A stretch of DNA of 40,661 nucleotides from Alphaproteobacteria bacterium Ga0077535. GTDB taxonomy: Bacteria; Pseudomonadota; Alphaproteobacteria; Caulobacterales; Aquidulcibacteraceae. Shown here piece by piece: positions 1 to 40,661 of this stretch. How positions within the stretch are numbered: the stretch's first letter is position 1; each line of letters opens with the position of its first letter. The DNA is taken from positions 1 through 40,661 of the forward strand of contig LNEK01000031.1 in NCBI GenBank assembly GCA_001464425.1, written 5' to 3'. The position numbers were made by a program, and so were the translations under genes. The notes beneath the pieces were generated by a model, which made no database searches, was not told the DNA's origin, and worked only from the letters and a program-made list of their open reading frames with translations.

Positions 1-26
1 CGTCAGCGGGACATGCGCTTCAGGTC

Positions 27-587
27 GTGAACGATCCGGACGCGGACGTTGTCCGTCGTATCGGTGCGGGCGATGCGCGCGCCGCGGAAGCGCTTGTGCG
101 TACGCATCTCACCCGCATTCACTCCGTTGCGCAACGGATGCTTGGCGACGTCGCCGAGGCAGAGGACGTGGCGCAGGAGGTGTTTCTGCGGGCGTGGCGC
201 GAGGCGCCGAAATGGCGCCCAGGCCGCGCCAAGTTCGAGACTTGGATGCACCGGGTTGCGCTCAATTTGTGCTACGATCGGTTGCGCCGCCGTCGCGAAA
301 CGACAGATCCAGACGCGGGCGTAACCACACCCGATCCTTCGCCGGCGGCGGACGAAGTTTGGCTTGCGCGCCAGCGCGCGCTGCGAGTGCAAGCTGCGTT
401 GGCGGCCTTACCGGAGCGTCAGCGCGCCGCGATCGCGCTGTGTCATTTCGAGGAGATGTCGCAGGCCGATGCCGCCGCAGCGCTGGAGCTTAGCATCGAG
501 GCCTTGGAATCTTTGCTGGCGCGGGGCCGCCGAACGTTGCGGGCCTCGCTGGCCGATATGAGTGAGACAGGTAAAGGACATGGATAA
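27..587 (+). CDS. ECF-type RNA polymerase sigma factor
   Basis: A 186-residue sigma-70 family protein of the extracytoplasmic-function type. Region 2 lies at about residues 20-90, with the core-binding stretch DVAQEVFLRAW near 47-57. Region 4, a helix-turn-helix for -35 recognition, lies at about 118-175 and begins ALPERQR. The GTG at 27 is the first start visible. The frame stays open to the left edge, so the true start could lie outside the window. The gene ends 4 codons inside the next gene (its ATG is at 580), which suggests translational coupling to a membrane protein that may act as its anti-sigma factor. The family is clear; the signal it answers to is not. Confidence 0.88.
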   Translation: MNDPDADVVRRIGAGDARAAEALVRTHLTRIHSVAQRMLGDVAEAEDVAQEVFLRAWREAPKWRPGRAKFETWMHRVALNLCYDRLRRRRETTDPDAGVTTPDPSPAADEVWLARQRALRVQAALAALPERQRAAIALCHFEEMSQADAAAALELSIEALESLLARGRRTLRASLADMSETGKGHG

Positions 588-966
588 GCAGCGCTTTGAC
601 TCAATTGTCGCCGCCTATGGCGCCGATCCGCGGCGTTGGCCCGCCGTTGAGCGCGACGCTGCGCTCGCCTTTGCTGCCGAGGCCCAGCCGGATCTCGCCG
701 ATGCGCGCGCGCTCGACGCGCTGCTCGAACTGGCGCCGGCGCCGCAGCCGGCGAGCGATGTGCTCGCAACGCGGGTGCTGCACGATGCTGCTGGCGTTTC
801 GCGATGGCGTTTCGCGCCCGCCATGGCGCTGGCCGCGTGCATGGTGGCAGGCGTGCTTGTCGGCTATGGCGCGGGCGCACGGGCGCCGGCTAGTGACGGG
901 GTGGATTGGGTTTTGGCCGCTGCATTCGAGGGGCCGGACGACAATTGGATTGGGGACGGGTCATGA
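580..966 (+). CDS. single-pass membrane protein, possible anti-sigma factor
   Basis: A protein of about 128 residues. It has a soluble N-terminal part containing AYGADPRRWPA, a pattern I associate with small proteins beside alphaproteobacterial ECF sigma genes. One hydrophobic segment follows (FAPAMALAACMVAGVLVGYG, roughly residues 76-95), then a short tail. I chose ATG 580 because AAGGA lies just before it and the protein then starts MDKQRF; a GTG at 562 in the same frame is an alternative. It overlaps the sigma gene by 8 bases and the next gene by 4 (ATGA). The anti-sigma role is inferred from position and topology only; I see no zinc-binding anti-sigma motif. Confidence 0.7.
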   Translation: MDKQRFDSIVAAYGADPRRWPAVERDAALAFAAEAQPDLADARALDALLELAPAPQPASDVLATRVLHDAAGVSRWRFAPAMALAACMVAGVLVGYGAGARAPASDGVDWVLAAAFEGPDDNWIGDGS

Positions 967-1451
967 GCGCGGGCGGCTTTCCTTGGCGCACCGCGCTGTT
1001 TGTGTCGGTCGCGATCAATCTGGTTGTGATCAGTATCGCGACTGGCGCTTTTCTCTCCGGTGCTAGGCTTGAGCGTCCCAGCCAGGAGGCGCCGCTGGCG
1101 CGGCTAGCTGCGTCGCGGGCGTTTATGCAGGCGCTGCCTCCCGAGGCGCGTCGTGAGCTGCGTCGTGGGCTTGCCGGCTCGCTGTTGGATATACGCGAGC
1201 ATCGGCGCGCGTCCCAACGCGCACGTCTGGCTCTTTACGAGGCGGCGGGCGCAGAACCTTACGACGTCGTCCGTGTGCGCGCTGCGTTCGCGGACGTTCG
1301 TGCGGCGGATGCTGAGTTGGCGGCAAGCTTCCAGGATAGCGTCGCCGAAGCGCTCGGGCGCCTGAGCGCGGAAGAGCGTCGTCAAGCGCTGGATGCGATG
1401 ATGCGTCGCCAACAACGCCGCGGAATCAGCGAAAGTCGTGACAGCGACTAG
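963..1451 (+). CDS. membrane-anchored periplasmic metal-resistance/sensor-like protein
   Basis: A 162-residue protein with one N-terminal membrane segment (about residues 10-33). The rest is a charged, alanine- and arginine-rich helical domain in which LPPEARRELR and LSAEERRQALDAMM recur. That is the look of the periplasmic heavy-metal sensor family (CnrX/Metal_resist, Spy-like helical folds). ATG 963 overlaps the upstream stop as ATGA. With the ECF factor and the small membrane protein it forms a three-gene unit resembling the Cnr-type arrangement of sigma factor, membrane regulator and periplasmic sensor. No His- or Cys-rich metal site is evident, so the ligand cannot be named. Confidence 0.7.
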   Translation: MSAGGFPWRTALFVSVAINLVVISIATGAFLSGARLERPSQEAPLARLAASRAFMQALPPEARRELRRGLAGSLLDIREHRRASQRARLALYEAAGAEPYDVVRVRAAFADVRAADAELAASFQDSVAEALGRLSAEERRQALDAMMRRQQRRGISESRDSD

Positions 1452-1870
1452 ATGCGGGGCGCGTGTTAGACAGACGGGCGGCGGCGCGGAACTCGTGCGA
1501 TCGCAGTTTGTTGGGGCGCCCTGAAAACCGGGCGGCCTTGGTGTGCGTATGACGAGCTATGGCTGAAAACCACAAACCCCAAAATGGCTTGGCAACCGCA
1601 GCTGGCAAGGCAAACCAGCTTTGGGCTGACTAATTGGCGTTCGATCGGGCGGAAATGTTGATGCGGGTGTATTCATCAAGAACTTGAACGATGAACTCTG
1701 CCTCATCGGTATGGCCAATTCCGCTGCACCGTTCGGTGTCGCCACCTCGCAATATGGCGACCCGCTCACTGCGAGTACCGAGCTTCGCTGCAATTTCGGC
1801 CCGTAAGGAGGGGCGCGTGTCGTTGGTTAGCATAAAGGCAATCTTTCACGCCTAAGCAGACCCAACGCTC
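1452..1870. other. intergenic region without a convincing gene
   Basis: A stretch of 419 bases between the ECF unit and the repeat protein. It is less GC-biased than its surroundings around 1555-1640. I see no tRNA, rRNA, insertion sequence ends or long inverted repeats. The best open frame is on the minus strand at 1630-1833 (67 residues, start MLTNDTRPS, tail QVLDEYTRINIS). It only loosely recalls the C-terminal part of ExbD/TolR-like proteins and has a weak ribosome site, so I do not call it a gene. Confidence 0.5.
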
Positions 1871-2383
1871 ATGGCTTGGCTCTATCACCGCAAATATTTC
1901 GGTCCGGACCGCCGTGGCGGCCGTTTCGAAGTCCGTTTCCTCGATCGTCGCAAACGCGGCGACGAGGCGGCGGGCAGCAGGGTGTCCCTGCAGGCCGCGC
2001 TTCGCGATCTTTTCGAGCACGGTTTCCGTTGGGTGGATGTCGCCTCCTACTTTGGGCCTGATCGCCGCTCTGGCGCGTTCAGCCATTTTATTCTTGAGAG
2101 GCGGCGTCATCATGCGGCGGGTTCTCCTCCGCCACTGCACGCCGCGTTGCGGCAACTGCGCGTGCGGCTGCTCGACGTGGAAACTGCCGAAGGCCGGGAA
2201 GCGCTTAAGGAACGGCTGATCGCGACGGCGTTGCTTGCGGACGCCCAAGGGCGGACAGAGATCGGTGATCATTTGCTGAGCGTTGCCGAAATGCTGGCCG
2301 AACCGTGCGCGGATGTCGCTTCGGCGCTGCAGTCGAAATTGCTCGCGGCCGAGGCGATGCTGCACGATACCGTTAGAACTTAG
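1871..2383 (+). CDS. protein with two YFGPDRR-containing repeats, function unknown
   Basis: A 170-residue protein of unknown function. Two copies of a unit of about 39 residues can be aligned by eye. Both start YFGPDRR, continue through an aromatic stretch to a basic LDRRKR or LERRRH, then AAGS, and end in LQAALRDL or LHAALRQL (about residues 9-50 and 60-98). The last 70 residues are predicted helical. The repeats argue that this strand is coding, although a 199-residue antisense frame covers the same DNA. There is no obvious Shine-Dalgarno before ATG 1871. GPDRR motifs occur in various alphaproteobacterial regulatory proteins, but I cannot assign a family. Confidence 0.7.
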   Translation: MAWLYHRKYFGPDRRGGRFEVRFLDRRKRGDEAAGSRVSLQAALRDLFEHGFRWVDVASYFGPDRRSGAFSHFILERRRHHAAGSPPPLHAALRQLRVRLLDVETAEGREALKERLIATALLADAQGRTEIGDHLLSVAEMLAEPCADVASALQSKLLAAEAMLHDTVRT

Positions 2384-2468
2384 CGCCGCCCCGGCGCGGG
2401 TTTGTCGTCTGGTCAGCGCTGTAAAATGCGGGGAGCCTCCCTATTGTGATGGGGGGAGGACGGGTTCC

Positions 2469-3407
2469 TTGGATTTGAAAGACGTCATGCCGCCGTTTTT
2501 GAGCGTGCGCGTGTTCGAGGCTGCCGCGCGTTCGGCGAGCTTTGCGCGCGCAGCCGAAGAACTGGGCATCACTGCCGGGGCCGTGAGCCAGCACATCCGT
2601 GCGCTTGAGGAATTTGCCGGCCAGCCGCTGTTTCGGCGGCTCGGCCGCGGTGTTGAACTGACCGAAGCCGGGCAGGCGGCATATGGCCATGCCAGTGCTG
2701 CGATGGCGGAAATGCTGCAGGCTGGGCGGGCCATGCGAGCCAGCATGCGCGGGCGGCGCATCTCGCTTTCGACGGCGCCCTCGTTTGCCTCGAAGTGGCT
2801 GATCCCGCGCTTGAATCGGTTTCAAGACGCTTATCCAGATGTGGAAGTGCGAATGTCCGCCGATATGGGGCTGGTGGATTTTGCGGCGAGCGACATCGAT
2901 CTCGCCATCCGTTATGGGCCCGGCGGCTACGAGGGCCTCTATTGTGAGCGGCTTATGTCGGAATCCGTAGTCGTGGTGGGGAGCCCGCGGCTGCTCGCTG
3001 GCCGCCCGCCGATTACGAGTGCCGCCGACCTGATTGACCTGCCGCTCATCCACGATGAGTCGCCTGAGCGCGATCCATCGTGCCCGACCTGGACCATGTG
3101 GTTTGCGGCGCGCGGGCAAAAACGTCATGACGCCGAGCGTGGGCTCAGGTTCAACCAATCGAGTTTGGCGCTTGAGGCCGCTGCGGCAGGCAAGGGCTTG
3201 GTGCTGGCCAAACGCCAGCTTGCGTTGCGCGATATTGCCGAGGGGTTGCTAGTCTCGCCGCTGGCGCAGGCAGAAGATCCGGTGGGCTTTGCCTACTGGC
3301 TGGTGTGGCCGCGCGGGCGCCGGTTCGAGCCGGCCCAGGCCGCTTTCTTAGCGTGGCTGCGTGATCAAGTCATTGAAGGCGACTCCGTCGCCGATCAGAC
3401 CGCCTGA
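2469..3407 (+). CDS. LysR-family transcriptional regulator (GcvA-like)
   Basis: A 312-residue LysR-type regulator. The N-terminal winged helix-turn-helix covers about residues 10-70 (FEAAARSASFARAAEEL, ITAGAVSQHIRALEE). A substrate-binding domain follows, with the IDLAIRYGPGGY stretch typical of the GcvA branch. I chose TTG 2469 because GGAGGA at 2455-2460 sits 8 bases upstream; ATG 2487 would be seven residues in and lacks that site. It lies directly upstream of, and on the same strand as, the sulfate assimilation operon. Control of that operon is plausible, but the protein is GcvA-like rather than clearly CysB-like, so this is inference. Confidence 0.85.
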   Translation: MDLKDVMPPFLSVRVFEAAARSASFARAAEELGITAGAVSQHIRALEEFAGQPLFRRLGRGVELTEAGQAAYGHASAAMAEMLQAGRAMRASMRGRRISLSTAPSFASKWLIPRLNRFQDAYPDVEVRMSADMGLVDFAASDIDLAIRYGPGGYEGLYCERLMSESVVVVGSPRLLAGRPPITSAADLIDLPLIHDESPERDPSCPTWTMWFAARGQKRHDAERGLRFNQSSLALEAAAAGKGLVLAKRQLALRDIAEGLLVSPLAQAEDPVGFAYWLVWPRGRRFEPAQAAFLAWLRDQVIEGDSVADQTA

Positions 3408-3412
3408 GCCTC

Positions 3413-3429
3413 CTAAACATAGAGTTTAG
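3413..3429. promoter_or_regulatory. AT-rich inverted repeat upstream of cysI
   Basis: CTAAAC, 5 bases, GTTTAG: a perfect 6-bp inverted repeat in the 108-bp gap between the LysR gene and cysI. It stands out as AT-rich in GC-rich DNA. It could be an operator (LysR-type sites are AT-rich and dyadic) or a weak transcription stop for the LysR gene. There is no T-run after it, so an operator is slightly preferred. Confidence 0.35.
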
Positions 3430-3515
3430 CTTAGCGGGCTTCCTCGTTGCTTCGCAGGCGCCCACTCTTCGTTCCCGCTGGGTCCTTCGGCCCGACGGTC
3501 CGGGGCCCTTGCGCT

Positions 3516-5165
3516 ATGTATCGCTACGATGCCGTAGATCGTCTGATCGTCGAGGAACGCGTGGCGCAGTATCGCGACCAGACGCAGCGTTACCTTGCAG
3601 GATTGATTGACGAAGACGCGTTCAAGCCGCTGCGGCTGCAGAACGGGCTCTACATCCAGCGTTATGCTCCGATGCTGCGCATCGCCATTCCGTATGGCGT
3701 GCTCTCATCCGCGCAACTACGTACGTTGGCTTCGATCTCACGGCGCTACGACCGCGGCTACGGACACTTCACCACCCGCCAGAACATCCAGTTCAACTGG
3801 GTGAAGGTCGAGGAAGTCCCGGACATCTTGGCTGAGTTGGCGGCGATCAACATGCACGCGATCCAGACCAGCGGCTCGTGCGTGCGCAATGTGACGACCG
3901 ATGCGTTCGCGGGTGTTGCGGCGGACGAGGTTGTCGATCCGCGACCATACTGCGAACTGATGCGGCAATGGTCGACGCTGCACCCGGAGTTCGCGCATCT
4001 GCCGCGCAAATTCAAAGTGGCGTTCAATGGCGCCAAGGAAGATCGCGCCGCGACGCCAGTGCATGATCTGGCATTCGACCTCTACCGCGACGCGGAAGGC
4101 GAGGTGCGCCTGATTGTGAAGGTTGGCGGCGGGCAAGGGCGCACGCCGCGTCTTGCCTCGGTGATCAAGCGCGATCTGCACTGGAGCGAATTGCTGACCT
4201 ACAGCGAAGCGGTTTTGCGCGCCTACAACCGCATCGGCCGCCGTGACAACATCTACAAGGCGCGGATCAAAATACTCGTCGAAACCCTAGGCGCAGAGGC
4301 ATTCGCCCGTGAAGTAGAAGCGGACTGGGCGCATTTGCGCAATGGGCCGAACACGCTGACGCCCCAGGCGCTCACTCGCGTGGCGGCGCACTTCGACGAT
4401 CCAACGCTCGATGCGGCGCTGGAGAATACTCACCGCTTGCCGATCGCGGCTGGCTTCCGTGCTTGGCGCCAGCGGAATGTGGTGGCGCACCGCAATCCGG
4501 ATTATGCAGCCGTGGTCGTTAGCTTGAAGCGGGAGAGTGTTGCGCCCGGCGACGCCACCGCGGACGAAATGGATCAACTGGCCGATCTGGCCGAGCGCTA
4601 TAGCTTTGGCGAGATCCGCGTAACGCATCAGCAAAACTTGGTGCTGCCGAACGTTGCGCGGGCGCGCTTGCAGGACCTATGGGCCGAGCTGGAAGCGCAA
4701 AACCTAGGACGCGCAAATATCGGGCTTGCGTCCGATATTATCTGCTGCCCGGGCGGCGATTTCTGCTCCCTGGCCAATGCGAAATCCATCCCGCTCTCGG
4801 CTGCCATCGCCGCGCAGCTGGCCTCCATCGAGGATGAGATCGGCGCGCTCGCGATCAAAGTTTCGGGCTGCATCAATGCATGCGCGCACCACCATGTCGG
4901 TCATATTGGCGTACTTGGCGTCGAGAAGGCTGGTGAGGATTGGTATCAAGTTCTGCTGGGTGGCCGCGCCGACGGCGAGGGCAAGCTCGGCGTGCTGATT
5001 GGCAAGGCCGTGAGAGCCGAGGACGTGCCGTTGCTGATTGAGCGGCTGGCGCGCCATTATCTTGCAGTGCGGCGCAGCGGCGAGAGCTTCATCGAGGTGG
5101 TGGAGCGGTTGGGCGCGGATGCGTTTAAGGCGGCGCTTCGAGTTGAAGAAGAGGCGGCGGCATGA
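3516..5165 (+). CDS. cysI: siroheme sulfite reductase hemoprotein (CysI type)
   Basis: Reduces sulfite to sulfide with siroheme and a [4Fe-4S] cluster. The 549-residue protein carries the ligand pattern Cx5C (C411, C417, in CCPGGDFC) and Cx3C (C452, C456, in SGCINAC). It also has the family segments RYDRGYGHFTTRQNIQ and TSGSCVRNVT in the N-terminal half. ATG 3516 gives the usual MYRYDAVD start; frames opening at 3447 are upstream extensions. It heads the cys operon and overlaps the DUF934-CysH gene by 4 bases. The family also contains ferredoxin-nitrite reductases; the cys neighbours make sulfite the likely substrate. Electrons may come from the ferredoxin-NADP reductase encoded at 10656. Confidence 0.93.
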   Translation: MYRYDAVDRLIVEERVAQYRDQTQRYLAGLIDEDAFKPLRLQNGLYIQRYAPMLRIAIPYGVLSSAQLRTLASISRRYDRGYGHFTTRQNIQFNWVKVEEVPDILAELAAINMHAIQTSGSCVRNVTTDAFAGVAADEVVDPRPYCELMRQWSTLHPEFAHLPRKFKVAFNGAKEDRAATPVHDLAFDLYRDAEGEVRLIVKVGGGQGRTPRLASVIKRDLHWSELLTYSEAVLRAYNRIGRRDNIYKARIKILVETLGAEAFAREVEADWAHLRNGPNTLTPQALTRVAAHFDDPTLDAALENTHRLPIAAGFRAWRQRNVVAHRNPDYAAVVVSLKRESVAPGDATADEMDQLADLAERYSFGEIRVTHQQNLVLPNVARARLQDLWAELEAQNLGRANIGLASDIICCPGGDFCSLANAKSIPLSAAIAAQLASIEDEIGALAIKVSGCINACAHHHVGHIGVLGVEKAGEDWYQVLLGGRADGEGKLGVLIGKAVRAEDVPLLIERLARHYLAVRRSGESFIEVVERLGADAFKAALRVEEEAAA

Positions 5166-6394
5166 CGTTGTTGCTGTCTCTGGACGCGAACGGGCCGCGG
5201 ATTAGCGGCGAGGCCGAAGAGGTAACGCGTGCGCGGCCGGTCCCGGCCAATGATGGTCACGGCGATGTGCGCAAAAAGATCGTTCCGATCGTGCGGCCGC
5301 CAGCTGGGCCATCGCAGGCTGAATGGGAGGGTGGCCCCTGGCTCACGCTGCAGCAATGGATCGATGCGCCAGTAGCTGGCGCGGGGTTGTTGCTTCAGCC
5401 GGCCGATGACCCGCAGTCGCTCGCCGGTCGACTGGATGGCGTTGGAATCGTTGGCGTAGACTTTCCGCGCATTGGTGACGGGCGCGGGTACAGCCATGCC
5501 TTCATCCTGCGCCAGCGCCTGGGCTACCAAGGTCCGCTGCGAGCAATCGGGGCGGTGACGGCCGACCAAGTGTTCGCGCTTGAGCAAGTTGGCTTTGACT
5601 CATTTGCGTTGCGCGCTGACCAAAGCGCCGAGCCGGCGATCGCGGCGCTGAGTACCTATTCAGTCCCATACCTGACTGCGTTCCGCGATCGTGACGCTGC
5701 GGTGTTCGACGCGAAGGTGCGGCTGCTTGAGAAGGCGTTGATCGCTGTAGGGCAACGTCACGACCGCCCGGCGTTGGCGACGAGCCTCTCAGCGGAGGAC
5801 ATGGTGATCACCGACGTAATCGCTCGGCTGCGGTTGCCGATTGATGTGTTTACCCTGGATACGGGGCGCTTGCATGCTGAGACGCTGGCTCTGATTGAGC
5901 AAGTCGAGCAGCGCTATGGCATCGCAATCGTGCGCGCGAGGCCTGATTCAGAAGCGGTAGATGCGTACGTAGCAGCGTTCGGTGTCGATGGCTTTTATGA
6001 CGGGCTGGAGCAACGCAAAGCGTGCTGCGGTGCTCGCAAGGTGGCGCCGCTCAATGTGGCGTTGGCCGGACGCGATGCGTGGGTGACGGGACAGCGCCGC
6101 GATCAGGCGGCAACCCGCGTCTCACTCATGGAAGCGGAGCACGACGCCGCGCGCGACATGCAGAAATACAACCCGCTCGCCGATTGGAGTTGGGCGGACG
6201 TGCTCGCCTACGCGGCGTGGTTCGATTTTCCGATGAGCCCGCTTTATGCGCGCGGCTACGTTTCGATCGGGTGCGAGCCGTGCACGAAGGCGATCCGGCA
6301 GGGCGAAGATCCGCGCGCCGGACGGTGGTGGTGGGAGAGTCAGGACGGCAAAGAATGCGGCTTGCATACAAATCCGACGACGACGCGCCAGTGA
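5162..6394 (+). CDS. cysH: fused DUF934 - phosphoadenylyl/adenylyl-sulfate reductase
   Basis: A single 410-residue protein joins two parts that are usually separate genes. Residues about 35-165 are a DUF934 domain, with the signature DFPRIGDGRGYS, LRQRLGYQGPLRAIG and DQVFALEQVGFDSF. Residues about 170-410 are a CysH reductase (SLSAEDMV, LDTGRLHAET). The reductase has C288-C289 and C371-x2-C374, the four-cysteine set of the [4Fe-4S] APS-reductase type, and the catalytic C399 in ECGLH near the end. No APS kinase (CysC) is encoded nearby, consistent with APS as substrate. DUF934 is often linked to cysI and cysH in proteobacteria; its role is unknown to me. ATG 5162 overlaps the cysI stop. Confidence 0.92.
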   Translation: MTLLLSLDANGPRISGEAEEVTRARPVPANDGHGDVRKKIVPIVRPPAGPSQAEWEGGPWLTLQQWIDAPVAGAGLLLQPADDPQSLAGRLDGVGIVGVDFPRIGDGRGYSHAFILRQRLGYQGPLRAIGAVTADQVFALEQVGFDSFALRADQSAEPAIAALSTYSVPYLTAFRDRDAAVFDAKVRLLEKALIAVGQRHDRPALATSLSAEDMVITDVIARLRLPIDVFTLDTGRLHAETLALIEQVEQRYGIAIVRARPDSEAVDAYVAAFGVDGFYDGLEQRKACCGARKVAPLNVALAGRDAWVTGQRRDQAATRVSLMEAEHDAARDMQKYNPLADWSWADVLAYAAWFDFPMSPLYARGYVSIGCEPCTKAIRQGEDPRAGRWWWESQDGKECGLHTNPTTTRQ

Positions 6395-7311
6395 GCGGCG
6401 AAGCTTCGCCAGCGCCGGTTCGCGTGTCGGCGCGGCTTGAGCGGCTTGAGGCCGAAAGCGTCTATATTCTGCGCGAACTGTCGGGGTTTGCGCGGCCCGC
6501 TTTGCTGTTCTCGGGCGGCAAGGATTCGGCGGTGCTGCTGCACCTAGCGATCAAGGCGTTCGCGCCGCAGAAAGCGCCGTTCAAGTTGTTGCACATCGAT
6601 ACCGGACATAATTTTCCGGAGGTTCTGGCCTTCCGCGATACGAGAGCGCGACAAACCGGGTTGCAGCTGATTGTGCGCGACGTCGAGGACTCAATTCGCC
6701 GCGGCAGTGTGCGGATCGGTCCGGATGGCAGCCGCAACGCCGCGCAAGCGGTCACGCTGTTGGAGGCGCAACAGGAGTTTGAGTTTGACGCCTTGATCGG
6801 CGGCGCGCGGCGCGATGAGGAGCGGGCGCGGGCGAAGGAGCGTGTCTTCTCGCATCGCGACGCGTTCGGGGCTTGGCGCCCGCGTGCGCAACGGCCGGAG
6901 CTCTGGGGGCTTTTCAACCGGCACATCGGTGTCGGCGAACACATGCGCGTGTTTCCGCTGTCGAATTGGACTGAGGCAGATGTTTGGGCTTACATTATCC
7001 AGGAACAGATTGAGCTGCCGAGCCTCTATTATGCGCACGAGCGCGAGGTGGTGCGCCGCGATGGCTTCCTCTTCCCGGTGACCTCACTGACTCCCGCCGA
7101 GAACGGCGCCACGAGCGAGCGTATCGTTGTGCGCTTTCGCACCGTTGGCGACATCACCTGCACGTGCCCGGTGGAGAGCGAGGCAGGCAGCGCAGAGCAG
7201 GTGCTGGCGGAAACGTTGATCGCAACTGTTTCCGAGCGCGGCGCCACGCGCATGGACGATCGCGCCAACAGCGCGGCGATGGAACGCCGCAAGGTCGAGG
7301 GCTATTTCTGA
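6355..7311 (+). CDS. cysD: sulfate adenylyltransferase subunit 2
   Basis: Small catalytic subunit of ATP sulfurylase, which makes adenylyl sulfate (APS) from sulfate and ATP, driven by GTP hydrolysis in CysN. Typical features are RLERLEAESVYILREL, the PP-loop SGGKDSAVLLH, HIDTGHNFPE, GGARRDEERARAKER, the substrate loop FPLSNWTEADVWAYI, and the conserved end RKVEGYF. ATG 6355 (318 residues) has AGGA 9 bases upstream. GTG 6391, which overlaps the cysH stop as GTGA and lies 14 codons before the conserved region, is an alternative start. It is followed without a gap by cysN. Confidence 0.93.
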   Translation: MRLAYKSDDDAPVSGEASPAPVRVSARLERLEAESVYILRELSGFARPALLFSGGKDSAVLLHLAIKAFAPQKAPFKLLHIDTGHNFPEVLAFRDTRARQTGLQLIVRDVEDSIRRGSVRIGPDGSRNAAQAVTLLEAQQEFEFDALIGGARRDEERARAKERVFSHRDAFGAWRPRAQRPELWGLFNRHIGVGEHMRVFPLSNWTEADVWAYIIQEQIELPSLYYAHEREVVRRDGFLFPVTSLTPAENGATSERIVVRFRTVGDITCTCPVESEAGSAEQVLAETLIATVSERGATRMDDRANSAAMERRKVEGYF

Positions 7312-8567
7312 TGGACGGCGCGATTTTTCCGCTGCGCGCGAGCGCCGAGACGCGGCAAGTCCGGTTCATGACGGCCGGGAGTGTCGATGACGGCAAATCG
7401 ACGCTCATTGGGCGGCTATTGCTCGATTCTGGCGTGCTCATGCGCGATCAGGCCGCCTCTATAGGCGACGACGAAGAAGATCTGGCGGCGCTTACGGACG
7501 GGCTTGAGGCCGAGCGCGCGCAGGGCATCACCATCGACGTTGCATATCGCTATTTCGAGACGCCGCGCGCCAGCTTCATCATCGCCGATGCGCCGGGGCA
7601 CGAACAATACACACGCAATATGGTGACGGCAGCGAGTGTTTCGGATGTCGCCGTCATCGTTATTGACGCCTCCCGTGTCGAAGGCGGCGCGCTGAAGCGG
7701 CAGACGCGGCGCCACGCGGCGATCGCGGCGCTGATGGGGCTCGATGTCATCGTCGCCGTCAACAAGATGGACTTGATCAGTTGGTCGCAGGAGCGCTTCG
7801 CCGACATTGAGACGGCGTTTGCGGATCTCGCGGGCGTGTTAAAGCTTAGCGGCGTGGTGTGCGTGCCGGTGTCGGCGCGACGTGGCGACAATGTGGTGCG
7901 GCGCGGCGGCGCCGATTGGTGGCGCGGGCCGACGCTGATCGAAGTGATCGAGCAAAGTCGAGGGCCTGCCACGCGTCATGACGCGCCGTTGCGCCTGCCG
8001 ATCCAGGCAGTGCTCCGCGATGTCACATCGCGCTTCTATGTCGGACGGCTCGAAGCCGGCTCCTTGCGACCCGGCGACAGTGTTGTCCTTGGCCCACACG
8101 CTTACCCGGCCACTATCGCCAGTGTGCGCATAGGCGGGCGGGCGGTCGCGCGTGCAGAAGCGGGCGCATCGGTGGCCATCGAGTTCGAGGACGAGCGCGA
8201 TGTGACGCGCGGGGACGTAGTAGCCGCTGCCGGCGCGCGATACGCGCGCGCGGTTGTCGCGGATGTGTGCTGGCTGGATGAGACCGCCTGGAGCAAAGGC
8301 CGTCGTTACATTCTGCGCCAAGGCACGCTGGAAACTCAGGCGCTGATCGAAGACATCGCGTTCGTCCACGATATTGAAGACTTCTCGCGGCGCGAGGGCG
8401 CGTCGTCACTGTCGCTCAACGATATCGCGAGCGTCCGCCTGGTTACGCGCGATCCGATCCTAGCGGACGTTTTTACGCAATCGCCGGGCACTGGCGCGTT
8501 CGCCTTGTTCGATCCCCAAACAAGCCAAACCTGCGCGGCAGGCATGATCCGTGAGGCCATTACATGA
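7311..8567 (+). CDS. cysN: sulfate adenylyltransferase subunit 1 (GTPase)
   Basis: GTPase subunit of ATP sulfurylase, an EF-Tu-like protein of 418 residues. G1 is GSVDDGKST (23-31), G3 is DAPGHEQYTRNM and G4 is NKMD. The beta-barrel domains follow, with LRLPIQAVLRD and SRFYVGRLEAG. The protein stops after the barrels, so it is CysN alone and not the CysNC fusion with APS kinase. Its ATG shares one base with the cysD stop (TGATG), indicating coupled translation of the two subunits. Confidence 0.93.
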   Translation: MDGAIFPLRASAETRQVRFMTAGSVDDGKSTLIGRLLLDSGVLMRDQAASIGDDEEDLAALTDGLEAERAQGITIDVAYRYFETPRASFIIADAPGHEQYTRNMVTAASVSDVAVIVIDASRVEGGALKRQTRRHAAIAALMGLDVIVAVNKMDLISWSQERFADIETAFADLAGVLKLSGVVCVPVSARRGDNVVRRGGADWWRGPTLIEVIEQSRGPATRHDAPLRLPIQAVLRDVTSRFYVGRLEAGSLRPGDSVVLGPHAYPATIASVRIGGRAVARAEAGASVAIEFEDERDVTRGDVVAAAGARYARAVVADVCWLDETAWSKGRRYILRQGTLETQALIEDIAFVHDIEDFSRREGASSLSLNDIASVRLVTRDPILADVFTQSPGTGAFALFDPQTSQTCAAGMIREAIT

Positions 8568-9310
8568 GCGGCACAGTTTATCTGGTTGGCGCTGGCCCCG
8601 GTGCAGCGGATCTGTTGACCTTGCGCGCTGCGCGTTTGCTCGCGGAAGCTGATGTCGTCCTGCACGATGCGTTGGTGTCGGACGAAGTGTTGGCGCTGGC
8701 GGGTAAGGCGAAGCTCTACAATGTTGGCAAGCGCGCTAATCGGCCCTCGGTTGATCAACGTCTAATCTGCCGGCTCCTGGTGCGCACGGCGCAGCGTTAC
8801 GCGGTGGTGGTGCGCCTCAAGGGGGGCGATCCGAACCTCTTCGGACGGGCGACGGAAGAACTAAACGCTTGCCGCGCGGCTGGCGTGGCCGCTGAAACCG
8901 TGCCGGGCATTAGCGCGGCGTTCGCCGCTGCTGCGACACTAAACACTTCGCTGACCAGCCGCGGCGTGTCGCGCTCGGTGACTTTCGTGACCCCAAGAAT
9001 CACGCGCGGTCGTGCAGAGCAAGACACGCATTGGGCGAATGCCGCCGCTGCAGCTGAGACGGCGGTGATCTACATGGGCGCCCTGCAGGCCGAGCGGGTG
9101 ATGGACGCATTGCTCGCACGCGGCATTCCCGCCAACCGCCCGGTCGCGTTGTTAGAAAGCGTGTCGCTTGCGGGTGAACGGATCGTGCGCGGTGTGGTCG
9201 GTGATCTGCCGGCGCTGGCGCTGGACGTGGGTGACGGGCCAGTGATCATGGTAATTGGCGAGGCACTCGCCGAAGTGCGCGCCGCGATCGCGGAAGCGAG
9301 CGCCGCATGA
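8564..9310 (+). CDS. cobA: uroporphyrinogen-III C-methyltransferase (SUMT)
   Basis: Methylates uroporphyrinogen III twice with S-adenosylmethionine to give precorrin-2, the first step towards siroheme for CysI. The 248-residue protein shows the SUMT signature VYLVGAGPGAADLLTLRAAR at the N-terminus, the VVRLKGGDPNLFGRATEE loop, VPGISAAFAAAA and the YMGA motif. It is a stand-alone methyltransferase, not the trifunctional CysG. ATG 8564 overlaps the cysN stop as ATGA, and the stop overlaps the next gene in the same way. Placement in the cys operon points to siroheme rather than cobalamin synthesis. Confidence 0.92.
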   Translation: MSGTVYLVGAGPGAADLLTLRAARLLAEADVVLHDALVSDEVLALAGKAKLYNVGKRANRPSVDQRLICRLLVRTAQRYAVVVRLKGGDPNLFGRATEELNACRAAGVAAETVPGISAAFAAAATLNTSLTSRGVSRSVTFVTPRITRGRAEQDTHWANAAAAAETAVIYMGALQAERVMDALLARGIPANRPVALLESVSLAGERIVRGVVGDLPALALDVGDGPVIMVIGEALAEVRAAIAEASAA

Positions 9311-9855
9311 TTCCGATTTACCTCGATCCTGCGGCGACGCGTATCGCGCTTATTGGCCGCGATGCGTTGGCGCTGCGCCGGCTCAACTGGCTGAGGGCCG
9401 CCGGCGCTGCGCCAGACGTGTGGTCCGATGCGCCGAGCGAAGCGTTCGCGGAGACGGCGGGCCTTGTGCAGCGCTTGCCGACTGCGGAGGAGATCGGTGC
9501 GTATCACGCCGTTTGGATCGCCGACCTGCCGCGCGCTGAAGCCGATGTGCTCGCGGCCGCAGCGCGCGCGCGCAATGTGTTAGTGAACGTCGAAGATTGC
9601 TTGCCGCTTTGTGATTTTCATACGCCGGCGGTGGTTCGTCGCGGCAAGCTAACGCTCGCGGCGGGTACAGGCGGGGCAAGTCCTGCGGTGGCGCGCGCTG
9701 CGCGCGAGCGCTTGGAGGTGGCCTTCGCGCCTAATTGGGAGACGGCGCTCGATGAGATCGCGCTCGCCCGCACAGCCTTGCGTGAGCGCGACGCCAGCTT
9801 CGATACGCTGATCGCCGATGCGCGCGAGCGCTTGGCCCATCACGGTTTAATCTGA
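9307..9855 (+). CDS. cysG: siroheme synthase N-domain (precorrin-2 dehydrogenase/ferrochelatase)
   Basis: A 182-residue homologue of the CysG N-terminal half (Met8-like), which oxidises precorrin-2 with NAD and inserts iron to give siroheme. The clear match is residues about 90-125: VNVEDCLPLCDFHTPAVV followed by RGKLTLAAGTGGASPAVAR. Two points are unusual. The nucleotide-binding loop near residue 16 reads IGRDALALRR instead of the normal glycine-rich GGGxVA pattern. The usual Asp-Asp pair is D97-C98. D97, the likely catalytic acid, is kept. It completes the SUMT step encoded just upstream (ATGA overlap), so a working siroheme function is likely, but dehydrogenase activity is less sure. Confidence 0.82.
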   Translation: MIPIYLDPAATRIALIGRDALALRRLNWLRAAGAAPDVWSDAPSEAFAETAGLVQRLPTAEEIGAYHAVWIADLPRAEADVLAAAARARNVLVNVEDCLPLCDFHTPAVVRRGKLTLAAGTGGASPAVARAARERLEVAFAPNWETALDEIALARTALRERDASFDTLIADARERLAHHGLI

Positions 9856-9862
9856 GCACGCG

Positions 9863-10645
9863 ATGGATCCGTTCTTTTGGCAATCCGTGCTGGTGGGTTT
9901 CCTCGCTCAGCTCGTCGATGGCGCGCTTGGCATGGCGTATGGCTTGGTGTCGACCTCGTTTTTGCTGGCGTTTGGTATGCCGCCAGCTGCCGCAAGCGCT
10001 GCGGTACACACGGCCGAGATGTTCACCACCGGCGCATCCGGCGCGGCGCACATTTGGCGGCGCAACGTGAAATGGGATTTGGTTTGGCAACTTGCGCCGG
10101 CCGGCATTGCGGGGGGTATCGCTGGCGCACTGGTCGTCTCGTACTTGCCGGTCGCGATCATGAAACCTGTCGTGTCGGCGTACCTGCTGATTATGGGCGC
10201 GTTGGTTGTTGTTCTGGCGGTGCGCGGGCCGAAGTCGCCGGCTGAGATTAAAGGCGTGAAGGGGTTGGGACTGTTCGGTGGCTTTCTAGATGCGGCTGGC
10301 GGAGGCGGTTGGGGCCCGATCGTGACCACGACTTTGCTCGGGCGCGGCCACGGCGCACGGCATGCCGTCGGCAGCGTCAACACCACTGAGTTCCTGGTGA
10401 CAGCGGCGATCTCGGCGTCGTTCTTTTTCGCGCTTGGGGGCGTGCGCTGGACCGACATTCTTGGCCTGATCATCGGCGGCGTGATCGCAGCGCCCATCGC
10501 GGCGTTCGCTGTCAGCATTACGCGGCCGCGTTTGCTGATGGGCGTTATCGGCTGCTTCGTCGTGTCGCTGTCGCTCTGGCAGATCGCTGTGGCGATTGAT
10601 CCCCAAATGACGTTTCTAGCGTCGCTCCGGAGTGGCGTAGGCTGA
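9863..10645 (+). CDS. TauE/SafE family sulfite/anion exporter
   Basis: A 260-residue integral membrane protein of the TauE/SafE family, with about seven or eight hydrophobic segments. It has the family-type N-terminus FLAQLVDGALGMAYG, which recurs in degenerate form as GGFLDAAGGGGWGPIVTTTL in the second half, plus GSVNTTEFLV. Members export sulfite, sulfonates or other sulfur anions. In a sulfate assimilation operon it could vent excess sulfite, or act as a sulfate permease; direction cannot be read from sequence. It starts 7 bases after the siroheme synthase gene. Confidence 0.88.
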   Translation: MDPFFWQSVLVGFLAQLVDGALGMAYGLVSTSFLLAFGMPPAAASAAVHTAEMFTTGASGAAHIWRRNVKWDLVWQLAPAGIAGGIAGALVVSYLPVAIMKPVVSAYLLIMGALVVVLAVRGPKSPAEIKGVKGLGLFGGFLDAAGGGGWGPIVTTTLLGRGHGARHAVGSVNTTEFLVTAAISASFFFALGGVRWTDILGLIIGGVIAAPIAAFAVSITRPRLLMGVIGCFVVSLSLWQIAVAIDPQMTFLASLRSGVG

Positions 10646-10655
10646 TTTAAACCTT

Positions 10656-11456
10656 ATGACCGAAACCAGTGTTCACGCGGCGGCGCCGCCCAACCTCTGT
10701 ACCGCGCGCGTGGACTCCGTGCGCCACTACACTGACAAGTTGTTCGGCTTCACCTGCGAGCGCCCAGCGGCATTGCGGTTTCGCTCGGGTGAGTTCGTGA
10801 TGATCGGGCTGATGAACGGCGAGCGCCCGTTGTTGCGCGCCTATTCGATCGCAAGTCCGTCATGGGACGATCAGCTCGCCTTTTATTCGATCAAGGCGCC
10901 GAATGGGCCGCTCACCAGCCGCCTGCAGAACATTCGGCCCGGCGACGAAATATTGCTGGGCCGCAAGCCGACTGGCACGCTGGTCCTGGACGCGCTGACG
11001 CCTGGCCGGCGATTGTTCTTACTCTCGACCGGTACGGGGGTGGCGCCGTTCGCAAGCCTCATCCGTGAACCGGAGACGTATGCCCGGTATGAGCAAGTGT
11101 TCTTGACCCACACCTGCCGCACCCAGCCGGAGCTCGAGTACAGTCGCGAGATCGTCTCAGCCGCGTGCAAGGACCCTTTGGTTGGCGAGGAAGCGACACG
11201 GCAGTTGCGCTACATTACAAGCCTGACCCGTGGAGATCACGCCCTGGAAGGCCGGGTTACAGCGCTGATCCAGAACGGTGCGTTGTTTGACGCCCTGCAG
11301 GCCAGCCCTTTTGATCCGGTGTATGATCGGATCATGATTTGCGGTGGTGCGCCGATGCTGCAGGACCTAAAGCAGATCGCGGTGGCTGCCGGCTTTGTCG
11401 AGGGTGCGAACCACGAACCGGGGACGTTCGTGATCGAGCGGGCGTTCGCAGGCTAA
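10656..11456 (+). CDS. fpr: ferredoxin-NADP reductase
   Basis: A 266-residue FAD enzyme exchanging electrons between NADPH and ferredoxin or flavodoxin. The FAD-binding motif RAYSIAS is at residues 61-67. The second FAD-contact segment is FYSIKAPNGPLTSRL. The NADP-domain loop is STGTGVAPFASLIR (124-137). The conserved CGGAPMLQD occurs late, and the C-terminus runs GTFVIERAFAG. It lies in the cys operon, 10 bases after tauE, so supply of electrons to the ferredoxin-type CysI is a reasonable inference. No ferredoxin gene is in the window. Confidence 0.9.
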   Translation: MTETSVHAAAPPNLCTARVDSVRHYTDKLFGFTCERPAALRFRSGEFVMIGLMNGERPLLRAYSIASPSWDDQLAFYSIKAPNGPLTSRLQNIRPGDEILLGRKPTGTLVLDALTPGRRLFLLSTGTGVAPFASLIREPETYARYEQVFLTHTCRTQPELEYSREIVSAACKDPLVGEEATRQLRYITSLTRGDHALEGRVTALIQNGALFDALQASPFDPVYDRIMICGGAPMLQDLKQIAVAAGFVEGANHEPGTFVIERAFAG

Positions 11457-11471
11457 CGGAAAGATTTCGCG

Positions 11472-12473
11472 ATGAAGTTTCATGGTTCTGTTCTCGACGC
11501 GATAGGCAATACGCCCCTGATCAAGCTGAAACGCGCGTCTGAGCTGACCGGCTGCACCATCCTCGGCAAAGCAGAGTTCCTGAATCCTGGTCAGTCCGTG
11601 AAGGATCGCGCTGCGCTCTCGATCGTGCGGGATGCGGAGCGCAAAGGCACGCTGCGTCCCGGCGGCACCATCGTGGAAGGCACCGCAGGCAATACCGGCA
11701 TTGGGCTTGCGCTGATTGGCGCGGCCAAGGGCTATAAAGTCATCGTGGTGATGCCGCGTACGCAGAGCCAAGAGAAGAAGGACGCAGTGATCGCGCTCGG
11801 CGCAGAGTTGGTTGAGGTGGATGCGGCGCCAGCCGCGAGCGACAACCACTATCCGAAAATCGCGCGGCGAATCGCCGAAGAAAAATCCAAGAGCGAGCCG
11901 AACGGCGCCATCTGGGCGAACCAGTTCGACAACGTCGCTAATCGGCAAGGCCACTATGACACGACAGGCCCAGAGATTTGGCGCGACACTGATGGCAAGG
12001 TTGACGGCTTTATTTGCACCGTAGGCTCGGGCGGCACGTTGGGCGGCGTCAGCATGGCGCTGAAAGAACGCAACAAGGATGTTGCGATTGGCATCATCGA
12101 TCCTGCCGGTGCTGCACTCTATAATTGGTACGCGCACGGGGAGTTGAAGGCCGAGGGCACGTCGATCACAGAGGGCATCGGTCAGGGCCGCGTCACCGCC
12201 AATCTTGAGGGCGTCATCGTCGACGAAGCATTCCGCGCGGAAGACACCGAATGGCTGCCGGTTCTGTATCAACTCGTGCAGGAGGAGGGGCTTTGTCTCG
12301 GCGGCTCTTCTGCTCTTAATCTTTTGGGCGCGATGCGGCTCGCCAAGAAGATGGGGCCAGGCAAAACAATCGTCACCATCCTCTGTGACTATGGCAACCG
12401 CTACATGAGCCGCTTGTTCAACCCTGACTTCCTGCGCTCGAAAGATTTGCCGACTCCACCCTGGTTAAGCTGA
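11472..12473 (+). CDS. cysK: cysteine synthase A (O-acetylserine sulfhydrylase)
   Basis: A PLP enzyme making cysteine from O-acetylserine and sulfide, the last step of the pathway encoded upstream. The 333-residue protein has IGNTPLIKL at 11-19, the PLP lysine K44 in NPGQSVKDRAA, the substrate loop GTAGNTGIG, and the phosphate-binding VGSGGTLGG. The C-terminal part has EGLCLGGSS. The length is at the upper end of the family because of a short C-terminal tail. It starts 15 bases after fpr and is the last gene of the sulfur operon; bchI begins 118 bases later on the same strand. Confidence 0.94.
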   Translation: MKFHGSVLDAIGNTPLIKLKRASELTGCTILGKAEFLNPGQSVKDRAALSIVRDAERKGTLRPGGTIVEGTAGNTGIGLALIGAAKGYKVIVVMPRTQSQEKKDAVIALGAELVEVDAAPAASDNHYPKIARRIAEEKSKSEPNGAIWANQFDNVANRQGHYDTTGPEIWRDTDGKVDGFICTVGSGGTLGGVSMALKERNKDVAIGIIDPAGAALYNWYAHGELKAEGTSITEGIGQGRVTANLEGVIVDEAFRAEDTEWLPVLYQLVQEEGLCLGGSSALNLLGAMRLAKKMGPGKTIVTILCDYGNRYMSRLFNPDFLRSKDLPTPPWLS

Positions 12474-12514
12474 TCCCGCGACGGGCAAGCGGGCCGTTAC
12501 GTAGGCGGCGCTAG

Positions 12515-12532
12515 CGTCAAGTTGCCTCGACG
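12515..12532. promoter_or_regulatory. degenerate PpsR/CrtJ-like palindrome upstream of bchI
   Basis: CGTCAAGTTGCCTCGACG has the spacing of the PpsR/CrtJ box (TGT-N12-ACA) with both outer bases changed (CGT-N12-ACG). It remains a symmetrical CGTC...GACG dyad. It is about 60 bases before the bchI start in the only intergenic gap between cysK and the photosynthesis genes. Weak on its own; noted because the bchC sites also begin CGT. Confidence 0.25.
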
Positions 12533-12591
12533 TAGCAAGCAGTGGACGCTTTGCCCGGCACTCGTTATCTCTGACCGAGGTGGGTCAGAAG

Positions 12592-13620
12592 ATGCGCGCG
12601 GTGTTCCCTTTTTCGGCGATTGTCGGCCAGGACGACATGAAGCGCGCGCTACTGATCGCGGCGGTCGATCCGGGCATCGGCGGCGTGATGGTGTTTGGCG
12701 ACCGCGGTACTGGGAAATCCACAGCGGTACGCGCGTTGGCGGCGCTGCTACCGCAGATGCGCGCTACCAAGGGCTGCGTCTACCACTGCGATCCTGACGC
12801 GGACGCCGGCGCGTGCACTGAGGACTGTCCGTCACGATCGGCCAAGGGCGCGGTAAAGACCGAGCTCTTGCCTACGCCAGTGGTGGATTTGCCGCTTGGC
12901 GCAACGGAGGACCGTGTCGTTGGCGCGCTCGATCTAGAGCAGGCGCTGACGCGCGGGGAAAAGCGGTTTGAGCCTGGCTTGTTAGCCAAGGCGCATCGCG
13001 GCTTTCTTTATATCGATGAAGTGAACCTGCTCGAGGATCATTTGGTCGATCTGCTGCTCGATGTGGCAGCTTCTGGCGAGAACGTAGTGGAGCGCGAGGG
13101 GCTGAGCGTGCGGCATCCAGCGCGCTTTGTGCTCATCGGCAGCGGCAATCCGGAAGAGGGCGAGTTGCGTCCGCAATTGTTGGATCGCTTTGGTTTGTCG
13201 GTAGATGTGAAGACGCCGTCGGTGTTGGCGGATCGCGTGGCCGTGGTGCGCCAACGCGATGCGTTCGATCGCGATCCAAAAGGCTTTGTCGCGGCTTGGA
13301 CGAAAAAGGACGCTGCTGTGCGCGCCAAGATCGAGAAGGCCCGCGCCAGCCGTGGAGACGTGGCACTGCCGGATGAAGCGGTGGAGCGGGCTTCGGCGCT
13401 GTGCATGAAGATCGGCTCGGACGGCTTGCGAGGAGAGCTTACGCTTATTCGTGCCGCACGCGCGTATGCGGCGCTTGAGGGCGCAGAGGCGGTGACAGAT
13501 GCGCATCTGCGTGCAGTCGCGATCCCAGCGTTGCAACATCGCTTGCGACGCAATCCGCTGGACGACGTCGGCTCGGCGCCGCGCATTGAGCGGGCGCTGG
13601 CGGAAATGTTTGACGCATGA
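12592..13620 (+). CDS. bchI: magnesium chelatase ATPase subunit I
   Basis: AAA+ ATPase subunit of Mg chelatase, which inserts Mg into protoporphyrin IX, the first committed step of bacteriochlorophyll synthesis. The 342-residue protein starts MRAVFPFSAIVGQ. Walker A is GDRGTGKST (36-44), Walker B is FLYIDEVNLL with D142-E143, sensor 1 is IGSGNPEEG, and the arginine-finger region is RPQLLDRFGL. I chose ATG 12592 because GAGGT lies about 9 bases upstream; GTG 12580 in frame is less likely. It overlaps bchD by 4 bases and opens the rightward arm of the photosynthesis cluster. Confidence 0.95.
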   Translation: MRAVFPFSAIVGQDDMKRALLIAAVDPGIGGVMVFGDRGTGKSTAVRALAALLPQMRATKGCVYHCDPDADAGACTEDCPSRSAKGAVKTELLPTPVVDLPLGATEDRVVGALDLEQALTRGEKRFEPGLLAKAHRGFLYIDEVNLLEDHLVDLLLDVAASGENVVEREGLSVRHPARFVLIGSGNPEEGELRPQLLDRFGLSVDVKTPSVLADRVAVVRQRDAFDRDPKGFVAAWTKKDAAVRAKIEKARASRGDVALPDEAVERASALCMKIGSDGLRGELTLIRAARAYAALEGAEAVTDAHLRAVAIPALQHRLRRNPLDDVGSAPRIERALAEMFDA

Positions 13621-15359
13621 CGTTGGCGGCTTCCGGTCGCTACGACCCGTGGGCCGACGCCTTGCGCGCCGCCGCTTTGCTGGCGATTGATCCGGACGGT
13701 CTGAAGGGCGCCATCGTGCGCGCGCTGCCTGGCCCTCCACGCGATGCTTGGCTCGCGGCGTTGAGAGCGATGCTTCCTGCGGATGCGCCGATGCGGCGCG
13801 CGCCGGCTCACATTGATGACGAGCGTTTGCTGGGCGGACTTGATCTCGCGGCCACGCTTGCGGCTGGGCGTCCGGTCTCTAGCCGCGGCTTGCTCAGCGA
13901 AAGCGATGGCGGTGTGGTGGTGCTGGCCATGGCGGAGCGCTGCAGCTCGGCGACGGGCGCGCGCATCGCCATGGCGCTGGATGCGGGCGAGGTGGTGGGA
14001 CGTGATGATCGCCACGCCGCACGATTCATGTTGATCGCGCTGGAGGAAGGCGTGGAGTCGGACGAACGCGCGCCCGATGTGCTGGCTGAGCGCATGGCGT
14101 TCGCGCTTGATCTGGATGGTGTTCGAGTGTTGTCGACAGCGATGCCGACGGCGGCGCAGATTGCTGCTGCGCGCGTTGATCTCTCGCGCATGAAAGCGGC
14201 CGACAACCGCATTATTGAATCGATCTGCACGGCCGCGGGCGCGTTCGGCGTTAATTCGGCCCGTGCTGCAATGTTCACGCTTCGCGCCGCGCGCGCTGCT
14301 GCCGCGCTGGCGGGCCGGGGCGTGGTCGAAGACGAGGACTTGTCGTTGGCAGCGCGTTTGGTGCTGGCGCCGCGGGCTCGCTCTGCGCCTCCCGACCAGG
14401 CGCCTGAGCCGGCGCCGCCGCCCGAAGAGAGCGCTGACGATTCGACGCCGGTTGATCAAGCTGAGGCCAATGCGGCGGCGGATCGGGTTGTTGATGCCGT
14501 GCAGTCAGCGTTGCCAGCCGAGTTTCTCGCGCAATTTTTAGAAGCTCGCGCCGAACGCCGCGTGGAGGCGCGCTCGCGCGGCGCGGGAGCAGCGGCGAAG
14601 TCGGCGCGGCGAGGGCGGCCGTTGGGTGCGCGTGCGGGGACGCTTCGCACGGGCGAGCGGCTCGATCTTGTTGCGACATTGCGCGCAGCCGCGCCTTGGC
14701 AGCCCTTGCGGCGGCGCGAGGCGGTTGCATCGTCCGCGGCGCTTGTGCTCGTGCGCCGGGGCGACTTTCGCATCCGGCGTTTTGTGCAACGTTTGGAATC
14801 TACAATTATCGTTGTGGTCGATGCATCCGGATCGGCTGCGTTGCAGCGTTTGGCGGAAGCGAAAGGCGCGGTGGAGACGCTATTGGCTGATGCCTATGTC
14901 ACGCGCGCGCGCGTCGCGTTGATTGCGTTCCGCGACTCCAGCGCCGAGATGTTGCTGCCGCCGACGCGTTCGCTGTCACGCGCGAAGCGTGCGCTCGCGG
15001 AATTGCCGGGTGGCGGCACGACGCCGCTCGCGACCGCGATTGATGCGGCTTCGGTGCTGGCGCAAAGCGAGCGCGCCAAGGGTCGCACGCCGCTGATTGT
15101 GTTTTTGACCGATGGTCGCGGCAATGTTGGTCGCGATGGCGCGACGGGCCGTGTTCAGGCGGAAGCGGATGCGCTTGTCTCGGCGCGCGGTGTTCGCGCC
15201 GCAAATCTCGCTGCGGTGTTCATTGATACGTCGCCGCGCATGCGCCCGGGGGCGGGCGCGCTTGCTGCGGAGATGGGTGCAGTCTACGCGCCGTTGCCGT
15301 TCGTAGAAGCGGGCGCGGTGGCGAGCGTGGTGCGAGCGCACGCGCCGGCGCGGCGATGA
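13617..15359 (+). CDS. bchD: magnesium chelatase subunit D
   Basis: A 580-residue partner of BchI that couples the ATPase ring to BchH. The N-terminal third is a degenerate AAA-like domain without a Walker A lysine motif. A proline- and acid-rich linker lies at about residues 260-290. The C-terminal von Willebrand A domain covers about 395-575, with the metal-site motif D402-x-S404-x-S406 and a later GGTTPLATAID and FLTDGRGN. The length is normal for BchD. ATG 13617 overlaps bchI, and the stop overlaps bchO, so the three genes are translated as a unit. Confidence 0.94.
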   Translation: MTLAASGRYDPWADALRAAALLAIDPDGLKGAIVRALPGPPRDAWLAALRAMLPADAPMRRAPAHIDDERLLGGLDLAATLAAGRPVSSRGLLSESDGGVVVLAMAERCSSATGARIAMALDAGEVVGRDDRHAARFMLIALEEGVESDERAPDVLAERMAFALDLDGVRVLSTAMPTAAQIAAARVDLSRMKAADNRIIESICTAAGAFGVNSARAAMFTLRAARAAAALAGRGVVEDEDLSLAARLVLAPRARSAPPDQAPEPAPPPEESADDSTPVDQAEANAAADRVVDAVQSALPAEFLAQFLEARAERRVEARSRGAGAAAKSARRGRPLGARAGTLRTGERLDLVATLRAAAPWQPLRRREAVASSAALVLVRRGDFRIRRFVQRLESTIIVVVDASGSAALQRLAEAKGAVETLLADAYVTRARVALIAFRDSSAEMLLPPTRSLSRAKRALAELPGGGTTPLATAIDAASVLAQSERAKGRTPLIVFLTDGRGNVGRDGATGRVQAEADALVSARGVRAANLAAVFIDTSPRMRPGAGALAAEMGAVYAPLPFVEAGAVASVVRAHAPARR

Positions 15360-16234
15360 CTGGCAAGCCGGACTGGAACGTTGAGGGCCGTGACTGGCCC
15401 AATCGCGACGCCAGCCGTTTTGTTGAGGCTGGCGGCTTGCGTTGGCATGTGCAGGTGATGGGCGAGGGGCCGGCGCTTGTGCTGCTGCATGGCACAGGCG
15501 CGGCGACGCATTCATGGCGCGCGCTCGCGCCGATATTGGCGCAGAATTACACGATAGTGGCTCCGGACCTACCGGGGCACGGATTTACGCAAACGCCTGA
15601 GTACGGTAGCGGCTTCTCTTTGCCGATGGTGGCGCAAGGGGTCGCTTCGTTTCTGCGTGCGCTTAATGTGACGCCGCATGCGTTGATCGGCCATTCCGCT
15701 GGCGCTGCGATCGCTGCGCGCATGGTGCGCGACGGCGCTACGCCGCCAGCCGGCATCGTTGGCATCAACGCTGCGTTGTTGCCCTTTCCAGGACCACTCG
15801 GCCCGTTTGCGCCGATGCTTGCGCGGACGCTGTTCTACAATCCGTTCTCGCTCAGTTTGTTCGCGTATCGTGCATCGCGTCCCGGCGCGATCGCGGACTT
15901 AATGCGCAGCACCGGCTCAACGCTCGATGCGCGCGGCATTGAACTCTATGAGCGGCTGTTTCGCAGCAAGGGTCATCTTGAAGGCACGGTCGCGCTGATG
16001 GCGCATTGGGATTTGGTGGCGCTGAGGAAGGAGCTGCCGCATCTGCACGCCCCGCTGACTTTGATTGTCGGTGACAAGGATCGCGCCGTGCCGCCAGACG
16101 CCGCGCTCGATGTGCAACTCTTGGTGCGGCACGCCCGCGTCGCCACTGCGCCGGGTCTTGGGCACCTGGCGCATGAGGAAGACCCCGCGGCGGTCGCTGC
16201 TCTCATTCTTAGTGCGCTGCAACAGGCGTCGTGA
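15356..16234 (+). CDS. bchO: alpha/beta hydrolase BchO, Mg-chelatase accessory
   Basis: A 292-residue alpha/beta-fold hydrolase. The oxyanion region is LLHGTGAATHSW (about 44-54), the nucleophile elbow is GHSAG with S114, and the late histidine is in GLGHLAHEEDP. BchO genes follow bchD in many purple bacterial clusters and are annotated as putative Mg-chelatase accessory proteins. The biochemical role is not settled. It overlaps bchD by 4 bases (ATGA). Confidence 0.92.
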   Translation: MTGKPDWNVEGRDWPNRDASRFVEAGGLRWHVQVMGEGPALVLLHGTGAATHSWRALAPILAQNYTIVAPDLPGHGFTQTPEYGSGFSLPMVAQGVASFLRALNVTPHALIGHSAGAAIAARMVRDGATPPAGIVGINAALLPFPGPLGPFAPMLARTLFYNPFSLSLFAYRASRPGAIADLMRSTGSTLDARGIELYERLFRSKGHLEGTVALMAHWDLVALRKELPHLHAPLTLIVGDKDRAVPPDAALDVQLLVRHARVATAPGLGHLAHEEDPAAVAALILSALQQAS

Positions 16235-16265
16235 GCCTTGCGCGGCCGCCGTGGACGCGATTAAG

Positions 16266-16283
16266 TGTCAGGCAATGTTGACG
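16266..16283. promoter_or_regulatory. near-consensus PpsR/CrtJ box over the crtI start
   Basis: TGTCAGGCAATGTTGACG matches TGT-N12-ACA except for the last base and keeps the inner dyad TGTCA...TGACG. It spans the crtI start codon (ATG 16275), about 30 bases after the bchO stop. It may repress crtIB transcription from a promoter inside bchO. Confidence 0.4.
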
Positions 16284-17769
16284 GTCGCGCCAGAACAGCC
16301 GGTTGTACGGCTCGAACCGGATGGGCGGCCGCATGCGATCGTCATCGGAAGCGGATTTGGCGGTTTGGCCGCCGCTGTGCGCCTCGGCGCGCGCGGCTAT
16401 CGCGTGACGGTGCTGGAACGGCTCGATGCGCCGGGCGGGCGCGCCTACGTGCACCGGCAGGACGGCTTCACCTTTGACGCCGGGCCGACGATCATCACCG
16501 CGCCGTTTCTGTTTGAAGAACTCTGGGAGATGTGCGGCCGAAAGCTCAGCGACGATGTCGAGCTGCGCGCGATCGATCCGTTCTACGATCTTGTGTTCAA
16601 CGATGGCGAGCGCCTGTCGTGCGGCGCTTCCATGCGCGATGAGATAGCCCGCATCGCGCCTGATGATGTGGCTGGCTATGACCGCTTCATGCGCCGGAGC
16701 GAGGAGATATATCGCGTCGGCTTCGAGCAGCTCGGCGCGGCGCCGTTTCACGCGTGGACGGAAATGTTGCGTGTCGCGCCGGATTTGCTGCGGTTAGGCG
16801 GGTTGGAGAGCGTTTACAGTCTCGTCTCGCGCTACGTGCGCGATCCGCGCGTGCGCATTGCGTTGAGTTTTCATCCGCTGTTCGTGGGCGGCAATCCGTT
16901 CAGCACGACTGCGGTTTATTGTCTGATTTCATACCTCGAACGGCGACACGGCGTGCATTTCGCCATGGGTGGCACCGGCGCGCTGGTGGAAGGCTTGGTG
17001 ACGCTGATCCGCGGGCAGGGCGGCGCGGTACGCTGCGATGCGGAGGTGGCGGAGATCATTCTTAGCGATGGGGCGGCAAGCGGTGTGCGGCTCCTAAATG
17101 GCGAAACGCTTCGCGCGGATATCGTCGTGTCGAACGCGGATTCGGCGCACACGTACGGGCGTTTAGTGCCGGCAAGCGCGCGCAAGACTTGGACTGATGG
17201 CCGCCTGGCGTCTGCGCGTTACTCGATGAGTTTGTTTGTCTGGTATTTCGGCACAAATCGCCAATACCCCCGCGTGCCGCACCACACGATTTTGCTCGGG
17301 CCGCGCTATCGCGAGTTGATCGAGGACATTTTCACGCACAAACGCCTCGCGTCGGACATGAGCCTCTATCTCCACCGCCCGACCGCGACTGATCCCTCAC
17401 TGGCGCCAGCCGCATCTCGATGCCGACATCGATTGGAGGTTAGAGGCTGAGCCGTATCGTCGCCGTGTCGAGCAGCGGCTCAGTGAAACGCTGCTGCCCG
17501 GACTTTCCGATTGCATCGTGACGTCGCGCGTGATGACTCCTCTCGATTTTCGAGATCAGCTCTGCGCACCCAAGGGCGCTGCGTTTGGGCTTGAGCCTAT
17601 CTTGACGCAAAGCGCTTGGTTCAGGCCGCACAACAAAAGCGGTGACATCAAAGGGCTTTTTCTTGTCGGGGCCGGGACGCATCCGGGGGCCGGAGTTCCG
17701 GGCGTGTTGTCATCTGCGCGCGTGCTTGATTCAGTGGTGCCACATGCGTCCGAACTTGCATCGGCCTGA
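16275..17769 (+). pseudogene. crtI: phytoene desaturase CrtI, frameshifted by an apparent 35-bp deletion
   Basis: CrtI desaturates phytoene towards neurosporene or lycopene. The first frame (16275-17408, 378 residues) has the FAD motif IGSGFGGLAAA (25-34) and is collinear with known CrtI up to HRPTATDPSLAP. There the frame changes. One stray G (17409) follows, and from 17410 a different frame gives PHLDADIDW and runs intact to the normal C-terminus (QSAWFRPHN, VGAGTHPGAGVPG). In relatives about 12 residues, including DTFYVLSPV, sit between these points, so 35 bases appear lost. The unrepaired protein would end at 17450. Restored length would be about 509 residues, as usual. A real mutation or an assembly error are both possible. 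Confidence 0.9.
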
Positions 17770-18793
17770 GCGCGCCACCCCCGGTGACCTCGCGACCTGC
17801 CGCGAGATGATCCGCACCGGCTCGCGCTCATTTTTTGCCGCGTCTTTGCTGTTGCCGGAGCATGTGCGCAACGGCGCGTACGCACTCTATGCATTCTGTC
17901 GCTTTTCCGATGATAGCGTCGACGTTGAACACGGCGGCGAAGCGGCGGTAGAGCGCCTCGCGGCGCGGCTTGACGCGATTTACGCCGGTGCGCCAGCGGA
18001 TGGTGCGGTCGATCGCGCTTTGGCGGATGCGGTTGAGCAATACGATATTCCGCGTGCGCCCTTTGACGCTTTGCTGGAAGGCTTGGCGTGGGATGCAGTG
18101 GGGCGGAGCTGCGAAACGCTCTCGGATCTTTACGCTTATTCCGCCCGCGTCGCCGGCGCGGTGGGTGCGATGATGACGGTGCTCATGGGGGCGCGCGAGC
18201 CGCACATGGCGGCGCGCGCGACCGATCTGGGCGTGGCGATGCAGTTGACCAATGTCGCGCGCGACGTTGGCGAAGACGCGCGCGCTGGCCGACTCTATCT
18301 GCCGCGCGCATGGATGCGTGAAGCGGGGCTCGATCCCGATGCGTGGTTGGCGCGGCCGACGTATTCGCCTGAGATAGCGCAGATTGTGTCACGGCTGTTG
18401 CAGCATGCGGACGAGCTCTATCGGCGCTCGGATGTGGGTATTTCCGCGCTTCCAGCCGCCTTCCGGCCCGCGATCTACGCCGCACGGCTGCTATATGCGG
18501 AGATTGGTGAGGGCGTTGCGCGGGCCGGGTTTGATTCGGTGTCGTCCCGCAGTGTCGTTTCCACCTCGCGCAAGCTCCAGCTGGTGACGCGCGCGTTGAC
18601 ACGCACTTGGCGCACAGGAGCGCATGCGGAGCTTCACGCGACCGCATTGCCTCAGACGCAGTTCCTTGTGGATGCGATTGCGGCGGCGAATGTGCAGACA
18701 TCGGCGGACGCCATCGGCGGCGTGCGGCGTGATGTTAAATGGGTGATCGATCTGTTCGCCGCGTTGGATGAGCGGCCGCGCCGTTTGGCGTAG
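17744..18793 (+). CDS. crtB: phytoene synthase
   Basis: Joins two geranylgeranyl diphosphates to phytoene. The 349-residue protein has the first aspartate-rich motif DDSVD (56-60), after AYALYAFCRFS. The second is around D174-D178, in NVARDVGEDARAGRLYLP, and is highly conserved. ATG 17744 overlaps the 3' end of crtI by 26 bases, a usual arrangement for crtIB; in-frame ATG 17642 would lie deep inside crtI and is rejected. It is intact, unlike crtI. Confidence 0.95.
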   Translation: MRPNLHRPERATPGDLATCREMIRTGSRSFFAASLLLPEHVRNGAYALYAFCRFSDDSVDVEHGGEAAVERLAARLDAIYAGAPADGAVDRALADAVEQYDIPRAPFDALLEGLAWDAVGRSCETLSDLYAYSARVAGAVGAMMTVLMGAREPHMAARATDLGVAMQLTNVARDVGEDARAGRLYLPRAWMREAGLDPDAWLARPTYSPEIAQIVSRLLQHADELYRRSDVGISALPAAFRPAIYAARLLYAEIGEGVARAGFDSVSSRSVVSTSRKLQLVTRALTRTWRTGAHAELHATALPQTQFLVDAIAAANVQTSADAIGGVRRDVKWVIDLFAALDERPRRLA

Positions 18794-19944
18794 AGGTGCA
18801 GGTTTATGGATGTTAATCCGCTTTTCCTGCTTGAATTTGTGCTGTTTAGCGGCGTCGCCTTGGCTTGGGCGGCGTACGAATTTTGGAGCGCTCGTCCGGA
18901 TAAGGACGAGGCGAAGTCAGCGCCGCCCGACGATGCGGGGCATCCGGAAGGCGAGAGGCTCTCATGCATGATGTCGGCGGGCGCGCCGTTTATTTCACCG
19001 ATAAGCTGTGAGCGCGCGTAGAACGGCGCATCTTCTAGTGTGCGGACAAGGCGTGGCGCTGCGTCAGCAGGACCTCGCGTGGCGCGTGGCACGCGCCAGA
19101 AGGTGTTCGGTAGCTCTGCGTGCTGTGGCGGGTCGATCTCGGTTGCGCTTCCCGCTTGATCAAAATGAAGCGCCAGGGAGCGATCGGCGCCGCTGCGTGG
19201 GGTGACATCGTAGTAGATCTGCGTCCCGTTGTGGGTATGCGCGCGCGACCAGTGCCAGCTGCGGAATCCATGTTCGAGCGGTTCTTCGCCCCAATTGCTG
19301 TCGAAATACGCGTCGCCGGACCAGTCGAGTGCGCCGCCATCGAAACGGACATCAACACGCGCGCGCGGCGCAATCGGCCGCCAATGGTGCCGCTGTCCAG
19401 CGTCGAGCGCGAAGGATTGGGTGTTGATCGCCTCGGGTCGCAGCGTGACTGTGCCGCGCACGCGCGAGGGCAGCGGCGCTGTCCATTCATCGATCTCAAG
19501 CTTCAGAGCGTCGCCGTCCCAGTGCATGCTGCTTGGGCCGATTGCGATGCAGCTATGCGATCGCGAAAGGTCGCCGCGACCGCGCTCGGTCATCGTCCAG
19601 CGATCGCGTCCGGCGCAGTAGAGCGCGACATTCATCGCGCAATGATTTTCCGGATCGCGCCAACCCGACCACGCGTAGTACGGCGAGAACACGCTGCCGA
19701 TGAAGGCGATGATGGTCAGGCCGTGCTGTTTGTCATCGCTGAGTGCGTCGATGTACCACCAGGCGTAACCGCCGCCGGGCGGGACCGGCGCGTCGAAGCG
19801 CGGTCCGCCAAGATGCTCTGCGCTGCTTGCTGGCCCGAGAGCGCCGCCATCGGAACGCCGGCTCCCGGATGCACGCCGCCCCCCGCCAGGTAGAGACCCG
19901 GTATCTTCGTGCGCGATCCCGGCCGCTGAAACGAGGCCGCCCAT
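18652..19944 (-). CDS. crtC: hydroxyneurosporene synthase CrtC, ends abnormal
   Basis: Carotenoid 1,2-hydratase adding water to neurosporene or lycopene end groups. The recognisable protein covers 19809 down to 18952. It begins GGPRFDAPVPPGGGYAWW and contains IIAFIGSVFSPYYAW and YFDSNWGEEPLEHGF. It reaches DIMHESLS, where homologues continue for roughly 15-20 more residues. Here the frame instead reads through antisense to the small gene and crtB, stopping at 18652. At the other end there is no ATG, GTG or TTG in frame between the conserved start and ATG 19944, which lies 229 bases inside crtD. Start and end are therefore both uncertain, and the gene may be damaged. Confidence 0.7.
   Translation of the reverse strand: MGGLVSAAGIAHEDTGSLPGGGRRASGSRRSDGGALGPASSAEHLGGPRFDAPVPPGGGYAWWYIDALSDDKQHGLTIIAFIGSVFSPYYAWSGWRDPENHCAMNVALYCAGRDRWTMTERGRGDLSRSHSCIAIGPSSMHWDGDALKLEIDEWTAPLPSRVRGTVTLRPEAINTQSFALDAGQRHHWRPIAPRARVDVRFDGGALDWSGDAYFDSNWGEEPLEHGFRSWHWSRAHTHNGTQIYYDVTPRSGADRSLALHFDQAGSATEIDPPQHAELPNTFWRVPRATRGPADAAPRLVRTLEDAPFYARSQLIGEINGAPADIMHESLSPSGCPASSGGADFASSLSGRALQNSYAAQAKATPLNSTNSSRKSGLTSINLHLYAKRRGRSSNAANRSITHLTSRRTPPMASADVCTFAAAIASTRNCV
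18806..19021 (+). CDS. small single-pass membrane protein after crtB, C-terminus apparently cut
   Basis: A 71-residue frame starting 12 bases after crtB. It has one hydrophobic segment (FLLEFVLFSGVALAWAAYEFW, about residues 6-26), then a charged tail ending DDAGHPEGE. I recall small genes of this type next to crt genes in alphaproteobacterial clusters, but no function. After HPEGE (about base 18955) the frame runs antisense into crtC, and the residues lose the expected character. The same point is where the convergent crtC loses its normal end, so both 3' ends may have been removed by one deletion. The N-terminal part is credible; the last 20 residues are probably not native. Confidence 0.55.
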   Translation: MDVNPLFLLEFVLFSGVALAWAAYEFWSARPDKDEAKSAPPDDAGHPEGERLSCMMSAGAPFISPISCERA

Positions 19945-21263
19945 CCGTGCGTCGCGCGTCCGTAGAGCGCTCCCCCCGTCGCTGGAAAGAGCGCGTTGAA
20001 GTCCGTCGGCGTTGTCCGCACCATCGCGCTCGGCGCTAGCTCCAGGCCGCAGCGTTGCAGGCGGTTGAACATGTTCGTCTCGCATGCATCGAGCTCCGCT
20101 GCTGTGAAGGGCCGCGCATCTCCGTGCGCGGGCGCGTTGGCGAGGACGAGTAGGCGTTCGGGGCCATTCGCCACGCCGTGATCTTCGCGATCCTGCGCGC
20201 AGATGTAGATAGTGGGATCGCTGGGAAGTGAGCGTTCGAGCGCTTGGAATTCGGCGGCGTAGTCATCCGAGAAGAACACGTTGTGCCGAACCAGCGGAAA
20301 GCCGCGTGTTTTGGCTTGTCCGGCCCATGTCACCGCTGAGAGAGAGCGCTTGGCGTTGCTAGTCGATACCGATTGCTTTGCGTCGTCTCCGAACAAACCC
20401 GCGGCCAACGCGCCCGGATCGGCATTACAGACCACGGCGTTCGCTTCGATGCGTTCGCCGTCGCGGAGCCGCACGCCGCTGACACGGCCTGCCTTTGCCT
20501 CGATCTGACAGACGTCTGCGGTGAATCGAAATGTGACGCCAAGCTTCTCTGCGCAGGCCTTTAGCGCCTCGGCCAACCGTTGCATGCCGCCTTCGACGAT
20601 CCAGACGCCATCCTGCTCGACATGGGCGATCAGCATCAAAGTTGCGGGCGCATCGAAGGGCGAGGAGCCGCAATAGGTGGCGTAGCGGCCAAAGAGTTGG
20701 CGCAGGCGTTGATCGCGGAAATGTACGCCGAGCGCCTTCCACATCGTGTCGAAGGGACGGATGGCGAAGAGTTCGCCGAGGCGCGCAAGGCCGACGCGCG
20801 AGGTCAGTGTGAGCGGATTGGGTTTGGAGGCGGTGAGAAACGGCTCGCGCAGCGTCTCGTACATGCGCCGCGCTTCGTGGCAAAAATTCAGATAGCCGCG
20901 CGCCTCGGCTGCGCCGGCGAACACTCCGATGGCGTCCGCGCTGGCGGCCTCGTCGGCGAAAAGATCGAGTTGCGCGCCGCCGCTCCAAGCGTGGCGGGCT
21001 AGGATCGGGAGTTTCCGCTGTGCAACATAATCGTCCAACCGCGCGCCAGCGCTTTCGAACAGCGCATCGAAAACCCAGCGCATCGTGAGCACTGTCGGGC
21101 CTGCATCAATGCGCGCGTCGCCAACTTCGACTTCGCGCATCTTTCCGCCCGCGCAAGGAGCGCGCTCAAGCACGGTGACGGCATAGCCTTCGCGTGCGAG
21201 CGAGATCGCCGCGCTGAGGCCGCCCATGCCGGCGCCGATTATAACGGCGCGCTCCCTGTTCAT
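19716..21263 (-). CDS. crtD: methoxyneurosporene (hydroxyneurosporene) desaturase
   Basis: A 515-residue flavoprotein of the CrtI family that introduces the 3,4 double bond in the spheroidene/spirilloxanthin pathway. It has VIIGAGMGGLSAAISLA at the N-terminus, GGKMREVEVGDARIDAGPT, and the C-terminal AGGGVHPGAGVPMAALSG. ATG 21263 is preceded by AGGTGAGG. The last 40 or so residues, rich in R, S and T, lie over the crtC start region, as is common for the crtDC overlap. It is divergent from crtE, with a PpsR-type box between them. Confidence 0.93.
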   Translation of the reverse strand: MNRERAVIIGAGMGGLSAAISLAREGYAVTVLERAPCAGGKMREVEVGDARIDAGPTVLTMRWVFDALFESAGARLDDYVAQRKLPILARHAWSGGAQLDLFADEAASADAIGVFAGAAEARGYLNFCHEARRMYETLREPFLTASKPNPLTLTSRVGLARLGELFAIRPFDTMWKALGVHFRDQRLRQLFGRYATYCGSSPFDAPATLMLIAHVEQDGVWIVEGGMQRLAEALKACAEKLGVTFRFTADVCQIEAKAGRVSGVRLRDGERIEANAVVCNADPGALAAGLFGDDAKQSVSTSNAKRSLSAVTWAGQAKTRGFPLVRHNVFFSDDYAAEFQALERSLPSDPTIYICAQDREDHGVANGPERLLVLANAPAHGDARPFTAAELDACETNMFNRLQRCGLELAPSAMVRTTPTDFNALFPATGGALYGRATHGWAASFQRPGSRTKIPGLYLAGGGVHPGAGVPMAALSGQQAAQSILADRASTRRSRPAAVTPGGTSTHSAMTNSTA

Positions 21264-21305
21264 TACCTCACCTGCTCCAAAGTCGATTGACTGGACGCTA
21301 CCATG

Positions 21306-21323
21306 TGTCCAGACTAATGGACA
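21306..21323. promoter_or_regulatory. perfect PpsR/CrtJ box between crtD and crtE
   Basis: TGTCCAGACTAATGGACA is an exact TGT-N12-ACA and a 6-bp perfect dyad (TGTCCA/TGGACA). It lies 43 bases from the crtD start and 42 from the crtE start, with a TTGACT at 21287-21292 as a possible -35 for crtE. Such boxes bind the redox/light repressor PpsR (CrtJ); no ppsR gene is in the window. Confidence 0.7.
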
Positions 21324-21364
21324 GTTCCGGGTGTAGCCCGGCTGCTAAGCCAACGGAGGCTGTC

Positions 21365-22231
21365 ATGGCGCTGGCGCAACGGGTGGAAGCCGCCCTGCAA
21401 GCCGCAATTGTTCGGGCCGATGGTCCGGACGCGCCGCCCTTGTTGGCCAAGGCGCTGCACTATTCAGTTTTTCCGGGTGGGGCGCGGGTGCGGCCGATGC
21501 TCTGCCTCGCGGTGGCGCAGGCTTGCGGCGATGACCAGCCGGCGCTTTCAGACGCAGCCGCAGCGGCCGTGGAGTTGATGCATTGCGCATCGCTGGTTCA
21601 CGACGATCTGCCGTGTTTCGACAACGCCGCAACGCGGCGCGGAAAGCCCTCTGTACACGCGCTTTTCGGCGAACCCATCGCATTGCTCGCCGGGGACGCG
21701 TTGATCGTCATGGCGTTCGAGCGTTTGGCGCTGGCGGGAGCAGTCGCGCCGCTGCGCTTGGCGCCTTTGATTGGAACGATCGCCCGCGGCGTAGGGGCGC
21801 CATCAGGCATCGTCGCGGGGCAGGCGTGGGAAAGCGAACCCAATCCGCCCCTAGAACTCTACCACCAAGCTAAGACCGGCGCCTTGTTCGTAGCCGCGAC
21901 GATGTCCGGGGCGCTAGCTGCTGGCGCCGATGCTGGTCCTTGGCGTGCGTTGGGAGAAACACTGGGCGCCGCGTATCAAGTCGCGGATGATTTGCTCGAC
22001 GCGGTTCAGGCCAGTGAGTCCGATAAGCCGCTTGGCCAAGATGCGCTCCTGGATCGGCCAAGCGCCGTCGCAAAGCATGGCATCAAGGGCGCGCTTGCGC
22101 AGCTCAATGCGCTGGTTGAGCAAGCTGTCGAGTCGGTGCCGCCATGCGAAGGCGCACACGATATGCGCGCGCTCGTGCGCCTGACTGCGATGCGCTTGGC
22201 GCCGAAGCAGCTGGCCCGCAGCGCCGCTTAA
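21365..22231 (+). CDS. crtE: geranylgeranyl diphosphate synthase
   Basis: Makes the C20 precursor for carotenoids and the bacteriochlorophyll tail. The 288-residue prenyltransferase has the first aspartate-rich motif DDLPCFD (80-86) after LVH, and the second DDLLD (208-212). GGARVRPMLCLA marks the N-terminal substrate region. ATG 21365 has GGAGG 5 bases upstream; in-frame starts at 21287 and 21317 lie over or before the regulator box and are rejected. crtF follows after 7 bases. Confidence 0.94.
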   Translation: MALAQRVEAALQAAIVRADGPDAPPLLAKALHYSVFPGGARVRPMLCLAVAQACGDDQPALSDAAAAAVELMHCASLVHDDLPCFDNAATRRGKPSVHALFGEPIALLAGDALIVMAFERLALAGAVAPLRLAPLIGTIARGVGAPSGIVAGQAWESEPNPPLELYHQAKTGALFVAATMSGALAAGADAGPWRALGETLGAAYQVADDLLDAVQASESDKPLGQDALLDRPSAVAKHGIKGALAQLNALVEQAVESVPPCEGAHDMRALVRLTAMRLAPKQLARSAA

Positions 22232-22238
22232 GCGGCCG

Positions 22239-23327
22239 ATGCCAGGCCTTCGTGCAACCTGGATCCGTTGGCGAAACGCGCTGCTGGCAAATCCCAAATT
22301 TCAGCGTTTTGCCGCTGATTTTCCACTCACGCGAGGGATTGCGCACCAGCGCACAGATGCGCTTTTCGATCTGGTTGCCGGCTTTGTGTATTCGCAGGTT
22401 CTGCATGCTTGTATCGAACTTGACGTCTTCAAACGTCTCCAGTCCGGGCCGCTAGATGCGGCTCAGCTAGCCGCTGCGACGAACGTTCCCAGACCTTCGA
22501 TCGTGCGTTTGCTAGATGCCGCCGCCGCGCTTGATCTGGTGGAGCGAGTTGGCTCGCGCTTCGCATTGGGGGCTCAGGGCGCAGCTCTGCTCGGCAATGC
22601 CGGCCTTGCCGACATGATTCGTCACCATAGCCGGCTCTATGCCGATTTAGCTGATCCAGTTGCCTTGCTGCGTCGTGGGCGTGGCGAAGAGCTTGCCGGG
22701 TATTGGCCGTACGCGACTTCGGCGCAGCCGAGCGACGTTGGGGACGATGCGGTGTCCGCCTATTCGGCGCTTATGGGTGCAACTCAGCCGGCAGTCGCGG
22801 CTGATATCCTCGACGCGTATTCTATGCGGCGCCACCGCGTGGTTATGGATGTGGGTGGCGGCGAGGGCGCATTTTTGGCCGCTGTCGGCGCGCGCTGGCC
22901 ACACCTTGAGCTTCGCTTGTTCGATCTGCCCGCGGTGGCTACCCGCGCACGTCAGCACGTGCCGCGCGCGACCCTGTTTGAAGGTGATTTCCTGGCTGAT
23001 CCACTGCCTGAAGGCGCGGACTTAATTACGCTCATTCGCATCTTGCACGACCATGACGATGACGGCGTGGCGCGCATTCTAGGGGCGGCGCGGGTGGCGC
23101 TGGCGCCAGGCGGCAGGTTGCTGATCGCAGAGCCCATGGCCGCCGCACCGGGCCGGGACCGCGTCGGCGGCGCCTATTTCGGCCTGTATTTGCTGGCGAT
23201 GGGCCGCGGGCAGGCGCGCACGCCAAGCTTGCTGACCGCTCGGCTGAAAGATGCGGGATTTCGAAGCGTAAGAATGCTGCGGGTGCGAACTCCAGCGCTC
23301 CTCCGCATCCTCGTCGCCGAAGTTTGA
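22239..23327 (+). CDS. crtF: demethylspheroidene O-methyltransferase
   Basis: A 362-residue S-adenosylmethionine-dependent O-methyltransferase for the tertiary hydroxyl made by CrtC and processed by CrtD. The N-terminal dimerisation/winged-helix part ends near residue 120. The SAM loop is VVMDVGGGEGAFLAAV, followed by RILHDHDDD and GRLLIAEPMA. FRRFAADFP-like sequence near the start and the PGC position support CrtF over other methyltransferases. The gene is intact. It ends 25 bases before the first bchC regulatory box. Confidence 0.92.
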   Translation: MPGLRATWIRWRNALLANPKFQRFAADFPLTRGIAHQRTDALFDLVAGFVYSQVLHACIELDVFKRLQSGPLDAAQLAAATNVPRPSIVRLLDAAAALDLVERVGSRFALGAQGAALLGNAGLADMIRHHSRLYADLADPVALLRRGRGEELAGYWPYATSAQPSDVGDDAVSAYSALMGATQPAVAADILDAYSMRRHRVVMDVGGGEGAFLAAVGARWPHLELRLFDLPAVATRARQHVPRATLFEGDFLADPLPEGADLITLIRILHDHDDDGVARILGAARVALAPGGRLLIAEPMAAAPGRDRVGGAYFGLYLLAMGRGQARTPSLLTARLKDAGFRSVRMLRVRTPALLRILVAEV

Positions 23328-23352
23328 GGCCGCCAAATATTCCCTCGTCGAG

Positions 23353-23396
23353 CGTCGAGATTGATTGACACGTAAAAGCGTCAACGTAAGCTTACA
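23353..23396 (+). promoter_or_regulatory. bchC promoter with two tandem PpsR/CrtJ-like boxes
   Basis: Box 1 (23353-23370) is CGTCGAGATTGATTGACA and box 2 (23379-23396) is CGTCAACGTAAGCTTACA. Both are CGT-N12-ACA, one base from the TGT-N12-ACA consensus, and they are exactly 8 bp apart. Box 1 contains a perfect -35 TTGACA (23365-23370). Box 2 covers the -10 position (TAAGCT at 23387, spacing 16). From knowledge of Rhodobacter, CrtJ binds two boxes 8 bp apart on the bchC promoter, over -35 and -10. This is the same layout. Confidence 0.72.
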
Positions 23397-23436
23397 CATG
23401 TTGACGCGGCATCGGCCGTGCCGCGGGAGAGCTTCG

Positions 23437-24372
23437 TTGGACACCCTCGCCGTCGTTCTGGAAGGTCCTGAGAAGATCGCGGTGAGGAGCCTCGATCTCA
23501 ATCCAGTGCGTGAAGACGACATTGTCGTTGAAGTGTCGTGGAGCGGGATCAGCACCGGCACCGAGCGGCTCCTTTGGTCCGGCCGCATGCCGCAATTCCC
23601 AGGCATGGGTTATCCGCTGGTGCCTGGATATGAATCCGTTGGGCGCGTTATCGCCGCTGGTGCAAATGCGCAGCATCGGCTGGGCGAATACGTCTTCTTG
23701 CCGGGCGCTACGTGTTACAAAGATGCGCGTGGTTTGTTCGGTGGCGCAGCGCGCACATTGATCGCGCCAAGTGCGCGTGCCATCCAGATTCAAGAGCGGC
23801 TCGGCGCGCGGGGCGTATTGCTTGCGCTGGCAGCCACGGCGCATCACGCAATTGCTGGCGGTGCGCCGCCAGAACTCATCATCGGACACGGGGTTCTCGG
23901 CCGCCTGTTGGCGCGAATCACAATTGGGCTCGGCGCCCCGGCGCCGACGGTTTGGGAAGTGAACCCGGTTCGCCGCGCTGGTTCGTTTGGCTATCCGGTC
24001 CTCGATCCAGAAGAAGATCCGCGTAAGGATTACGCCACCATCGTGGACGCGAGCGGCGCGGGCGCGCTGCTCGATACGTTTGTGAAGCGCCTCGCGAAAG
24101 GCGGCGAGATCGTCCTGGCTGGCTTCTACGAAGAGCGGCTCTCGTTTGATTTCGTACCGACGTTCATGCGCGAAGCGCGCTTCCGCGTTGCAGCGGAATG
24201 GAAGCCAGAAGATCTGCAAGCCACCCAAGCGCTGATGCGCTTTGGTCGGCTGTCGCTGGATGAATTGATCACGCACGAGCATGTGCCGGAGCAGGCGGAA
24301 GACGCTTACGCGACCGCTTTTACCGATAGCGCGTGCCTCAAAATGGTTTTGGACTGGAGAGAATGCGCATGA
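23437..24372 (+). CDS. bchC: bacteriochlorophyllide a dehydrogenase (BchC)
   Basis: Oxidises the 3-hydroxyethyl group in the last steps of bacteriochlorophyllide a synthesis. The 311-residue protein belongs to the zinc/MDR dehydrogenase family, with the BchC landmarks DTLAVVLE, SWSGISTGTERLLWSG, YPLVPGYESVG and IIGHGVLGRLLAR. The start is TTG 23437, with GGGAGA 6 bases upstream. It gives the usual LDTLAVVLE beginning, and the promoter at 23353-23396 rules out the ATG at 23398. It overlaps bchX by 4 bases. Confidence 0.93.
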   Translation: MDTLAVVLEGPEKIAVRSLDLNPVREDDIVVEVSWSGISTGTERLLWSGRMPQFPGMGYPLVPGYESVGRVIAAGANAQHRLGEYVFLPGATCYKDARGLFGGAARTLIAPSARAIQIQERLGARGVLLALAATAHHAIAGGAPPELIIGHGVLGRLLARITIGLGAPAPTVWEVNPVRRAGSFGYPVLDPEEDPRKDYATIVDASGAGALLDTFVKRLAKGGEIVLAGFYEERLSFDFVPTFMREARFRVAAEWKPEDLQATQALMRFGRLSLDELITHEHVPEQAEDAYATAFTDSACLKMVLDWRECA

Positions 24373-25358
24373 GCGTAACGTTGCTCGACAATCGCGCCCT
24401 CCGCGCCGAAGCCGCCATAGAGCCCGATCCTGTTCCGACAGGTGAGGTGACCAAAGAAACGCAGATCATCGCGATCTACGGCAAAGGGGGCAGCGGCAAG
24501 AGCTTCGCGCTCGCCAATCTGAGTTACATGATGGCGCAGCAGGGCAAGCGTGTTTTGCTCATCGGCTGCGATCCGAAATCTGACACCACGTCTCTGCTGT
24601 TCGGCGGAAAAGCATGCCCAACAATCATCGAAACCTCGTCGCGCAAGAAGGCGGCGGGCGATGAAGTGCGCATCGAGGATGTGTGCTTCCAGCGCGATGG
24701 CGTGTTCGCGATGGAGCTGGGGGGGCCGGAAGTCGGCCGCGGCTGCGGCGGACGCGGCATTATCCACGGCTTTGAATTGCTCGAGAAGCTCGGCTTCCAT
24801 GATTGGGGCTTCGACTACGTTCTGCTCGACTTCCTCGGCGACGTCGTCTGCGGCGGCTTCGGCCTGCCGATTGCGCGCGACATGTGCCAGAAGGTTATCG
24901 TGGTCGGCTCGAACGATCTGCAATCGCTCTACGTCGCCAATAATGTTTGCTCGGCGGTCGAGTATTTCCGCAAGCTTGGCGGCAATGTCGGCGTCGCCGG
25001 CATGCTCATCAATAAAGACGATGGCACCGGCGAAGCGGCAGCATTCGCGGCAGCGGTCGGCATCCCGGTTCTGTGCGCCATTCCGGCGGACGAGGACATT
25101 CGCCGCAAGTCGGCAAACTATCAGATCATTGGAACGCCGGGCGATCGCTGGGGCCCCATGTTTGAGGGCCTCGCCGCCAACGTCGCGACGGCGCCGCCGG
25201 TGCGGCCTGCACCGCTGACGCAAGATCAACTGCTTGGCTTGTTCAAGTCGGATCAGGTTGGCGGCGGCGTTGTCCTCATGCCGGCGACACAGGCTGATAT
25301 GCGCGGCGCCACATACGTCGAAAAGCCCACCCTCGAAGTGATTTACGACGCAGTATGA
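24369..25358 (+). CDS. bchX: chlorophyllide reductase iron protein subunit X
   Basis: NifH-like ATPase of chlorophyllide a reductase, which reduces the chlorin B ring to a bacteriochlorin. The 329-residue protein has the P-loop YGKGGSGKS (37-45), CDPKSDTT, and the two [4Fe-4S] cysteines in GRGCGGRG and DVVCGGFG. ATG 24369 overlaps the bchC stop, and GGAGA lies about 8 bases before it; ATG 24363, two codons earlier, is too close to that site. BchX acts with BchY and BchZ, encoded next with ATGA overlaps. Confidence 0.95.
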   Translation: MSVTLLDNRALRAEAAIEPDPVPTGEVTKETQIIAIYGKGGSGKSFALANLSYMMAQQGKRVLLIGCDPKSDTTSLLFGGKACPTIIETSSRKKAAGDEVRIEDVCFQRDGVFAMELGGPEVGRGCGGRGIIHGFELLEKLGFHDWGFDYVLLDFLGDVVCGGFGLPIARDMCQKVIVVGSNDLQSLYVANNVCSAVEYFRKLGGNVGVAGMLINKDDGTGEAAAFAAAVGIPVLCAIPADEDIRRKSANYQIIGTPGDRWGPMFEGLAANVATAPPVRPAPLTQDQLLGLFKSDQVGGGVVLMPATQADMRGATYVEKPTLEVIYDAV

Positions 25359-26908
25359 GCGAGCGCATCTCCTCCGAAGCGATCTACGACGACGCCGCCA
25401 GCGGCGCAGATGAAAGCGTTGGTGTGGCCGCGGTCAGCGAAGGCGCGGGTTGCCACGCGGGTGCCGCCGAATTGCAAAAAGCGGCTGCGAGCGCTGGCAA
25501 GTCGGAGGTGCTGGAGCGCTACGCGCAGGACTATCCGAAAGGCCCCCACGATCAGCCGCAGAGCATGTGCCCGGCATTTGGCAGTTTGCGCGTCGGTCTG
25601 CGGATGCGCCGGACCGCGACGATTCTTTCCGGGTCAGCCTGCTGCGTTTACGGGCTGACGTTTACATCGCACTTCTACGGCGCACGCCGCACCGTCGGCT
25701 ACGTGCCGTTCAATTCCGAGACGCTCGTCACCGGAAAGTTGTTCGAGGACATCCGCGAAGCTGTGTTCAAGCTCGCCGACCCAGAACACTACGATACAAT
25801 CATCATCACCAATCTTTGCGTGCCGACAGCGTCTGGCGTGCCGCTGCAGCTGCTGCCGAAAGAGATTAACGGGGTCCGTATCATCGGCATTGATGTCCCG
25901 GGCTTTGGCATCCCGACACACGCGGAAGCTAAGGATGTGCTCGCAGGCGCGATGCTGAAATATGCGCGCAACGAAGCCGAGCTTGGCCCGGTTGCGGCGC
26001 CGCGTGAGCGCTCAGCACTTCCAACCATTACGCTGCTCGGCGAGATGTTTCCGGCCGATCCGGTTGGCATCGGCATGATGCTGGAGCCCATGGGTTTAGC
26101 GGCCGGCCCCGTTGTGCCGACGCGCGAGTGGCGCGAACTCTACAGCGCGCTCGATTGCGCAGTTGTGGCGGCAATCCATCCTTTCTACACAGCGTCGGTC
26201 CGCGAGTTTGAAGCGGCTGGCCGTAAGGTCGTGGGCTCGGCGCCGGTTGGCCGCGACGGCACGGCGGCGTGGCTCGACGCAATTGGCGCCGCTTGCGGCA
26301 TCGCCCAGGCCAAGATTGACGCATCGAAGAATAAGTGGCTGCCCGCGATTGCTGGCGCTCTCTCTGGCTCGCCGATCAAAGGGCGCGTGACCGTCTCGGG
26401 CTATGAGGGCTCGGAACTGCTTGTCGCGCGGATGTTGATCGAGAGCGGCGCTGATGTTCCGTATGTCGGTACGGCCTGTCCGCGCACGCAATGGTCCGAT
26501 CCTGATCGCGCATGGCTCGAAGCCAAGGGCGTTCGCATTCAGTATCGCGCGTCGCTTGAGCAGGACATCGCGGCGATCGCAGAGTTTGGACCCGATCTGG
26601 CGATCGGCACGACGCCGGTTGTGCAGCACGCGAAAGAGCACTCGATCCCGGCGCTCTATTTCACCAATTTGATTTCCGCTCGGCCGCTCATGGGGCCGGC
26701 TGGCGCTGGTTCTTTGGCGACGGTGATCAATTCCGCGCTCGCCAATAAAGAGCGCTTCGGGCGTATGACGGAATTCTTCGAAGGCGTCGGCGCAGGTCAC
26801 ACGGCTGGCGTCTGGGAAGAAACGCCGCAGGATCGCCCCGAGTTCAAAGCTCGCTATGCCGCGAAAATGCAAGCCGCGCGCGCTGCAGAAGAGGCGGTGG
26901 GCACATGA
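25355..26908 (+). CDS. bchY: chlorophyllide reductase subunit Y
   Basis: One half of the NifDK-like catalytic component of chlorophyllide a reductase. The 517-residue protein has cluster-ligand cysteines in QSMCPAFGS and [12 protein letters not shown], then [13 protein letters not shown], and the NifD-type C-terminal [12 protein letters not shown]. Length and order (after bchX, before bchZ) are standard. The N-terminus is about 40 residues of acidic and alanine-rich sequence before the conserved part. Confidence 0.95.
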
Positions 26909-28359
26909 CGCTCATCCTCGATCACGATCGCGCCGGCGGATATTGGGGCGCCGTGTACGCCTTCACCGCGGTGAAGGGGCTGCAAGTCATTATCGATGGC
27001 CCGGTGGGCTGCGAAAATCTGCCAGTGACGTCGGTGTTGCATTACACCGATGGTTTGCCGCCGCACGAGTTGCCGATTGTCGTCACCGGTCTCGGGGAAG
27101 ATGAGCTCGGCAAGACTGGTACGGAAGGGGCGATGAAGCGGGCGTGGCAAACGCTCGATCGCGATCTGCCGGCTGTCGTGGTGACCGGATCGATCGCCGA
27201 GATGATCGGCGGCGGCGTAACGCCGGAAGGCACCAACATTCAGCGCTTCCTGCCGCGCACGATCGATGAAGATCAGTGGCAAAGCGCCAATCGCGCGCTG
27301 ACTTGGCTTTGGACGCAGTTCGGCACGAAGAAAGTGCCGAAGCTGAAGGCGCGCAAAGAAGGCGAGAAGCCGAAGGTCAACATCATCGGGCCGATGTACG
27401 GCATGTTCAACATGCCGTCCGATCTGGCTGAGATCCGTCGCTTGATTGAGGGCGTTGGCGCCGAAGTGAACATGGTCTTTCCGCTGGGCAGCCATCTCGC
27501 TGACATAAAGAAGCTGCCGCTGGCGGAAGTGAACGTCTGCATGTACCGCGAATTCGGCCGCCAATTGTGCGAGACGCTGGAGCGGCCGTACCTGCAGGCG
27601 CCGATCGGGCTCGACTCAACCACTAAGTTCCTGCGCAAGCTTGGTGAACTCACCGGCCTCGATCCCGAACCGTTCATCGAGCGCGAGAAGCACACCACGA
27701 TCAAGCCGATCTGGGATCTGTGGCGCTCAGTCACGCAAGATTTCTTCGGCACCGCGAGCTTCGCGATTGTCGCAAACGAGACGTACGCCCGCGGTGTGCG
27801 CAACTTCCTCGAGAACGATCTTGGCTTGCCGTGCACGTTCGCGTTTTCGCGCACGGCGGGGCTGAAGCCCGACAACGCCGCGGTCCGCGAAGCTATTCGC
27901 ACGACGCCGCCGTTGGTGATGTTCGGCAGCGTCAACGAGCGCATGTACATGGCTGAAGTCGGCTCGCGCGCCTGCTACATCCCGGCGTCGTTTCCAGGCG
28001 CCGTCATCCGTCGCCACACCGGCACGCCCTTTATGGGCTACGGGGGGGCGACGTACCTTGTGCAGGAAGTCTGTAACGCGCTGTTTGATGCGCTCTTCCA
28101 TATCATTCCGCTCGGCACGCAGCTCGACAAGGTCGAGCCGACGCCGGCGCGCGCGCACACCGAGATCATGTGGGACGATGCGGCGAAAGCCGCGTTCGAC
28201 AAAATCATCGATGCGCAACCTGTTCTCGTTCGCATTTCTGCGGCCAAGCGTCTGCGCGACGCGGCTGAGCGCCTCGCGCGCACGGAAGGTGCGGACCGCG
28301 TGTCGCCGACGCGCCTGATGTGCGCGCACGCAAACGTTTTCGAAGGGCAATCCGCATGA
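26905..28359 (+). CDS. bchZ: chlorophyllide reductase subunit Z
   Basis: NifK-like partner of BchY, 484 residues. Its N-terminal [20 protein letters not shown] precedes the cluster ligand in GPVGCENLP. The [11 protein letters not shown] loop and [16 protein letters not shown] follow. ATG 26905 overlaps the bchY stop. The C-terminus shows the helical [16 protein letters not shown] typical of BchZ. A 180-base gap without pufQ separates it from pufB. Confidence 0.95.
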
Positions 28360-28486
28360 TGCGAACGCCGCCCAACGCAAGGAGTCCATGCCTTCGCGCC
28401 CGTTTGAGGGCCTGAGGCAACAGAATTGGGTTTGGTTTTGCCGCGCCAAGCCACTTGTCGTTCTGGAAACAGCGCGACCGATACAG

Positions 28487-28504
28487 ACCGTATCTCCACG
28501 GTCG
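28487..28504 (+). promoter_or_regulatory. short hairpin upstream of pufB
   Basis: GACCGT, 6 bases, ACGGTC forms a perfect 6-bp stem about 35 bases before the pufB start, in the leader where a puf promoter or mRNA 5' processing site would lie. It is too short to be sure of; no T-run follows. Confidence 0.3.
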
Positions 28505-28539
28505 CGGCCTTTCCGGCAAATGGAGAACCGGAGGACATA

Positions 28540-28770
28540 ATGTCAGAAAGAGACGCCCGAACAGGGTCACTATCGGGCCTAACAGAGGCGGAGGCGAAGG
28601 AGTTTCACCGTGTTTTCATGGGAAGCTTCATCCTCTTCACCTTGATTGCCATCGTCGCTCACATCCTCGTTTGGATGTGGCGTCCGTGGCTTCCAGGCCC
28701 CGGCGGTTACGCCGAACTACAAGACGGCATCCAAATGGCCAGCCTCACGGCTTCGGCTTTCTTCGGATAG
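28540..28770 (+). CDS. pufB: light-harvesting LH1 beta polypeptide with C-terminal extension
   Basis: Beta subunit of the core antenna, a 76-residue single-pass protein. [19 protein letters not shown] is the cytoplasmic head. The bacteriochlorophyll ligand is H41 in [14 protein letters not shown]. Most LH1 beta chains end at or soon after RPW; this one continues for 26 residues (51-76), starting [13 protein letters not shown], on the periplasmic side. GGAGG lies 5 bases before ATG 28540. pufA follows after 14 bases. Confidence 0.93.
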
Positions 28771-28784
28771 AGGGAGACTGAATC

Positions 28785-28961
28785 ATGTGGCGTATTTGGC
28801 TGCTCTTTGATCCGCGGCGCGTTCTGATCGGGTTGTTTATCTTCCTGTTCACGCTCGCACTGCTGATCCACTTCATCTTGCTTAGCACCGACCGCTTCAA
28901 CTGGATCGAAGGCCCAGGCGCAAACGCGCCGACGGCTCAGATCGAGCAAAGCCTCGGGTAA
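28785..28961 (+). CDS. pufA: light-harvesting LH1 alpha polypeptide
   Basis: Alpha subunit of the core antenna, 58 residues. It starts [18 protein letters not shown], with the conserved LFDPRR. The ligand histidine is in [18 protein letters not shown] 15-residue hydrophilic tail ends in EQSLG. AGGGAG at 28771-28776 lies 8 bases before the ATG. The pufB-pufA order and the hairpin after the stop are normal for puf operons. Confidence 0.95.
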
Positions 28962-28978
28962 CCGGCGAGACGCGACGG

Positions 28979-29003
28979 GCGCGATCGATCTGATCGGTCG
29001 CGC
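28979..29003 (+). promoter_or_regulatory. pufA-pufL intercistronic stem-loop
   Basis: GCGCGATCGA pairs with TCGGTCGCGC (one G-T wobble) around the 5-base loop TCTGA, 17 bases after the pufA stop and about 67 before pufL. In Rhodobacter, hairpins here protect the pufBA part of the mRNA and set the excess of antenna over reaction-centre subunits. The position and strength fit that role. Confidence 0.75.
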
Positions 29004-29070
29004 TCGTTGCACCACTTAACTTTTCAATTGACGGCGACGACTTTAGCGCCTGCCGACGGAGCAAGAGGCT

Positions 29071-29916
29071 ATGGCCCTCCTAAGCTTTGAAAGAAAATAC
29101 CGTGTACGCGGCGGCACGCTGGTCGGCGGGGATCTGTTCGACTTCTGGGTCGGACCGTTCTACGTCGGGTTCTTCGGCGTTACGTCGATCTTTTTCTCGG
29201 TGCTAGGCACTGCGCTGATCGTTTACGGCGCTGCGATTGGGCCAACATGGAATGTGTGGCTGATCAGCATTAATCCGCCGGACGCCAGTTATGGTCTTGG
29301 CTTAGCGCCGCTCAAAGAGGGCGGCTTATGGCAGGTTGTCACCATCTGCGCGATCGGGGCGTTCGTGTCTTGGGCGCTGCGTGAGGTTGAGATCGCACGA
29401 AAGCTCGGCATCGGTCTGCATGTGCCGGTGGCGTTTGCATTCGCGATTGGCGCCTATGTGACGCTGACCGTGATCCGGCCCGTTCTGCTCGGCGCATGGG
29501 CTAACGGATTTCCATATGGCATCTTCAGCCACTTGGATTGGGTTTCGAACACCGGCTATCAGTACCTGAACTTCCACTACAATCCCGCGCACATGATTGC
29601 GGTGTCGTTCTTCTTCGTCACCTGCTTTGCGCTCGCGCTGCACGGCTCGTTGGTGCTGTCGGCAACCAATCCGGGCAGAGGTGGAGAAGTCAAATCGCCT
29701 GAGCACGAAGATACGTTCTTCCGCGATGTGCTGGGCTATTCGATCGGTACGCTTGGCATCCACCGGTTAGGTTTGTTCTTAGCTCTAGCCGCCGTGTTCT
29801 TTAGCGCGGTGTGCATGATCATCAGCGGCCCGTTCTGGACGCTCGGCTGGCCCGAGTGGTGGAATTGGTGGCTCAACCTGCCGATTTGGGGCTCGGACGT
29901 GGGAGTGGCGCCATGA
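29071..29916 (+). CDS. pufL: photosynthetic reaction centre L subunit
   Basis: L subunit of the type-2 reaction centre, five membrane helices, 281 residues. It starts [20 protein letters not shown]. The bacteriochlorophyll and iron ligand regions are in [24 protein letters not shown] and [10 protein letters not shown] (iron-ligand histidine). The end is [15 protein letters not shown]. The length is standard. ATG 29071 follows a weak AAGAGG. The stop overlaps pufM by 4 bases (ATGA). Confidence 0.96.
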
Positions 29917-31055
29917 CCGCCTATCAAAATATCTTCACGCAGGTTCAGGTGCGTGGGCCATACGAAGTGGGCGTTCCGCTTCCGGTTGGCGATCAGACGC
30001 GATCGGGCGATCCAATGTTCGTCCGGATGTTCGGCTGGATCGGCAACGCGCAGCTCGGGCCAATTTATCTTGGCTGGACGGGCGTTGCCTCGCTCTTCTG
30101 CGGGTTTATCGCGATCGAAATCATCGGGCTCAATATGTGGGCTTCGGTGGGATGGGATCCGATCGAGTTCGTGCGCCAACTGCCATGGCTCGCGCTTGAG
30201 CCGCCGCCGCCGGAGCAGGGGCTGAACATCATGCCGCCGCTTCAGCAAGGTGGCTGGTGGTTGATGGCCGGCTTCTTCCTGACGACGTCGATCATTCTGT
30301 GGTGGATACGCACCTACAATCGCGCGCGCTCACTCGGCCTCGGCACGCACGTGGCCTGGGCGTTCGCGTCGGCTATCTTCCTCTACTTGGTGCTCGGCTT
30401 CATTCGCCCGATCCTGATGGGCAGCTGGAGCGAAGCAGTGCCGTTCGGCATCTTCCCGCACTTGGATTGGACCGGCGCCTTCTCGATCACCTACGGCAAC
30501 CTGTTCTACAATCCGTTCCACGCGCTCTCGATCGCTTTCCTTTATGGATCGGCGCTTCTGTTCGCGATGCACGGGGCGACTATTCTGGCGGTTAGCCGTT
30601 ACGGCGGCGAGCGCGAGATTGAGCAGATTACCGATCGCGGCACCGCGTCAGAACGCGCAGCATTGTTCTGGCGCTGGACCATGGGCTTTAACGCCTCAAT
30701 GGAATCCATCCACCGCTGGGCTTGGTGGTTTGCAGTGTTGTGCACGCTCACGGGCGGCATTGGCATCCTGCTCACCGGAACGGCAGTCGATAACTGGTAC
30801 CTATGGGCGGTCGAGCATAATTTTGCGCCGGGCTATGACGTCAGTGCTGGTTATGTCGGCCCGCCGCTGCCGTTGCCAGGTGATGTGCCGCTGCCGGCTG
30901 ATGCTGGCGCTCTTACGCCAGCGCCGGCGGATGGCTCGATCATCCCAACGCCGGAAGTGAGCGTTCCTGAAGGCGGTTTGCCGATCGAAGGCACGGCGCC
31001 GACGACCTCGCCAGATCAGCTGCCACCGCCGTCTGACCAGACGCCGAACAACTGA
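29913..31055 (+). CDS. pufM: reaction centre M subunit with proline-rich C-terminal tail
   Basis: M subunit of the reaction centre, 380 residues against the usual 307-330. The core is normal: [52 protein letters not shown] and [11 protein letters not shown], ending [17 protein letters not shown] near residue 309. A further 71 residues (310-380) follow, with 18 prolines and no hydrophobic helix or haem motif (no CxxCH). The M-subunit C-terminus is periplasmic, at the cytochrome side. No pufC follows. ATG 29913 overlaps the pufL stop; earlier in-frame starts are inside pufL. Confidence 0.95.
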
Positions 31056-31065
31056 TGTGAACTAA

Positions 31066-31095
31066 GCGCGGCCGAGGTGCATGCCTCGGTCGCGC
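31066..31095 (+). terminator. strong hairpin between pufM and hemA
   Basis: GCGCGGCCGAGG and CCTCGGTCGCGC form a 12-bp stem (one G-T wobble) with the loop TGCATG, starting 10 bases after the pufM stop. There is no T-run, so it may be an attenuator or a 3' mRNA-stabilising element rather than a full terminator; hemA follows on the same strand 27 bases later. The ATG at 31081 is inside this loop. Confidence 0.65.
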
Positions 31096-31122
31096 ATGAC
31101 GAAACCAAGAGTGAGCAGCCCG

Positions 31123-32343
31123 ATGAACTACGAGACCTTCTTCCAAGACCAACTCGACGCACTTCGCCAAGAAGGCCGCTATCGTGTTTTTGCTGATCTC
31201 GAACGCAAGGCCGGCAACTTTCCGCGCGCGATGCGTTACACCGAAGCCGGCGCGGCAGAGGTTACAGTTTGGTGCTCCAACGATTACCTCGGCATGGGCC
31301 AGCACCCCAAGGTGGTCGCCGCGATGCACGAAGCGCTCGATCGCTGCGGCGCAGGCGCGGGCGGCACGCGCAATATCTCCGGCACGAACCATTATCACGT
31401 ACTGTTGGAGCAGGAGCTCGCCGATCTCCACCAGAAGGAATCGGCGCTGCTGTTCACATCCGGTTATGTCTCGAACTGGGCGGCGGTCAGCACGCTCGCG
31501 TCGAAACTGCCAAACTGTGTGGTTCTTTCCGATGCTGGCAACCATGCTTCAATGATCGAAGGCATTCGCCACAGCCGTGCCGAATGCATCGTCTTCAATC
31601 ACAACGATCCAGAGGATCTTGATCGCAAGCTCGCGGCAATTGATCCATCGCGTCCCAAACTGGTGGCGTTCGAGTCCGTTTATTCTATGGACGGTGACAT
31701 CGCACCGATCGCCGCGATCTGTGACGTCGCCGAGAAGCATAACGCCATGACATACCTCGACGAGGTCCATGGCGTCGGCCTCTATGGCCCGCGCGGCGGC
31801 GGCGTTGCCGAGCGGGAAGGTCTGATGCATCGGCTGACGGTCATTGAAGGCACCCTTGGCAAAGCCTTCGGCGTGTTTGGCGGCTACATCACGGCGTCGG
31901 AAGCGCTCTGTGATTTTATTCGCAGCTTTGCTTCCGGCTTTATTTTTACCACTTCGCTGCCGCCAGCGGTCGCCGCAGGCGCGCTTGCCAGCATCAAGCA
32001 TCTGAAGGCGAGCCAGATCGAACGCATGCGCCACCAAGAGCGCGTCGCCAAAGTGCGTCGTAAGCTCGAGGCGCTCGGCATTCCGTGCATGGAAAACCCG
32101 AGCCACATCATTCCGGTGATGGTGAAGGATCCGGTGAAGTGCAAGCAGATCAGCGACTGGCTGTTGGATCAGTACGGTATCTATATTCAACCGATCAACT
32201 ATCCGACTGTGCCACGCGGTACTGAACGTCTGCGCATCACGCCATCACCACTGCACACCGATGCGGACATTGATCACCTGGTGACGGCGTTGTCGGAGCT
32301 TTGGGCGCAATGCGCGCTTAGTCGTTCTGTCGCCGCCGCATGA
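31123..32343 (+). CDS. hemA: 5-aminolevulinate synthase
   Basis: PLP enzyme condensing glycine and succinyl-CoA to aminolevulinate, the entry to tetrapyrrole synthesis by the alphaproteobacterial (Shemin) route. The 406-residue protein starts [21 protein letters not shown], as in relatives, and has [32 protein letters not shown], and the PLP lysine K247 in TLGKAFG. I chose ATG 31123 for that match; ATG 31096 is possible, and ATG 31081 lies in a hairpin loop. Its place behind pufM ties precursor supply to the photosystem genes. The stop overlaps idi. Confidence 0.94.
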
Positions 32344-32903
32344 GGCAAACGCACGCCACTCGAGCGCGTGTAGCGGAAGCGGCGCCAGAACCGCTCATCA
32401 TCCCCGGCATCGCCGAGGATGGGTCGCTCTATCCGCTTGAGAAGATGGAAGCGCACCGCACAGGGGCGCTACACTTGGCCGTGTCCGTCTTCATTATGTC
32501 CGGGGATGCGTTGCTGCTCCAACAGCGCGCGCCGGGCAAATATCATTGCGGCGGGCTTTGGGCGAACACCTGTTGCTCTCATCCCGCTTGGGGGGAAACG
32601 CCAGTCGCCAGCGCCCACCGGCGCCTCACGGAAGAGCTGGGCCTGAGTGTGGCGCTGCGCGCCTGCAACGTTCTCGATTATGCGGCGGACGTGACCAACG
32701 GCTTGCGTGAGCACGAACGGGTTCACATTTTTCGTGGCGACGCAGATGTCCACACGCTGCGGATAGTCCCCGATCCTGACGAGGTCAGCGACGTGCGGTG
32801 GATGACCCGGCCTGAAATGCAGCATGCTCTGCGTACAGCACCGCACATGTTCGCTCCTTGGTTCAGAATATATCTAGAGCGCTGGGACGAACTCGGCGTT
32901 TAG
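32340..32903 (+). CDS. idi: isopentenyl-diphosphate delta-isomerase, type I
   Basis: Converts isopentenyl to dimethylallyl diphosphate for carotenoid and phytol side-chain synthesis. The 187-residue Nudix-fold protein has the type I landmarks [33 protein letters not shown] and HRRLTEELG, with the metal-binding glutamates, and [10 protein letters not shown] later. ATG 32340 overlaps the hemA stop. Its stop overlaps the convergent puhE stop by 4 bases, so the two arms of the cluster meet here with no spacer. Confidence 0.93.
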
Positions 32904-33688
32904 CCGAGCGGCGCATTGCGCTCTTCGGGCTTCGATTCGGCCCAGCCCCAGAGCAGCGCGTTCGGCGGCGGGATGAACAAGAACACGTGCTCGATCACGC
33001 CTAGCACTGTCAGCGACAGCACAAGCGAAAATCCAGTGAGCGTGAAGGCTGAAACGTCCGGCGCATATGCAATCGTGCCGAGTGTCCAAGCCAACGCCGC
33101 TCCGCCCGCCAACGAAAGCGGGAAAAGGGCATTCATACGCCGGTTGCGGAAATAGCTCTTCAGGTGCGTGAGGTGCGGCGGCAGCATCTCCTCGGCGCGG
33201 TAAGGCGCGCCGAGAAACAGATTGAATTTTGCACTCAGGCGCAACGCCCACAAAACCAAGAATGTGATGGCGCCGATCTGGTTCGGCTGGCCCCAGCTCA
33301 GAGCGACAAGCGCAGCGGCCGTCAAAGCGAGTGCGATCTCGTGGTGTATGATCGTGGCGGTCGCCAGCGAGAAGCGGCGCCAGCCTGTTGTTCCGGCCGG
33401 CAGTGGCTGGCGCCGTGGTCCCGTGATGAACCCCATCAGAAAGCTCATCTCGTGCCAGCCCCAAATGGCAATCGCCGCAGCGAAAGAGATGTAGGCGCTA
33501 GCGATTGTTTCTTGTGCCGCGGTGACGAAAAGCGCGATCAGTGCGCCGATGGCGATGATGGTCGTCGCCGCAAAACTCCAGCCGAACGTCTCGCGCGGGC
33601 GCCGATCCAGCCACAGGATCGCGCCGGTGGAAAACCACCAGACAAAGGCCGCAAAGAGTAGCGGCGAGGCGATCGCGGCGAAGGTCAT
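32900..33688 (-). CDS. puhE: photosynthetic complex assembly protein PuhE
   Basis: A 262-residue integral membrane protein (DUF3623/PuhE family) with about seven hydrophobic segments. Landmarks are WFSTGAILWLDRRPRETFGW, WGWHEMSFLMGFITGPRR, HHEIALA, and the conserved LRLSAKFNLFLGAPYRAEEMLPPHLTHLKSYF region. It is implicated in reaction-centre assembly in Rhodobacter; the mechanism is unclear. ATG 33688 is the natural start. Upstream in-frame codons to 33730 extend into acsF. It is the last gene of the leftward arm, 13 bases after acsF. Confidence 0.9.
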   Translation of the reverse strand: MTFAAIASPLLFAAFVWWFSTGAILWLDRRPRETFGWSFAATTIIAIGALIALFVTAAQETIASAYISFAAAIAIWGWHEMSFLMGFITGPRRQPLPAGTTGWRRFSLATATIIHHEIALALTAAALVALSWGQPNQIGAITFLVLWALRLSAKFNLFLGAPYRAEEMLPPHLTHLKSYFRNRRMNALFPLSLAGGAALAWTLGTIAYAPDVSAFTLTGFSLVLSLTVLGVIEHVFLFIPPPNALLWGWAESKPEERNAPLG

Positions 33689-33701
33689 GGGCAGCGCTTG
33701 C

Positions 33702-34772
33702 TCACCAGGCCGGAGCCATGCGGACCTCACGCGGCGTTTCGTGTTCGATGACCGGGTGCATGAAAAGGCTGATCGCAGTCACGGCCAGCTGTGCGCCGAG
33801 CCCAATCTTGCGCAGGCCAGCGAATGCGCCGCCGCGCGCGGCGTTCGCGCTCATGGCGTCGGCAAGCTGGCGCAGGCGTTCCATGTGGGCGCGGAATTTC
33901 GGGCTGTCTGTGTCCAAGGTGAACGGGAAGACCTGCTTGGTGATTTCAGAGCAGATGCGGAAGACGCGATAGTCATAATCCGTAGGGTCGACGCCGAGCG
34001 CGCGATGGAAGGCTGGGCGCGCATGATCGCGCACGTACATCGTCGCATAGACGGCATTGAGGAAGAAGCGGATCCAGAAGCGATTGCCGCCGGTCAAAAG
34101 CTTGGGGTCGTTGCGCATCAGCACGGCGAACGCTTCGCCGTGGCGGAACTCGTCGTTGCACCACTCCTTGAACCAATTGAAGATTGGGTGGAAGCGGCGT
34201 TCCGGATTGCGCTCCAATTCGCGGAAGATAGTGATGTAACGCGAATAGCCGATCTTTTCGGACAGGTAGGTCGCGTAGAAAATGAACTTCGGCTTGAAGA
34301 AGGTGTACTTCTTGGTTTTGGTGAGAAAGCCAAGATCTACGCCAATGCCGTAATCTTTGAGCGCTTCATTGATGAAGCCGGCGTGGCGCGACTCGTCGCG
34401 GCTCATATATTTGAACAACGCGCGGATGTCCGGGTTCTTCGAGCGCTTGGCGATCTCCGCGTAGAGTACGCAGCCTGAAAACTCAGCCGTGATCGAGCTC
34501 ACCAGGAAATCCACCCATTCCTTGCGGAGTTCCGGCTCCAGATCATCCAAGGCGTTGGTGAAGGCTTCCGTACGCTTGAAATGGTTGCGGTTCGGGTCCG
34601 CTGCGAGTTCAGCGATCAGCGCATCCCACTCGCGGCGCACCGGTGTCACATCGATGCGATCCATCGCCTCGAAATCGGTGGTGTAGAAGCGCGGGCTCAG
34701 CACCGTGTCTTCCTGCGCGATACGCGTTGTCTCGTTGATGGGCCGAGGCGCGTCGAGGGTGGCGGTGGTCAC
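33702..34772 (-). CDS. acsF: Mg-protoporphyrin IX monomethyl ester oxidative cyclase
   Basis: Oxygen-dependent diiron enzyme forming the fifth ring of chlorophylls. The 356-residue protein has the two diiron helices with DESRH (126-130) and DEFRH (207-211). The first glutamate lies near residue 97 and further ligand segments such as [11 protein letters not shown] lie between. Presence of acsF, with no bchE in the window, marks an aerobic phototroph. ATG 34772 overlaps the upstream small gene by 4 bases (ATGA), and that gene is probably its partner subunit. Confidence 0.95.
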
Positions 34773-35068
34773 AGTATTCTCCTGGGCGAAAAGCTTACTT
34801 CATAAAGTTCAGTGAGTTCGAAGCGTGCGGTGAGCTTGGTCCATTGTCGCTCTAGCCATCCGGCGCGCTCTACGGTGGCGGGACGCCGAAGAGTGAGCCG
34901 CTCGCCAAAGCTGACACGGATCGGCGCGCCATGGACTTTCACCCGGTCGCCCGGCCGCAGATCGGACTCATCGTCAAGCTCCACATGAGCGTGCAAATAG
35001 TCCTCGCTATGCTCGATCTCGATCGTGCACTGCGTCGCGTGCGATTGGCGGGTGAAAGGCGTGATCAT
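34769..35068 (-). CDS. bciE: small protein beside acsF, candidate cyclase subunit BciE
   Basis: A 99-residue soluble protein between puhC and acsF, overlapping both by 4 bases. It is rich in charged residues, with the central stretch [18 protein letters not shown] that suggests a small beta-barrel. From the literature, alphaproteobacterial AcsF needs an auxiliary protein, BciE, encoded next to acsF; size and position fit. I identify it by context more than by motif. The start is ATG 35068 (MITPFTRQ); frames opening at 35194 lie within puhC. Alternative: an unnamed conserved PGC protein. Confidence 0.65.
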
Positions 35069-35532
35069 GACGCGCTCGTTGAGGCATCGGTAAGCAGTTG
35101 CGCGAAAGCGGCGCGGTTGTCGCCTCCAAATGCGCCAAGCTCGATTTGCCGGCCGGTGGCGAGATCCTCCAGGGAGAGGCGTCCATCGGGCCATTGGGCG
35201 AGGCGGAACGCTGGCTCCTGGCCGATGCCGCGTGAACGGCGATCCCGCGCCATGCCGCGCATCACACCTCGAATGAAGCCGTTTGTGCCTGGCTCCGCGA
35301 CAAACAGGACTTGCGTCCCGGTTGCGTCACGGACTTCGACGGAGCCGTCTGGCATGTCGAAGAAGGTAAGATCGCGTGCCGCGAGCGGCGTCACACTCTC
35401 CGAGAGCGTCGCTTCCGGCGCATTCACTTTCGCATAGCGCGCTGCGGCCGCAGCGGTGATCGATCCTGCGATGAGCACCGCAGCTGCGATCAGAGCGAAG
35501 CGTGGAAAGGGTTCGGTGTCGATGTTGCTCAT
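35065..35532 (-). CDS. puhC: photosynthetic complex assembly protein PuhC
   Basis: A 155-residue protein with one N-terminal membrane anchor (about 11-31) and a periplasmic domain. The conserved LTFFDMPDGSVEVRDA, GFIRGVMRGMARDRR and FRLAQWPDGRLSLEDLATGR are PuhC hallmarks. PuhC helps assemble or organise the RC-LH1 complex in Rhodobacter. It starts 10 bases after puhB and overlaps the small gene before acsF. Confidence 0.92.
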   Translation of the reverse strand: MSNIDTEPFPRFALIAAAVLIAGSITAAAAARYAKVNAPEATLSESVTPLAARDLTFFDMPDGSVEVRDATGTQVLFVAEPGTNGFIRGVMRGMARDRRSRGIGQEPAFRLAQWPDGRLSLEDLATGRQIELGAFGGDNRAAFAQLLTDASTSAS

Positions 35533-35542
35533 CTGTCTTTCC

Positions 35543-36199
35543 TCAGGCCGGGCTCAGCACTGCTTCAGGGGCCGCTGCTGGCTCGGATGTTTGGACCGGG
35601 GCGATTATCGCGCCGCGTTCGCCGTGCGCAGCTTTCAGCGCGTCCGCGAGACGCGCCGCGACCACCGAAGCATTTGCGACCGCACGCATTGTCGGTTCCG
35701 GCCGCGCCAGCTTCCACGGCCGCGCATGCGGCCAGAGCAGGAAATATGCGATCTTATTCGGTTGAGTGAGCGTCAGAGCGATGTCGCCGGTTTTGTCGCT
35801 GAAGCCTTTGAGAGCTGCGTTCTCGATAATCGTGAACGGGATGTTGATGGCCTTGGGCAGCGCGACGCCGAAGCGCAATACGATCCGCTTGGTGGTGATC
35901 GTGTAGACGCTGGTGCGTGCTGTTAGGATCGCCAAGCCGCAGAGCAGAGTCACGGCGGCTATCGCAATCGGCGCGACGTGCAGCGCCGATTGGACTGAAG
36001 CGACAAACGTCGCACCCTCAAACGCCGTAGCGATGCCGCGCCACGCCATGAGTACGCCGAAATAGGCCGAGACTGAGCGCACATGAAATGCGCGCTGCGC
36101 CAGCGGCCACCAATCGGGAGCGCCTTGCCAGATCAGGCGCTCGCCCGCGGGGAGCTCTCCTGGCAACCCACGAACGGGTTCGAAATCATGCTCGCTCAT
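35543..36199 (-). CDS. puhB: photosynthetic complex assembly protein PuhB
   Basis: A 218-residue membrane protein needed for reaction-centre assembly in Rhodobacter. It begins with a conserved soluble segment (GLPGELPAGERLIWQGAPDW). It has about three hydrophobic segments and a PH-like domain with TSVYTITTKRIVLRFGVALP. The tail after residue 195 is alanine-rich. ATG 36199 overlaps the puhA stop as ATGA; a TTG two codons earlier is unneeded. Confidence 0.92.
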   Translation of the reverse strand: MSEHDFEPVRGLPGELPAGERLIWQGAPDWWPLAQRAFHVRSVSAYFGVLMAWRGIATAFEGATFVASVQSALHVAPIAIAAVTLLCGLAILTARTSVYTITTKRIVLRFGVALPKAINIPFTIIENAALKGFSDKTGDIALTLTQPNKIAYFLLWPHARPWKLARPEPTMRAVANASVVAARLADALKAAHGERGAIIAPVQTSEPAAAPEAVLSPA

Positions 36200-36969
36200 A
36201 GCCAAGGCTCCGCGCGGGCTGGTGTTGCGTAGAGCATGCCGCCCCCAACATACGCGCTGACGCGCTCTTCCTCGTCCCGGGTGATCTGGTCCGGATTGGC
36301 CAAAGTCGGTGCGCCGGCAAATTGCGAGGCCAGCAACGCATCGACCTTCACGCGCTTGCGACCGCGCTGAATGACTGCCATCGGCATCGGAATGAGAACG
36401 CGCTTGTCCGAGGCCGGCAGCGCCATTTCAAGATAGCGGATTAGATACTCGGAACGATCGACCCAGACATCTTTGATCGTGCCGGCCACGGCATTGTCGG
36501 CGCCGATCACTGGCATGCCGCGCGGATCGGGATCGCGTTTGTCGAGGTAGAAGTCTTCAGCAACACGCAGCGGCACAATGCGCGGCGCGCCGTGCATCAT
36601 GAGATCCGGGGTTTTCGACCGTTGCGCATACGCGCCAGGGCCGATTCCTGCCTGCAGCGGATCGCCTTCCGGCTCCAAGGGTGAACCCGCCCACGGCGCG
36701 GTGCGTCGGGCTTTGAGTTCGCCGGTGTCGCGCGTGGCGTTCGGCTTGGTAACTGTGCCGCCATTGTGCGGGAGACGAAAAACTTTCGGCTGCGCAGTGA
36801 AGAGCAGGCCGCCGAGCGGCTCGTGCCGACCGCTGACGTCGTCCTCGAGAGGATAACCCTCGCGGCGATCTTCGCGGCGCAAATACGCAACCAGGCCGAA
36901 GAAGAGAAGGAAGAATGCGTAGAGCACCCACTCCGTCACATCGAGGCCCCCATTATAGACTTGGTCCAT
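36196..36969 (-). CDS. puhA: photosynthetic reaction centre H subunit
   Basis: A 257-residue single-pass subunit capping the cytoplasmic face of the reaction centre. The membrane helix is at about 12-30, after a short MDQVYNGGLDVTEW. RREDRREGYPLE follows, then LPHGGTV-like LPHNGGTVTKP, and the PRC-barrel domain with IVPLRVAEDFYLDKRDPDPRG and GTIKDVWVDRSEYLIRYLE. AGGAG lies 8 bases upstream of the ATG. It is part of the lhaA-puhABC unit. Confidence 0.95.
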   Translation of the reverse strand: MDQVYNGGLDVTEWVLYAFFLLFFGLVAYLRREDRREGYPLEDDVSGRHEPLGGLLFTAQPKVFRLPHNGGTVTKPNATRDTGELKARRTAPWAGSPLEPEGDPLQAGIGPGAYAQRSKTPDLMMHGAPRIVPLRVAEDFYLDKRDPDPRGMPVIGADNAVAGTIKDVWVDRSEYLIRYLEMALPASDKRVLIPMPMAVIQRGRKRVKVDALLASQFAGAPTLANPDQITRDEEERVSAYVGGGMLYATPARAEPWL

Positions 36970-36989
36970 TGCCGTTACTCCTGGCGGGA

Positions 36990-38423
36990 TCAGGTGGGAA
37001 ATTCGGCCATGCCGAATTTAGTCGTAGAAGTTTGAGGGTGCTGAGACGCGTGCCGTGCAAGCGGGCCAATCGCGATCAGCGCAGCGAAGAGCAGTCCAAT
37101 TTCGAGGTGATAGACGAAACCGTATCCGGTCGCGGGCCCGGCCAGCGCCGGACCGAGCGCGCCGCTTTCGGCGAGGCCCCCAACCACATCGCGCAGCGCA
37201 CCACCGACGGCGATGCCGACACCGGCGGCAGTCGCTTGCACCGCGCCCCATGCGCCGAGCGCGAGACCCGATTGACCGTCACGCGATAGCGCCATCGCAG
37301 CCGTCAATGTGCCGACAGCGAAAAGGCCGCCACCGAAGCCGATACCGGCGACGCCAACACAGAACATCGGCGCCGAGTTGAGTGGCGCAGCAAAAATGAC
37401 GAGCGAAAACGCCACAACGCCGAACAGCGCGCCATAGCCGGCTAAGCGATGACACTCGTCGCCCTCGCTCAAGCGGTGCGCCGCGAGCGCAAATCCCGAA
37501 AGCGCGCCCCAGGCCCAGAGAGCAGTGAGCGCGGTTGTTTCGCCAACAGAGAGTCCCAGCACCTGTGCGCCGTAGGGCTCAAGCAAGACATCCTGCATGC
37601 TGAAAGCGGCGGCGCCGAAGCCGACCGCGCAGAGGAGCCGGCTTGTGCGCCCTCCAGCCATCAGCGCGCGCCAATGTTCTTTGAACGGGGCGTGGTCGCG
37701 GTCAGGGGAGGTCAGAGCCGCGTTTCGCACTTCTTGTTTCCATAGTGCGACGCAATTCAGGACCATTGTAATGACAGCCGCGCCTTGAATTACTTGGATC
37801 AGGCGCAGCGCACTGAAGTCGGCGAGCAGCAAGCCGAAGAACAGCGCGCTGATCAGCATGCCGGCCAGCAGCATGACATAGAGCAACGCCACGACGCGTG
37901 GCCGCGCCTCAGGCGGCGCCAGATCGGTCGCGAGCGCGAGACCCGCGGTCTGCGTCGTATGCATGCCAATGCCAACCAGCAGAAACGCCAGCGCAGCCGC
38001 CACTTCGCCGATAACGATTGGGCCGTGCGTGTCGCCGGACAAGATGAGCAGCGCGAACGGCATGATGGCGAAACCGCCAAACTGCAGCATCGAGCCAAAC
38101 CAGATATACGGCCCGCGGCGCCAACCGAGAACAGAACGGTGGGTGTCAGACTTGAAGCCGATCAGCGCACGCAGCGGCGCGAACACGAGCGGCAGCGACA
38201 CCATCAAGGCGACGACCCAGCCCGATATGCCGAGTTCCACGATCATGACGCGGTTAAGAGTGCCGGTCAGCAGCACTGCGGCCATGCCAACAGAGACTTG
38301 GAATAGCCCCAGGCGCAGCAGCTGGCCAAGCGGCAGCTCCGTTGTTGCCGAGTCTGCAAACGGAAGCAGCTGCGCCAAAAATTGGCGCCACGTCATCGGT
38401 TGGGGGCGAGCGCTTTCGCTCAT
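36990..38423 (-). CDS. lhaA: LH1 assembly protein LhaA (PucC family)
   Basis: A 477-residue major-facilitator-like protein with about twelve membrane helices, of the PucC/LhaA family, which aids insertion of light-harvesting polypeptides. Landmarks are LGLFQVSVGMAAVLLTGTLNRVMIVELG, given here in parts: LFQVSVGMA, GTLNRVMIVELG, RALIGFKSDTHRS and GWRRGPYIW. Its place between bchM and puhA is typical of LhaA rather than of PucC from LH2 operons, and no pucBA genes are present. ATG 38423 overlaps the bchM stop by 4 bases. Confidence 0.92.
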   Translation of the reverse strand: MSESARPQPMTWRQFLAQLLPFADSATTELPLGQLLRLGLFQVSVGMAAVLLTGTLNRVMIVELGISGWVVALMVSLPLVFAPLRALIGFKSDTHRSVLGWRRGPYIWFGSMLQFGGFAIMPFALLILSGDTHGPIVIGEVAAALAFLLVGIGMHTTQTAGLALATDLAPPEARPRVVALLYVMLLAGMLISALFFGLLLADFSALRLIQVIQGAAVITMVLNCVALWKQEVRNAALTSPDRDHAPFKEHWRALMAGGRTSRLLCAVGFGAAAFSMQDVLLEPYGAQVLGLSVGETTALTALWAWGALSGFALAAHRLSEGDECHRLAGYGALFGVVAFSLVIFAAPLNSAPMFCVGVAGIGFGGGLFAVGTLTAAMALSRDGQSGLALGAWGAVQATAAGVGIAVGGALRDVVGGLAESGALGPALAGPATGYGFVYHLEIGLLFAALIAIGPLARHASQHPQTSTTKFGMAEFPT

Positions 38424-39141
38424 GCGCGCACCAACTCCATGGCGTGAGACATATAGAAGCCGCTGCTGATGCGGGCATCACGCCCAATCTTCCAGCCTGT
38501 AAATGCGGACGAGGCGGCGATGCCTCGGCGGATCGCTGCTTCGCTGACCGGCTCGATCGCCGGTGCGCGGTCCGCGCGCGGGAAAAGCTTTCCGGCGGCG
38601 TGCATGAGCGAGAGCGCTGGCGTCTGAGGCGCGAAGGTGAAGAGAATGGCGCGGTCCGTGCGGGCGGCGAAGGCGCCCAATACGCGCAAAATCTCGGCAG
38701 ACGGGTAATGGATAAGCGAATCCATGGCGACGACATAGTCGGTGCGGCCAAACCGTGGGTCGAACATATCGCCAACGCCGAAATCGATTGAGCCGGGCGC
38801 CACGTCCTTCGGCGCGCGCTCATTTGCGAGTTTGACCAGACTGGCGGAGACATCAACGCCGGTGACGCGGGCGCCGCGACGGGCGGCCGCCACTGAAAGC
38901 GCACCGGTGCCGCACCCGGCATCGAACAGGGAGGTGCTGCGCATGTCCTGCGGCAGCCATGACAGCAGCGTATCGCGCATGCTGTCGCGCCCGGCGCGGA
39001 CGGTGGCGCGGATGCGGCTGACAGGCGCATCTGATGTGAGCTGCGCCCACGCGTCGAGCGCTGTGCGGTCGAAGTACGTTTCCAGCCGCCCGCGGCGTTC
39101 TTCGTAGGCGGCCGTCGGCCGTTGGGTATCGGTGATGCTCA

Positions 39142-39142
<1 letters not shown>
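38420..39142 (-). CDS. bchM: magnesium protoporphyrin IX methyltransferase
   Basis: A 240-residue SAM-dependent enzyme methylating the propionate of Mg-protoporphyrin IX before ring closure by AcsF. The SAM-binding motif is DAGCGTG (74-80), followed by RGARVTGVDVS. YFDRTALDAW near the N-terminus and GFYMSHAMELVR at the end are family features. ATG 39142 shares one base with the bchL stop (TAATG). Confidence 0.94.

Positions 39143-40661
<1,519 letters not shown>

Follow-up and report, generated by a model that had tools for sequence, protein, structure and literature searches.

The carotenoid gene crtI of this draft genome is split into two reading frames by the loss of 35 bases, and we infer, with a probability of roughly 0.84, that the loss is not present in the organism. 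It would instead belong to a group of artefactual deletions, each about 32-44 bases long, that arose from the sequencing or assembly of the draft. The window, i.e. the whole stretch of DNA that was analysed, is contig C31 with 40,661 bases, and it carries part of the photosynthesis gene cluster. The features concerned are listed below with their coordinates, strand and supporting evidence.

16275..17408, plus strand: crtI, first part, N-terminal 378 codons with the frame intact (TIGR02734 match)
17409..17410, plus strand: crtI junction, where 35 bases of the relatives are absent (alignments to relatives; motif in 80/80 listed loci)
17410..17769, plus strand: crtI, second part, 119 codons and a stop in another frame (reading frame and TIGR02734 match)
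18652..18951, minus strand: run-on of the crtC frame beyond the crtC junction, out of frame relative to the relatives and overlapping crtB (frame inspection)
18950..18952, minus strand: crtC junction, where 40 bases of relatives G010, G001 and G019 are absent (alignments to relatives)
18952..19713, minus strand: crtC (carotenoid 1,2-hydratase), the part that is in frame, with a provisional start codon (NF045922, 273.8 bits)
40615..40661, no strand: end of the window, whose last 47 bases also open contig C20 (sequence identity)

The whole crtI span is 16275-17769. From the inspection of the reading frames, the gene is open up to 17408, where it ends in DPSLAP; base 17409 is an odd base between the two frames, and PHLDADIDW... 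then runs from 17410. This is the split claimed in a preliminary description of the same DNA, and the frames and the family profile both confirm it. Against TIGR02734, the profile for CrtI of purple bacteria, the first part alone passes the family threshold (437.6 bits at profile positions 1-366, compared with a cut-off of 238.1), and the second part scores 134.9 bits at positions 377-491. Positions 367-376 are left uncovered, and no single continuous frame extends over the whole profile. Both parts therefore match the family; what the window is without, when compared with these proteins, is the 35 bases and the continuity of the frame.

When the 1,495 crtI bases were aligned to G010 (locus L030) and to G001 (locus L029), the result was 1,530 alignment columns with 35 gap letters, in one gap each and no other, which is exactly the size that had been deduced by arithmetic in the preliminary description. 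The 35-base gap is also found at the identical place against L031, G019 and G017, the alignments to G019 and G017 carrying additional small gaps within the gene. In the relatives the missing stretch encodes the conserved G-C-D-x-F-Y-V-L-S-P-V. The suspected loss of a conserved motif is borne out by the comparison with relatives: all of the 80 CrtI loci listed carry this stretch and read through it without gap or stop, and the window crtI does not have it. Near relatives have an unbroken crtI of 509 codons. A long DNA match to crtI was found in only 4 of the 29 genomes of the same genus (G001, G010, G017 and G019), and the photosynthesis cluster seems to be patchy within the genus.

In a profile search of the window's own genome, the hits above the CrtI cut-off were limited to CrtD and the first half of crtI. 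A second CrtI as a rescue was rejected, as the next match after CrtD (C20:200629-201657) reaches 86 bits compared with 238.1. At face value, the earlier expectation that the cell makes no coloured carotenoids does follow from this result. For the living cell it is probably untrue, because the deletion is better explained as an assembly error.

The observation that no other decay is seen on either side of the crtI break did not hold. At 1.5 kb from it, crtC is 40 bases short at 18951 when compared with G010, G001 and G019, and the end of the gene is out of frame. In a poorer alignment to G017 the gap is 25 bases, accompanied by smaller gaps. The NF045922 match of crtC stays below the cut-off of 400 and covers profile positions 1-253 of 278; crtB also has a family match below cut-off. 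Family matches above cut-off in the window are those of crtD, acsF, pufM, bchL, puhE and isopentenyl isomerase. From sequence and gene order, we take other genes of the window to be bchI, bchD, bchO, crtE, crtF, bchC, bchX-Z, pufL, hemA, puhA, lhaA and bchM. Two of the 6 crt genes in the window are broken. When the listed bch, puf and puh genes of the window were compared with G010, no net frame break was seen inside the genes, and the net gaps that are not multiples of three sit at gene borders.

Gaps of similar size were then counted over larger parts of the genome, using blastn blocks with a minimum length of 700 bases and a minimum identity of 68% and merging gaps that lay no more than 6 letters apart. 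The first sample comprised the window and C20:1-500000 against the G010 contigs C10, C4 and C8 (269,252 columns). The second comprised C30, C42:1-140000 and C7:1-80000 against parts of the G010 contigs C2 and C7 (105,740 columns), with C7 of the window's genome yielding no alignment. The control was G010 against G019 with 190,370 aligned columns. Over the 374,992 columns against G010, the gaps of 31-45 bases in this assembly comprise 16 deletions and a single insertion (13:0 in the first sample and 3:1 in the second; binomial p 0.0003), whereas the control has 1 deletion and 0 insertions. The class thus recurs in this assembly and not between the two relatives. Gaps of 20-30 bases are balanced, with deletions and insertions of 5:6, 3:3 and 3:3 in the first sample, the second sample and the control, respectively. 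The deletion lengths across the assembly are about 32-44 bases, and the extrapolated rate is about 169 such deletions per genome. Outside the window they lie at C20:346729, C20:194041, C42:89428 and 11 more sites when compared with G010. The sole control gap of this size, at G010:C4:256829, is 41 bases absent in G010 relative to G019, with well matched flanks.

The contrast is weaker with looser settings. With a looser drop-off and neither merging nor filtering, the counts for 31-45 bases become less clean, 10:2 and 3:1 in the two samples and 1:7 in the control; requiring in addition that the flanks reach an identity of 0.7, a threshold chosen post hoc, gives 9:0, 2:0 and 0:0. The flank identity is below 0.75 in 3 of the 16 deletions (0.62, 0.68 and 0.74), and these three may be natural. 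One of them is C20:201351, where the gene's own frame remains open. More generally, several of the 16 sites, being intergenic or poorly flanked, may be natural. The deletions also show little respect for the reading frame: only 4 of the 16 lengths are multiples of three, compared with 86 of the 147 first-sample gaps in the 6-30 base range (Fisher p 0.016), in a test that mixes coding and non-coding sites. Between alignment blocks there are also gaps of 416-1343 bases, with deletions and insertions of 4:3 in the first sample, none in the second and 0:2 for G010 against G019.

Several of the deletions fall in housekeeping genes. The glutamate--tRNA ligase gene gltX is 35 bases short with its frame broken; its protein was matched in 28 of 30 relatives at E below 1e-160, so the gene is not universal, the exceptions being G003 (residues 21-299 only, 6e-157) and G046 (a weak match only). 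The same genome as the window also encodes another glutamate--tRNA ligase, 40% identical to this one. Pyruvate dehydrogenase E2 is 40 bases short and frame-broken, its pieces scoring 296.6 and 150.6 bits; no whole E2 in the genome reaches the family cut-off of 445, and three further proteins that resemble E2 lie at 203-230 bits. The beta-ketoacyl-ACP synthase I gene (fabB) is 44 bases short near its start, again with a broken frame, and another ketoacyl synthase with 42% identity to its product is present. With such partial paralogues present, each of these hits may be non-lethal. Out-of-frame splits were also found in a PEP-protein phosphotransferase, a sulfurtransferase and a DASS symporter, and in-frame losses in Mfd (33 bases) and in a glycosidase (42 bases; closest to BglA and treC, with scores below cut-off). 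Other deletion sites are intergenic or close to gene ends. At the start of trpD, outside the set of 16, a gap of 28 bases becomes 40 upon realignment.

Frame-split genes were also counted with tblastn. On this genome there are 11 out of 253 with G010 proteins and 3 out of 92 with G019 proteins, compared with raw control counts of 4 out of 193 (G019 proteins on G010) and 7 out of 270 (ORFs of this genome on G010); the control rows and the second-sample rows C42:41038 and C42:70707 were counted without inspection. This count separates the genomes little, and on its own it would not convict the assembly. Single-base errors were rejected as the source of the 11 genes, since six of them belong to the 31-45 base class (crtI, gltX, E2, the sulfurtransferase, the PEP-protein phosphotransferase and the DASS symporter). 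Among the other five, four resemble gene-border cases in which the reference ORF is too long, and the fifth is at C20:355930. The G010 gene concerned has about 911 codons; in this genome it falls into two frames and is about 22 bases shorter, within a stretch that aligns poorly, and the portion searched gave no family match.

The junctions were examined at 14 sites. A loss driven by hairpins or GC content was rejected: when compared with 1,500 random stretches, the relatives' segments at these sites are not enriched in either, and several sites are lower. Microhomology was also rejected, with a mean placement freedom of 1.2 compared with 2.0 for 1,000 simulated deletions; one site of the 14, C20:201351, has a placement freedom of 7.

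For selection, the dN/dS values against G010 are 0.064 and 0.061 for the first and second parts of crtI and 0.130 for crtC, while other genes range from 0.011 to 0.153. The crtI values fall within the range of the neighbouring genes. The unique amino-acid changes in this genome and in G010 number 13:8 and 1:4 for the two crtI parts and 10:14 for crtC. Neither measure gives a sign of relaxed selection on crtI in the comparison with G010. Long disuse of crtI and crtC appears unsupported on these sequence grounds, although a very recent loss would look alike.

The preliminary description left the choice between a recent event and an assembly error open. We favour the error, because deletions in this size class turn up repeatedly across the assembly and break housekeeping genes. 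Sequencing and assembly would have dropped about 32-44 bases at many sites, and in the cell itself crtI, crtC and the affected housekeeping genes are probably intact. Such cases have a precedent in the spurious pseudogenes that arise from genome assembly, as given in the abstract of Cooley and Wright 2024 (PMC11017572): there, as here, genes that are frame-broken in a public assembly are probably whole in the organism. The abstract concerns frameshifts and internal stops generally and does not mention a class of losses confined to 32-44 bases, and in a partial coverage of the literature no title dealt with crtI of this species or with such a deletion class.

It is unlikely that the organism itself has recently lost these bases of crtI and crtC, in which case phytoene desaturase and the acyclic carotenoid route would have been lost and the bacteriochlorophyll and reaction-centre genes kept, leaving a carotenoid-free phototroph. 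The breaks in crt genes beside bch, puf and puh genes in which none was seen would fit such a loss, as would the lack of another CrtI above cut-off besides CrtD. However, the same size class recurs beyond the crt genes, and the unique changes and dN/dS give no indication of relaxed selection. Carotenoid-free strains of the R-26 type are laboratory mutants, whereas the loss here is probably technical. In favour of this reading, carotenoid-free purple bacteria do exist in the laboratory; an example is Rhodobacter sphaeroides R-26, which appears among the references of PMC4331045 and resembles what a real carotenoid loss would be. In Caulobacterales, by contrast, an excerpt of PMC12700997 states that the phototrophy genes always co-occur with a combination of crtCDF.

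Even less credible is that all the deletions are real, and that the lineage is undergoing, or lately went through, a burst of blunt deletions of 32-44 bases across its genome, without junction homology and of unknown cause. The narrow size range and the lack of junction homology or hairpins do look like a single process, and carotenoid synthesis would then be switched off in a bacteriochlorophyll-making cell, among other effects. However, the extrapolated number per genome is large, with many deletions in genes that cells rarely do without, and crtI lacks the relaxed selection already looked for. We give almost no weight to the idea that the split crtI works as two polypeptides or via a programmed frame change. 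Both parts are CrtI-like with dN/dS of about 0.06, but a frame change could not supply the conserved stretch, because the stretch present in all the listed relatives' loci is itself absent; furthermore, the frame of the second part contains no ATG, GTG or TTG before 17518, which is well inside the part.

With the assembly fault as the preferred reading, the consequences extend beyond one gene. The assembly, a draft of 44 contigs and 3,956,659 bases, is the species representative in its collection and is rated 99.98% complete, yet by extrapolation it could contain well over a hundred such deletions. Anyone deducing lost pathways from it, for instance that the bacterium is a phototroph devoid of carotenoids or has no pyruvate dehydrogenase, would be misled. 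Counting deletions against insertions of 30-45 bases relative to near relatives is suggested as a cheap check for other drafts.

The contig ends were also examined, 67 of the 88 after leaving out those with N. Fifteen pairs share exactly 98 bases inward and the remaining shared overlaps are 44 to 98 bases long, as expected of a short-read graph assembly. The idea of a 47-base word length, taken from the overlap of the window with C20, was dropped, as 98 is the common shared length. No link was found between the overlap pattern and the 32-44 base losses. The exact 47-base end shared by the window and C20 lies inside the photosynthesis cluster; therefore, the two contigs adjoin, and C20 (locus L118) continues the cluster beyond the window.
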